46,786 bases of DNA from a virus. Made by a program: the position numbers and the translations under genes. Positions 1 through 46,786 of this stretch are shown here, in pieces. The notes below the pieces were generated by a model. It searched no databases. It worked only from the letters and a program-made list of their open reading frames with translations, and was not told the DNA's origin. Every line of letters begins with the position of its first letter. Position 1 is the first letter of the stretch. The stretch spans positions 1 through 46,786 of the IMG/VR virus record IMGVR_UViG_3300046714_000212. One strand, given 5' to 3'.

Positions 1-127
1 CGGATCCCCCCGTACACCTCCTGGCTTAGAGCCTCCTCCCCTGGGCCTTCTCCTGAGACTTCGCTCTGCCGATCAGCCTGAAAACCGGGCTTACGAAGAG
101 GGTTTGGGCTTAAGGGGTTAGGGCCTC
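1..127. repeat. Terminal direct repeat, left copy
   Basis: Bases 1-127 are identical to bases 46660-46786 as far as can be read. This is the overlap expected when a circular or circularly permuted genome is assembled into one linear contig. A length of 127 is also a common maximum assembly k-mer, so the repeat is more likely an assembly signature than a biological terminal repeat. The unique length would be 46,659 bp. A GTTAG motif like those in the early leaders lies at 117-121 in forward orientation. Confidence 0.9.
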
Positions 128-305
128 TGGGTCAGCGGGGGTCCTCCGTTCTAGGAGTTCCTTTCCCGACGGCTTGCGCTCCGCTCCTGGGCGGAGTCCT
201 TCCGTTTTTCAGAGGGCGGCCGTCTCCGGGTTCACGGGAACCGGTTTGGGGAGGTTTGAACAACTCCTCGCCGTAGCCCCGCCTGGGCCGCTAGGCTTAC
301 TACCC
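128..305. other. Non-coding left end of the control region
   Basis: No convincing gene is seen before the ATG at 306. The open frame starting at TTG 174 has an implausible N-terminal extension. A small hairpin at 179-196 (CTCCGC/GCGGAG) followed by T's at 205-209 could be a weak terminator or leader structure. After circularisation this stretch joins 46119-46659 and separates the leftward early block from the rightward late block. Confidence 0.5.
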
Positions 306-896
306 ATGGACACGGAGCGGATCAACACCGAGGAATTGAGCCTCGACGTCGTAACGCGGAAGCAGCAGAGGGAGGAAACCTCCCTGGAGGTGCTGCACCG
401 GAGTCTGGAAAAGGTCTACGCCCGGTTCAAACCGGAGATCGAAAGCGACAACCCGGATTTGAACCAGAGGGCGGTCATGGCGGCGGCCGTACTGGCCATG
501 GTCCGGGCGGCTCCGACGTACCGGGATGCCAGGGAGGGTCTGAAGCAGCTCCAAACCATCCACGGCCATTCCGTTACGAAGCACGAAACGCACAATCACC
601 TGAACTTGGACTCCAGGCTGGCAGCCGGGATCCAGGAGGCTCAGCGGCTGGGGCTGCTCGAGCCTGAATTGAAATCAGCGGTCGTGGAGATTTCGAATGG
701 CCATCAAACGAGTCGGGACGGGCAACCCTCCCCCGCCGGTCCCGCATCTGTTCGAGTCGAGGAAGCACGGGGGGTGCGGACCGGAACTGGACAAGGCGGA
801 GGTGCTGCGACAGTTCAAGGAGAGTCAGGGCTACCCGTACTCGGGTCCTCCCAAGCTGACGGTGACCGAGACGCCGAAGGACGAGTGAGTGCCTGA
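306..896 (+). CDS. Hypothetical protein, candidate terminase small subunit
   Basis: A 196-aa frame beginning at the first ATG after the control region. The middle (about residues 25-110) is charged and helix-forming, with LNQRAVMAAAVLAMVRA and GLKQLQTIHGHSV. No family motif is recognised; the small-terminase suggestion rests only on its place just ahead of the TerL ATPase gene. No strong ribosome site is visible before ATG 306, and the frame is also open from TTG 174. The last 66 codons overlap the next gene and have poor GC at third positions, so the true protein may end or shift frame near 697. Confidence 0.55.
   Translation: MDTERINTEELSLDVVTRKQQREETSLEVLHRSLEKVYARFKPEIESDNPDLNQRAVMAAAVLAMVRAAPTYRDAREGLKQLQTIHGHSVTKHETHNHLNLDSRLAAGIQEAQRLGLLEPELKSAVVEISNGHQTSRDGQPSPAGPASVRVEEARGVRTGTGQGGGAATVQGESGLPVLGSSQADGDRDAEGRVSA
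697..888 (+). CDS. Small hypothetical protein before TerL
   Basis: A 63-aa protein whose codons have the high third-position GC typical of real genes here, unlike the overlapping frame of the 306 gene. It begins MAIKRVGTGNPPPPVPHLFE and ends with an acidic tail. Its TGA (886-888) directly abuts the GTG start of the terminase ATPase gene, which suggests coupled translation. Function unknown. It may be a separate small gene or, if a frameshift exists near 690, the C-terminal part of the upstream protein. Confidence 0.6.
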   Translation: MAIKRVGTGNPPPPVPHLFESRKHGGCGPELDKAEVLRQFKESQGYPYSGPPKLTVTETPKDE

Positions 897-1617
897 GCTC
901 TCGGCGCAGAGGAAACAGCAGCTCCAGGCGTACGCCCAGGTGCTGAAGCTCCCGACTCGGTCGAAAGCCGAGCAGGAGATGCGGGTCCGTACCTGGGATG
1001 AGCTGCTGTGGGAGTGCGCGAAGGATGACCCGTGGTTCTTCTGCCGGACGCTCCTTAGGAGCAAGAACGAACACGGGGGGAAGGACTCGCCCTACGAGCC
1101 GTTCCCTGACAAGGAGTTCCTGCGGCAGACCGTCCGGGCCTGGGAGGACGTCGCCGCCCGGCCGACCAACCGGCTCCTGCTGATCGCCAAGTCGAGGCAG
1201 ATGCTCCAGAGCTGGCTGGTCATGGCCATGGCGCTCTGGACGGCCATGACCAAGCAGGCGCAGTTGGTGATCGTGCAGAGCAAGAAGGAGATGGACGCCG
1301 GCAACCTGCTCGAGCGGGCCTTCGGGATCTGGACGAGACTGCCGCAGACCGTGCGGGAGCTCGTGCCGTGCATCTCCGGGCACGTGCATTTGGAGTTCCC
1401 GACCACGGACTCCCGGATGATCGGGATCCCGGAGGGGCCGGACCAGATCCGGTCCAATACGGCGTCGCTGCTGATCGGGGATGAGAGCGCATTCCAACCG
1501 AGCTTCCTGGAGGCGTACACCGCGGCGCAGCCCTCGTTGAACGGCGGGGGCATGGGGGTGTTCGTCAGCTCGGCGGCGCCGGGTCCGTTTGCGTCGCTGG
1601 TGCTGGACGAGGCTTAG
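889..1617 (+). CDS. Terminase large subunit, ATPase half (split gene)
   Basis: A 242-aa protein starting at GTG directly after the previous stop. It carries the packaging-motor ATPase signature: a deviant Walker A (IAKSRQMLQSW, residues about 99-109), Walker B (LLIGDES, 194-200, with D198 and E199) and a coupling-type motif FVSSAAPGPF near 225-234. It then stops with TAG. A normal TerL of about 500-550 aa continues into an RNase H-fold nuclease; that half is encoded separately at 5118-6035. The ATPase would drive DNA into the prohead together with the separate nuclease polypeptide. The 3' end overlaps a reverse gene by 53 bases. Confidence 0.88.
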   Translation: MPELSAQRKQQLQAYAQVLKLPTRSKAEQEMRVRTWDELLWECAKDDPWFFCRTLLRSKNEHGGKDSPYEPFPDKEFLRQTVRAWEDVAARPTNRLLLIAKSRQMLQSWLVMAMALWTAMTKQAQLVIVQSKKEMDAGNLLERAFGIWTRLPQTVRELVPCISGHVHLEFPTTDSRMIGIPEGPDQIRSNTASLLIGDESAFQPSFLEAYTAAQPSLNGGGMGVFVSSAAPGPFASLVLDEA

Positions 1618-1837
1618 ACGGGAACTCAATCCTCTGCATCTCCTCGCCCATCTCCCTCTTCTCTAAGGAGCGCCGGGCGATCACGACGCAGGGGGTGAGC
1701 TCGAGCCGGTTCGTGGTCCAGTAGGTCGAGAGGGCGACGGCGGACGCCTCTACGTGGAGGTCCTCATCCATGCCGACCCGAACGGGCAGCGCCGGGTCGT
1801 GGGTCCGCAGGATCTCGATCAGGTCGTAGACGGTCAC
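1565..1837 (-). CDS. Small hypothetical protein, last gene of reverse cassette
   Basis: A 90-aa protein starting at GTG 1837 with a good AGGAGG ribosome site just upstream and immediately after the TAG of the preceding gene. The N-terminus (MTVYDLIEILRTHDPALPVR) resembles small phage proteins of unknown function that begin with a short helix and a Pro-Val strand. The C-terminal 18 residues (P/A/T-rich) are encoded antisense to the end of the terminase ATPase gene, so that tail may have been gained when the cassette arrived. Confidence 0.65.
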   Translation of the reverse strand: MTVYDLIEILRTHDPALPVRVGMDEDLHVEASAVALSTYWTTNRLELTPCVVIARRSLEKREMGEEMQRIEFPSKPRPAPATQTDPAPPS

Positions 1838-2155
1838 CTACCCCTCCTTCCCGAGCTTGTCGTGGTCACGGAGGGCGGCGAGTCGGGCCTGCACCCGCCG
1901 GTACAACTCGTTCCCCTCTAAGTCGTAGGGCACCTTGGAGGCGTAGATGTCGAAGTCCTTGGCCGCCTCCGCCACGCGCTCAAGAAGCACAGAGCGGCGG
2001 AGGGTGGCGAGGATGGCCTTGTCGTGCGCGTAGCCGCGGTCGAGCGATTCGTCGATGGTATTCGGCGCGAACACTTGTCGCAGCATCAGACGGTTCTCGA
2101 CGCGCTTGATCTGCTCCTCCACGCTCACTTCCCGGCTCATCTTCGTGTCGCCCAT
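1838..2155 (-). CDS. Hypothetical helical protein
   Basis: A 105-aa charged, probably all-helical protein (EEQIKRVENRLMLRQVF, LATLRRSVLLERVAEAAKDF). ATG 2155 follows an excellent GGAGG site inside an 18-base block (GAGGAGGCTGACGAGATG) that is repeated exactly before the neighbouring gene at 2358. The start lies 19 bases inside the end of that neighbour. No recognised family. Confidence 0.7.
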   Translation of the reverse strand: MGDTKMSREVSVEEQIKRVENRLMLRQVFAPNTIDESLDRGYAHDKAILATLRRSVLLERVAEAAKDFDIYASKVPYDLEGNELYRRVQARLAALRDHDKLGKEG

Positions 2156-2358
2156 CTCGTCAGCCTCCTCGCCATGAACTTCCTTCCCAAGTTGTCGAAC
2201 TGCGCCTCATAGGCGTCCCTGTCGCGTAGCACCCTCCGCGTCTTCGGATCGCGGACCTTCTCGCAGAACTGGCATTCGAGCGGGCCGTCGTAGCGGATCG
2301 AGAAGTCGTGGAGCCCGACGAAGTGCAGCCACCACCGCACGCAATACTTCGGCTTCAT
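2137..2358 (-). CDS. Small hypothetical protein with CxxC
   Basis: A 73-aa basic protein (MKPKYCVRWWLHFVGLHDFS at the N-terminus) with one CxxC pair (CQFC, residues about 29-32) and a basic C-terminus (RRLTRWATRR). ATG 2358 is chosen over upstream in-frame codons because GAGGAGG lies 8 bases before it. It could bind zinc or nucleic acid, but no family is recognised. Confidence 0.65.
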   Translation of the reverse strand: MKPKYCVRWWLHFVGLHDFSIRYDGPLECQFCEKVRDPKTRRVLRDRDAYEAQFDNLGRKFMARRLTRWATRR

Positions 2359-2383
2359 CTCGTCAGCCTCCTCAGAACGCTTC

Positions 2384-2845
2384 CTAACGACTCCGCGGGC
2401 TGCGCTTGCGGGGCGGGGAGCCACGAGCCTTGTACTGACCGAACGCTTCCGTCGTCGTCGCGCCGCAGTTCATGCAGACCGCGTCTACGAAGAGGTGCTT
2501 GTTGAGAGCGCACCGCTTGCCCTTCATCCGCCTCGCACGCCTTGGCGAACCTCCGCGCGCGGGCTCGTCCGGCGGGGCAGCGGCAGCAGCGGACATCCGG
2601 CGCTGGAGGTTTCGGTGCGCCTCCAGGTGCATATTCGCGAGTTCGGCCTCCTGTACCCAAACTGACGACGGTGCCCGAGCCGTGACATCGGAGGCAGAAC
2701 CAGGAGAAGGGCAGATCGCTGCGGAGATGTTGTCCTCCACGCGCGCCAGCAGCTCCCGAACGTCCCGCACGATCGCCCGCACGTAGCACAGCCGGACCAA
2801 GTTCGGAACGAATGCTTGCGAAGTGCGCCTCTTGTTCCTGCTCAA
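2384..2845 (-). CDS. Hypothetical protein, reading frame uncertain
   Basis: A 153-aa frame starting at TTG 2845, supported by GGAGGT 5 bases upstream. The first 40 residues (LVRLCYVRAIVRDVRELLA) and the last 47 (from MKGKRC, ATG 2527, with CMNC) look coding. The middle has poor third-position GC, while the frame open across 2355-2852 there encodes a plausible cysteine-rich stretch (FCLRCHGSG then CCRC). The region may hold two overlapping genes or a frameshift. The cysteine pairs suggest metal binding. Confidence 0.45.
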   Translation of the reverse strand: MSRNKRRTSQAFVPNLVRLCYVRAIVRDVRELLARVEDNISAAICPSPGSASDVTARAPSSVWVQEAELANMHLEAHRNLQRRMSAAAAAPPDEPARGGSPRRARRMKGKRCALNKHLFVDAVCMNCGATTTEAFGQYKARGSPPRKRSPRSR

Positions 2846-2858
2846 GCCGCACCTCCCA

Positions 2859-3059
2859 TCACCCCGTCTCGTTCAGCGTCTTGCCCGGCTTGAAGCCTCG
2901 GCAGCCGCAGCGGTCGTCGGGGTTCTCGTGGTAGATCACCAGACACGGGAGTTCGGTCACCTCCGGGTTTCCCGCCGCGTTCACGCGCGTCTCCGTCTCC
3001 TTGCCGTGGAGCTTCCGGCGGTGGCCGCATTCGCACCAGACCTGGGAGTCGTCCGTCAT
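2859..3059 (-). CDS. Small Cys/His-rich protein
   Basis: A 66-aa protein with several Cys/His residues (CECGHRRKLHG near residues 9-19, then PCLVIYH and DRCGCRGF), suggesting a zinc-binding fold. Its ATG (3059) overlaps the TGA of the preceding gene as ATGA, so translation is coupled. Function unknown; the spacing of Cys and His recalls short phage zinc-finger proteins. Confidence 0.65.
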   Translation of the reverse strand: MTDDSQVWCECGHRRKLHGKETETRVNAAGNPEVTELPCLVIYHENPDDRCGCRGFKPGKTLNETG

Positions 3060-3361
3060 GAGTGGTCGTCCTTGACTTCGAGCCCGCAGAAGCCGCAGGC
3101 CATGTACCCGGCCTTTGCAGAGAGGCTCCAGGAGTGGTTCGTCCGGTCCTCCTCGCAGGGGATCTGGCGCGCGGAGCTGAGCGTCGGCGCCGGCAGGGCC
3201 TCCGCCTCCACCTTGCTCGAGATCGCCTTCCAGGCCGCGTCCAGGTCGTCCGCGACGGCGCAGCGCCCGCACGAGCAGATCACCGCGACCTTGTCGCCCT
3301 GGCTGCGGACGGTGAAGTCGCCGTCCTTGTCGCAGCCGCCGCAGCGGTAGGTGGCGTTCAT
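3056..3361 (-). CDS. Zinc-ribbon-like hypothetical protein
   Basis: A 101-aa protein with two cysteine clusters near the N-terminus (YRCGGCDKDGDF, then CSCGRC) and another near the C-terminus (MACGFCGLEV). These resemble zinc-ribbon knuckles and may bind nucleic acid or a host protein. ATG 3361 is 2 bases from the upstream stop; the end overlaps the next gene by ATGA. No named family is recognised. Confidence 0.7.
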   Translation of the reverse strand: MNATYRCGGCDKDGDFTVRSQGDKVAVICSCGRCAVADDLDAAWKAISSKVEAEALPAPTLSSARQIPCEEDRTNHSWSLSAKAGYMACGFCGLEVKDDHS

Positions 3362-3363
3362 GG

Positions 3364-3825
3364 TCACTCCTTCGCGATCTGGGCGCGGAGCCAGCGGAGG
3401 GCGTCCACCGTGGAGTTCTTGGGGTTGCCAGCCGGGGAGTCGTTCCTGTCGATGACGTCGGTGAGGTTGTCGTTCCCGAACGTCTTCTTCGCCAGGGTCT
3501 TCTGCACGTTGCCCTTGAACTGAATTCGCGGCGGATCTCCCCACGCACTCCTCTGCTGCACGAGCCGGTTGCCCGTCACCGCCGCGAGGCACCCGATCGC
3601 GCAGAACGAGGCGGACTCGAACACGCGGTTGTCGTTGTCGTCGTAGTCGAAGTCGATCTCGGCGTGGGTCGCCGGCCGCTTCTTCGCGAGCTTCAACGCC
3701 TCGTCGATCGCGCGGAGCTTCAGCTTCTTCGGCCACTTGCCCTTGATCTTCGAGTGGATGATCTTGACCCCGAGCTTCTTCAGCAGCCCGCCGAGCTCGA
3801 GGGACGACTTCTTGCCCTTGGTCAC
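3364..3825 (-). CDS. Hypothetical protein, possible DUF6197-like
   Basis: A 153-aa protein starting at GTG 3825, set by AGGAGA a few bases upstream. The N-terminus is lysine-rich and helical. The second half has the pattern SFCAIGCLAAVTGN, then FGNDNLTDVIDRNDSP, then STVDALRWLRAQIA, which recalls the DUF6197 layout (small Cys-Gly helix, N-D loop, closing helix). That match is from memory and is not certain. Function unknown. Confidence 0.65.
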   Translation of the reverse strand: MTKGKKSSLELGGLLKKLGVKIIHSKIKGKWPKKLKLRAIDEALKLAKKRPATHAEIDFDYDDNDNRVFESASFCAIGCLAAVTGNRLVQQRSAWGDPPRIQFKGNVQKTLAKKTFGNDNLTDVIDRNDSPAGNPKNSTVDALRWLRAQIAKE

Positions 3826-3851
3826 GTTCCGATCTCCTTTTTGGTTTCGAC

Positions 3852-4079
3852 TCAGGCGACGCGCCAGACCCGGTAGCCGCCCTTCTCCTTCTTGGTCGTG
3901 AACTTCCACCCGTGGTTCTTGGCCCAGGACCACGCGGCAGACCGAAGCGTGGCGGACCCGGACGGGGGGTAGTCCTTCTCCTTCAGGAAGAAGCTCTGCC
4001 CGACCTCCATCTTGGCCCACGGGTACTTCGTCCGTTCGCGGCCGGGCCTGGGAATCGGGATCTTGGATTCGAGTTTCAT
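3852..4079 (-). CDS. Small hypothetical protein, first gene of reverse cassette
   Basis: A 75-aa basic protein with the sequence type MEVGQSFFL, then SWAKNHGWKFTTKKEKGGYR and VWRVA at the end. This pattern is common in small phage proteins of unknown function. It opens the leftward cassette; its promoter should lie in the 4080-4220 stretch between it and the structured region, but no clear -35/-10 pair was found. Confidence 0.7.
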   Translation of the reverse strand: MKLESKIPIPRPGRERTKYPWAKMEVGQSFFLKEKDYPPSGSATLRSAAWSWAKNHGWKFTTKKEKGGYRVWRVA

Positions 4080-4223
4080 GGATCTCTCCGGGTTGAAGGG
4101 GGTGAACTGTAAGACCCGGTGGAGAGGAGGTCAAGAGGAATACGAACCCGGAAAGACGACCCGGTCCCTGCCCCTCCCTTTCCCTCCCGTAGATGACGAG
4201 GAGGGTGTCCCGCCGTAGTTCGG

Positions 4224-4480
4224 GCACTCGGTAAGGGGAGCCCCCCGGGCCGTCTCTAGCGCTGCCCGAGCCACGACTCCTAGCGCGATCCAGGGGTTCG
4301 CGGACTGCCCCGCCCCCTGTGGCGGCGTGTCTCGCTTGCATCGGCGCGAGGCCGGATCTTGAGCCGGCTGAGGGGAGTCTGGTAACTTGGGGACCAGACG
4401 CATCAGCACCGTCGAAGCTACCGCCCCTCCCGCGAGCCAGTCAAGCCGCGGTTCGAGGGGCGGTGGCCTTTTCGGGCCGC
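4224..4480 (+). ncRNA. Hairpin-rich non-coding region, candidate structured RNA
   Basis: This gap between divergent genes has no good ORF but holds a run of inverted repeats: CTCGG 4227-4231/CCGAG 4266-4270; CAGGGG 4291-4296/CCCCTG 4314-4319; GCCGG 4351-4355/CCGGC 4364-4368; GTCTGGT 4377-4383/ACCAGAC 4393-4399; a 10-bp stem 4420-4429/4455-4464 extended by CCGCG 4430-4434/CGCGG 4447-4451; and GGCC 4465-4468/4475-4478. The T's at 4469-4472 after the large hairpin could terminate a forward transcript. It may be a leader RNA of the 4516 operon, an attenuator, or a phage-specific RNA. Strand is inferred. Confidence 0.4.
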
Positions 4481-4515
4481 CTCGCTACCTTCCCGCGCAA
4501 CCACGGGAGCAGCAC

Positions 4516-4737
4516 ATGGCCTTCACCGCCCCGACCTACGCGATCGGCTACGACCAGACCGAGCAGAACGCGAACGCGGTCCTGATCGCTGCGGCCATCA
4601 ACAAGTGCGTCGCCGCGGCGCAGAAGAACCAGGAGGCGATCGCCGCCCTCCTGAACACGCACCAGAGCACGGACCTGTTCACGGCGGCCGCCCAGGCGGC
4701 GAACTCGGCGAAGGCGACCCGGGACCTCCTGCCGTGA
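4516..4737 (+). CDS. Small hypothetical protein
   Basis: A 73-aa alanine-rich helical protein (AVLIAAAINKCVAAAQKNQE, FTAAAQAANSAKATRDLLP). ATG 4516 follows GGGAGC a few bases upstream and sits just after the structured region. It opens the late forward operon. Its ending TGATGA overlaps the ATG of a 27-codon frame. No family is recognised. Confidence 0.65.
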   Translation: MAFTAPTYAIGYDQTEQNANAVLIAAAINKCVAAAQKNQEAIAALLNTHQSTDLFTAAAQAANSAKATRDLLP

Positions 4738-4820
4738 TGAATTCCAAGATCACGCGGCCCGACGCTCGCCGTCTGTTCCCGCATGGAAAGAACCCCAAGC
4801 CTTCAGCCGTGGGCGGGTGA
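4737..4820 (+). CDS. Possible 27-aa micropeptide
   Basis: ATG 4737 overlaps the TGA of the upstream gene and opens a 27-codon frame (MNSKITRPDARRLFPHGKNP and on) that ends 7 bases before the next likely start. The position fits a translational bridge between 4516-4737 and 4828-5121. The only support is the overlap; it may be non-coding. Confidence 0.35.
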   Translation: MNSKITRPDARRLFPHGKNPKPSAVGG

Positions 4821-4827
4821 CCCGGAG

Positions 4828-5121
4828 ATGGCCGACACGCCCGGGATCCGAGAGCGCCTCGCGGGGATCGAAGAGAAGCTGGGCGGCTTTCGCGTCGATT
4901 TCGCCGAGCACCGGCAAGAGGACCGGGACGGGTTCGACGCGATCACCAGCCGGCTCGAGCGGCTCCTCGACGGGGACGCCAGCAAACCGGGGCTGGTTAC
5001 GCGCGTCGATCGGCTGGAACAGACCGAGATGCGTAGGAACCGCACCTATTGGATCGCGGTGACCGCCGCGATCACCTCCGTCGTGGGCCTCCTAATGAAC
5101 ATCTTTCTCCACCGGCCATGA
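4828..5121 (+). CDS. Coiled-coil protein with C-terminal membrane anchor, holin-like
   Basis: A 97-aa protein: a charged coiled-coil first part (RERLAGIEEKLGGFRVDF, later LVTRVDRLEQTEMRRNR) and one hydrophobic C-terminal segment (TYWIAVTAAITSVVGLLMNI). This layout is seen in haemolysin/XhlA-type and holin-accessory phage proteins. ATG 4828 is preferred; ATG 4783 is an alternative. Its TGA overlaps the ATG of the terminase nuclease gene (ATGA, 5118-5121), so the two are likely translated together. A lysis role is inferred only from topology. Confidence 0.65.
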   Translation: MADTPGIRERLAGIEEKLGGFRVDFAEHRQEDRDGFDAITSRLERLLDGDASKPGLVTRVDRLEQTEMRRNRTYWIAVTAAITSVVGLLMNIFLHRP

Positions 5122-6035
5122 TCCAGGGCACCCACCGCGAGCTCTGCCCGCACCTCGAGCGCTGGGAGAACAAGAACGGCGCGACGGTGCTCCGCCTCCA
5201 CTGGAAGGCCGACCCCGACAAGACGGAAGCCTGGGCGGAGGACTTCGCCAAGACCTTCCCCGGGGGCCGTGAGGGGTGGCTCTGGCAGCGCGAGATGGAG
5301 ATTTCGTTCAAGGGCATCGGCGGGAAGCGCATCTTCCCCGAGTTCGCCCGCGGGACGCACGTGGTCAAGGCGTTCGACGTCCCCGAGGAATGGCCGAAGT
5401 GGCGGGTCATCGACCCGGGCGTCCAGCACGCCTTCGTCTGCCTGTGGTTCACGGTGGACGGCTTCGGGACCACGTACGTCTACAAGGAACACCACCAGAA
5501 GGGGTGGAACGACATCGGCCGCCATGTCGAAATGATCAAGGGCATGACCGGGCGGGACAAGATCGAGTTCACGCTGATCGACCCTTCGGCGTTCGCCATG
5601 ACGCTGGCGGCGCAGGGGCGTACGGTGGCGGAGCTCCTGTCCGAAAAGGATTTGCCGGTCGTGCCGGCGCACCGCGCGGGGAAGAAGAGGAACCAGTTCC
5701 CGGCGCTCGGCGACCTGCTGCGCCTTGGAAACCTGGGTGAACCGAGGTTCAAGGTCTTCGACACGTGCCCCAACACGATCGAGGAGTTCCTGACCTACCA
5801 CTGGAAGGAGGCCGCCGACCCGCAGTCCCCGGATCCCGAGGAGCCGTTCAAGAAGGACGACGACGCCGTGGACTGCTGCCTCTACTTCGCCGCCTGGGTG
5901 AATCCGGAGGCCGAGGCGTTTCAGGCGCGGAGGAAGGATCCGTACAGTAAGTGGTACGACGGCGACCGGGCGGACAAGATCCTCGCGGACGCGAACCGTC
6001 GCCACGCTCAGTACGTGGATTCGGAGGACGACTGA
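5118..6035 (+). CDS. Terminase large subunit, nuclease half (split gene)
   Basis: A 305-aa protein that matches the C-terminal half of a large terminase. Residues about 20-75 (GATVLRLHWKADP, then WLWQREMEISF) are the region that normally follows the ATPase coupling motif. The RNase H-like nuclease acids are visible: D99 in RVIDPG, D155 in TLIDPSA and the cluster KKDDDAVDC at 246-253. It cuts concatemeric DNA at the start and end of packaging. The ATPase half lies at 889-1617; the two add to 547 aa, a normal TerL length. ATG 5118 overlaps the preceding stop. Confidence 0.88.
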   Translation: MIQGTHRELCPHLERWENKNGATVLRLHWKADPDKTEAWAEDFAKTFPGGREGWLWQREMEISFKGIGGKRIFPEFARGTHVVKAFDVPEEWPKWRVIDPGVQHAFVCLWFTVDGFGTTYVYKEHHQKGWNDIGRHVEMIKGMTGRDKIEFTLIDPSAFAMTLAAQGRTVAELLSEKDLPVVPAHRAGKKRNQFPALGDLLRLGNLGEPRFKVFDTCPNTIEEFLTYHWKEAADPQSPDPEEPFKKDDDAVDCCLYFAAWVNPEAEAFQARRKDPYSKWYDGDRADKILADANRRHAQYVDSEDD

Positions 6036-6259
6036 TGTTCAAGGCGAAGGCGGCTCCGGAGGACGACTACCTGCTCAAGTACAAGGCGAAGCAGGAGAAG
6101 CTCCACGAGTTCATCGCCACCCTGACGGAGCGCGCCGCCAAGTGGCCGCTGGCTCCCCGGCCGTACAACATCGACGACCCGAACGGCCGCATCGGCGACG
6201 CGCTCAGGATGGAGCTCGAGGGGATCGTCGATCAACTGAAAGCCCTGGAGGCACCGTGA
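6035..6259 (+). CDS. Small hypothetical protein
   Basis: A 74-aa charged, mostly helical protein (DDYLLKYKAKQEKLHEFIAT, ALRMELEGIVDQLKALEAP). ATG 6035 overlaps the TGA of the nuclease gene (TGATG), and its own end overlaps the next GTG. It sits between terminase and portal genes, so a small packaging or head accessory role is possible, without direct evidence. Confidence 0.7.
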   Translation: MFKAKAAPEDDYLLKYKAKQEKLHEFIATLTERAAKWPLAPRPYNIDDPNGRIGDALRMELEGIVDQLKALEAP

Positions 6260-6711
6260 TTATCGAGTTGGTCTGCATCGGCGCGTTCATCCTCGTTTCC
6301 TGCGGATTCGCGCTGATCTGCGCCCGGTTCTTTCGCGAGGTCGAGAAGTCTCGCGCCGAGACGATGGTGTCCTACGGCAAGGAGATCGCGCGGGTACTTG
6401 CCCAGGCGGACGAGAGCCGCAAGGCGGCGTGGACCGAGCTCGAGCACATGAGCGGGCGCCTCGTCGCCGTCGCGTGGCCGGTCGGCCACCAAGTCCACCG
6501 CACGACCTCCGGCGTGGTCGAGGGCGCGCAGCAGAAGATCGCCCCGCACTTCGCCAACGACGGCCCGGTGACCGAGGAAGATTCCCCGCTCGACCCGACG
6601 ACCGGGCTTGACCGGCTGATGGAGCGCAACGGCCACGGCCTCGACACCCGCCCGCGCTCGGTCCCGACGCCGGACGGGTACGAAGAGGAGCAGGAGGAGC
6701 AGCAGCCGTGA
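6256..6711 (+). CDS. Membrane-anchored hypothetical protein
   Basis: A 151-aa protein starting at GTG 6256 in a GTGA overlap. Residues 2-25 form a strong membrane segment (IELVCIGAFILVSCGFALIC), followed by a charged helix (REVEKSRAETMVSYGKEIAR) and an acidic, low-complexity tail (EEEQEEQQP). A type II or III membrane topology with a coiled coil would fit a spanin- or holin-like protein, but nothing specific identifies it. Confidence 0.7.
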   Translation: MIIELVCIGAFILVSCGFALICARFFREVEKSRAETMVSYGKEIARVLAQADESRKAAWTELEHMSGRLVAVAWPVGHQVHRTTSGVVEGAQQKIAPHFANDGPVTEEDSPLDPTTGLDRLMERNGHGLDTRPRSVPTPDGYEEEQEEQQP

Positions 6712-7535
6712 TGCCGTTCGGACCACAGGCCGGCTCGGGGTTCATGTCCCCGACGCCGCAGCAGCCGATGGGGATGGACCCCATGGCGGACTGGACGATG
6801 CAGAACGACGCCCGCCAGCAGGCCCTCATGCACGGAATGCGGGGGATGCTGAACAACCAGTACCAGGGCAACCTCCAGGGTGCCGGGATGATGGGCGCGC
6901 GCGTCGCGAATCAGGGTCTGGGCAATCCGATCGGGCAGGCGCTCGCCCCCGTCGGCCAAGCGGTCCGGTCCGGGGCTTCCGCGTTGAAGGGGCTTGCCGG
7001 GTTCGGGGCGCAGCAGTCGTACAACGTCGGGGGGCCGACCACCCTCGGTGCCACGAGCGCCAGCTCGGCCGGGTTGACGGCGGGGCAGGGGCTATCGACC
7101 GGGGCAGGGCCGGGTACTTACCCCGCAGCGGGGGGCAGCCTTGCGGGCGATACCGCCGGAGCCGGCGGCTCGGGCGCGGGATCCCTCCTCGGCCCGGCCC
7201 TCACCTACGCCGGGGCCGCGTACGCCGGATACTCCGGGATCACCGGGGCGCAGGCGCGCACGGACCGGCTGCACGAGGCGATCTCCTACGGAATGTCCGA
7301 CGAGGACGCAGCCGCGCTGAAGCAGAAGACGTTCAACGCCGGAGTCCATGACTCCGGGATCGGCGCGCTCACCGGCGCGGCTGGAGGCTTCCTCGGCGCG
7401 GGACCGGTGGGCGCCGTCGTCGGCGGGATCGGCGGAGGGATCGGCGGCGCCGCGCAGGCGTGGCAGTCGGCCGACAGCGGCAGCGAGAGGTGGGAGATGC
7501 AGAAGGAGTTCCAAAAGAACCCCTTCAAGCGCTGA
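6708..7535 (+). CDS. Glycine-rich virion-associated protein candidate
   Basis: A 275-aa protein (GTG 6708 or ATG 6711). The first part is rich in Met/Gln/Gly and the end has a glycine-zipper stretch (GALTGAAGGFLGAGPVGAVV), often able to insert in membranes. Similar compositions occur in phage DNA-ejection and internal virion proteins, and the 20363 gene downstream looks alike in style. The place between terminase and portal supports a structural role. Function inferred. Confidence 0.6.
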   Translation: MMPFGPQAGSGFMSPTPQQPMGMDPMADWTMQNDARQQALMHGMRGMLNNQYQGNLQGAGMMGARVANQGLGNPIGQALAPVGQAVRSGASALKGLAGFGAQQSYNVGGPTTLGATSASSAGLTAGQGLSTGAGPGTYPAAGGSLAGDTAGAGGSGAGSLLGPALTYAGAAYAGYSGITGAQARTDRLHEAISYGMSDEDAAALKQKTFNAGVHDSGIGALTGAAGGFLGAGPVGAVVGGIGGGIGGAAQAWQSADSGSERWEMQKEFQKNPFKR

Positions 7536-7574
7536 TCGCTGGCATTTCGAGGCGCGGGCAATACCTTCCCGCGC

Positions 7575-9605
7575 GTGATCCAGACCTCCATCCGGAACGA
7601 ACGCCGCGCCAACGCCACCCCGATCGAGCCGACCCCGGAAGATCAGGAGGCGCTGCGCGATCTGAATGATAGTTACAACCCGGAGGGCGCGGAGCGGCTG
7701 GCCCAGGAGCGACAGTGGGCGATCAACATCGCCTTCCTCCGGGGTTTCCACTATCACAAATACGACCAGACCACGCGGACGATGCTGTTCCGTCCGATGC
7801 AGAAGCGCTGGCGGGTGTTTGCAGTTCGAAACCACATCCGCGCCTATGTCGAGCGGCGCGTCGCCACCCTCTCCGGCTTCGACCCCGACTACATCGTCAA
7901 CCCGGCGAACGAGGATCAGGACTCGTTCCTGATCGCCGAGACGGGGGAGAAACTCCTCAAGTACGAGTGGCGCCACGGCGAACTCGACCTGCTGATGCAG
8001 GACGTCTTCTACTGGATGGAGGTGACCGGCAACGCCTTCCTGAAGACGACCTTCAACGCGCAGTCCGGCACCGCGTACGCCGAGGACATCCCGGCGATGG
8101 TGGACGGCCAGCAGCGCATGACGCAGAACGTCATGTACGAGGGCGACCTCGAGCACGAAGTCGTGCCGAGCTTCGCCATCCACACCGAGCCATACCTCCT
8201 GACGCCGTCGCACGCGAACTGGCTGGTGGAGGAGCGCTACCGGCCGATCGAATGGGTCGAGCGGAACTTCCCGGAGTACGCCGACTACGTCCCGATGGGG
8301 TCGCCTATCTCCGGGACCGGACGCGGCCGCCGCGGGCTCATCGACTTCTCCTCGCCGGCCGGGCTGTTTGCTGCGACCGACAACAAGGCGATCCAGAACT
8401 ACTGCTTCGTCCGGGAGAAGTGGGCCAAGCCCTCGATCGACTACCCGAAGGGCCGGCTCATCATCGCGATCGAGGACATGATCGTCCGCAACGGGGACAA
8501 CCCCTGCCCGGACCATGAGCTGCCGTACCGGTGGTTCCGCTCGCAGCCGGTGCCAGGGACCGCGTGGGCCGACTGCAACGTCACCCACATGATCTCGCCG
8601 CAGAAGGATCTGAACCGCCTCGTCTCGCAGCACATCGAACACATCGTCCTGACCGGCCGCGCCAAGGTGATGGAGCACTCGACCAACAAGCTCCAGGACG
8701 GCGCCTTCCGGACCGAGATCGGGGACACGATCCTCTGGAACGGAATCAGCGAGCCGCACTACCTCGTGCCGCCGCCGATGCCCAACGACCTCTCGGAAGA
8801 GGTGCTGCGCTGCTCGCAACACTTCGACTCGATCACCGGCCAGTACGGGCCGGCCCGAGGCCAGTACCAAGGGAAGATGTCGGGCCGAGCCATCGACGCC
8901 CTGGTCGAGATGGACCAGAAGTCCGAGGAGCCGGTCGTCAAGCGCATCGCGAAGGAGCTCGAGCGCTGGGGCTCCATGACGCTCAAGTGGATGCGCGACT
9001 ACGTGTCCTCGGAGCGCACAGTCCGGATTGTCGGCAAGAGCAACGAACTCTCGATCATCTCCTTCGCCGGAGCTGACCTCGAGAACGCCACCGACGTCAC
9101 GATCGACATCGACAGCGTGACGCCCAAGAGCAAGACGTTCGCGCTCACCATGATCCAACAGCTCGCCCAGGTCGGGATGCTGAACCCCGGGAACCCGGAG
9201 GACAAGCAGCGCGCCTGGAAGATGATGGCAATGCGGACGGACGAGCAGTTTGTGAAGAACAAGATCCGCGACCAGCGCGACGCCACCATCGAGAACCGGC
9301 TGATGCTGCTCGGCATCCCGGTCGAGGATGCTCAGTGGTATCAGGACGCCGACTCGCACTACATGACGCACACCGACGCCATGAAGTCGGACGAGTACAA
9401 GAAGGCGCCGCCGGTCGTGAAGCTGTGGTTCATGAAGCACATGGAATCGCACCGCATCCTGACCATCCCGCAGGTCGGCGTCACGCTGCCGCCCGAGGCC
9501 ACGATGTCGGAGGGAACTCCGACCGGTGGAAAGAAGGAGGGCGGCGGGGGCGGTGGGTCGCAGTCGCGTGGATCTCCGCAGCCTTCGGGCGGCGGTTTCC
9601 AGTGA
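7575..9605 (+). CDS. Portal protein, P22-like
   Basis: A 676-aa protein starting at GTG 7575. Length and content fit the P22-type portal: early helical arm with RQWAINIAFLRGFHY, a region with RPMQKRWRVFAVRNHIRAYV, VFYWMEVTGNAFLKTTFN, ISPQKDLNRLVSQHIEHI and the middle stem-type segment ITGQYGPARGQ. The last 35 residues are a Gly/Ser tail. Twelve copies would form the vertex channel through which the terminase packs DNA. It is followed by head genes in P22 order. Confidence 0.85.
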   Translation: MIQTSIRNERRANATPIEPTPEDQEALRDLNDSYNPEGAERLAQERQWAINIAFLRGFHYHKYDQTTRTMLFRPMQKRWRVFAVRNHIRAYVERRVATLSGFDPDYIVNPANEDQDSFLIAETGEKLLKYEWRHGELDLLMQDVFYWMEVTGNAFLKTTFNAQSGTAYAEDIPAMVDGQQRMTQNVMYEGDLEHEVVPSFAIHTEPYLLTPSHANWLVEERYRPIEWVERNFPEYADYVPMGSPISGTGRGRRGLIDFSSPAGLFAATDNKAIQNYCFVREKWAKPSIDYPKGRLIIAIEDMIVRNGDNPCPDHELPYRWFRSQPVPGTAWADCNVTHMISPQKDLNRLVSQHIEHIVLTGRAKVMEHSTNKLQDGAFRTEIGDTILWNGISEPHYLVPPPMPNDLSEEVLRCSQHFDSITGQYGPARGQYQGKMSGRAIDALVEMDQKSEEPVVKRIAKELERWGSMTLKWMRDYVSSERTVRIVGKSNELSIISFAGADLENATDVTIDIDSVTPKSKTFALTMIQQLAQVGMLNPGNPEDKQRAWKMMAMRTDEQFVKNKIRDQRDATIENRLMLLGIPVEDAQWYQDADSHYMTHTDAMKSDEYKKAPPVVKLWFMKHMESHRILTIPQVGVTLPPEATMSEGTPTGGKKEGGGGGGSQSRGSPQPSGGGFQ

Positions 9606-9613
9606 GGTAGGAA

Positions 9614-10042
9614 ATGGCCGTCAACACTTCAACGATGGTTCCGCTCGGCCCGCACCGGATCTACAGCTCCGACGACGGGCTGATGAAGTTCATGTTCGTG
9701 GACATCACCCTCCAGGCGTCGGTCACCTACGACTCGACGCTGCGGGTGGACATGACCAACTTCAAGAAGCTCTACACCTTCAACATGGCAGCGACGGCGG
9801 GCGAGGTCGGGAAGGAAGTGAAGATCAAACAGATCGTCTTCCTCTCCCCGATCACGTACGCCGCGGCCGGCACCGGACAGGTGAAGGCGGCGTGGCGCGG
9901 GCTGAAGCAGTTCCAGATCCTGCTGTCGATCATCGGCACCAACGGCAACACGGCGACGACCGGGCCGAAGGACGAGGCGGAGCTCGGAGCGGTCAGCTCC
10001 GGGTCGCCCGCCGGCCATGTCCACGCCATCGTTTACTTCTGA
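9614..10042 (+). CDS. Probable head protein, about 142 aa
   Basis: A beta-strand-rich protein of 142 aa (KFMFVDITLQASVTYDSTLR, QIVFLSPITYAAAG), starting at ATG 9614. It is the first of three consecutive genes of nearly equal size (142, 146, 145 aa) between portal and scaffold. Such genes often encode head decoration or completion proteins. No named family is recognised. Confidence 0.65.
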   Translation: MAVNTSTMVPLGPHRIYSSDDGLMKFMFVDITLQASVTYDSTLRVDMTNFKKLYTFNMAATAGEVGKEVKIKQIVFLSPITYAAAGTGQVKAAWRGLKQFQILLSIIGTNGNTATTGPKDEAELGAVSSGSPAGHVHAIVYF

Positions 10043-10052
10043 AAGGCGACCC

Positions 10053-10493
10053 ATGGCACTTCAGGTTGCGAAGCGAAACTCTCCAGACGACGGCCCGGTC
10101 ATCATCGCCGGGAAGAAGCACGCCTGGGCGATCTTCTCGTGGGAGGCCGCGGACGCCTACGTCCCGACGACCCACTCGACCACGAAGCCGTTCAACAACG
10201 GCACGGCGGTCGGCGGTGAAACCAAGCCCCTCGCCGGCAAGAACCCCATCGACCTTTGGGGCATCCGGTACATCGACGAGATCCTCTGGGAAGGTGCCGG
10301 CGGCTCGGACGCCGACATCCCGACCGGATCGGTGAAGCCGGTCTGGGTCCGGAACGGCCAGTACATCAAGCTCATCCCGGTTGGCAACACGGGCACGGGC
10401 GGCACGCTCACCGCCGTCGCCGAGGTGGAGCTCACCGCCGTCGCCGGGAACCTCGAGTCCCTCGTTCTCTACGGCGAAATCATCGGAGACTGA
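10053..10493 (+). CDS. Probable head protein, about 146 aa
   Basis: A 146-aa protein, second of three similar-sized genes. It has repeated short strands with Gly/Thr turns (KPVWVRNGQYIKLIPVGNTG, TLTAVAEVELTAVAG) and an aromatic-rich centre (WGIRYIDEILWEG). ATG 10053 begins MALQVAKRNSP. Likely a virion surface or head accessory protein by place and composition. Confidence 0.65.
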   Translation: MALQVAKRNSPDDGPVIIAGKKHAWAIFSWEAADAYVPTTHSTTKPFNNGTAVGGETKPLAGKNPIDLWGIRYIDEILWEGAGGSDADIPTGSVKPVWVRNGQYIKLIPVGNTGTGGTLTAVAEVELTAVAGNLESLVLYGEIIGD

Positions 10494-10495
10494 CC

Positions 10496-10933
10496 GTGGC
10501 GCTGACTCCCAAGTTCTCCCCCATCAACGAGGACGCCACCGCCAAGGGCCGGCGCTGGAGCCGGCTCGGCCAGTACAAGTACGCGCTCGGGAAGCTCACC
10601 TTCACCGACGGCGACGTCTACACGACCGGCGGGTTCGGGATCGAGGGCGCCCAGGTCGGCACGACCGGGGTGTCCGGGAAGTTCTCGAATCTCCTCGAGG
10701 CGGGCCTCGGCATCCGGACCATCGAGCACCTCGAGTTCAACGGCGTGAGCACGACCTCGACTGGCAATTTGAGCGGGGCTTTGTACGCCGTGTGGGACTA
10801 CACGAACAAAGTCGTGAAACTGATCCAAATCGGACGGGCGACGGACAACACGAAGCCTGCCCCCGACGCGGAGATCACCAACGGAGCATTGCTGACGGGA
10901 GTGACCCTCCCGTTCATCGTGATCGGAACGTGA
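10496..10933 (+). CDS. Probable head protein, about 145 aa
   Basis: A 145-aa protein starting at GTG 10496 (MALTPKFSPINED), third of the set. The pattern YKYALGKLTFTDGDVYTTGG followed by strands and ending TLPFIVIGT resembles small structural proteins found beside phage capsid genes. A 22-base imperfect direct repeat lies between its stop and the scaffold start. Confidence 0.65.
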   Translation: MALTPKFSPINEDATAKGRRWSRLGQYKYALGKLTFTDGDVYTTGGFGIEGAQVGTTGVSGKFSNLLEAGLGIRTIEHLEFNGVSTTSTGNLSGALYAVWDYTNKVVKLIQIGRATDNTKPAPDAEITNGALLTGVTLPFIVIGT

Positions 10934-10943
10934 ACTGAGGACG

Positions 10944-10995
10944 GGCCAACCGAGCCTTCGGCGCCGCGCAAGCGGCCAACCAAGCCTTAGGTGCC
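10944..10995. repeat. Imperfect 22-base direct repeat before scaffold
   Basis: Two copies, 10944-10965 and 10974-10995, share the core GGCCAACC-x-AGCCTT-x-GG-x-GCC with three differences and a 30-base period. The second copy runs over GTG 10991, one reason to prefer ATG 11009 as the start of the scaffold gene. Possible regulatory or duplication remnant. Confidence 0.6.
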
Positions 10996-11008
10996 CACGG
11001 AGAAACGC

Positions 11009-12001
11009 ATGGACCTCGCAACCAAGAAGGCATTCGAACTCAAGATGGCGAACAAGCTCGCGGAGCTCCAGGGCAAGGAGGTGGCACCGGCCGAAGCGCC
11101 GGCAGCCGAACCGACTCCTGACGCACCGCCGGTTCAGCCTGACCCGGAACCGGTCGCAGTACCGGACGCTCCGGCCGAGGTCGAGCCCGAGACGCCCGAC
11201 GCTCCTTCCGACGAGTGGCACGAACTGAAGCAGGAGTTCGGCTCGGCGAAGGCGGCGCGCGAGGCTCTCGAGAATCAGCGGGCGATGGTGGCCGAATCGC
11301 ACCAGCGCAACGCCGAGGCGGCGCGGGAACGTCAGGAAGCGCGGATGCTGTTCGAGCAGACCCGCGCGCTCCAGAACCAGTTGAACGCCCAGACGCAGGC
11401 CCTGGCCCAGATGGGCGAGGCGGACCCGCAGGCGGGCATCCAACTGCTCTCCGCGATGGCGAAGCGCAGTCCCGCGCAGCAGCAGGTCGATCCGATCGTG
11501 TCCACGCTCACCGCGCGGCTCGATCAGATGGATCAGGCGATGGCGCAGCAGCGCTTCACCACCAATCAGGCGATCACGGTGCAGGCGGCGCACGAGGCCG
11601 TCCGCAACTCCGAAGTGCTGTCCGAGCTGGCGAAGGCCAACCCGGCGCTGGCACAGGAGGCCGCGCAGGAGGTGGTGCAGAAGCTCTACGACCGGGACAT
11701 GAGGACGCCGGGGACGGTCGTTCCGACCAACTCGACGACCTTTGCTCCGGTGGTGGCCGAGGCACTCCGCGCGGTCGAGAAGAAGTACCGCAGCATCGGC
11801 GACGCGAAGGTGCAGTCCTGGAAGACGACTCACGCCGTCAACGGGAAGAAGGCACCGCCGAGTTCGAAGGGGCCGAGTGCGAGCGCTCGCACCGCTCCGC
11901 CGACCACGAAGGCACCGCCGAACATGACGATGCGGGCTCGTGGCGACTGGTTGGAAAAGCAAATCAAGGCGAAGCTCGAGTCCCTGAAGGACTCGGTCTG
12001 A
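11009..12001 (+). CDS. Scaffolding protein
   Basis: A 330-aa protein placed directly before the major capsid gene. A low-complexity acidic Pro/Ala/Glu region (residues about 20-70) is followed by long coiled-coil helices (AREALENQRAMVAESHQRNA, ERQEARMLFEQTRALQNQLN) and a basic C-terminus that would bind coat protein. This is the usual layout of phage scaffolds, which guide prohead assembly and then leave. ATG 11009 has GGAG six bases upstream; GTG 10991 is an alternative adding six residues. Confidence 0.75.
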   Translation: MDLATKKAFELKMANKLAELQGKEVAPAEAPAAEPTPDAPPVQPDPEPVAVPDAPAEVEPETPDAPSDEWHELKQEFGSAKAAREALENQRAMVAESHQRNAEAARERQEARMLFEQTRALQNQLNAQTQALAQMGEADPQAGIQLLSAMAKRSPAQQQVDPIVSTLTARLDQMDQAMAQQRFTTNQAITVQAAHEAVRNSEVLSELAKANPALAQEAAQEVVQKLYDRDMRTPGTVVPTNSTTFAPVVAEALRAVEKKYRSIGDAKVQSWKTTHAVNGKKAPPSSKGPSASARTAPPTTKAPPNMTMRARGDWLEKQIKAKLESLKDSV

Positions 12002-12024
12002 CGCCCTGCATGGGAGCCTGAACG

Positions 12025-13458
12025 ATGGCCGCCGATACGATTGTCACGGCAGCCGTTCTCTTCAAGGACGTCTTCATCGGCGAGGTGCGTGACCAGCTCA
12101 ACAGCGGTTACAACATCTACGCGACGGTGGAGAAGCGGACTCGAAGCGGCGGCAACGCGCAGGGGACGACTCCCCAGCGGTACGTCCACTTCCCCCTGCG
12201 AACCGGCCGTAACTCGGCCGGCGGGTTCATGACGCCGGAAGGCATCCTGCCGACCGCGATCGCTCAGACCTTCGACGAGGGCAAGTACAGCCCGACGTTC
12301 ATGTACCACCCGTTCAAGGTGTCCGAGGCGTTCCTGAAGCTCGCCAAGGACAACACGGCGGCGTTCATCCAGGGCACCCGCAAGCTGTTCGAGGAAAACA
12401 CCTCGGACATCATGGACAAGTACGAGCGCATCATCATGGGCGACGGCTCCGGCACCCTCGGTGTCGTGAACGCCACGCCGACGATCGCCAACACGATCGT
12501 CCTGAACTGCCGCACGGACGCGCGCAAGTTCTCGGTCGGCCAGCGGCTCAACGCCTTCTCGGCGCGCACCGCGGGTGCGACCCAGCGCACGTTCTCGACG
12601 GCGTCGGGCAAGCTCAACACGGTGACGGCGGTGGACATCGACACCGGCACGCTCACCCTGTCCGACGACGTCGTGGCGGAAGACGACATCGTGACCGGCG
12701 ACGTTCTGGTCCAGGGCAACGATCAGGCGTCCACGGGCTCGACGTACTTCATGGCCCGCACCCTGACGGTGGGCTACGAGCCGGAAGGGCTCGACGGCAT
12801 CGTCTCCGACCGCGATCCTCCGATGCGGACGGGCGTGACCTACGGCGGTCTCTACGGTGTGCTGTCTCCGAAGGACTACGGCGGCAGCGCGAACGCGAAC
12901 GGCCGCTCCTACTGGCGCTCCTACGTCGGTCGCAACGGCACGGCGTACAACACGAACACGGGCCGCAAGCTGACCGACAAGCTCCTGAACGACTCCATCG
13001 ACGCGGTCCGCATCCTCGCGGGCGGCGGCATGGAGCCGGACTGCTTCATCGCCTCCTACGGGCTCCGCTGGGAGTACGTGGACACGAAGCAGGGTTCCCG
13101 CCGCACGGTCAACACGATGAAGATCAGCGGCGAGACGGGCGGCGGCTACACCGAGAACGAGAAGACCGAGACGTACACCGAGTTCATGGGCAAGCCGATC
13201 ATCCCGACGCGCTACGCGCCCTGCACCACGGACGGGACCAACCTCACCGCCTCGATCCTGGCGGTGAACCTCTCGCGCCTGTGGATCGACGAGTGGGCGC
13301 AGCTCGACTTCATGCAGGCGGACGGCTCCATCTTCAAGTGGGCGCCGGACCGCACGCCGATGTACGAGGCGATCATGGTCCACCCGTGGAACACGGTGAC
13401 GGACCAGCGCAACGCGCACAGCAAGATCGTGGACGTCCTCGCGACGGACCCGGTCTGA
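12025..13458 (+). CDS. Major capsid protein
   Basis: A 477-aa protein in coat position after the scaffold, with a GGGAG ribosome site and ATG 12025, and a strong terminator after it. Features include DQLNSGYNIYATVEKRTRSG at the N-arm, a long helix FEENTSDIMDKYERIIMGDG, a strand-rich insertion about residues 155-235, and an ending with MVHPWNTVTDQRNAHSKIVD. It is taken as an HK97-fold coat protein from place, size and layout; no diagnostic motif exists for that fold. Confidence 0.8.
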   Translation: MAADTIVTAAVLFKDVFIGEVRDQLNSGYNIYATVEKRTRSGGNAQGTTPQRYVHFPLRTGRNSAGGFMTPEGILPTAIAQTFDEGKYSPTFMYHPFKVSEAFLKLAKDNTAAFIQGTRKLFEENTSDIMDKYERIIMGDGSGTLGVVNATPTIANTIVLNCRTDARKFSVGQRLNAFSARTAGATQRTFSTASGKLNTVTAVDIDTGTLTLSDDVVAEDDIVTGDVLVQGNDQASTGSTYFMARTLTVGYEPEGLDGIVSDRDPPMRTGVTYGGLYGVLSPKDYGGSANANGRSYWRSYVGRNGTAYNTNTGRKLTDKLLNDSIDAVRILAGGGMEPDCFIASYGLRWEYVDTKQGSRRTVNTMKISGETGGGYTENEKTETYTEFMGKPIIPTRYAPCTTDGTNLTASILAVNLSRLWIDEWAQLDFMQADGSIFKWAPDRTPMYEAIMVHPWNTVTDQRNAHSKIVDVLATDPV

Positions 13459-13471
13459 TCTCCTGAGTGAC

Positions 13472-13516
13472 GGCCCGGGCGGAGGTTTCCTCCTTTTCCT
13501 CCGCCCGGGCCTTTCT
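13472..13516 (+). terminator. Strong Rho-independent terminator after the capsid gene
   Basis: A perfect 14-bp stem: arms 13472-13485 (GGCCCGGGCGGAGG) and 13498-13511, a 12-base pyrimidine loop, then TTTCT. It lies 14 bases after the capsid stop and 10 bases before the next start, so it can end or reduce the head transcript and set capsid expression apart from the tail genes. Confidence 0.85.
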
Positions 13517-13525
13517 GGAGCGACG

Positions 13526-14056
13526 ATGCGGCCTCCGTTCTGCAACTACGAGATCGACGAGGCTGCCCGGCCCCTGGAGAACGGCCGGGTGGTCGCCGAC
13601 CCCCTCGCCATCGCCCTGCCGTGCAACTGCGCGTCGGGGCACTTCAAGGACTTCGCCGAGCGGCTCGAGCGGTTCCATCGGGAGCTGCGGCTCGGCTTCG
13701 ACTGCACCGCCGGCTGCTACATGGTGTACCGCCGGCTCCCCAACGGCATCTACCTCCGGATCAAGCCCTGCCAGTGGGTCGTGATCCGGCGCGTGAACGG
13801 CGGGAACAAGTTCTTCCACTTCCCGCGCGACCCGGGCGACTGGCTGCTGCGCGATCTCCAGGAGTACGCGCCCGCGCAGTTCGAGCTCGACGGGTCGTGG
13901 GTCGGCCCCAAGGCGGACGCGATGGCCAAGGCGGCCACGGCCGAGAATGACCGGAAGGTGCGGGAGATCGGCGGTCAGGTCTGGGACGACGTCATGTCCG
14001 TGGCTGACCGCGGCGACCCGACCAAGATCCGAACCGGGGTCATGGTGAGCAAGTGA
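13526..14056 (+). CDS. Hypothetical protein between capsid and connector
   Basis: A 176-aa protein beginning just after the terminator. It has CNCASGHFKDFAERLERF and DCTAGCYMVYRRLP (two Cys pairs), then NKFFHFPRDPGDWLLRDLQE and a charged helical tail. Its end overlaps the next start by GTGA. Position suggests a head-completion or connector role; not recognised. Confidence 0.65.
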   Translation: MRPPFCNYEIDEAARPLENGRVVADPLAIALPCNCASGHFKDFAERLERFHRELRLGFDCTAGCYMVYRRLPNGIYLRIKPCQWVVIRRVNGGNKFFHFPRDPGDWLLRDLQEYAPAQFELDGSWVGPKADAMAKAATAENDRKVREIGGQVWDDVMSVADRGDPTKIRTGVMVSK

Positions 14057-14796
14057 ACCGCGGGGACATCCGCAACTACGCCTACGACTTCCTGAAGACG
14101 AGCGAGTCTCAGGGGCCGTGGTCCGTTGCCGAGATGGACCGCTACGCGCAGGACGCGCACATGAAGATGTTCGGCATGGTGGCCGACACCTTCGAGCACT
14201 TCTTCGCCGTGACCGCGAACCTGAGCGAAGTGACCGGCGTGGACCTGATCCAGCTCCCGACCGACCTCTACCGGATCCTTTCGGTCGAGCGGATCGGCGG
14301 GCTGCAATCGACCGCGCAGTACCCGATGTTCCTGACCAAGATCGAGCGGACGCAGAACGACATCAACGGCTGGCGCGGGAACCCCTACCTCTACTCGCTG
14401 ATTCAGACGATGGCGTACCCGATGGCGTACTACGCGATCGGGCAGAAGCAGATCCGCCTGATCCCGATCCCGGGGGCGTCGTCCACCAACTCGCTGCGCC
14501 TCTCCTACATCTACCGCCCGACGCCGCTGGTGGGGGACACCGACGTCCCGTTCCAGCAGACCGCGGGCACGGGCGGGGCGGGGACCGACAACCTCGTCGA
14601 GTTCCACGACATCCTCCCGCTCTACATGATCGAGAAGTGCCTCCTCACCCCTGGGGAAGAGAACCCTGGGCTCGCGGGCGAGGTGCGCTCGATGCGGCTC
14701 GAGCGTGAGAACGAGCTCAAGACCTACCTCTCCCGCATCAACCTCCAGGCCCCTCGGACGATGGACGTCACCGACGGGGTCACGGACTACGACTGA
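14053..14796 (+). CDS. Head-to-tail adaptor, P22 gp4-like position
   Basis: A 247-aa protein (GTG 14053). The N-terminal helices (RNYAYDFLKTSES, EMDRYAQDAHMKMFGMVADT) followed by LPTDLYRILSVERIGG, a strand region with KQIRLIPIPG and LRLSYIYRPTPL, and a C-terminal helix match the style of adaptor proteins that attach below the portal. In P22 gene order this is the gp4 slot. The assignment rests on order and layout. Confidence 0.6.
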   Translation: MNRGDIRNYAYDFLKTSESQGPWSVAEMDRYAQDAHMKMFGMVADTFEHFFAVTANLSEVTGVDLIQLPTDLYRILSVERIGGLQSTAQYPMFLTKIERTQNDINGWRGNPYLYSLIQTMAYPMAYYAIGQKQIRLIPIPGASSTNSLRLSYIYRPTPLVGDTDVPFQQTAGTGGAGTDNLVEFHDILPLYMIEKCLLTPGEENPGLAGEVRSMRLERENELKTYLSRINLQAPRTMDVTDGVTDYD

Positions 14797-14808
14797 CGGA
14801 GCGACGAC

Positions 14809-15324
14809 ATGGCCGGATCACTCGAACAGCTCAAGGCCCTCGCGACCGACGCGAACGGCTCCCCGATCCAGAACATCCTCGGCACCTACGGGCCGAACAA
14901 GGACGCGGGGCACCCCGACTCCGTCGTGACCGCGAACGGCTACGCGCAGTCGTGGACGGTCAAGTTCACGAACTCGGCGAGCACGATCACCGTGCTCACG
15001 GGCGCCGCCGGCACGCAGACGTTCTTCCTCCGTACCGGCGAGTGCTACCGCATGACCATCGTGGGCGCGGTCATCACCGACAAGGCGTTCCTCGAGATCG
15101 GCTTCGGCGAGACGGCGGACCCGGACTCGGGCGTGTTCCCGGCGCTCCCCGCGGCCGGACCGACCAACGCGATCTCCGCGCTCCTCTGGTCCTGCTGCAT
15201 CGACCCGAACTTCGACTTCAAGGCCATGCCTGGGCAGAAGTACATGGCGGTGAAGGTCGGTCCCGACGCCTTCGCCTCTCCCGCGACCGGTGGCCCGTGG
15301 CTGTGCATTCGCCACCTCGTGTGA
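14809..15324 (+). CDS. Probable virion protein
   Basis: A 171-aa beta-rich protein between the adaptor and the nozzle gene (AQSWTVKFTNSASTITVLTG, QTFFLRTGECYRMTIVGAVI, with SCCIDPNFDF later). ATG 14809 follows a GGAG-type site. It likely forms part of the tail or head-tail junction. No family recognised. Confidence 0.6.
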   Translation: MAGSLEQLKALATDANGSPIQNILGTYGPNKDAGHPDSVVTANGYAQSWTVKFTNSASTITVLTGAAGTQTFFLRTGECYRMTIVGAVITDKAFLEIGFGETADPDSGVFPALPAAGPTNAISALLWSCCIDPNFDFKAMPGQKYMAVKVGPDAFASPATGGPWLCIRHLV

Positions 15325-15330
15325 GCCGCC

Positions 15331-18300
15331 ATGCCGACCTACAACCCGCTCGTCGTCGAGGGGCACCGCTTCGGACTGAACATTCGAACGAAGCCGCACG
15401 CCCTCATGCCCGGCGAGTGCGTCGCCGCTGAGAACGTCGATTTCTCGCAGAACTCCGAGCGCAAGCGCAACGGCACCGTCCCGGTCATGCTCGGCGAGGT
15501 GGACAACGCGATCCGCGGCCCGGCTCCCGGCACCTCCTGCTACGTCCACGGGACCGACCACGGGATCGAGTTCCCGGAGGCGATCACGGAAGGTCCGGGC
15601 AGCGACACGCCGCTCGCGGGCGCCCCGCTGCTCGCCAATGCGCACACTCGCTTCGACTTCCACCACCACCGTCACGGCTGCATCGTCATTGCGCCGGACG
15701 ACATGGATCAGATCCAGTGTCTCGAGCCGCAGACCGGCAACCCGATCTGGGCGGTCGAGTTCCTCCTCTGGACGGACAACATCCCGTTCCTGAAGACGGA
15801 CAAGTCGGCGGCGACCCCGGCGCAACTGAACTTCGTGCAGATCCTCGCCTCCAAGTCGCAGGGCTCGGCGCACCAGTGGGACCTGATCGCGATCCCCGAT
15901 ACGACGAGCGTGAACCGGGTGGCGCTCGCCCTCGTCGTCTACACGGGCGGCAACGTCGCGAACCCCAACTACTTCTTCTACTCCCAGGGCAACGAGCGGG
16001 CGTGGCTCGAGCCCGGCAAGAAGACTTGGATCTCGTTCATCTGGGACGGGGTGAACCACGTTCGCACGAAGTATTGGAAGGACGGGAACAACACGGTCCT
16101 CGACTCGGATCAGGTGGTTCCGGGTCCGCTGCTCGCCGCTGGCAACGCGGGCGCCGGGGCGTGTCCCATCGTGATCGGCAGGAAGGCGCACCTCCAGAAC
16201 CGGGACGCGGGCACGCGCGCGCGGGAGATGGGCTGGAACGGCTGCATCACCGAGATGCGCTTCTGGGACAGCAACCTTTCCGGCGGGGCAGGCTCGCTCC
16301 CGCCGCGGTGGGGCATCGTCTCCGCCGACCCCCCGGCCGCGAACGACTGGTATGTGGACCGCGAACTCGAGGACTTCCAGCTCTCGACGATCGACGCCGG
16401 CTCCACCGCCTCCTACGACCTGAAGCTCGTCTACCAGTTCAAGCACGACTTGGTCGGGACCACGAACGTCGGCGTCGCCCTCCCCGACAACGCCTCGCGC
16501 ATCATCCGCGCGCGCTACCGCAACCCCGCGGCTCCGGCGGACAAAGCCGCCGCGTGGCTGACTGGCGCCGACGCCACCTGGATCCCGGGCGGGACCAAGC
16601 TCGGGGAGTTTGCGCTAGGGATCGTCCCCGCTGCCCCCACGGCCGCGTGGGAGAACACCTACAACAACGGACTCAAGACCGACGACATTACGCACTACGA
16701 GGGGTTCAAGACTCACATCGCCGGGGTCCGCATCCCCAACGGCCGCGCGTACCTGACCGCGAACAACCTGCTGACGTCCACGAACACCTCGCTCGCGTGG
16801 CCGAAGGGCTTCAGCGTGCGGACGACGGTACGGCCCAAGGCCGCCGGGTTCCTCTCGACCGAGGTGCAGACGATCTGGCAGATGTGCGCCGCGCGCAAGG
16901 GCGTGCCTGCCGGGGCGGTGGACGAGGGCGACTACTCGGTGGTCCCGGTCCTCGAACTCGCGATGGCCTTCAACGGCGGCCTGTGGAAGTTCCGGTGGAC
17001 CGTGCTGGACGGCGCCGGGGCTCCGACCGTCCTCTGGAGTACGAACGCCATCACGCTCGGCCAGGAATACACCCTGCTCACGGCGACCCGGTGGGAGACG
17101 ATCAACGGCGCGGACTCCTCCACAACTACGCTCTACATCGACGGGGCGCTCGATCAGACGAACACGGGGGCGTCCACCCGGCCGTTCTTGTCGCAGGCGA
17201 CGGACTCGGAGACGTCGTCCTTCACGGACGAGAACGACAACGACCTGGACGGGCGCGACACGATCTACCCCATGTCGCTCGGCTTCTCGTCGGCGACGGC
17301 GCAGTTCGACACCGCAGCCCCGGTGAACCCGTTCTCCACGCGCTTCGGGTCCCAGAAGGGGAACCTCGGGTCGCCCACCTACGGCGACAGGAACTACTGG
17401 GCGCACCACAACAACAAGACGATCAAGAGCCCGAACGACGGCGTCCCCTACCGCGGGCAGGACGTCCTCATCGGAGACATCGGTGACCTCCAGATTTGGA
17501 GCAAGTGTCTTTCCGAGTCTGAGGCGCGGTCATTTGCGAGCCGCCCGCCGAACGCTTCCGAGACGAAGGCGTACGGCAAGGACTTGCTCTCGAATTGGAA
17601 GTTCGACGAGGGGACCGGGACGCTGCTGAAGGACTCGGGGTCGCTGAAGAACCACGTTCGGTTCAACCCGCTCCCGCTCGTCAGCTTTCAGACCGGGGCG
17701 ATCCGGCGCACCGCGCGCCCGCCGATCCTTGGCCTCTGGCAGCTCCGCTCCGGCTCCGTGAACTCCTCGCTCGCCCCCAAGCGCAACGTCTTCGCGCTCG
17801 CGGGCGGCAACGTCCACCAGATGCTCCTGGACGACGCGGGCGACGGCTACCTCGAGTCGGTCGGCCGCTGCGTGACGCCGGAGCTCTACAACCCGACCCA
17901 GCTCACCCCGCGGCTCCCGACCGCGTTCCAGTTCAACGAGATGCTCTACATCTGCACCGGGCTCGGGGCGGTGAAGCGCGTCACGAACGGGCAGCTCTAC
18001 GACGCGGGACTGACCCCCGTGTTCGGGAACATCGGTGACGACCAGACCAACCTCGGGTGGCGCGAGTTCGACCGGGACGGGACGTTCAACGTCTTCGGGC
18101 AGGCGCTCTTTGCCGCCGACCCCGGCAACTTCGAACAGGACGGCACGACCGGCTGGATGATGACGTACTACGACCCGGTGGCGGGGATCGAGTCGGCGCC
18201 GTCCCGGATCATGTACTTCAATACGCACACGCTCGACTCGACGCTCGCCGACACCGGGTGGAAGAAGGCGTGGCTCCAGTTCCTGCCGCACTCCCCGCAG

Positions 18301-19767
18301 GCGAACGCGACCAAGATCCGGCTCTACCGGACGACCAAGAACGGGCTGCCGCTGCTGTTCATGGACGAGGTGGACGCGACGACGACCTACGTGGACAGCC
18401 ACTCGGACTTCCAGCTCGGGTCGCCCTGCAACTCGTGGCTCAACTACCCGCCGCCGCAGAACGCTCGGCTCGGCATCGCCTTCGGTGCCCGAGCGGTCTA
18501 CGCGGGCGTGGCCGAGGATCCCGGCACGATCTTCTACTCCCTGCTCGGGCAGCCCGGCGCCGTGCCCCCGCAATACCGGATCACGGTGCCCGACGAGGTG
18601 ACCGCCCTGTTCCCGCTGAACGATCGCGTGCTCGTCTGCACGCGCCGCGGGATCTACGCGCTGTTCGACACGGGCGGGGACGTCTCGTTCCAGGGGCTCG
18701 AGAACCCGCCGATGCAGCTCTCCGAGCTCCGGAAGGACATCGGCTGCCTCGGGCACCACACCGGTCAGCTCGTGGAGGGGATCGGCTGGGTCTTCCTCGG
18801 CGAACGCGGGCTCTACGCCACGAACGGGCAGGAGTTCCGCTACATCTCCGAGCGGGTCGAGCCGCTGTTCCGGGCCATGGCCCTCTCGCGCGCGCACGCC
18901 TTCACCGCCGTCCTGAACAAGCGGCGCGACCAGTACATCCTCTTCTACAACGACGACTGCGTCTCGGACGGGCGCAACGACCGGGCGATCGTTTGGGATT
19001 GGGTGCGCGACGCCTTCTCGACGATGTCCGACATCATGGCCGTCAGCACCGCCATCGTGGAGGACACGGACACTGGCATCGACCGTGTCTGGCTCGGCGA
19101 CTGGAGCGGGCAGGTCTTCGAATTCGATCCGCCAGACCGCGACATCACCAACGGGGGCCTGCTGTCTGGCCCGAAGACCGGCACCGTCATCGCCACCAAG
19201 CTCGATGTGAAGGGCAGCGGCAAGTACACGCGCTTCAACATCACGGACAACGAGGATCTCCCGACCGACGGGGCCGGGCTGCGCGGCGTGCGCCTCAACA
19301 TCGTGAACGGCGACCTCCCGTGGAACGAGGTGCCGATGATCGTGGTTGCCAACGACAACAGCACGGTCGAAGTCGAGAGCCTCGAGGCCGGCGTGACCGA
19401 CCCGACCGGGTACACGTGGCAGCTCGGCGCCTACGCGATGGACTGGAAGACCGGGCAGATGGACTTCGGCAACCCGGGCACGCTCAAGGTCGCGTCGAAG
19501 GCGATCATCAAGTACGGGCAGGCGGGCGGGGACACGCTGAACGCCACCGCTCAGTGGGACGAGAACCCGCTCCAGACCTTCACGATGAACCCGGCGCACG
19601 AGATCGACCCGATCGCTCCCATCCTGGGCCGTGGTCGCAAGCTCCAGCTCGGGTTCACGGACCGGTCGGCGGGTGCCCCGAGCGGCGTCGCTGACAACGC
19701 CGTAGAGATCACGGCGATCGAGGTGGACTGGCGCCAGCGGGGCCGCTCGAGCTACGTCGGCTCGTGA
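15331..19767 (+). CDS. Large tail protein: LamG-like domains joined to a propeller-type tail hub
   Basis: A 1478-aa protein in the P22 gp10 / T7 gp12 slot. The N-terminal 60 residues (SQNSERKRNGTVPVMLGEV) are of the type that opens tail-hub proteins. Two LamG/concanavalin-like regions follow: about 130-315 (WAVEFLLWTDN to EMRFWDSN) and 480-780 (FSVRTTVRPKAAG, TLYIDGALDQTN, LQIWSKCLSESEARSF, LLSNWKFDEGTG). From about 790 to 1300 repeated strands (LYICTGLGAVKRVTNG, VLVCTRRGIYALFDTG, WVFLGERGLYATNGQEF, RAIVWDWVRDAFSTM) look like a beta-propeller nozzle. The LamG regions may bind surface glycans. Confidence 0.7.
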   Translation: MPTYNPLVVEGHRFGLNIRTKPHALMPGECVAAENVDFSQNSERKRNGTVPVMLGEVDNAIRGPAPGTSCYVHGTDHGIEFPEAITEGPGSDTPLAGAPLLANAHTRFDFHHHRHGCIVIAPDDMDQIQCLEPQTGNPIWAVEFLLWTDNIPFLKTDKSAATPAQLNFVQILASKSQGSAHQWDLIAIPDTTSVNRVALALVVYTGGNVANPNYFFYSQGNERAWLEPGKKTWISFIWDGVNHVRTKYWKDGNNTVLDSDQVVPGPLLAAGNAGAGACPIVIGRKAHLQNRDAGTRAREMGWNGCITEMRFWDSNLSGGAGSLPPRWGIVSADPPAANDWYVDRELEDFQLSTIDAGSTASYDLKLVYQFKHDLVGTTNVGVALPDNASRIIRARYRNPAAPADKAAAWLTGADATWIPGGTKLGEFALGIVPAAPTAAWENTYNNGLKTDDITHYEGFKTHIAGVRIPNGRAYLTANNLLTSTNTSLAWPKGFSVRTTVRPKAAGFLSTEVQTIWQMCAARKGVPAGAVDEGDYSVVPVLELAMAFNGGLWKFRWTVLDGAGAPTVLWSTNAITLGQEYTLLTATRWETINGADSSTTTLYIDGALDQTNTGASTRPFLSQATDSETSSFTDENDNDLDGRDTIYPMSLGFSSATAQFDTAAPVNPFSTRFGSQKGNLGSPTYGDRNYWAHHNNKTIKSPNDGVPYRGQDVLIGDIGDLQIWSKCLSESEARSFASRPPNASETKAYGKDLLSNWKFDEGTGTLLKDSGSLKNHVRFNPLPLVSFQTGAIRRTARPPILGLWQLRSGSVNSSLAPKRNVFALAGGNVHQMLLDDAGDGYLESVGRCVTPELYNPTQLTPRLPTAFQFNEMLYICTGLGAVKRVTNGQLYDAGLTPVFGNIGDDQTNLGWREFDRDGTFNVFGQALFAADPGNFEQDGTTGWMMTYYDPVAGIESAPSRIMYFNTHTLDSTLADTGWKKAWLQFLPHSPQANATKIRLYRTTKNGLPLLFMDEVDATTTYVDSHSDFQLGSPCNSWLNYPPPQNARLGIAFGARAVYAGVAEDPGTIFYSLLGQPGAVPPQYRITVPDEVTALFPLNDRVLVCTRRGIYALFDTGGDVSFQGLENPPMQLSELRKDIGCLGHHTGQLVEGIGWVFLGERGLYATNGQEFRYISERVEPLFRAMALSRAHAFTAVLNKRRDQYILFYNDDCVSDGRNDRAIVWDWVRDAFSTMSDIMAVSTAIVEDTDTGIDRVWLGDWSGQVFEFDPPDRDITNGGLLSGPKTGTVIATKLDVKGSGKYTRFNITDNEDLPTDGAGLRGVRLNIVNGDLPWNEVPMIVVANDNSTVEVESLEAGVTDPTGYTWQLGAYAMDWKTGQMDFGNPGTLKVASKAIIKYGQAGGDTLNATAQWDENPLQTFTMNPAHEIDPIAPILGRGRKLQLGFTDRSAGAPSGVADNAVEITAIEVDWRQRGRSSYVGS

Positions 19768-20354
19768 AGCTCTCCCGACGCGACGACCTCCTGAACCGCC
19801 TGACCCGCGTGGGCAAGGCGGGGCCGCTGCCTCGCAACATGGACAAGGAGACGGCGGGGCTGATCGACCAGATGCAGCGCCAGATCGGGGTGCTCCAGGA
19901 GGCGCTCCGGGAGATGCTGGCGGACCCCTTCGTCCTGAGCGACGGCTACCGCTTCTCGATCGACGCCCGCGCCTCCAGCGACGGGCTGAACGTCCTGACC
20001 GTGGCCCAGGCCACCGCCGAGGGGCTGCCCGCAGAGGACGGCTTCGTCGTCTACCGCCACTCCTCCGGGCTGCTGTTGAATCAGGCGTTTGTGACCTCCT
20101 GGGCTCTCAACGCCCCGGCAAGCCCGCTCGCCAATTCAGGCGGGCTGCTTATGTACTCGTGCGACAAGGACCGCACCGTGCTTCAGATCGACGGCGACGC
20201 GGAGACACAAGAAGTCGTGGCGACGCTGCGGTTCTTCCCGTCCTCGTCGGTGCCGGTGGGATTCACCGCGCGGCCGGCGGGCTCGGTGCCTGCGGCGGGA
20301 AAGCCCGGTCAGGTGTATCTGACCGCGGCGATCTCCCCGCTCGAACTGCCGTGA
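19764..20354 (+). CDS. Tail accessory protein, possible needle/plug slot
   Basis: A 196-aa protein (GTG 19764 in a GTGA overlap). Residues about 25-55 form a coiled coil (LIDQMQRQIGVLQEALREML); the rest is strand-rich (YRFSIDARASSDGLNVLTVA, FVVYRHSSGLLLNQAF). In P22 the tail-needle gene lies in this slot after gp10, but the sequence alone does not prove that identity. Confidence 0.55.
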   Translation: MKLSRRDDLLNRLTRVGKAGPLPRNMDKETAGLIDQMQRQIGVLQEALREMLADPFVLSDGYRFSIDARASSDGLNVLTVAQATAEGLPAEDGFVVYRHSSGLLLNQAFVTSWALNAPASPLANSGGLLMYSCDKDRTVLQIDGDAETQEVVATLRFFPSSSVPVGFTARPAGSVPAAGKPGQVYLTAAISPLELP

Positions 20355-20362
20355 GGTGACGC

Positions 20363-21028
20363 ATGGCCGGGGGTAACACGCTCCAGGACTTCGGGAACTT
20401 CAACCCGCAGCAGTTCTTCGGGACCGACCCGACCCAGATCGCCCCTACGAACAAGTACGGCGGGTTCAACCGCACGGGCGGCGAGCAGTTCGGTTCCGGC
20501 CTCTACGGCCTCCCGCCCGCCTTCTCCGGGTGGACCGGCCCGGCGCGCTACGCCTTCGCCCCGGCGATGCAGTACGCCCAGCAGATGCAGCCGCTGCTCG
20601 ACCAGCAGCGCCAGGGGATGTCGAAGGACTGGACGAAGGAGCTGTTCGGTCAGTCCTCGGACATCATCAACGCCCAGCAGGGCGACGCCTCCGCGAAGCG
20701 CAGCCAGTCCCTCGCGCAACAGGGCTACGGCGGCGGTGGGCAGATGTCCCCGTTCGCCGGACTTCAGCTTGAGCAGGAGTCCCTCGCCCGCTCCGGCGCC
20801 CTCGGGAACGCGCAGCGTCAGGCCGTCCTCCAGAGCCAGCAGATGCAGTCGCAGTTCGGGAAGGACTACCAGAACTCGCTCGCGACGATCATGCAGGCGA
20901 TGCTGACCCCGGCGCAGATCCAGGCGGGCCAGACCGGCAAGGTGCCGACCAGCGGGAACGGGCCGAGCCTGATCGGCCCCGGGCTCTCCGCGCTCGGCGG
21001 CCTGATGAACCTCGGGGCGGCGGCCTGA
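20363..21028 (+). CDS. Ejection (internal virion) protein candidate, first of three
   Basis: A 221-aa Gln/Gly/Met-rich protein (FAPAMQYAQQMQPLLDQQRQ, SLAQQGYGGGGQMSPFAGLQ, RQAVLQSQQMQSQFGKDYQN). Low-complexity Q/G/M proteins in this slot are DNA-ejection proteins in P22-like and T7-like phages; here it is followed by the 400- and 1609-aa genes as in the gp7-gp20-gp16 order. Function is inferred from order and composition. Confidence 0.6.
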   Translation: MAGGNTLQDFGNFNPQQFFGTDPTQIAPTNKYGGFNRTGGEQFGSGLYGLPPAFSGWTGPARYAFAPAMQYAQQMQPLLDQQRQGMSKDWTKELFGQSSDIINAQQGDASAKRSQSLAQQGYGGGGQMSPFAGLQLEQESLARSGALGNAQRQAVLQSQQMQSQFGKDYQNSLATIMQAMLTPAQIQAGQTGKVPTSGNGPSLIGPGLSALGGLMNLGAAA

Positions 21029-21029
21029 T

Positions 21030-22232
21030 ATGGCCTCCCGCTACGCCCCCGGCACGCAGCAGTTCGACATGAACGCGCAGGCGGGCGCGGACCGCCGTGC
21101 CCGTCGCTCGGCGGATTGGGCGAGCGGCCTCCAGGGCTTCGCCAGCCTCGCCAACACGATGGGAAACATCAACCAGCGCAATCAGGCGTACGCCGACCAG
21201 CAGGCGGCGATGCCGTACATGATGCAGGCGTACAGCAATCCCACCGGGTCCTTGGCAGAGGGGCAGTACGGGCCGACGCGGACCCCATCGGACGCGGCGA
21301 TGATGGCGGCCTCGAACCAGTCGCCGGAAGCGCCGTCGTTCCTCCACAACATGGGGACTGCGTTCGGCTTCATTCCGCGCCAGGGCAACCTGACCCCGAA
21401 CGCCCTGTTTCAGATCCAGCAGGTCCAGGCGAACCAGAACCAGGAGCGCCGGCTGTCGGCGGCCGAGGCGCGCACGGCGGAGCTCCACCCGCTGAACAAG
21501 GCGCGGCTCGGGCTCGAGAACGCGGCGGCGCAGGACAGCCTCCAGTTCAACGAGGAGGATCAGCAGTTCAAGCGGGCGATCCGCCCGGTCCAGGCCGACG
21601 AGGCGATGCTTGAGCTCAAGGGCAAGAAGCAGGCGCTCGAGTTTGCTCCGGCCCAGAACGAAGCCGACCTCGAGGTCAAGAAGGCCAACGCTGCGGCTGC
21701 GAACGCCCACGCCAACTACTACAACTCGGGCGGCGCCTCTGGCGGCGGCTCGCACGACCCGCGCTGGGACATCCTGGCCGGGAAGGTCCGCACCGAGCAG
21801 GCGAAGCTGACCGAACTCGCCGACGCCTACCAGCAGCGATGGGACATCGACAACGGCAAGGTCGCGCAGGATAAGAGCCCGCTCATGCTGAACGTGAAGT
21901 ACGGCGGCCTCTCCGCGAACGCGCTGCGCGAACTGATGACGCAGTCCCGCCAGCTCCTGGACCAGTATCAGGGCGAGGCTCACCAGCTCCAAGGCGGCGG
22001 CCCGCAGGGGCAGCCCGGTCCGACACTGGCCGCCCCGCAAGGAACCCAGGTAGACGTCATTGATCCGCGAAACCCACCCGAGGTCGGCGCTGAAATGAAC
22101 GGAGGGATGCAGATGTCCTTCCCCGCGTTCCTGCGCGAGAAGGGGATCGACCCGCACAACGAGGCGCTCATCAACTCGATCCCGCCCGACCAGTGGAAGA
22201 GGCTCAAGATGGAGTGGGGGGCCGGTGGCTGA
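21030..22232 (+). CDS. Ejection protein candidate, coiled-coil, second of three
   Basis: A 400-aa protein, ATG 21030 one base after the previous stop. It has a Gln/Ala-rich N-terminal half and long charged helices about residues 140-320 (LELKGKKQALEFAPAQNEAD, GKVRTEQAKLTELADAYQQR). The end is P/G-rich then KGIDPHNEALINSIPPDQWK. Layout and place fit an internal virion protein that leaves the capsid with the DNA. Its end overlaps the next GTG by 8 bases. Confidence 0.6.
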   Translation: MASRYAPGTQQFDMNAQAGADRRARRSADWASGLQGFASLANTMGNINQRNQAYADQQAAMPYMMQAYSNPTGSLAEGQYGPTRTPSDAAMMAASNQSPEAPSFLHNMGTAFGFIPRQGNLTPNALFQIQQVQANQNQERRLSAAEARTAELHPLNKARLGLENAAAQDSLQFNEEDQQFKRAIRPVQADEAMLELKGKKQALEFAPAQNEADLEVKKANAAAANAHANYYNSGGASGGGSHDPRWDILAGKVRTEQAKLTELADAYQQRWDIDNGKVAQDKSPLMLNVKYGGLSANALRELMTQSRQLLDQYQGEAHQLQGGGPQGQPGPTLAAPQGTQVDVIDPRNPPEVGAEMNGGMQMSFPAFLREKGIDPHNEALINSIPPDQWKRLKMEWGAGG

Positions 22233-25200
22233 TGATCCCCAGGACGCCACCTCCCCGGCGATGCTCCGTCTCCAGAGCGACGGTGGTGGAGTCTCCGCGG
22301 CCGAGCAGAGGCTAGACAGCGACGACGATTCCCCGGCCATGCGTCGGCTTCATGCTGACGCCCAGGCCGACGAGCCGTCGATGCGGGCGTTCGGGACCGC
22401 GGTTACGGGCGCCGCCCCTGGCGCGGTGACGGCCGCGGCGCAGACGGCGCCTCCCAACGTCGGACCCGCGACGTCCGGGCTCAACTCGTACTTCCAGTCG
22501 CTGACGCCGAACATCCTGAAGGACGCGATCCGCGGCGCCAGCCCCGGAAGCAACTACCGCGTCCCGGGTCCGGGGCTCGTGCCGTCGCTGGCTGACCTCC
22601 AGGCCGCCGCGGCGCGCGATCCGACCGTGCGCTCGATCTACGAGGAGGAGGTTGCGAAGTCCCCGCCTCCGGAGCCGTCCAGCGCCCAGCGCTTCAACGC
22701 CGGAGTCGAGAGCGTCGTCAGCCGGATCCCCGGGCTCGGCATGATCCCGAGGGCCATTCGAGCGGCTGGCCCGAGCACCCTCCCGCCGTCCCCGCAGGAG
22801 ATGCCCGACCTCGCCTCCCGGGTCTTCGCCCGCCTCTCGCAACTGAACGCCGGCCCCGAGCTCCAGTGGGCGAAGGAGAACCCCTGGTCCGCGGCGACGG
22901 TGCAGATCCCTGGCGAGGCGATCAAGATGGCCCCGGCGCTGGGCGCTGCGGCCGTTGCCGGGCCGCTCGGGCTCGTCCCGTCCGCCCTGGCCTTCGACCA
23001 GATGGCCCAGGCCCAGGCCGTCAACGTCGGCGCGCAGGAGGGCTACGAGCAGGGCCAGGGGGCGATGAACATCGCGTCCCTCCTCTCGGGCGGGCTGGCG
23101 GGTCGTTCGTGGGGCAATCGACTCGTCGCCCGCGGCGCCGAGGCCGAGGTCGCCAAGCGGGCTGCGGCGCGCGTCGCCAACACGGTGATGACCGCCGTTC
23201 CGACTGCGGTGCAGGCCGGCGAGGGGATGGTCCGGAAGGCCACGGACAACGAGCCGTTCGACTGGAACAGCCTGCTCGTCAGTCTCTACAAGGGCGTCGG
23301 CGAAGCGGCCATTCTCTCCTCGGTCCCCGAGATCGCCCCCGGCCAGCAGCGCACCTACTACGACCAGCACGAGGCACTGGCCCGCGAACGATCTCGCGCC
23401 ATCTTCGGGGGCGACCGGACCTTCCACGACATCCTCTCCAAGATGGAGGACGAGACGAAGCGGCTGGACGCCATCGACCATGCCGGCCCTTCGTACGTGG
23501 CGACCGACGAACTCAAGACCTCCCCGCTCTCCGTGGAGGAGCCGTTCACGGGCGGCTCGTTCGAAACCCCGAAGCAGGATCTCCAGCCCAAGGTGATGAC
23601 GGGGCACCTCCGCTACGGGGAGGCGCCGCCGCCTGAGCCCAAGCCGGTCGAGTGGACCCGCGTGGGCGGGAAACTCAGGATCAAGGAAGCCCCGGAGGAC
23701 CACACCAACGCGGTCCGCGCCATGGAGTCCGCGCAGGACGCCCTGCTGCGCGCGCACGCGAGCGAGGCCGAGCAGCGCATGAGCCGGGATGCCCGGCGCG
23801 AGGTGGTCGAGCGGGGAATGCACCCGGACGCGAAGCCGGAGGATCAGGCGGCGTACGACGCGATGCGGGTGCTCGAGCGGGACATCCGGAACGAACCGCC
23901 TGACTCCGCGCGCCGCCTCTACTACGGCTCGCGCGACTACGCCGACCGCCTTGCCGCGCAGTTCGGGATCACGAACGAGGAGCACATCCAGATGCTCCAC
24001 GAGCTCGGGGCGGACATCGTCACCGAGCCGCACCGGAAGTCCAAGAGCCAGGGCGGGTTCCTGCGGGTCGGGCGCGAGACGGAGGCGGAGCGGGCCGATC
24101 GTGAGCGCGACGAGACGGCGCAGATCCGCGAGCACCAGCGAGTGTCGGCGGAGGCGCCGGAGCAGTTGCGCTCGATGGTGAACCGGATCTTCTCCAAGAT
24201 GACCGGGCGCAAGGCCCCGCTGGTCCCGCACGTTGACCCCGGGCTGCGCGGCCACCAGCTCGAGGAGTCGGTCCGGTTCCGCGACATGGCGACGCAGGAC
24301 CGTATCGCCTATCGCGCGATTCAAGACCTCTACAAGATGGCGCCGCCCGAGAACGCGGTGACCATGGACCGCATCTTCACCATGGCCGCGGACGACCCGC
24401 GCATGGAGTCGGTTGCCCTCGCCAATCTCCCGGAGGAGATGCGCCCCGCGTTCACGGAGGCCCAGCGCCAGTACCGCGAGCTCGCCACCCGCCACGGCAA
24501 GGAAGGGCTCGAGCTCGGCGCGATCCCGCAGGCGATCCACGAGGAGCGCGGGTTCACCGAGTCCGGCAAGCTCATCCGCCAGGAGGTCGTGACCAAGAAG
24601 GGACAGAAGTACGAGGGCAAGGGGAAGCTGGTCGGCGGCTTCGACAAGTACACCGGCCAGTGGGTCCACCACGACTTCGGCGTCAAGCTCCGCGAGAACC
24701 TTCCGCGGTGGATGGGCGGGAAGGAACGCACCTCGAACGAGATGGAGCGGCTCGAGCAGGCCGACGTCCCGTCCTCGTTCCGCCGCCGGACCAAGACGCG
24801 CGACGAGTGGGTCCAGCAGGGCAACGTCTCGATCGACCCGAGCTTCCACGAGATGAGCCGGCAGCGACAGGTCTTCCGGCTCCGCTCGGACCTGAACTAC
24901 CTCCGCGACAACCGGCCCGACCTCTACCGGACGCAGAGCGACTTCGTGGGCGACATCGAGTCGGTCGGCGCCACGGTCCGCAAGGCGTCTGAGGAGCGGC
25001 TGCCGCAGAACAAGGCGGAGTTCGAGGCGCACAAGCGCTGGATGGAGAAGAACGGGGTTCCCGTCTTTGCCGGCGAATCCGGGCCGCTCACGCGCGAGAT
25101 GCAGCGCAACCTCCGCGGCCTCTCGGAGAAGCTGAACGCCCAGATCAAGTACATGGGCGAGCGCCAGATCCCGTTCTACGGCGAGCCCGAGAACTTCCAC

Positions 25201-27054
25201 CCCGACGACCCGATGTACCGGCGCCGGGCGAAGGAGCTGCGCCGCGAGCAGGCGAAGTACGCGACCCTCCAGCGCCAGCTCTGGACGCACTCCGACCTGA
25301 ACAACCCCGACACCTGGATGGGGACGCGCGGCCACCTCGACCAGCAGACGATCGACGCGAACACCAAGCTGCGCGAACTGTTCGACGAGCGGCTCATGCT
25401 CGAGAACAACCTGAACTCGAAGTGGGTCCAGTTGAAGGGCGCGCACAAGTACGGCGAGCACGCCGGCAGCTACGTGAACTCGAACTCCCTCCGCGAGATC
25501 GAGGTCCACCACGACGCGGCCGAGACGGCGCCGAGCATCTTTCTTGAGCTCAGCAAGACGTTCAAGTTCATGCGCGTTCCGGCGAACTTCATCCGCAGCT
25601 TTGCGATGCAGTTCACCGGGAACTCGATGACCAACATGATGGGCGGCGTACACCTCACCCCGGCCGGGATGAAGGAGTGGGTCACCGCAACGGAGCACGT
25701 GTTCGACTACCTGTGGTCGCAGGGGAAGAACGTCTCCTCCGATCCGATCTTCCAGGAGATGCTGAACCACGGTCGACTCACGGGTGCGCTCGCCCTCTAC
25801 GACGTCCCGCACGTGCTGCGCGAACAGGTCTTCTCCGCGCTCGCCGAGGCGAAGCGGGAGATGGAGCACGGCTCCGTTGGTGACGCCACGCGCAACTACA
25901 TCGCCGCGGCGCTCCGAGCGATGCGGTACTACCCGTCCCAGCTCCCGGTCTTCGGCCGCGGCATTCAGATGGTGTCGGCGATGGACCTGATCCCGCAGTA
26001 CGCGATGGTCCGCCAGCTCGTGACCGGCAACGGCTCGACGATGGGGAAGATGGACGTCGGCATGGCGCTGACGCACAGCGGCTACCTGTACGACATGAAC
26101 TCGGTCCCGCGCTGGGTCGAGGACATGGCGCAGAACAAGAAGTGGTACAAGTTCTGGCCGACGTTCGTGCGCTGGCTCTACAAGGGCACGGCCGGTCCGC
26201 TCCAGTGGATGATGGCCTCGCCGCCCACGATCGGGACGTACGGCGTCCCCGGCCTCAAGGTCGCGCAGCCGTTCGGGAAGCGGATCGCTGCCAACGAGGG
26301 CACGCCGGAAGGTACGAAGTACGTCTGGATGTCGAAGGCGACGAACCTCGCGCTGAACGCCGCCAAGTTCATCACCCACCTCGGGGTCGCCGCGCACTAC
26401 AGCGCGCGCATCGCCGGGTTCGATCCGGACGACGAGGAGTTCAAGAATCGGAAGATCGCCGTTGCCGGAGGGGATCGCGTGCGCGCGTTCCTCCTCCAGA
26501 CGATTGGGGAGCGCGACGGACAGCCGATCTTCTGGGATCCCACGAACCTGACGCCGCTGACCTCGCCGCTCACCCTTGGTGTGGCCCCGGACGAGCGCAA
26601 CAACGACAGCGCCGCCTCGCGCGGGATCCACTGGCTCCTTTCGCTCAACTGGATGCTGAACGCCGGCACGCACATCGTCGAGCGCAAGGACTTCGCCGGC
26701 CGCGACATCCCGCTCGATCAGGCCATCGTCGAGTCGATGAAGAACTTCGTCCCCGGCGCGGTTGAGATGCCGCTCACCTCGATCTGGAACGCGACCCGGC
26801 CGTGGAGCCGCAAGACTCTCGGCGAGGCGATGCTCCAGGCGTTCAGCGGCCTCACGCTGCGGCCCTCGAGCCCGCTCGACGACGAAGCCATGCGGATGCG
26901 CCGGCTCGCCGAGGCGGGCGACATCAAGTACATCAAGGACCCGATCCCGCTCACCACGCGGGGCACGTTCGGCCTGCGGATGCACAACCGGAACCTCGCG
27001 ATCCGGATGCAACAGGCGCAGCGCCGGATCCAGCGACTCAGCGGAGACGACTGA
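22225..27054 (+). CDS. Giant internal virion / ejection protein
   Basis: A 1609-aa protein (GTG 22225). The N-terminal 130 residues are low complexity; residues about 230-310 are Ala/Gly-rich and hydrophobic (PALGAAAVAGPLGLVPSALA); the middle 480-1070 is long charged helix (RQVFRLRSDLNYLRDNRPDL); and 1110-1580 has several membrane-prone helices (NFIRSFAMQFTGNSMTNMM, WPTFVRWLYKGTAGPLQWMM). It occupies the P22 gp16 / T7 gp16 slot before the tailspike. Such proteins extend the tail across the cell envelope. No murein-cutting motif could be confirmed, so that activity is open. Confidence 0.7.
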   Translation: MADDPQDATSPAMLRLQSDGGGVSAAEQRLDSDDDSPAMRRLHADAQADEPSMRAFGTAVTGAAPGAVTAAAQTAPPNVGPATSGLNSYFQSLTPNILKDAIRGASPGSNYRVPGPGLVPSLADLQAAAARDPTVRSIYEEEVAKSPPPEPSSAQRFNAGVESVVSRIPGLGMIPRAIRAAGPSTLPPSPQEMPDLASRVFARLSQLNAGPELQWAKENPWSAATVQIPGEAIKMAPALGAAAVAGPLGLVPSALAFDQMAQAQAVNVGAQEGYEQGQGAMNIASLLSGGLAGRSWGNRLVARGAEAEVAKRAAARVANTVMTAVPTAVQAGEGMVRKATDNEPFDWNSLLVSLYKGVGEAAILSSVPEIAPGQQRTYYDQHEALARERSRAIFGGDRTFHDILSKMEDETKRLDAIDHAGPSYVATDELKTSPLSVEEPFTGGSFETPKQDLQPKVMTGHLRYGEAPPPEPKPVEWTRVGGKLRIKEAPEDHTNAVRAMESAQDALLRAHASEAEQRMSRDARREVVERGMHPDAKPEDQAAYDAMRVLERDIRNEPPDSARRLYYGSRDYADRLAAQFGITNEEHIQMLHELGADIVTEPHRKSKSQGGFLRVGRETEAERADRERDETAQIREHQRVSAEAPEQLRSMVNRIFSKMTGRKAPLVPHVDPGLRGHQLEESVRFRDMATQDRIAYRAIQDLYKMAPPENAVTMDRIFTMAADDPRMESVALANLPEEMRPAFTEAQRQYRELATRHGKEGLELGAIPQAIHEERGFTESGKLIRQEVVTKKGQKYEGKGKLVGGFDKYTGQWVHHDFGVKLRENLPRWMGGKERTSNEMERLEQADVPSSFRRRTKTRDEWVQQGNVSIDPSFHEMSRQRQVFRLRSDLNYLRDNRPDLYRTQSDFVGDIESVGATVRKASEERLPQNKAEFEAHKRWMEKNGVPVFAGESGPLTREMQRNLRGLSEKLNAQIKYMGERQIPFYGEPENFHPDDPMYRRRAKELRREQAKYATLQRQLWTHSDLNNPDTWMGTRGHLDQQTIDANTKLRELFDERLMLENNLNSKWVQLKGAHKYGEHAGSYVNSNSLREIEVHHDAAETAPSIFLELSKTFKFMRVPANFIRSFAMQFTGNSMTNMMGGVHLTPAGMKEWVTATEHVFDYLWSQGKNVSSDPIFQEMLNHGRLTGALALYDVPHVLREQVFSALAEAKREMEHGSVGDATRNYIAAALRAMRYYPSQLPVFGRGIQMVSAMDLIPQYAMVRQLVTGNGSTMGKMDVGMALTHSGYLYDMNSVPRWVEDMAQNKKWYKFWPTFVRWLYKGTAGPLQWMMASPPTIGTYGVPGLKVAQPFGKRIAANEGTPEGTKYVWMSKATNLALNAAKFITHLGVAAHYSARIAGFDPDDEEFKNRKIAVAGGDRVRAFLLQTIGERDGQPIFWDPTNLTPLTSPLTLGVAPDERNNDSAASRGIHWLLSLNWMLNAGTHIVERKDFAGRDIPLDQAIVESMKNFVPGAVEMPLTSIWNATRPWSRKTLGEAMLQAFSGLTLRPSSPLDDEAMRMRRLAEAGDIKYIKDPIPLTTRGTFGLRMHNRNLAIRMQQAQRRIQRLSGDD

Positions 27055-27055
27055 T

Positions 27056-28405
27056 ATGCAATGCTTCCCGGGCGCCGAGGGATTCGGCACCACCACGACG
27101 CACGCGCGCGACCCGGCGGCAGTCACGGTGTTCGTGGACAACTTGGACCAGGACGGCCCCGCGGTCACCGCGTTCGGTGGCGGATCCCTGCGCCAGTGCC
27201 TCCTCTACGACGGCCCCGCGTACATCGTCTTCCGTGTTTCGGGGCTCATCAACCACACGGCCAGGGCGCTCAAGTTCAAGAAGCCGAACAAGTACGTCGC
27301 GGGTCAGACCTCGCCCGGCGGCGTTTGCCTGACCGGCGAGGAGTCGCAGGTCCAGTCGCACGACCTTCTGATCCGGCACATGAGGTTCCGCACGGGTGAG
27401 GTGGACGTTCCGCAGGCCGGCTACGACAACCGCGACTGCATCAACTCGGGCGAGGCGGTCGGCAACGTCGGAACCGGCCTCACCTACAACGTGGTGCGCG
27501 ACCATTGCTCCGGGTCGTGGGCCGTGGATGAGTGCTGGACCGACTGGTACGACGCGCACGACATGACCGACAGCAACTGCCTGATCGGTGAGGGCCTGTT
27601 CCACAGCAAGCACCCGAAGGGTCCGCACTCGATGGGGAAGCTCTGCGGGATCCAGGCGAACCGCCTCTCGTGGCACCACACGATCCTCGCCAACTGCAAT
27701 CAACGAATGCCGCAGATCGCCGGGGACACGCTCGGGAACTCCGTGATCGACACGGTGAATATGCTGATCTTCAATTGGGGCGAAGAGGGATACGCGATCG
27801 AGCACCTCGGCAACAAGATCAACGCCGTCAACAACTGGTTCCAGATCGGACCCGACTTCAACGGCCCGACGAAGTCGCCGTTCCGCGTGGCGAACTCAGC
27901 CTCCGACTTCCAGGCGTACGCGGTCGGGAACGTGCTCCAGGACGGCCGGCTCACGAGCGACCCGAACGCGGACAACTGGCCGCTGTTCAAACTCGACAGC
28001 GGCGCCACTCCGCCGACGCTCGGGCACCAGATGGCGGTGCCGTTCGCGGCCCCCGCGATCACGACGCAGACGGCGTTCGTGGCCCGCCAACTGAACATCC
28101 AGAACGCGGGGGCGACCAAGCCGTTCCGGGACTCAGTGGACCTCCGCATCCTGAAGCAGATTACGCAGCGCTGCCCGCCACGCGGCGCGAGGTACTTCGT
28201 GGACTCGGTGCAGGACGCGGGCGGCTGGCCGGTGTTTCAGGACCTCCCCGTGCCCGCTGACTCCAACAACGACGGGATCAGCGATGCGTGGTGCGTGCTC
28301 AAGGGATTCGACCCGAACGACACGATCATGAACGACGACTTCGGGGACGGGTGGTCCGTGATGGAGCACTACCTCGGCGAGCTGGCAGGGGACGTCTTCC
28401 CGTGA
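27056..28405 (+). CDS. Pectate-lyase-like (PL1-type) tailspike
   Basis: A 449-aa protein starting at ATG 27056. It begins with the family hallmark FPGAEGFG (residues 4-11). Further PL1-type motifs are VVRDHCSGSWAVDECW (about 146-161, compare IDHCSxSW-DE) and RLSWHHTILANCNQRMPQIA (about 202-221, compare SxHHN---RNPR), with the Arg kept. The C-terminus has a calcium-type repeat DSNNDGISDAWCVLKGFDPN and a closing GDGWSVMEHYLGEL, as in secreted PL1 enzymes. It has no signal peptide and follows the ejection genes, so it is most likely a virion depolymerase acting on an acidic polysaccharide. The substrate is not known. Confidence 0.8.
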   Translation: MQCFPGAEGFGTTTTHARDPAAVTVFVDNLDQDGPAVTAFGGGSLRQCLLYDGPAYIVFRVSGLINHTARALKFKKPNKYVAGQTSPGGVCLTGEESQVQSHDLLIRHMRFRTGEVDVPQAGYDNRDCINSGEAVGNVGTGLTYNVVRDHCSGSWAVDECWTDWYDAHDMTDSNCLIGEGLFHSKHPKGPHSMGKLCGIQANRLSWHHTILANCNQRMPQIAGDTLGNSVIDTVNMLIFNWGEEGYAIEHLGNKINAVNNWFQIGPDFNGPTKSPFRVANSASDFQAYAVGNVLQDGRLTSDPNADNWPLFKLDSGATPPTLGHQMAVPFAAPAITTQTAFVARQLNIQNAGATKPFRDSVDLRILKQITQRCPPRGARYFVDSVQDAGGWPVFQDLPVPADSNNDGISDAWCVLKGFDPNDTIMNDDFGDGWSVMEHYLGELAGDVFP

Positions 28406-28662
28406 GCAACAACCGAGACAACCTCCGCCACTACGGCTTCTTCCTGTCCATGTTCCTGCTCGGCGGGATCGTCTTCGCGGTCGTCTCGTGCGGGACGCTC
28501 GCCGGGCTCGGCGAGGACGCGAAGAAGGCGGGCCGCTGGCTCCCAGATCCCTACGGCGCCATCGCCGAATCCGCCGGGACCGTGCTCCTCATGTTCGCGG
28601 GGCACAAGACGGTGAGGCACATCCGCAAGCGCAGCAAGGCGAAGGCGACAAGAGGGCGCTGA
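28402..28662 (+). CDS. Small membrane protein, holin or entericidin-like
   Basis: An 86-aa protein (GTG 28402, GTGA overlap). A membrane segment near residues 11-30 (FFLSMFLLGGIVFAVVSCG) is followed by SCGTLAGLGEDAKKAGRWLP, which recalls the C-terminal part of entericidin lipoproteins. A second hydrophobic stretch (ESAGTVLLMFAGH) precedes a basic tail (RHIRKRSKAKATRGR). Two membrane segments with a basic end also suit a class II holin. Its place after the tailspike fits a lysis gene. Undecided between these readings. Confidence 0.6.
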   Translation: MSNNRDNLRHYGFFLSMFLLGGIVFAVVSCGTLAGLGEDAKKAGRWLPDPYGAIAESAGTVLLMFAGHKTVRHIRKRSKAKATRGR

Positions 28663-29163
28663 GTGTTCTCGCACTTCGACGTCATCGGCGTCCTCCTCGG
28701 CATCGAGGACTACGAGACGAGGTACGCGATCTCCGTGATCCGCGTCCTCTGCGAGTGGGAGCGCAACGACGCCAGGAGCCAGGAACGCCACACGATGCGC
28801 GGCATCGTCCGCCACGAGTACGTGAAGACGCAGCTCGCGACCTGCCGCCGCGGCGACCTCATCATCATGTACGGAAACATCCTCGCGAACGTGCGTGGCG
28901 CCTCCCGCGGGCTCGGCCACGACCTCCAGGTCGGCAAGATCCAGCGCCTGATCGCCGGGTACGCTCACCACGCCACGGGGAAGTGCGAGCGCGGCGGCGG
29001 GGTGACCCGCATGACGCCTGCGCTTCTAGGGATTGATCCAGTCAAGGAGCAGTTCGATGCAGCCGACCGAGACAGATACGGAGCCCAGCCTGCCGGAAAC
29101 CCTGGAAATCCTGCTCCGGGGCAACCTGCACAGGAAGTCGCTCAGGGCGGGGATCGCCGCTGA
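28663..29163 (+). CDS. Hypothetical protein
   Basis: A 166-aa protein starting at GTG directly after the previous TGA. The first 115 residues look folded (VIGVLLGIEDYETRYAISVI, ERHTMRGIVRHEYVKTQLAT); the last 35 are P/G/Q-rich and are encoded over the next gene. Located in the lysis/adhesin interval. Not recognised. Confidence 0.6.
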   Translation: MFSHFDVIGVLLGIEDYETRYAISVIRVLCEWERNDARSQERHTMRGIVRHEYVKTQLATCRRGDLIIMYGNILANVRGASRGLGHDLQVGKIQRLIAGYAHHATGKCERGGGVTRMTPALLGIDPVKEQFDAADRDRYGAQPAGNPGNPAPGQPAQEVAQGGDRR

Positions 29164-29305
29164 GCTCGAGAAGTCGGCCACGGCCGTCAAGCTCTGCGAG
29201 AGCTGCCGCTTCCTGGACACGCTGACGTCCACCCCCCATTGCCGTTTGCACGGCCGAACCACTACGCCTAAGAACTACTGCTCCTGGCACGGGGCGCGGG
29301 AGTAG
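29057..29305 (+). CDS. Small Cys-rich protein
   Basis: An 82-aa protein starting at ATG 29057, inside the end of the previous gene (107-base overlap). The second half has CESCRFLDTLTSTPHCRLHG and NYCSWH, a C-x2-C-x11-C-x3-H-type set probably binding zinc. Its function is not known. Confidence 0.6.
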   Translation: MQPTETDTEPSLPETLEILLRGNLHRKSLRAGIAAELEKSATAVKLCESCRFLDTLTSTPHCRLHGRTTTPKNYCSWHGARE

Positions 29306-29308
29306 TCC

Positions 29309-30202
29309 GTGGCGATTGCGTTCGTCAACTCGGGGGCGGGGGCGGTCGGATCGGGCTCGCTGACCATCCCCTTTCCGTCCCCGGTCACGGCCGGGAACAT
29401 CCTCGTCGCGACCGTGGTGAACAAGTACCCGAACAACGCCCCGACCACGCCGTCGGGGTGGAAACTCCAGAAGCAGACGGGCGGCGGTGCGGGCGCCTCG
29501 GGCGCGGACATCGGCAACGTCTACTCCTCGGTCTATACCAAGCGCAGCGACGGCACGGAGACTGGCAACCTCACCGTCACGATCACCGCCGGCAACTCGG
29601 CGATCGGGCGCATCTGGCAGTACAGCGTCGCCGCGCTCTCCGGCTGGGACATGGACGCCTGTAGCGGCACCTACGCCGCCGGGGCGGGGGCCGCGTGGTC
29701 CGTGACCGGCGATTCCGACGTCGGCGTGGCCGCGGACGACTTCGTCATCGCCGTCTCCGCGATCAACACCGACCTCTACTCATTCACCGCCGAGGCCGTC
29801 ACCCAGACCGGGGTGACGTTCGGGGCGATGAACGAACGGGCCGACAACGTCACCACCAACGGCGACGACTGCGCGATCGTCGTCGCCGACTTCCCCGTCA
29901 CAGCAGGAACATCTTCGGCCGCGCCCGTATACACCATGACCTCCTCGGGTACCGCCACCTCCAACCCGGCGGGCGCGACCGTTCTGCTCCGGCTGAGGGA
30001 AGTGCTTCCACTTACAGCCGACGTCGGTACGTTCCTCGTCTCCGGACAGGATCTGACGTTCCTCGGGCTCCCGGCGCCTACGTCCGGGGCTCCGGTGGAC
30101 AACGTCGGAGGGCGCGGCCCCAGGGCGTACGTGCGTCACGCATCGAAGTCGTCGAAGTGGCCGTGGCAGAAGCGACCGAAGGGACTCTTTAGAGGGCACT
30201 GA
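29309..30202 (+). CDS. Tail appendage / adhesin-like protein
   Basis: A 297-aa protein (GTG 29309) rich in Ser/Thr/Gly/Ala strands (GNILVATVVNKYPNNAPTTP, NLTVTITAGNSAIGRIWQYS). Near residues 232-252 it has LTADVGTFLVSGQDLTF, the same repeat type found several times in the 1016-aa protein downstream. It probably belongs to a multi-part adhesin complex. The C-terminus is basic. Confidence 0.65.
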   Translation: MAIAFVNSGAGAVGSGSLTIPFPSPVTAGNILVATVVNKYPNNAPTTPSGWKLQKQTGGGAGASGADIGNVYSSVYTKRSDGTETGNLTVTITAGNSAIGRIWQYSVAALSGWDMDACSGTYAAGAGAAWSVTGDSDVGVAADDFVIAVSAINTDLYSFTAEAVTQTGVTFGAMNERADNVTTNGDDCAIVVADFPVTAGTSSAAPVYTMTSSGTATSNPAGATVLLRLREVLPLTADVGTFLVSGQDLTFLGLPAPTSGAPVDNVGGRGPRAYVRHASKSSKWPWQKRPKGLFRGH

Positions 30203-30204
30203 CC

Positions 30205-30621
30205 TTGGCGACGTTCAACAAGTTCGAGCAGTTCACCGAGGACCTCGCGAAGAAGGTCCACAACCTCTCCAGCGACACCCTCAAGATCGCCCTGACGAAC
30301 GTGGCCCCCGTGTCCACGAACGCCGTCGTCGCCGACCTCACCGAGATCAGCTACACGAACCTCTCGGCCCGGACGATCACGACCACGAGCTGCGAGCAGA
30401 CGTCCGGCGTGACAAAGCTGATCCTGGTCGATCTCGTGCTCACCGCATCCGGCGGTTCCGTCGCCGCCTTCCGCTACGTCGTCCTCTTCAACGACACCCC
30501 GACCTCCCCGGCGGACCCGCTGATTGGCTGGTACGACCGCGGCTCGAGCGTCACCCTCGCCGACACCGAGACGTTTACGATCGACTTCTCCGCGACGAAC
30601 GGTGTCCTCACGATCACCTAA
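30205..30621 (+). CDS. Phage structural protein, TTG start
   Basis: A 138-aa protein beginning MATFNKFEQFTEDLAKKVHN and then DTLKIALTN, a pattern common in small phage virion proteins found near tail fibre genes. TTG 30205 is chosen because it lies 3 bases after the previous TGA and gives the family-like N-terminus. The rest is beta-rich. Likely part of the fibre/adhesin set. Confidence 0.65.
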   Translation: MATFNKFEQFTEDLAKKVHNLSSDTLKIALTNVAPVSTNAVVADLTEISYTNLSARTITTTSCEQTSGVTKLILVDLVLTASGGSVAAFRYVVLFNDTPTSPADPLIGWYDRGSSVTLADTETFTIDFSATNGVLTIT

Positions 30622-30630
30622 GAGGGCTCC

Positions 30631-33600
30631 GTGGCTGCGCTGAGCCTTCGCACCTCTGCCGCGGGTGGCGACACCACCGGGACGAGTGACCGGACCTGCA
30701 CGATCACGCCCGCGGTCGGTGACCTGTTCCTCGTCTTCTCATCTGTCTCGGTCAACTCGAACAACTCGCCGACCTGCTCGGACGACAACGGCGGGACGTA
30801 CACCCGCATCCGCAGCATCGACTTCAACGCCGCTGGGTCGCACGGGTCCGCTTTCGTCCGCGATCAGCTACTGACGAACACGACGAGCACCGTCGTTACG
30901 GTGGCGACCGGGTCGAACGACTCCGGCAACGTGGTGGTCTTCGCCGTCTCGGGGATGGAGCGCACGGGCTCCGCCGCAGTCCGTCAGAGCGCGCGAGTCA
31001 TCGCCCAGGCGGCAGGCGGCACCCCATCCGTCTCGTTCGCGAGCGCGGTTCTCAGCAAGAACTTCGTCTGCGGGATGGTCGGGAACGGCAGCAACCCCGC
31101 CACGCTGACCCCGCCCGTCGCTCTCCCCGAGCGGCAGGACGTTGGCTTCGGCACCCCGAACATCGGACTCGAAGCCTGCTCGGTCAACTCGGGGATCACG
31201 CTCACCACGATCACTTGGGCCGGGACGAGCGCCACCGCCTTCGGCGCGATCGTCATCGAACTCGACAGCAACCCGGTGGACCTGACCGCTGACGTCGGAG
31301 CGTTCACCGAGTCCGGGCAAGCTGCCACCTTCGGCGTGACGATGCAGGCCGAGGTCGGCGCCTTCGGCGTCTCCGGGCAGGCGGCTACGTTCGGACTCAC
31401 CACCCCGATCGCGGCGGGAGCCATCGCCGAAGCGGGTCAGGTGGCGTCGTTCAAGTTCAGCGCCCCCGAGGCGGCCGGCGCGTACCTGATCGACGGCCAG
31501 GACGCGACGCTGACGTACACGCCGGCCGTGTCGCACACGCTCGATGCCGACGTCCAGACCTACAGCATCTCCGGACAGGTGGTGGACCTCCTCTACTCCG
31601 GAGACGTCCCCGGAGTGGCGCAGATCACGGTCGGCCCGCAGACGAACATCTTCGCCGGGATCACCCGCCTCGACCTGTCGGGGCAGGACTCCTACCGCTT
31701 CGACGGGGCGCCCGTCCCGCCCGACTGTGCCATGACCGCCGCGCTCATGTTCTGGAGCTTCGGGGACGGCACCTTCGGGGCGGGCTTCAACATCTCCAAG
31801 GTCTGGTCCTCTTCGGGCGTGAAGACGGTCACGTTGCTGGTGAAGTGGGCGGACGGGACTTCCTCCTCGACGACGCGCTCCGTCACGGTGCTGACCGCTC
31901 CCACCTTCGCCCTGTTCGACAAGTTCGTGAACTTCTCGACCGGGAGCGACGGCAACCCCGGGACGAGCGCGCTCCCTTACAAGACGCTCCAGAAGGGGAT
32001 CGACGCTTGGCGTTCGTTCCGCGGCAGCGACGGCTCCATCCCCTCCGACCCCGGACGTCTCTCGCTCAACAAGGGCGACTCGTTCACCTACGCCGGGCTC
32101 GACGGGATCAACTTCGGCCCGCTCTACGTCTGCGCCTACGGAGCCGGCGCGGCCCCGATCATCACCGTCGCCACCGGCAAGACCTGGGACGTCGGGAACC
32201 TCGTGCGCGAGGACCGGGTGGTGAATTGGGTCGCGAACGACGGGCTCAAGATCCGGTGGGCCGCCGAGGACATCGGCAACATCGTGACCATGAGCCACCA
32301 AGGCTCGCAGCTCTCGAGCTGCACCGTCGAGAACGGCGGCATCTTCTTCACCGGGGCGGGCAGCAGCATCGCGAGCGTCGTGCAGAGTAAGGGGTGGCGC
32401 TACGGCGTCTTCCCGTCGTCCTCGTACCTGCACATCACGCTCTCGACCTTCACCGGCAACGGGCACTCGGGCGGGGGCGGTGCCGCGGACCACCAAATCT
32501 ACGCGAGCAACGGCGTCGACCACTCGGGCTTCACGAGCGTCACGACCGACGCCACCGGGGCGAGCGCGGCCCTTGACGGCTTCAAGTTCTCCGGGTGCAG
32601 CAAGCTCTACGTCGCGGACTGCGAGGCGAAGAACTCTCAGACCGCCTTCGACATCGGCGGCAACCCAGGCGAGGAGACGACCGACGTTGTCTTCGACCGA
32701 CCCACCTCGCGGGACTGCCTCCACCAAGGCTTCTGGCCCGACTTCATGCAGCGGGTGTCGATCCGCAACCCGCGCGTCTTCAACGCCTTGGACGGGGCCG
32801 CGCTCGAGGTCGACCCTGACGGCGGGGACATCACCGACTTCGAACTCTACGGCGGCAGCTTCTCCGCGCTGACCGGGATCTTCATGCGCGTGGCGAACAG
32901 CGCCTTCACGGGCGTCGTGGTCGAGAACACGGCGGTCACCAAGACGAACGCCGGGGCCTTCTACGACATCTCCGACTCGTCGCGCTCCTCGCTCGCCGAC
33001 TTGGCCGAGATCCACCTCTCGAACAACCGCTACTACCGGACGGGGGGCTCGAGCGCGACCTTTGCCATCGTGAATGGGACGACGCTGTCCTTCGCCCAGT
33101 GGCAGGCGGCGCCGTACAACATGGACGCGGGGTCCACCTTCGCCGACCCGCTGTTCACGAGCACCTCGGATCTGCGCCTCCAGGCCGGCTCGCCCTGCAT
33201 CGACACGGGCGCCACGATCGGCGTGCTCGCCCAGGACTACGCCCAGGTCTACCGCCCGATCGGCGCCGGCTACGACATCGGGGCGTACGAGCGCGGGGGA
33301 TCCGGATCGCCGTATTCCATGAACGCCGAGGTCGGGGCGTTCACGGTGGCGGACACCTCGGGAGGATCGACGCCGAACACGCGCTTCAAGATCGCCATGC
33401 AGGCGGTCGGCCCTGCCCTATTTGGCATCACCGGACAGTCTGCTACGCTCACCGATACGTCCGAGGGGGGCAGCAGCGGCTCCTCGACGATGGTGGCCGG
33501 CACGGGGGCGTTCTCGATTCAGCGCTTCAACGCGAACCTCATCTACTCGAACCAGCCCGGCGAGGACGACGGCCACACCCCCGTCATCACGGTCGTCACC

Positions 33601-33681
33601 GGCCCCGTGACCTTCATTCCCATGCGTCTCAAGAACGGGAAGATCATCTACCGCCTGGGGGGACAGGATGAACGTCGCTGA
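30631..33681 (+). CDS. Large beta-helix tailspike/fibre with SGQ repeats and a PKD-like domain
   Basis: A 1016-aa protein (GTG 30631). Order: N-terminal beta domain (1-215); four to five repeats of about 18-22 residues of type ADVGAFTESGQAATF (about 215-330); a PKD-like unit (MFWSFGDGTFGAGFNISKVW, VKTVTLLVKW; about 345-430); a right-handed beta-helix opening with STGSDGNPGTSALPYKTLQ (about 435) and ending RPIGAGYDIGAYERG (about 888); then further SGQ-type repeats. It is likely a receptor-binding spike that attaches to or cuts surface polysaccharide. No catalytic residues could be assigned. Confidence 0.75.
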   Translation: MAALSLRTSAAGGDTTGTSDRTCTITPAVGDLFLVFSSVSVNSNNSPTCSDDNGGTYTRIRSIDFNAAGSHGSAFVRDQLLTNTTSTVVTVATGSNDSGNVVVFAVSGMERTGSAAVRQSARVIAQAAGGTPSVSFASAVLSKNFVCGMVGNGSNPATLTPPVALPERQDVGFGTPNIGLEACSVNSGITLTTITWAGTSATAFGAIVIELDSNPVDLTADVGAFTESGQAATFGVTMQAEVGAFGVSGQAATFGLTTPIAAGAIAEAGQVASFKFSAPEAAGAYLIDGQDATLTYTPAVSHTLDADVQTYSISGQVVDLLYSGDVPGVAQITVGPQTNIFAGITRLDLSGQDSYRFDGAPVPPDCAMTAALMFWSFGDGTFGAGFNISKVWSSSGVKTVTLLVKWADGTSSSTTRSVTVLTAPTFALFDKFVNFSTGSDGNPGTSALPYKTLQKGIDAWRSFRGSDGSIPSDPGRLSLNKGDSFTYAGLDGINFGPLYVCAYGAGAAPIITVATGKTWDVGNLVREDRVVNWVANDGLKIRWAAEDIGNIVTMSHQGSQLSSCTVENGGIFFTGAGSSIASVVQSKGWRYGVFPSSSYLHITLSTFTGNGHSGGGGAADHQIYASNGVDHSGFTSVTTDATGASAALDGFKFSGCSKLYVADCEAKNSQTAFDIGGNPGEETTDVVFDRPTSRDCLHQGFWPDFMQRVSIRNPRVFNALDGAALEVDPDGGDITDFELYGGSFSALTGIFMRVANSAFTGVVVENTAVTKTNAGAFYDISDSSRSSLADLAEIHLSNNRYYRTGGSSATFAIVNGTTLSFAQWQAAPYNMDAGSTFADPLFTSTSDLRLQAGSPCIDTGATIGVLAQDYAQVYRPIGAGYDIGAYERGGSGSPYSMNAEVGAFTVADTSGGSTPNTRFKIAMQAVGPALFGITGQSATLTDTSEGGSSGSSTMVAGTGAFSIQRFNANLIYSNQPGEDDGHTPVITVVTGPVTFIPMRLKNGKIIYRLGGQDERR

Positions 33682-34210
33682 GCGGGTGGCGCAGGTCTGG
33701 GCGAGGTACCAGCAGGTCAAGGTCCCGGAGAACCAGCCAAACCCGACCGTCACCATCGACGGCGACCCGCTGGTGGACAGCCGCCCCAAGCACTCCGAGC
33801 GGATGGCGGTGCTGGCGGAGGGCAAGGGCTACGAGTTCCGCAAGGCGGCCCTCTACGAATGCACAGCGCGCGCGTACCGCGACGGCTGGGTCGAAGGGCA
33901 GGGCTACGTCGCCTCCCCGGACATGGTCACCCGGAGGCTCCTGGAGGGCCTTCAGCACGTGGTCAGCCACGTGCATCACCATTGCAAGCACGCCGGGGAC
34001 GGGCTTGAGAGCTTCCCCGGGCACTCCCAGGACGTCGAGGACGAGGACGTCCGACCGACCGGGAAGTCCGCCCCCATCGCCGCCGGGTCGCGCCTCGCCC
34101 GAACCGCGTGGCGCCGCTGCCGGAAGGATCCGTGCTCGGCCCTGGTTCAGATCCTGTCCGACTGCCGGCTCTGGGACTCGCTGGACCACGGGAACGCCCG
34201 GGACCACTAG
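33668..34210 (+). CDS. Hypothetical protein, last forward gene
   Basis: A 180-aa protein, ATG 33668 with a G-rich ribosome site, overlapping the spike gene by 14 bases. It begins MNVAERVAQVWARYQQVKVP and has a His cluster (HVVSHVHHHCKHAG) and a basic C-terminus. Its TAG shares CTAG with the stop of the convergent reverse gene, leaving no terminator space. Function unknown. Confidence 0.6.
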   Translation: MNVAERVAQVWARYQQVKVPENQPNPTVTIDGDPLVDSRPKHSERMAVLAEGKGYEFRKAALYECTARAYRDGWVEGQGYVASPDMVTRRLLEGLQHVVSHVHHHCKHAGDGLESFPGHSQDVEDEDVRPTGKSAPIAAGSRLARTAWRRCRKDPCSALVQILSDCRLWDSLDHGNARDH

Positions 34211-35379
34211 AGGCCGAAGCACTCCGGGTGCGCCCCGCGGAACAGATCGAGCGTCGTGTAGCGGGTGCCGTGGTAGTCGATCCAGCCGTCGATCTGGTTC
34301 TGGCCGATGAACTGGACGTTGCCGACTCCCTCCCCGATCGCGATGGCGATGGGGTAGGCCCCGGACGCGCGCTTCACCTTGATCCGCGTGTTCGCGACGA
34401 TGAAGTTCCCGACCGCTGACACCTGGACCACGGGGCGGATCATGCCGGTGCGCCCCGGCCAGACGGTCCCGACCTCGAAGTCGCACTCGTCCAGGTAGAG
34501 CTGGTCCGTCCCGCCCGGATAGGCGGCGTCTCCGGCTCCAGGCCGCGTCTCGTCCGCGGAGTCCATGGACACGACGCCGCAGATGTTCTGGTTGAAGGGC
34601 GTCGCCAGCATGGGGTCGCAGCCAAGCTGGGCCTTCACCCGGCGCAGCGTCACCCGACTGGTCGGCATCCCGCCGCGGAAGGTGTACGCCGAGCCGCCCT
34701 GGCCGACGCAGACCTCCTTGACCGTCCGGTCCTGGATGTTGACGTCGCCCTTGCCGATCGGCCCTTCGTTCATCCGGTTGGCGAAGAATAGGTCGCAGCC
34801 GCCGAGGTAGCCGGCCCCGCCGCCGACGAAGTTGTGGACGCCCTGGATGTTGTGGAAGTACCCGCCGTGCTCCCCGTACACGCCCCACTTGAAGACGCGG
34901 ATCTCGTTCCAGCCCGCCGTCTCGTAGGCGTGGACGCCCCACTTCGCCGTGTCGTTCCAGGTCGGGTCGTGCGGGGAGCCGCGGCCGTACATGAAGACGT
35001 CGATCAGCGCGTGCGGGTAGCCGACGCCGGCCGTCGTCTTGACCCCGGCCCGGTCGTCCAGCTCGAGGTTCAGGCGCTCGAGGATGAAGTTGCTGTCGCC
35101 GGGGCCGAGGATGAAGTTGTCGGAGCTCCCGACCGTGTCGTCCCGGACGATCTCGGTGACCCCGAGGGCGCGGTCCCAGCCGAGGATGTGAACCCCGCGG
35201 ACTCCGCCGAACGGACCCTTGGCCCGCGGGAACTTGCCGGGGAAGCACCAGATCGAATCGCCCTCGCAGCAGTTGCGGATGGCGTCGCCGATCGGGTCCT
35301 GCGTGGCGACGAAGCTGTCGAAGCCGAGGTCGGCCTCCCAGAAACCGGTCGGGACGGCGTAGAGGGTGGGAGAACTCAT
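34207..35379 (-). CDS. Beta-helix protein on the early strand
   Basis: A 390-aa protein starting at ATG 35379. Short repeating strands rich in Gly/Asn/Asp (NFILGPGDSNFILERLNLEL, NIQGVHNFVGGGAGYLGG, GNVQFIGQNQIDGWIDYHG) suggest a right-handed beta-helix as in tailspikes and polysaccharide enzymes. It lies at the 3' end of the leftward operon with the recombination genes rather than with the virion genes, which is unusual. Its start overlaps the previous stop. Confidence 0.65.
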   Translation of the reverse strand: MSSPTLYAVPTGFWEADLGFDSFVATQDPIGDAIRNCCEGDSIWCFPGKFPRAKGPFGGVRGVHILGWDRALGVTEIVRDDTVGSSDNFILGPGDSNFILERLNLELDDRAGVKTTAGVGYPHALIDVFMYGRGSPHDPTWNDTAKWGVHAYETAGWNEIRVFKWGVYGEHGGYFHNIQGVHNFVGGGAGYLGGCDLFFANRMNEGPIGKGDVNIQDRTVKEVCVGQGGSAYTFRGGMPTSRVTLRRVKAQLGCDPMLATPFNQNICGVVSMDSADETRPGAGDAAYPGGTDQLYLDECDFEVGTVWPGRTGMIRPVVQVSAVGNFIVANTRIKVKRASGAYPIAIAIGEGVGNVQFIGQNQIDGWIDYHGTRYTTLDLFRGAHPECFGL

Positions 35380-35603
35380 GGCTTGGTCCAGATCCACTTG
35401 TTGTCGGAGGTGCTGAGCGTGTCGCCGCGGTTCATCATCGCGATCGTCCGCACGATCTCGCCCGCATAGGTCCTCTGCGCCTGCCGCATCCACGAATCGT
35501 ACGCGGTCACCTTCCCAACCACCTTCGAAGTCGTGTAGCAAAACTGGCAGCTCTGCCCGACCTCGCAGGCATGGCCGCACCCGACGCATCGCCCGAGCCG
35601 CAT
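35376..35603 (-). CDS. Small zinc-ribbon-like protein
   Basis: A 75-aa protein from ATG 35603: MRLGRCVGCGHACEVGQSC and then QFC give two Cys pairs (CVGC ... CQFC), a likely zinc knuckle. The remainder is helical (DSWMRQAQRTYAGEIVRTIA). It ends in an overlap with the beta-helix gene. The previous gene reaches 97 bases into it. Confidence 0.65.
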   Translation of the reverse strand: MRLGRCVGCGHACEVGQSCQFCYTTSKVVGKVTAYDSWMRQAQRTYAGEIVRTIAMMNRGDTLSTSDNKWIWTKP

Positions 35604-35869
35604 GACTGACTCCAGATTGAATTGAGCTGACCCGTGCCGTTCCCTGCGAGGGCGTGTCCGACCGTCGCTTGACCCCAGGTGTACGACGCTCCGGCCATGC
35701 CCGCCTGCGCGCCGATGTACCGCTGCTGCTGGGTCAGCGGGTTCCAGTGGTACGTGGTCCACGCCTCGAAGGGATCGCGGGTCGTTACGGACATCCGCAC
35801 CCTGCAAAACGGACAGGCCCGATACGTCTCCTTGGAACTCCCGCAGTCCTGACACCGCTCCATCTTCAT
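35507..35869 (-). CDS. Small zinc-ribbon-like protein, second
   Basis: A 120-aa frame from ATG 35869 with MKMERCQDCGSSKETYRACP then FC, again two Cys pairs (CQDC, CPFC), followed by a Gln/Gly/Ala region (QQQRYIGAQAGMAGASYTWG). The first 70 residues look coding; the rest overlaps the 35603 gene. Its ATG overlaps the upstream TGA. The twin arrangement of two short Cys-pair proteins suggests related roles. Confidence 0.55.
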   Translation of the reverse strand: MKMERCQDCGSSKETYRACPFCRVRMSVTTRDPFEAWTTYHWNPLTQQQRYIGAQAGMAGASYTWGQATVGHALAGNGTGQLNSIWSQSCGSGDASGAAMPARSGRAASFATRLRRWLGR

Positions 35870-36228
35870 CAGGTCATCTCCTCGACGTTGCAGATCCAGA
35901 CCTTGCGGGCGCCACGCGGCCCGCCCTTTCTCCAGCCGTGGATCAGAACCTTCCACGCTGGGCCGGGACCGAGGAGGATCCGAAGCTCCTCGATCCCGGC
36001 CATCTTGATCTTCCTCGCCCCCATGTTCGCAGCGGTGGTGGTCTGCACGCCCAGGGTCGGATGCCCTGCCTTGACGGCGATGATGTCCAGGCCCCAGAGG
36101 TCGCGCTTGAACATCTTGGCCGGCTGCCCGTCCTTCGACGGGATCCGGACGTTCTGCTCGACCACTCGGGCACGGTAACCAGCGGCGCGCAGGAGCTCGA
36201 GGCTCCGCTGCGTGGGGGACTGCTTCAT
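35869..36228 (-). CDS. Possible PD-(D/E)XK-like nuclease family protein
   Basis: A 119-aa protein: QRSLELLRAAGYRARVVEQN, then RDLWGLDIIAVKAGHPTLGV followed by QTTTAANMGARKIK, then IHGWRKGG. The order helix, V-E, D-L-x-G-x-x-D, strand, Q-T matches a small phage family with a restriction-endonuclease-like core in which Q-T takes the place of the usual E/D-x-K. Catalytic ability is therefore uncertain. It lies directly after recT and one further gene, so a DNA-processing role is reasonable. ATGA overlaps link it to both neighbours. Confidence 0.55.
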   Translation of the reverse strand: MKQSPTQRSLELLRAAGYRARVVEQNVRIPSKDGQPAKMFKRDLWGLDIIAVKAGHPTLGVQTTTAANMGARKIKMAGIEELRILLGPGPAWKVLIHGWRKGGPRGARKVWICNVEEMT

Positions 36229-36626
36229 CAGGCGATCCGCTCGACGGCGGCGGGGATCGGAGGGATCGGGGTGCCGGGCTTGAAGACGCCCTTGCCCGTG
36301 ATCTTGTACCCCTCGGACCTCCACCGGCCGAGCCGCTTGTTCAGGTTCTGGGAGCGGCGCTCGAGCTGTTCCTGACTGAGTGTGCTGAGTCGCAGCACCA
36401 TCGACCCCGTGTGCCAGACCGTCATCGGGATGATGACGCCGTCCGGGAAGGCGACGTTCACGCTGTCGCCCTTGCGGCAATGAACGCGCGGTCCGGTGCG
36501 CGCCACCGCCTTCGCCTTCTTCTTCCGCAGCGACTTCCGCAGCTTCGCCATGGCCTCTTCGCCCAGGCCCGCCTTCCGGATCATCGCCTCTAAGGCATCC
36601 ACGGTCCCGTTCTGTTCCTGATTCAC
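36228..36626 (-). CDS. Hypothetical basic protein
   Basis: A 132-aa protein (GTG 36626 with AAAGGAGG upstream). The first half is a basic helix (EEAMAKLRKSLRKKKAKAVA); the middle is strand-like (GDSVNVAFPDGVIIPMTVWH); then a basic helix (ERRSQNLNKRLGRWRSEG). It probably contacts nucleic acid. It lies between recT and the nuclease-like gene. Confidence 0.6.
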   Translation of the reverse strand: MNQEQNGTVDALEAMIRKAGLGEEAMAKLRKSLRKKKAKAVARTGPRVHCRKGDSVNVAFPDGVIIPMTVWHTGSMVLRLSTLSQEQLERRSQNLNKRLGRWRSEGYKITGKGVFKPGTPIPPIPAAVERIA

Positions 36627-36646
36627 GGTTCAAACCCTCCTTTGGG

Positions 36647-37936
36647 TTACTTGCTGACCCGGGAGCGCAGCTCGCCCAAGAAGGCGTTCTGCTGCTCGAG
36701 GCCGAGACTGAAATTGAAAGTGCCACGCTGACCGCCGTGCTTGACGATCAGGTCGTACATGAGCTGTCGGTCCTGGTCCTTCACGATCTCGCTGACCTGA
36801 TCGTGGAAGGACTTGGGGATGGGCGGGAACGCCTCGTCCACGGTCTGCACGCGGGGGGCGATGACCTGGACGGGCGCGGGCGCCGGAACCTGCTCCGCAC
36901 TCCGCCGGTAGCTGCGGATCGCCTCGACCAGCGGCTTCACGCCCACCACGCCGAGCGACTTCAGGTTGCGAGCATCGTGGACCCCCGCCTCTGCGCGGAT
37001 TCGGGTCCAGAGCTCGGGGTTCCCGCTCTCGAGCGCCCACTCCTCGAACTCCCGGACCTCCCCGATCAGTTCGCTCAGCGCGTTCGTGCTGGCCTTGGGC
37101 TCCGGGGCCTGGGCGCCACTCGTCATGCTCTCCGTGAGCTGCTGGAGCGGCGTCTTGCTCGATGCGGGCGCGGGCGGGGTGACGTCGAGGGCGAAGTCGA
37201 TCCCGTTGTCCTGGGGCAGCCCCGCCTCGCTCTGCTCGTTCAGCGCCACGGCGCGCTGGAGCTCGACCGACTTCGGAGCCAGCTTCAGAGCCTGGATCAG
37301 CACGGTCTTCATCGCCATCCAGTCGTAGTTCGTGCCCCACGCCGAGTAGCCGTCGTACGAGTCGGGGGCGTAGCGCTTGCGATGCGCCTCGATCTTCTGG
37401 ACCGGCCAGCAGTCCCAATAGACGCCGCCGTTCTGGGTCTTTGCCACCGCCCAAGCGTGCGTGATCGGAGCGTCGAAGCTGGTCGGCGACTCCCGATGGA
37501 CCAGCTTGTCCAGGATCCCCTTCTCGTACTCGAGGAAGTCGCCCTCCCGGACCACGTTGCACGCGATCGAGGCGATCTGGCCGCTGTTCTGCGCCAGCTT
37601 CACCAGCCCCTTGTACCCGGGCTGGAAGTTCACCTCCTTGATCCCCTTCCGGCGGTTGTTCCGCGGGATCAGGTACGCCTCTCCGAGCCCGTCGTCCGGC
37701 TCGAGCCCGAGCTGGGCGGAGAGCATGAGGGCGCCGATGAAGGAGTGCGGGTCACACTCCAGCAGCGCCGGGTTCTTGCGGCAGCTCGTCAGCGCGATGC
37801 GGATCAGCCGCTCTGGCTTCAAGTGCCGGGGCAGGGCCGCCGCGAACTGCGCCTTGCTCGATTCCAGCAGGGAGCGCAGCGTCTGCATCTTGCGCTGGCC
37901 CACTTCCATCTGCGATCCGTTCGACGGTTCCACCAT
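36647..37936 (-). CDS. recT: RecT-family single-strand annealing protein
   Basis: A 429-aa protein with clear RecT features: RLIRIALTSCRKNPALLECD, then SFIGALMLSAQLGLEPDDGL, GEAYLIPR, FQPGYKGLVKLAQNSGQIAS and MKTVLIQALKLAPKS. RecT coats single strands left by the partner exonuclease and anneals them, serving recombination and possibly concatemer formation. The last 170 residues form a phage-specific tail. The gene follows the YqaJ-type exonuclease and starts 185 bases inside its end. Confidence 0.88.
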   Translation of the reverse strand: MVEPSNGSQMEVGQRKMQTLRSLLESSKAQFAAALPRHLKPERLIRIALTSCRKNPALLECDPHSFIGALMLSAQLGLEPDDGLGEAYLIPRNNRRKGIKEVNFQPGYKGLVKLAQNSGQIASIACNVVREGDFLEYEKGILDKLVHRESPTSFDAPITHAWAVAKTQNGGVYWDCWPVQKIEAHRKRYAPDSYDGYSAWGTNYDWMAMKTVLIQALKLAPKSVELQRAVALNEQSEAGLPQDNGIDFALDVTPPAPASSKTPLQQLTESMTSGAQAPEPKASTNALSELIGEVREFEEWALESGNPELWTRIRAEAGVHDARNLKSLGVVGVKPLVEAIRSYRRSAEQVPAPAPVQVIAPRVQTVDEAFPPIPKSFHDQVSEIVKDQDRQLMYDLIVKHGGQRGTFNFSLGLEQQNAFLGELRSRVSK

Positions 37937-38879
37937 CGGTCAGTCCTTTCGTGTCCTTGATAGGCCGGAGGACGCGAACCACCGTTTCGCGCGCTTCCCT
38001 GGCCTTCTCCTTTCGAACCTCGTTCGCCCACTTGATGCCCGTTCCGTCCGGGAGCAGGCCGATCTCCGCGTCTCCGAGCTCGGCCATCAGGGTCGCCGCC
38101 CGGTCCTTCTCCACCTTCTCCAAGGCGATCCGCGTGCGCCGAGCTTCCGCCCAGACGGCGGCGGCAGCGACGGCCTTCTCCGACAGCGCGATCACCCTCC
38201 CCGCCGATCGCGTGAACATCCTCCTAACCGTGTCGTAGTCGGCGTGCCCAGAGTGCTCCGGGGGGTTGCGAGCCTGAACCCTCGCCCAGAACTCGGCCAG
38301 TTTCTCCAGCAGCGCACTCTGGAACGCCCGGTCCGCGTGAACTTCGAAGCTCCGGTACTCCTGTCCACCGATCAGGACAGCAACATAAGCCGAGTCAAGC
38401 CCGAGAACAAGTAGTTGATGCTGCACCTGGACCTGCACCCAGAGCGGGGGGCCGGATTCCCACTCATCCTGAAAGGTTCCATCGACCAGCTTCCTTCCGC
38501 CGTAGCGCGTGGTCTTGACCTCCAGGATGCGCCGGGGGCCGGCTTCCGGGACCACGAAGCGGTCGGGCGTGGCGTGCAGGAAGCCCGCTTCCTCCGAGCG
38601 GTAGAGCGACCAGGGCGGGGGCGATTCGACGGCGAGGCCGCTTCGCCCGCCGAAGTTCGCGGCCACCGCCGCCTCGAGCAGATGGCCCCAGCGCTTCGCC
38701 TCGCTCTCCTCCTCCGGGAGCGGCGGTTGCGTCTTGGCGACGTAGACGCCGAGGGGCGTGGCATCCGAGAAAGGCGCCACGCCCAGGATGGCGGGCGCGT
38801 CGCTCGAGCCGATCGACTTGGCGCGCTCGAGGAGCCAGCGGGAGAGGGAACCGCATAGGACGAGCTGGGGAGGTTTCAT
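37752..38879 (-). CDS. YqaJ-type alkaline exonuclease
   Basis: A 375-aa protein with the YqaJ/lambda-exonuclease layout: AKSIGSSDAPAILGVAPFSD near residue 21, RWGHLLEAAVAANFG (helix with E), HATPDRFVV (catalytic D), RILEVKTTRYGG (E-x-K) and QVQVQHQLLVLGLDSAYVAV. It degrades one strand from DNA ends and works with RecT. The last 61 codons lie over recT in another frame and look like a run-on tail, so the working domain ends near residue 310. A promoter with a palindrome sits just upstream. Confidence 0.85.
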   Translation of the reverse strand: MKPPQLVLCGSLSRWLLERAKSIGSSDAPAILGVAPFSDATPLGVYVAKTQPPLPEEESEAKRWGHLLEAAVAANFGGRSGLAVESPPPWSLYRSEEAGFLHATPDRFVVPEAGPRRILEVKTTRYGGRKLVDGTFQDEWESGPPLWVQVQVQHQLLVLGLDSAYVAVLIGGQEYRSFEVHADRAFQSALLEKLAEFWARVQARNPPEHSGHADYDTVRRMFTRSAGRVIALSEKAVAAAAVWAEARRTRIALEKVEKDRAATLMAELGDAEIGLLPDGTGIKWANEVRKEKAREARETVVRVLRPIKDTKGLTDGGTVERIADGSGPAQDADAALPAGIEQGAVRGGPAPALEARAADPHRADELPQEPGAAGV

Positions 38880-38887
38880 GGGCGAGG

Positions 38888-38916
38888 AACGTAGCGCGGC
38901 AATAACGCCGCGTCAA
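38888..38916 (-). promoter_or_regulatory. Sigma70-like promoter with palindrome before the exonuclease gene
   Basis: On the reverse strand TTGACG (38911-38916), 17-base spacer, TACGTT (38888-38893). The spacer holds an inverted repeat GCGGC-6-GCCGC (38896-38911), a possible repressor site. Transcription would begin almost at the ATG (38879), giving a leaderless or very short leader. Confidence 0.45.
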
Positions 38917-38937
38917 GCGCGGTAGAGCGACGTCTAG

Positions 38938-39141
38938 CTACCGGCGCGGCCCGGTCTTATGCGAGGCGTGGTCGGATCGGGAGCCCCGAACCGCCACCGA
39001 CGCCCACGCGGCGCAAGTCGCCCACGAAGCAGTAGAAGTTGACGCCCCGTCCCGTTGGGCGGTGACGCGGGAAGGGGCCGACCAATTAATCTCACGGGCC
39101 GGAATGGCGACGCCCCACCCCGGCCATTCCCACGGCTTCAT
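38938..39141 (-). CDS. Small W/A/S-rich protein
   Basis: A 67-aa protein; ATG 39141 overlaps the TGA of the 19-codon frame before it. Sequence style: MKPWEWPGWGVAIPAREIN, then STASWATCAAWASVAVRGSR. The W-A-S runs resemble the 42.7-44.4 kb paralogue family. Function unknown. Confidence 0.5.
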   Translation of the reverse strand: MKPWEWPGWGVAIPAREINWSAPSRVTAQRDGASTSTASWATCAAWASVAVRGSRSDHASHKTGPRR

Positions 39142-39197
39142 CGACTCGCCCACGACGCCCCCGACGCCCGCGACCGTCCCGTTACTGCCGAGTTCAT
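39138..39197 (-). CDS. Possible 19-aa W-A-S micropeptide
   Basis: A 19-codon frame (MNSAVTGRSRASGASWASR) joined by ATGA overlaps to genes on both sides: its ATG overlaps the stop of 39194-39439 and its TGA overlaps the ATG of the 67-aa gene. The content RASGASWAS matches the nearby W-A-S family. It may be a truncated family member or serve translational coupling. Confidence 0.4.
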   Translation of the reverse strand: MNSAVTGRSRASGASWASR

Positions 39198-39439
39198 CGC
39201 CCGCGCCCCGACATTCGCCAATCGTCTGGCTGTTCGTCTTCCGGCCGCGCCTCGCGCGGGAGCTCGGCGAGCTCGAGCGGCGTTACCGCGATTCCGTTCG
39301 CCCCCGCCAGCTCGCCCACGTGCGCCGCGCACGCCAGCCATTGCACGGTGCCGCCTTTCAAGCGGGCGAGCCGACAGCCGCAGCGTAGCGAATACTGCGA
39401 GGCGTGCGGCGGGAGGTAGCAAATATGGAATAGGGACAT
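39194..39439 (-). CDS. Small hypothetical protein
   Basis: An 81-aa protein beginning MSLFHICYLPPHASQYSLRC and containing CGCRLARLKGGTVQWLACAA, then an acidic C-terminus. The His/Cys content may bind a metal. It differs from the W-A-S genes that flank it. ATG 39439 is 4 bases after the preceding stop. Confidence 0.6.
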   Translation of the reverse strand: MSLFHICYLPPHASQYSLRCGCRLARLKGGTVQWLACAAHVGELAGANGIAVTPLELAELPREARPEDEQPDDWRMSGRGR

Positions 39440-39443
39440 GGGG

Positions 39444-39662
39444 TTACGACCCAACGATCGACGCAATGCACCCGCACCGGTTGCCGGGGCGCGATACGTT
39501 GCTCGCGCATAGTGACGGTCGATGGTCCGCGGCGTTGTGCGGCTCCGGTTGGTTAGTCGGGGAATCCGACGCTGCCGCCGCCTCCCGATCATTGCACGCC
39601 ATGCTCCGGCGGAGAAAGCCGGTCCCGGCGCCGCGCGCGATCCATGCCGTAGCCGAGCTCAC
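39444..39662 (-). CDS. Small A/S-rich protein, possible W-A-S family member
   Basis: A 72-aa protein starting at GTG 39662 in a GTGA overlap, with AGGAGG 8 bases upstream. It begins MSSATAWIARGAGTGFLRRS and continues with Ala/Ser/Asp and several Cys. Length and N-terminal style recall the W-A-S paralogues, but the core W-A-S motif is weak. Confidence 0.5.
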   Translation of the reverse strand: MSSATAWIARGAGTGFLRRSMACNDREAAAASDSPTNQPEPHNAADHRPSLCASNVSRPGNRCGCIASIVGS

Positions 39663-39844
39663 GATGGCAACCTCCTTCCTAAGCCGCGCTCGACCGCTTG
39701 AGTGCGGCCGGTCGCCGATGACGCGGCGCACGCGCAGCGGTAGAGCGTGACACGCGAGGCGTGGACGGAAGCGCTCTCGCCCGAGGCGCGAACCGTCCCA
39801 CCCGACGCTACGTACCGCTCCGACTGCACGTGCGCCAGCGTCAT
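39659..39844 (-). CDS. Small A/S/R-rich protein, possible W-A-S family member
   Basis: A 61-aa protein from ATG 39844 (GTG 39853 adds three residues). It contains VRASGESASVHASRVTLYRC and ACAASSATGR, similar in composition to the paralogue array. Its stop overlaps the next GTG. Weak match to the core motif, so membership is tentative. Confidence 0.45.
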   Translation of the reverse strand: MTLAHVQSERYVASGGTVRASGESASVHASRVTLYRCACAASSATGRTQAVERGLGRRLPS

Positions 39845-39857
39845 CGGCGACACGGGA

Positions 39858-40187
39858 TCACGCCTCCTGGACCGCCTTCGCCTCGCCCCGCTTGGAGAGG
39901 GGCCGCGCGTCTCGGAGCATCGGCATCACCAGCGTCGGAAGGACGACCATTCCATCCGGCGCCGGCCACGTGGTCGTGGCGATATCCCGGAGTCCCTTCG
40001 CCGTCGTGGCAAAGCAGAGCTCCGTCATGGCGTGTTGCGCCGCACATCCTTCCAGGTACGTGCAGTCGTTCAGTACCAAGCGCTCGCCCAGGACTTGCAC
40101 GACGGTCCCGGCGAGCATCCAGCCGGGGACCACGTGGACAAGAACGTGCGTCCCGACCTTAACCGCGCTGCTCAAGTCATCGGCCAT
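39858..40187 (-). CDS. Hypothetical small beta-barrel-type protein
   Basis: A 109-aa protein: VGTHVLVHVVPGWMLAGTVV, then GERLVLNDCTYLEGC, AMTELCF and WPAPDGMVVLPTLVMPML. This strand order is like a phage family of about 100-130 aa with a G-V-V-x(5-7)-L-V-L core. ATG 40187 lies 11 bases inside the end of the VWA gene, so the pair is co-translated and perhaps co-functional. Function unknown. Confidence 0.6.
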   Translation of the reverse strand: MADDLSSAVKVGTHVLVHVVPGWMLAGTVVQVLGERLVLNDCTYLEGCAAQHAMTELCFATTAKGLRDIATTTWPAPDGMVVLPTLVMPMLRDARPLSKRGEAKAVQEA

Positions 40188-41358
40188 TGCTAACCCTCCT
40201 TGGATCGACCGTAACAACCTCCCAGCCTTCCGGCACCGGAGGAACGCCCCCCGAGCCGTGCGCTGGAATCAACGCCACGATGACGGGAACGGAAACCCGC
40301 TCCGGCCACGGCGTGAAACCGTCCGTAACGACTACCACGACGTCGGCGACGCGCTCGGCTTCCGCGATGGCGGGCCGCAAGTCCGTACCGCCCCCGCCCT
40401 TCCATTGCATCCGGCGCAAGTCCCCCCGCATCCGGTGCGCTTCGACGTCGCAGCTCCAAACGACGAGCTCTCCGAGCCGCCGCGCGGCGTCGGCGACGAC
40501 GCCCAGCGCTTCCGGGCCGATCGACGCCATCGACCCCGACGTATCGACCACGACCCCCACGCGCGGCCGGCGTTTCACCATGGCCGGGCGTAGCGCGGTG
40601 CATGGCCGCTGCCGGCGGTTCATGCGGGAGTAACTGAAATCCTCCCGCCCCGCCATGATCGCGCGCCCCTTCCGGGCGAGCGCGGCGGCGAGGCGTCTCG
40701 GCCACGGCACCCGTACCTTGGCCGCCGCCTCCTTCGCCCATACCAGCGCCCCCTTGGCCACGCTGCCGGGGTTTTTCTGCTCATGCGCCAGCGTGTCCTG
40801 GGCGGTCTGTTCCAGCGTGGCGCTCGCTGCACGCGGCGAGAGGCCGCCGCTCTCCGGCTCGCCCTCGAGGGGATTCCCCGCGCCCGAGCCGCCGCCGCAA
40901 TGGCCGGACTTGCAACATTCGTCCTTCATCACCAAAAGGTATTCCTCGGCGAGTAGGCCATCCGGCTGGCCAAGGTGGCGGGGGAGCGCGCCGCCGGGCG
41001 GCAAGTCGCCGGGGTCCAAGTCGTCATTGATTTCCATATCCCCGGCGACGTTCCACGCGATCGACGGGGGGAGCCCGCTGTCCTCCTGCCGCTTGCCGTG
41101 CTTCCGTAGCAAATGCTCGATTTCGTGCGCCGCAATCACCGCGGCCCGCACGCGCTCCGGCAGCGAACGGAGCCAGTCCAAGTCCATATAGATATGCCAG
41201 CGGTTCGACACGGCGACGGTGCCGAGCCCTTCCACGACGAGCGGCGTTAAGGCCGCGATGGCGCGCGCGTAGTACGGGCGGTAGAGCCGGGCGGCGAGCA
41301 GCGTGTCCGCGATGAAAGTGGACTCGGAAGGCGTGGGGGGGCGCGGCTTAATGGTCAT
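40177..41358 (-). CDS. VWA metallopeptidase-like protein (DUF2201 type)
   Basis: A 393-aa protein with an N-terminal metal-binding domain (AAHEIEHLLRKHG, HEIEH at residues 78-82, followed by AGDMEIND) and a C-terminal von Willebrand A-like domain with a MIDAS motif (VVDTSGSMAS, D272-S276; T325-D326 in GGGGTDLRP; VVVVTDGF with D346). A Gly/Cys/Glu linker (140-200) separates them. Such proteins pair with MoxR AAA+ ATPases, here 1.1 kb upstream with one small gene between. The pair is thought to act as a metal-dependent chaperone or protease; the target is unknown. Its ATG overlaps the preceding stop. Confidence 0.82.
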   Translation of the reverse strand: MTIKPRPPTPSESTFIADTLLAARLYRPYYARAIAALTPLVVEGLGTVAVSNRWHIYMDLDWLRSLPERVRAAVIAAHEIEHLLRKHGKRQEDSGLPPSIAWNVAGDMEINDDLDPGDLPPGGALPRHLGQPDGLLAEEYLLVMKDECCKSGHCGGGSGAGNPLEGEPESGGLSPRAASATLEQTAQDTLAHEQKNPGSVAKGALVWAKEAAAKVRVPWPRRLAAALARKGRAIMAGREDFSYSRMNRRQRPCTALRPAMVKRRPRVGVVVDTSGSMASIGPEALGVVADAARRLGELVVWSCDVEAHRMRGDLRRMQWKGGGGTDLRPAIAEAERVADVVVVVTDGFTPWPERVSVPVIVALIPAHGSGGVPPVPEGWEVVTVDPRRVSNGR

Positions 41359-41600
41359 CTCGGCCCCCTAACGTCGCTGGCCGCTCCGCTGCGCCGTACC
41401 GCGCTGGCCATCGTGGCGTCGCGCGCCATGCGGCCACCGCCGGCACGAGACGCCGCCGTTACGGTTTCTTCCGTCACCGCCGACGCAAAGAAGCGCGTAC
41501 TCTGTCCCGTCAAGGACGCCCATTGCGCGTGACGCTGCGCGCTCGCGCGTGACGCGCCGAGCTCGTCAAAGAGAATGCTGGCGAGCATGGCCGTCTTCAT
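41355..41600 (-). CDS. W-A-S family small protein between moxR and the VWA gene
   Basis: An 81-aa protein: MKTAMLASILFDELGASRAS, then QWASLTGQSTRFFASAVTEE and RDATMASAVRRSGAAS. It shares the short hydrophobic start and A/S/R-rich body of the 42.7-44.4 kb array. Both ends overlap neighbours by ATGA, so it is made in step with MoxR and the VWA protein and could be a substrate, adaptor or product of that pair. Confidence 0.65.
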   Translation of the reverse strand: MKTAMLASILFDELGASRASAQRHAQWASLTGQSTRFFASAVTEETVTAASRAGGGRMARDATMASAVRRSGAASDVRGPR

Positions 41601-42667
41601 TTCCGCAGCCTCTCACGTACCTCGAGAATCCGCCGCCCCAGCTCCTCGCATTCCTTCGGGACTTCCCCGCCCGTCGCAACCTGGAGCGCTTGCGCGGGCG
41701 TGATGGCCGCATCCACCCGAATGGCCGCGGTGAGCTTCCACGCGCGCGCGAGCCGCTGCGCCCGCTGGGGATGCTCCGACGCCGCAGCGCCAGCCACGCC
41801 CAGCATGGCGGCGAGCTGCTGGTCGGCACGGAGCCCAGCCAGCGCTTTCTTGGCGACGTCCAGGGGGTCCGAAAGAAGGAGCTCCGGGTCCGGGAGATCG
41901 CGCGCCTCCTCCCACGCCGCCCATTCCGCAGCGGCGGAAGGACCGACCACGCAACCGGCCACGGCGCACGCCGCGTCATCGGTGGAGCTCAAGGGAAGCG
42001 CCGCCAGCGCGTCGATGGCCATGCTCCACGTGCGCGGGCAAGGATGCGCCGCGGAGCTCTGCTCTGCCGTGGGGGTCGGCGCAAGGGCCGCCGTGTTGTG
42101 GAGCAAGTAGCCCGTGACGGAAGCCGCCGCCTTTGCCCGCGCCGCGGAACACTTCGCGCCCCACGCGGTGAGCTCTCCGGCCGCCCATTCCCGCGCGTCC
42201 ACCGTCCAGCTCACGTGCGCCATGCGGGAGGCGAGCGGCTGGGAAAGAATGCCGTTATCCGCCGCGCTCTCCGGCGGGTTGCCGGCCGCGACGACGACGA
42301 TTCCTGAGAGGTCGAGCCCGGCGACGAACGGCTTCCAGACGATGCCGAGCGCCGCCGCTTGGACCGAGGGCGGGGCGCACGTGATCTCATCCAGGAACAG
42401 CCATGCCGGCTTTCCCTGGTCGAGCGCTTGGCGCAACCGCCTCGCCCATGGGGGCGCGCTCTGCTGGACTTCGCCCCGCGCGTCCAGCGCCAGCCAGCCG
42501 CCGACGTCGGTAGGGTCCGACGTCGCCAGAATCACTACCTCGAGATGCGCGCCCGCCTCCTCGGCCAGCTTGCGAATCTGCGCCGTCTTTCCGGTGCCGG
42601 GAGCCCCGAGCAGCATCACGGGATGCTTTGCCAAGACGAACGTACGTACCAAGTCGATCGGCTTCAT
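41597..42667 (-). CDS. MoxR-like AAA+ ATPase
   Basis: A 356-aa protein with Walker A GAPGTGKT (residues 21-28), Walker B WLFLDEI (89-95), sensor 1 VVAAGNPPES (N130) and an arginine-finger-type LASRMAHVSW (R148). The C-terminal 200 residues are Ala-rich helices. MoxR ATPases remodel proteins or help metal insertion with VWA partners. ATG 42667 follows GGGAGG and two GTTAG motifs, and a well-placed promoter with a palindrome lies just upstream. Confidence 0.85.
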   Translation of the reverse strand: MKPIDLVRTFVLAKHPVMLLGAPGTGKTAQIRKLAEEAGAHLEVVILATSDPTDVGGWLALDARGEVQQSAPPWARRLRQALDQGKPAWLFLDEITCAPPSVQAAALGIVWKPFVAGLDLSGIVVVAAGNPPESAADNGILSQPLASRMAHVSWTVDAREWAAGELTAWGAKCSAARAKAAASVTGYLLHNTAALAPTPTAEQSSAAHPCPRTWSMAIDALAALPLSSTDDAACAVAGCVVGPSAAAEWAAWEEARDLPDPELLLSDPLDVAKKALAGLRADQQLAAMLGVAGAAASEHPQRAQRLARAWKLTAAIRVDAAITPAQALQVATGGEVPKECEELGRRILEVRERLRK

Positions 42668-42702
42668 TTCCTAACCTCCCTTTGGACCCTAACGAAACCG
42701 GC

Positions 42703-42734
42703 GGAACCGTAGCGGTTCCGTAGAACGCTGTCAA
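42703..42734 (-). promoter_or_regulatory. Sigma70-like promoter with operator palindrome for moxR
   Basis: Reverse strand: TTGACA (42729-42734), 17-base spacer, TACGGT (42706-42711). A perfect palindrome GGAACCG-TAG-CGGTTCC (42703-42719) covers the -10 box, a typical repressor site. The -35 overlaps the stop codon of the preceding gene. Expected leader about 30 bases with GTTAG motifs at 42689-42693 and 42671-42675 (complement). Confidence 0.65.
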
Positions 42735-42982
42735 CGGTGCGTCTGGCTGGCCGCGCAGCTCTCGCGGTTCTCGGTGACGCGCGAGGCGATTCCGGACCAG
42801 CAGATAGGCGAGGCTTTCGACGCCCACCAAAAGAAGCCGGCGCCGGCCACGCTTGCGCACGTAGCCCGGCGGCTCCTTCCCGCCATGCTGGCGTCGATTG
42901 CCGCGCCGTTCCATGTCGCGGCCGAGGGATATCCGTAGCCGGCGCCGGCATTGGAGCTGCCGAGCATGATCGCGGTATTCAT
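42731..42982 (-). CDS. W-A-S family small protein, array member 5
   Basis: An 83-aa protein: MNTAIMLGSSNAGAGYGYPS, then AIDASMAGRSRRATCASVAG and FFWWASKASPICWSGIASRV. It carries the two-part core W-A-S ... W-S-G-x-A-S seen in the neighbour at 42979. ATG 42982 overlaps the upstream TGA. Last of five genes in a row; the moxR promoter starts at its stop codon. Function unknown. Confidence 0.7.
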   Translation of the reverse strand: MNTAIMLGSSNAGAGYGYPSAATWNGAAIDASMAGRSRRATCASVAGAGFFWWASKASPICWSGIASRVTENRESCAASQTHR

Positions 42983-43224
42983 CCGACTTCCCCCGACGCC
43001 CCCGCTGCGCGTGTGCCGTAGGTCGCGTCGCTCGCCGAACCGCTCCAGACGTAGCCGCGATGCAGCGCCGCCATGCTCGCCCAGGAATCCCACACCGCGC
43101 GCCCGGCCACGCTCGCGCGCGCCGCCTCGAGTTGTCCCGCCATGCTTTGCCCGGCGCCGTGGCCCATCGACCCGGCTCGGCTCGGCGCCGGCCACGCGCG
43201 CCCGCCCAATACGGTTAGGTGCAT
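42979..43224 (-). CDS. W-A-S family small protein, array member 4
   Basis: An 81-aa protein: MHLTVLGGRAWPAPSRAGS, then QLEAARASVAGRAVWDSWAS and GYVWSGSASDATYGTRAAG. Core: R-A-S-V-A, then W-A-S-M, then W-S-G-x-A-S-D-A, closely matching array member 3 (W-A-S-Y ... W-A-G-x-A-S-D-A). ATG 43224 overlaps the upstream stop by 10 bases. Function unknown. Confidence 0.7.
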   Translation of the reverse strand: MHLTVLGGRAWPAPSRAGSMGHGAGQSMAGQLEAARASVAGRAVWDSWASMAALHRGYVWSGSASDATYGTRAAGASGEVG

Positions 43225-43466
43225 TTGGATGCGGCCCTTGCCATGGATTGCCCGGAGGCGTCCGACGCGGTCCCCGCCCATTCCGTCGCGTAGCGGTTTC
43301 CTCCGACCGAGTAAGACGCCCAGATTCCGTAGCTGCCCCGTCCCGCACTGCTCGCGGTATCGGCGGTAAGGAGCGGCGTCGCCCAGCTCGCCCGGTGGGG
43401 GTCTACGCCATCATTGAACAGGCGCCGCGTCTGAAAGCCGGTCGCGCCGAGGAGTGTTAATACCAT
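43215..43466 (-). CDS. W-A-S family small protein, array member 3
   Basis: An 83-aa protein: MVLTLLGATGFQTRRLFND, then HRASWATPLLTADTASSAGR, GSYGIWASYSVGGNRY and WAGTASDASGQSMARAAS. It is the clearest member for the consensus R-A-S-W-A-x5-A-D-x-A-S, W-A-S, W-x-G-x-A-S-D-A. ATG 43466 overlaps the previous stop by 10 bases. Function unknown. Confidence 0.72.
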   Translation of the reverse strand: MVLTLLGATGFQTRRLFNDGVDPHRASWATPLLTADTASSAGRGSYGIWASYSVGGNRYATEWAGTASDASGQSMARAASKCT

Positions 43467-43696
43467 GATGCTTCCGCCGCGGAATGTCGCGAAAGGACGT
43501 CGCTTGAATTGACGGTATGCCGGTCGTCCCCGGCGCACGATGCGGAGAGATTGCTCGCCGTGCGCGGCGTTGGCGTACTCGAGGAATCGGCGACGGCGTT
43601 TCGAGCCGCCCAGCTCGCACGATCGGCTCGCATTTCCCCGGACACCCGGCACCGGGAGATTGTGTATCCAAACGTGCCGAGCAGATAGAGATTCAT
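43457..43696 (-). CDS. W-A-S family small protein, array member 2
   Basis: A 79-aa protein: MNLYLLGTFGYTISRCRVSG, then ADRASWAARNAVADSSSTP and SNLSASCAGDDRH, ending RHSAAEASWY. It aligns with members 1 and 3 from R-A-S-W-A through A-D-x-x-S to S-A-S. ATG 43696 overlaps the upstream TGA. Function unknown. Confidence 0.7.
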   Translation of the reverse strand: MNLYLLGTFGYTISRCRVSGEMRADRASWAARNAVADSSSTPTPRTASNLSASCAGDDRHTVNSSDVLSRHSAAEASWY

Positions 43697-43947
43697 CGGT
43701 CCCGCCGGATCGAAGCATCCGCCGCGGAGCGGTCAAATACCAGGAGGCTTGCCAGCCACGCCAGCCGGCCGCTTCCGGAAACCCTAGAGGCGGAGAGCGT
43801 GGTTAGTGACTTCTCCCCGACGATGGCGCTCGCTTGGTCCGCTTCTTCGAGATCGGCGGCATAGCTCGCTCGCTGCGCGCGCCGAAACTCGCGCACGCAC
43901 GACCATGCCGTCCAATCGCCCGCCCCCGCCATGATGGCCAGCATCAT
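43693..43947 (-). CDS. W-A-S family small protein, array member 1
   Basis: An 84-aa protein: MMLAIMAGAGDWTAWSCVRE, then AQRASYAADLEEADQASAIV and TTLSASRVSGSGRLAWLASL. R-A-S-Y-A-x5-A-D-x-A-S lines up exactly with members 2 and 3. The first 10 residues are hydrophobic but too short for a signal peptide. ATG overlaps the stop of the upstream gene. Function unknown. Confidence 0.7.
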   Translation of the reverse strand: MMLAIMAGAGDWTAWSCVREFRRAQRASYAADLEEADQASAIVGEKSLTTLSASRVSGSGRLAWLASLLVFDRSAADASIRRDR

Positions 43948-44144
43948 TCCAGCCAGCTCCCGCCGCCGAATCCCAGCATCCTGGCCACGGTCGGCAGCAG
44001 CTCGCGCACGACGATTTCCGGGCGCAGCTCGAGCTCGACCCCTGGAACGGGCGGGCGCAGAATCTCCGCGGCTTCCTCGGCGCCGAGCTGGCGCCGCTCC
44101 GGAGCTTCCTGGACCGATAGGTTCCTAACGCAACGGTCGCACAT
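43944..44144 (-). CDS. Small hypothetical protein at the head of the array
   Basis: A 66-aa protein (MCDRCVRNLSVQEAPERRQL; later PGVELELRPEIVVRELLPT) with one CxxC at the N-terminus. It is not W-A-S-like. ATG 44144 has GGAGTGTTAGCA upstream, and it follows a hairpin terminator, so it may start a new transcription unit. Its end overlaps array member 1. Confidence 0.6.
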   Translation of the reverse strand: MCDRCVRNLSVQEAPERRQLGAEEAAEILRPPVPGVELELRPEIVVRELLPTVARMLGFGGGSWLE

Positions 44145-44160
44145 TGCTAACACTCCAAAG

Positions 44161-44178
44161 CCCCGCATCGTCGCGGGG
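44161..44178 (-). terminator. Hairpin terminator on the early strand
   Basis: Inverted repeat CCCCGC (44161-44166) and GCGGGG (44173-44178) with a 6-base loop, just after the TAA at 44180. Read leftwards it is followed by CTTTGG, a short T run. It likely ends or weakens the transcript of 44631-44180 before the paralogue array. Confidence 0.5.
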
Positions 44179-44179
44179 T

Positions 44180-44422
44180 TTAACTGGACGCCCCGGCCGC
44201 TCCGTTCGTTTCCGTGGCAGCGCTGGCGATCCACGCGTGGCGGCCGTGCGCGGACGAAGACGACCAAAACCCGCAAAAGCTCCCGCCTCGATCCGCGCTC
44301 GCCCATGCGGCGTAAGGGCTCGGTGCCCAGCCGACCTTGGAACTGTGCGCGAGCTTCCATCCACGTGCGTGTCGCGCCGGCCCGGAGTTGAGCGCCGGAG
44401 AGGAATAAAAAGCCAGATTCAC
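44180..44422 (-). CDS. W-A-S family small protein, outlying member
   Basis: An 80-aa protein (GTG 44422 in a GTGA overlap): MNLAFYSSPALNSGPARHAR, then GWAPSPYAAWASADRGGSF, FWSSSSAHGRHAWIASAAT and a G-A-A-G-A-S-S end. It shares the W-A-S and G-S-F/Y-x-x-W-x-S core and the short hydrophobic start with the array. Separated from the array by a terminator and one other gene. Confidence 0.65.
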   Translation of the reverse strand: MNLAFYSSPALNSGPARHARGWKLAHSSKVGWAPSPYAAWASADRGGSFCGFWSSSSAHGRHAWIASAATETNGAAGASS

Positions 44423-44631
44423 GACGAATACTCTTTCGCGCACTCTTCGGCGCAGAATCGCTGCCAGCGCTCGTCGGGTTTGAAATCGAATCCGCAGGAG
44501 ACGCACTCCCGCACGGAGTCGCGCCACGCCTCCGGGCATCCGGTTTCATGGCAGAGCGTGCCGTTGATTCGAAGGAGCTCGCATCCGGTGCAAGCGCCCG
44601 AGTGGAAACGCCCTTCCTTTGCTTCGGCCAT
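44419..44631 (-). CDS. Zinc-binding small phage protein
   Basis: A 70-aa protein with CTGCELLRINGTLCHETGCP and then ECVSCGFDFKPDERWQRFC, a two-knuckle Cys/His set of a type common in phages (CHETGCP plus C-x2-CG-x2-F---QRFC--EC). Probably a structural zinc fold. ATG 44631 follows AGGAGC, and a good promoter lies just upstream. Confidence 0.75.
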   Translation of the reverse strand: MAEAKEGRFHSGACTGCELLRINGTLCHETGCPEAWRDSVRECVSCGFDFKPDERWQRFCAEECAKEYSS

Positions 44632-44665
44632 AACGTGAGCTCCTTTCCTAACGGGACGGGCGCCC

Positions 44666-44695
44666 ACGCTAGCGCGCCCGGTCCCATGCTGTCAA
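44666..44695 (-). promoter_or_regulatory. Sigma70-like early promoter
   Basis: Reverse strand TTGACA (44690-44695), 18-base spacer, TAGCGT (44666-44671). It lies between the stop at 44698 and the start at 44631, with a leader of about 28 bases that holds GTTAG (complement of 44648-44652) and AGGAGC. The -35 matches consensus fully. Confidence 0.6.
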
Positions 44696-44697
44696 GG

Positions 44698-44928
44698 CTA
44701 GTTCATCGACGCGACGCGCGCCTCTTTCCTTCCGGCTTCCTTCCCGAGCTCGAAAGCTCGGCGCGCGAGCTTGGCGAGCAGTAGGCCGCCTACGATCGCC
44801 TTGAGCGGGTTTCCTTCCGCTAGGTCGAGCGCGATGTCGGACGCCGCCGTACCGAGCTCGTCGGCAATCGGGCCGGGCGGGATTCCGGGAGCGCTCCGAA
44901 TCTTCTCCGGACCTTGGGGGGCGTTCAT
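44698..44928 (-). CDS. Small hypothetical protein
   Basis: A 76-aa protein with a Pro-rich start (MNAPQGPEKIRSAPGIPPGP) and a helix that may contact membranes (NPLKAIVGGLLLAKLARRAF), then a basic end. Start overlaps the previous stop (ATGA). Function unknown. Confidence 0.65.
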   Translation of the reverse strand: MNAPQGPEKIRSAPGIPPGPIADELGTAASDIALDLAEGNPLKAIVGGLLLAKLARRAFELGKEAGRKEARVASMN

Positions 44929-45176
44929 GCGCCCCCCTCTTCTTCGTCCCGTTCGACTCCGAAGTATCCCGCGACGGGGCCGGTGACGTTGTCCCGGAGC
45001 TCGGTCCCGCGCCCCCGATGGTGCGTCAGAAATCCGTCCAGACCGTTCGGTTCGGAGAGGAGGCGCATGAGCTCGGCAACGTGTGCGCGCGCTTGCGACG
45101 GGGACATGGTGCCGGGCTCGCGTTCGATTCGGAGCTCGGAATCGACGGCGAGGATGAGCTTGATTCGGTAACTCAT
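44925..45176 (-). CDS. Small hypothetical protein
   Basis: An 83-aa protein: MSYRIKLILAVDSELRIERE, then SQARAHVAELMRLLSEPNGL and an acidic end. A strand, helix, strand order. Coupled by ATGA to both neighbours. No family recognised. Confidence 0.7.
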   Translation of the reverse strand: MSYRIKLILAVDSELRIEREPGTMSPSQARAHVAELMRLLSEPNGLDGFLTHHRGRGTELRDNVTGPVAGYFGVERDEEEGGA

Positions 45177-45559
45177 GCCGATTCCCCTTCTTCGGGGATT
45201 AGCTCGACTTGCCAGACCCCGAACGAGGCGCCGTCGCCTTCCGAGCTTTCGCACGCGAAACCGGCCGGCAACGCCTCGTTCACCAAATCGAACATCTCGG
45301 AAACGAGCTCGCCGACGAAATCGCAGTCCGAATCGGGATCCGACAGGCGTTCCCATTCCCCGAGGAGCTTGTCCTTCCTCCCGTTCCACCGGACGCACGC
45401 CATCGTGAAGTCCGGGGAATCGGTCGTCTTCCCGAGCGACAGCTCCTCTCCGATGGAATCGAGGAGCGTAACGAGCGCTCCCCCTACGTCTTCGTCCCGT
45501 AGCGTTCCTTCGGAGATTGACCCTTCGAATCGGAGCGCTTGGGCTCTGGTCAGTAGCAT
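45173..45559 (-). CDS. Hypothetical protein of a common phage type
   Basis: A 128-aa acidic protein: MLLTRAQALRFEGSISEGTL, RDEDVGGALVTLLDSIGEEL, then SPDFTMACVRWNGRKDKLLG and CDFVGELVSEMFDLVNEAL. I recall similar unnamed proteins in phages. The leader has two GTTAG motifs (complement of 45570-45574 and 45586-45590), the nearer 10 bases from the ATG. Confidence 0.72.
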   Translation of the reverse strand: MLLTRAQALRFEGSISEGTLRDEDVGGALVTLLDSIGEELSLGKTTDSPDFTMACVRWNGRKDKLLGEWERLSDPDSDCDFVGELVSEMFDLVNEALPAGFACESSEGDGASFGVWQVELIPEEGESA

Positions 45560-45660
45560 TTGAAGTCCCCTAACGTGTTTCGGTCCTAACGTCGGACGAT
45601 TCGTCGTCCGAGCTTGAGTACGCTCCCGCCCTTGCGGGAAGGAGCGTTGACGAGCTCGGT
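45560..45660 (-). promoter_or_regulatory. Intergenic leader with inverted repeats and GTTAG pair
   Basis: A 101-base gap holding a hairpin with arms ACGCTCC 45620-45626 and GGAGCGT 45641-45647 plus an inner CCC/GGG pair, an inverted repeat CGGACGA 45593-45599 / TCGTCCG 45604-45610, and two GTTAG motifs near the start of 45559. There is no T run after the hairpins on either strand, so these look like regulatory sites or RNA structure rather than terminators. Confidence 0.45.
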
Positions 45661-45870
45661 CTAGGACGTCTCCCGCCCGCACCGCGCGCACATGGCTTCC
45701 GTCCGTTCGTTCGAATGAAGCCGGTCGATCCTACGAACGCACGCCTTCGTCTTGGGGTCGAGCGCTCCCGCATGGCGCACTAGGTCGAAGAGCAGAGCTG
45801 CGATCGAATCCAAGCGCTCCCGGACGCGCTCCAGTTCATGCGTCATGGGGTCGCGGCAGCGGGAGCTCAT
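45661..45870 (-). CDS. Small hypothetical protein with CxxC end
   Basis: A 69-aa protein: MSSRCRDPMTHELERVRERL, helix DSIAALLFDLVRHAGALD, and a C-terminal CARCGRETS. ATG 45870 overlaps the previous stop (ATGA). Perhaps a helical protein with a small metal site. Function unknown. Confidence 0.65.
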   Translation of the reverse strand: MSSRCRDPMTHELERVRERLDSIAALLFDLVRHAGALDPKTKACVRRIDRLHSNERTEAMCARCGRETS

Positions 45871-46118
45871 GCGCCGTCCCCGGACTGCGCGGCAATGGCG
45901 GACTCTGCCGTTGCGTGGTTTCTGAGGAGCGCGGCGCGAGCGAATCGAAGCGTACGCTCGCAATCCTGGATTGCCGCCCATGCCGCGCCGCGCTCCTCTT
46001 CCTCGCATCCGGCCGGAGCATCCCCGGCAAGATGGGCGAGCGCTTTCAGGTTGGAATCAAGCTGTCCCCACGCGCGCTCTGCCTTCCGGGCGAGCTCTTT
46101 CACGCCTTTTCGCATCAT
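45867..46118 (-). CDS. Small helical protein, first gene of the early operon
   Basis: An 83-aa protein of charged Ala-rich helices (MMRKGVKELARKAERAWGQL, AWAAIQDCERTLRFARAALL). It starts the leftward early block. Its leader has the same dual GTTAG arrangement as the 45559 gene (complement of 46129-46133 and 46146-46150), with the nearer motif again 10 bases from the ATG. Function unknown. Confidence 0.65.
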   Translation of the reverse strand: MMRKGVKELARKAERAWGQLDSNLKALAHLAGDAPAGCEEEERGAAWAAIQDCERTLRFARAALLRNHATAESAIAAQSGDGA

Positions 46119-46659
46119 GTCGAATCCCCTAACAGGTTGAACGGTCTAACCGGGAGGCTTGTCCGCACCATGCGGCCCTCCCGTAACGTCTGTCCAAACA
46201 AAGAAAACCGTGCCAAAGGTCGTAAGCTATTGCCAGTAGCGGACTTGCGAAACCGTTCTTAACAATCGGTCTACTGCGGTCTACTGGCGCGGCCGCGCTA
46301 CGGGACAGAGGCGAACGAGCTCCGGAGAGGAGAGGAGAAGACTGGCTGGAAGGAGAGGAGCGCGGACTTGCCCGGGCGCACTTCGCCTAGCGCGATCGGT
46401 CGTCCGAGTCCGAGAGCGAATGGGAACGCCTCATAACCGTGCGAATGCGCCTCGGTCCCCGGGGAGACGCCTCTAAGTGTCCGATAATTAGCGTTCTGAT
46501 GCATTGCCCCGGGACGCTGCTCGGGATGAGGAGGCGCGCGCGCGTAGGCCGGCCGGCCCCCCGGTCGATGACCGGGAACCCGTCCTTCGCTCCCTGGTTG
46601 AATCCGGGCTGCCTCCCACGCGCGCAGGAGGTTTGGAGTCCCAGGAGAGGCTTTCCGTA
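46119..46659. promoter_or_regulatory. Control region between early and late blocks
   Basis: About 540 bases without a convincing gene. It includes an A/T-richer patch (about 46195-46270), a tandem 10-base repeat CGGTCTACTG (46267-46276 and 46277-46286), an inverted partner CCAGTAG (46233-46239) of CTACTGG (46281-46287), a purine tract built on GGAGA (about 46321-46358) and a second A/T-rich spot near 46485-46500. It should hold the first early promoter and operators, and perhaps an origin. No certain -35/-10 pair was found. Confidence 0.5.
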
Positions 46660-46786
46660 CGGATCCCCCCGTACACCTCCTGGCTTAGAGCCTCCTCCCC
46701 TGGGCCTTCTCCTGAGACTTCGCTCTGCCGATCAGCCTGAAAACCGGGCTTACGAAGAGGGTTTGGGCTTAAGGGGTTAGGGCCTC
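46660..46786. repeat. Terminal direct repeat, right copy
   Basis: Identical to bases 1-127. It marks the overlap that closes the genome into a circle and should be counted once. Confidence 0.9.

Follow-up and report, generated by a model that had tools for sequence, protein, structure and literature searches.

The DNA analysed here, hereafter the window, is the whole of the IMG/VR virus record IMGVR_UViG_3300046714_000212 (46,786 bases). Its plus strand carries structural genes (portal, major head protein and internal virion protein), and its minus strand carries an operon encoding RecT, a RecE-type nuclease, a MoxR ATPase and a VWA protein with a metallopeptidase domain. The portal is distant kin (20-24%) of that of Arthrobacter phage Jasmine and similar phages of ~45 kb; a DNA search of 50,697 phage records returned no near relative of the window phage, and scans that used the exonuclease, the major head protein, the terminase or RecT as single-protein queries likewise yielded none. 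For the large terminase, the C-terminal (nuclease) part alone was recognised, in one ORF at 5049-6035, and the ATPase part was not identified in the window.

Interspersed among the minus-strand genes are ten small genes of 61-84 codons and one mini-gene of 19 codons, all within 5.5 kb, which are listed with their neighbours in Table 1. The RecE-type nuclease gene follows the last of them. Five of the ten form the head-to-tail tandem that a first-pass annotation of this DNA had described at 43947 to 42731, with coordinates and lengths (79-84 codons) that prove correct and with stop/start overlaps of 4 nt (ATGA) or 10 nt. Genes at junctions throughout the family mostly overlap by 4 or 10 nt or lie no more than 13 nt apart, frequently with ATGA or GTGA at the junction, the exceptions being wider gaps of 35 nt after o6, 63 nt before the MoxR gene and 58 nt before the nuclease gene. 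Ribosome-binding sites lie inside the 3' ends of the preceding genes, and the overlaps from gene to gene imply translational coupling.

Table 1. Small repeat genes of the window and the genes around them, in minus-strand order (positions are those of the window)
Feature	Position	Strand	Description
Cys-rich gene	44419-44667	-	upstream of o6
o6	44180-44422	-	80 aa; GTG start; 4-nt overlap with stop of upstream Cys-rich gene
CxxC gene	43944-44144	-	between o6 and o1
o1	43693-43947	-	84 aa; MMLAIMAG...; A-S at 27, 39, 53, 66, 78
o2	43457-43696	-	79 aa; RASWAARNAVADSSS
o3	43215-43466	-	83 aa from ATG; RASWATPLLTADTAS...WAS
o4	42979-43224	-	81 aa
o5	42731-42982	-	83 aa; last of the five-gene tandem
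MoxR-like AAA ATPase	41597-42667	-	phrog_1297; context gene; 43% identical in G006
o7	41355-41600	-	81 aa; MKTAMLAS...AASDVRGPR; between MoxR and VWA genes, 4-nt overlap with each
VWA protein, N-terminal metallopeptidase domain	40177-41358	-	PF13203/PF09967; HEIEHLLRKH zinc motif; context gene
109-aa conserved gene	39858-40187	-	neighbour of MoxR-VWA pair; similar genes in L137 and L138; context gene
o9	39659-39844	-	61 aa
o11	39444-39662	-	72 aa; GTG start; 4-nt overlap with o9 stop; preceded by AGGAAGGAGG
Second Cys-containing gene	39194-39439	-	between o11 and 19-codon copy
19-codon copy (mini-gene)	39138-39197	-	MNSAVTGRSRASGASWASR; ATGA overlaps on both sides
o8	38938-39141	-	67 aa; MKPWEW...TASWATCAAWAS

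The small genes constitute one paralogue family whose similarity extends beyond composition. Composition alone could mislead, because the small proteins are richer than the large phage genes in Ala (20% vs 11%), Ser (14% vs 6%) and Trp (4.4% vs 2%). Seven of the proteins nevertheless contain 17 (A/S)-S pairs at a distance of 12 residues where 4.16 +/- 1.93 are expected from 2000 shuffles that keep the (A/S)-S dipeptides intact (maximum 11), and twelve large phage genes contain none. A control that splits the dipeptides expects 1.0 pair and is too lenient because shuffling breaks them, as against 4.2 for the dipeptide-keeping control. In a leave-one-out HMM analysis, o1-o5 and o7 each scored above all 1000 of their own shuffles (p=0.001), o9 (p=0.001) and o8 (p=0.002) were significant as well, and three unrelated neighbour genes were negative. 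The weakest of the main set was o6, a sixth gene that the first-pass annotation had already named and that is confirmed here, with a marginal score (p=0.045). Pairwise, o4 compares with o3 at z=6.1 and with o5 at z=4.9; a line-up of A-S positions between paralogues, counted from the protein ends, was marginal only (p 0.04-0.10). The earlier suggestion of related genes at 41355 and at 38938-39844 is likewise borne out, by the HMM scores for o7, o8 and o9 and by pattern and context for o11; with these members and the mini-gene, the family is therefore larger than first listed. An explanation of the resemblance by composition only, which the earlier annotation had itself allowed for, is at odds with spacing and HMM scores that both exceed those of shuffles.

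What the members share is best rendered as a repeat of 12 residues, x-A-S-x-A-[TGS]-x4-A-x. The W-A-S-rich motif of the first-pass annotation captured a residue order that is indeed common to the proteins, but not as one linear motif. Ala recurs at a distance of 3 residues (autocorrelation z=5.8) and also at 6, 9 and 12, with depletion at 4, whereas Ser recurs at 12 only (z=5.7); Ala occupies three of the four repeat positions spaced by 3, and at repeat indices 3 and 9 it is found in 13/20 cases each (p=8e-7, computed over related copies that are not independent). At the DNA level, 14 different hexamers encode the 36 A-S dipeptides, their Ser being AGC 19 times and TCN 17 times. A search of the region for iterons or direct repeats found none large enough to account for the pattern, and 9-bp arrays are absent from the window save for 3 units in the 19-codon copy. 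The 14 hexamers, the use of both serine codon boxes and the lack of a DNA repeat family together place the constraint on the protein and not on the DNA; the A-S pattern is maintained at the protein level.

These observations bear on the suspicion that the frames are not genes at all and represent low-complexity, GC-rich sequence that happens to stay open. Ala/Ser-rich frames are common antisense to GC-rich genes, and synonymous codon bias, which alone does not prove coding, is weak here and does not separate the family frames from one antisense frame. The spacing signal, the leave-one-out test, the gene overlaps, third-position GC and a family in the same slot of another phage (see below) all contradict such an artefact, which we regard as scarcely credible.

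Searches by sequence with the window proteins in Pfam, PHROGs, PADLOC and PDB found no family that covers them, the best PDB match having E>=0.32; four members tested against NCBIfam gave no match, and tblastn searches of phages with the small proteins as queries gave nothing useful. As far as these searches reach, the window family is undescribed in the libraries tested, which agrees with its earlier designation as an undescribed paralogue family. A match of o9 to PHROG 1081/28646 was weak (E=0.02) and not reproduced in a genome search, and a degenerate DNA pattern (ASWA..AS..AS) run over IMG/VR matched mostly antisense frames of Ala/Ser-rich genes; both leads were set aside.

A related set of genes was reached through the neighbouring VWA protein, whose profile led to 80 IMG/VR phage loci that were kept. 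When a profile of the window family was run over these loci, the top matches, at modest E-values of 0.007-0.05, were ORFs of locus L137, which with L337 and L339 belongs to the 55,316-base phage contig IMGVR_UViG_3300046788_000307 (hereafter G006); such small ORFs occur in 1/80 of the loci with a related VWA gene and are absent from the other 79. G006 is a different phage overall, with no portal match to the window phage, and its MoxR and VWA proteins are each 43% identical to those of the window. Between its MoxR (3818-4834) and VWA (4995-6104) genes in L137 lies a 55-aa ORF at 4831-4998, MMVATLASCASYASCASYASYASDASDASYANYASHASLASHASLASHASRLRSK, which overlaps each of them by 4 nt, just as o7 does. 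In all, G006 contains at least 14 small (x-A-S)n ORFs, including a run of five in succession. Almost every one starts with MMVA[TI]LA and most end in SRLRGG or similar, with the last codons containing the ribosome-binding site for the gene that follows.

Like the window genes, these ORFs are small, present in many copies, built of A-S repeats, begin M-x-[VLT]-A-x-[LM]-A and are arranged head to tail with ATGA overlaps. The N-termini are alike (MMVATLAS and MMVAILAS in G006 vs MKTAMLAS and MMLAIMAG in the window; M-x-x-A-x-[LM]-A), as are the C-termini (ASRLRSK vs ASDVRGPR; A-S-x-[LV]-R). The families match by profile in both directions and share the MoxR/VWA slot. In the reverse comparison, a profile built from 13 G006 proteins alone was scored against the 285 window ORFs of 50-300 aa: o7 ranked 1/285 (21.5 bits, shuffle p=0.002), and o5, o3, o1, o8 and o4 (each p=0.002) and o9 (p=0.005) were also significant by shuffling; o6 was weak (p=0.037) and o2 not significant (p=0.11), and plus-strand ORFs that scored highly through composition failed the shuffle test (e.g. 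p=0.63). The two sets differ in that the G006 proteins are almost perfect 3-residue repeats encoded by 9-bp tandem repeats (as detected by TRF) and have no 12-residue super-period, whereas the window members, with Ala at period 3 and Ser at period 12, do not form a perfect 3-residue repeat on 9-bp DNA units. Judged by profile and position, G006 carries the same gene type in purer repeat form at the shared MoxR/VWA slot. Frames of this type are thus conserved outside the window phage, and the earlier proviso that they might not be conserved in related phages therefore fails.

The comparison between phages draws mostly on G006, a second candidate, G007, being uncertain. In IMG/VR, a general DNA pattern for (x-A-S)5 matched mostly other repeats, with similar arrays in G007 (L219), and an exact, strict pattern that combined the G006-type start with the repeat had no match in genome contigs. 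In G007, two 9-bp arrays (L341:5064-5246 and 10088-10348), MICILYRGSWAS(RAS/WAS/GAS)n, lie between genes and share a border; their coding frame is uncertain. Within G006 itself, the copies at L339:2873-3124, L337:16737-16922 and L339:7580-7768 have diverged or do not end in the usual C-terminus and resemble intermediates towards the window form. Weak Pfam matches between G006 proteins and Plasmodium HRP fell below cut-off and were dismissed as repeats of similar composition.

The pure arrays of G006 invite the main rival explanation, namely that these are near-neutral or selfish spacer genes in which an in-frame 9-bp repeat expands by slippage and the unit, with its start codon, its repeat and a ribosome-binding site for the gene that follows, copies itself between genes, and whose protein does little beyond keeping ribosomes moving down the operon. 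In favour of this view, the G006 arrays are 9-bp tandem repeats, most of the 14 copies have nearly identical borders that end in the ribosome-binding site of the following gene and ATGA, the repeat number varies freely (55-120 aa), and the arrays are open in all three frames. In the window, however, the DNA repeats are gone and the protein pattern has been kept through synonymous substitutions, with serine codons drawn from both boxes. Neutral decay would lose Ser evenly and would not keep it at 12 while losing it at 3, 6 and 9, so that the retention of Ser at every fourth triplet, with Ala at three of four, is not what such decay would leave, and we consider the spacer explanation somewhat unlikely. 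The contrast between the two phages also qualifies the earlier description of the genes as fast-diverging, which is fair for the window copies; G006 displays a different route to diversity, through expansion of 9-bp (x-A-S) triplet repeats.

The shared slot makes a link to the MoxR-VWA pair possible. MoxR-vWA pairs with an N-terminal metallopeptidase occur in jumbo phages, where they have been proposed to aid virion assembly and processing (PMC7824862), and the two genes of the window, which together span 40177-42667, are of the same kind, the VWA protein retaining its HExxH motif. The small proteins might accordingly be clients, adaptors or substrates of this machinery that are, for example, loaded, remodelled or cleaved at A-S sites, as would suit the member that, in each of the two phages, separates the MoxR gene from the VWA gene, and the five members directly upstream of MoxR in the window. 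That idea sits poorly with the occurrence of small ORFs in a single one of the 80 VWA loci and with the position of most G006 copies and several window copies away from the pair, and appears decidedly unlikely to us. The pair occurs mostly without small repeat genes and is context here, not the finding; MoxR relatives were seen in 248 phage records.

With regard to structure, AlphaFold predictions for eight paralogues and for one protein were too poor to use (pLDDT 39.6 and 46.4) and lend no support to any fold. A compact repeat fold is proposed by analogy: a tight coil with four sides would require just such a period of 12 residues, with one residue in three small. In the beetle antifreeze protein TmAFP, a solved structure, each 12-residue coil has the sequence TCTxSxNCxxAx, with residues 2, 5, 8 and 11 pointing inward (PMC8038014). 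The window proteins resemble it in their 12-residue repeat, their size of ~80 aa and the small residue (Ala) at three of these coil positions, 2, 5 and 11. Against a perfect small-coil solenoid, their position 8 is variable and not small, and the G006 proteins show no 12-residue super-period; the window proteins also have neither the conserved Cys nor TCT, and there is no sequence homology, so that the analogy is one of pattern only. A membrane protein was rejected for want of any strongly hydrophobic 19-residue stretch; the short hydrophobic start noted in the first-pass annotation is present and is too short for a membrane helix.

The other system considered was HxsA (His-Xaa-Ser repeat, NCBIfam NF038313), which, like the G006 proteins, has a three-residue repeat with Ser third. 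Its model reached E=1e-5 and 26.3 bits at best with G006 proteins, against a cut-off of 55, and the small phage proteins lack the His periodicity. No radical-SAM partners HxsB/HxsC (PF04055, TIGR03977) were found in either phage record, although the records may be fragments and the partners could be host-encoded. With scores below cut-off, no such partner found and four tested window members that do not match, an HxsA-type identity was rejected.

The reading we favour, and to which we assign a little under two chances in five, is that the genes encode a real, translated family of small repeat proteins that has spread through the recombination-gene operon and diverged on a fixed frame, with a role early in infection in host takeover or counter-defence. 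The family would have originated when a 9-bp (x-A-S) unit expanded, and head-to-tail and dispersed copying would have multiplied its members. Change would have run from the pure repeat to the diverged copy, the window copies diverging but retaining, in every 12 residues, one Ser and three Ala, as would suit a compact, solenoid-like fold with Ala inward and the variable residues outward. Least supported are the steps by which the proteins would be made early, which gene order alone suggests, a promoter scan having found nothing, and would act outside the virion on host targets. Such a role would explain the many diverged copies, as variable surfaces on a fixed frame, and takeover or counter-defence is the use that we judge likeliest for these accessory proteins, for which the searches found no homologue of known function.

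An anti-defence or exclusion function had already been suggested in the first-pass annotation, for which the present searches provide no backing: PADLOC models, which describe defence and not counter-defence proteins, matched none of the small proteins, and these are unlike acidic DNA mimics because they are neutral to basic (pI 7.8-11.6), so that the mimic idea was dropped. An arms-race function is possible. A further proposal, which we hold to be unlikely, is that a self-copying module, in which an A-S repeat stands between a start codon and a ribosome-binding site for the following gene, spreads between the genes of phage operons, first as pure triplets and then as some ten diversified repeat-fold proteins on one frame; if so, the phage would gain a varied set of surfaces for binding to the host.

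No part of phage genomes is less well understood than arrays of small orphan genes, and the present case offers a simple in-frame repeat in two states at one slot, as raw 9-bp triplets in G006 and as diverged, protein-constrained copies in the window. With the two states in view, the origin of new small phage proteins becomes directly testable, as does the question of whether a repeat that expands and then diverges can build proteins that interact with the host.

Repeat stretches were also seen in longer proteins. At L138:1003-1653, in a relative of the MoxR-VWA locus, a 216-aa protein without a family match carries a different Ala-rich repeat, SAARAAAYAAYSAA. In L275, L311 and L333, longer phage proteins contain (x-A-S)n stretches immediately in front of a sequence common to them, of the type AITKPEGLxYPPVFRKNxFALAGxWKI, and the A-S repeat may serve more generally in phages as a linker or domain.
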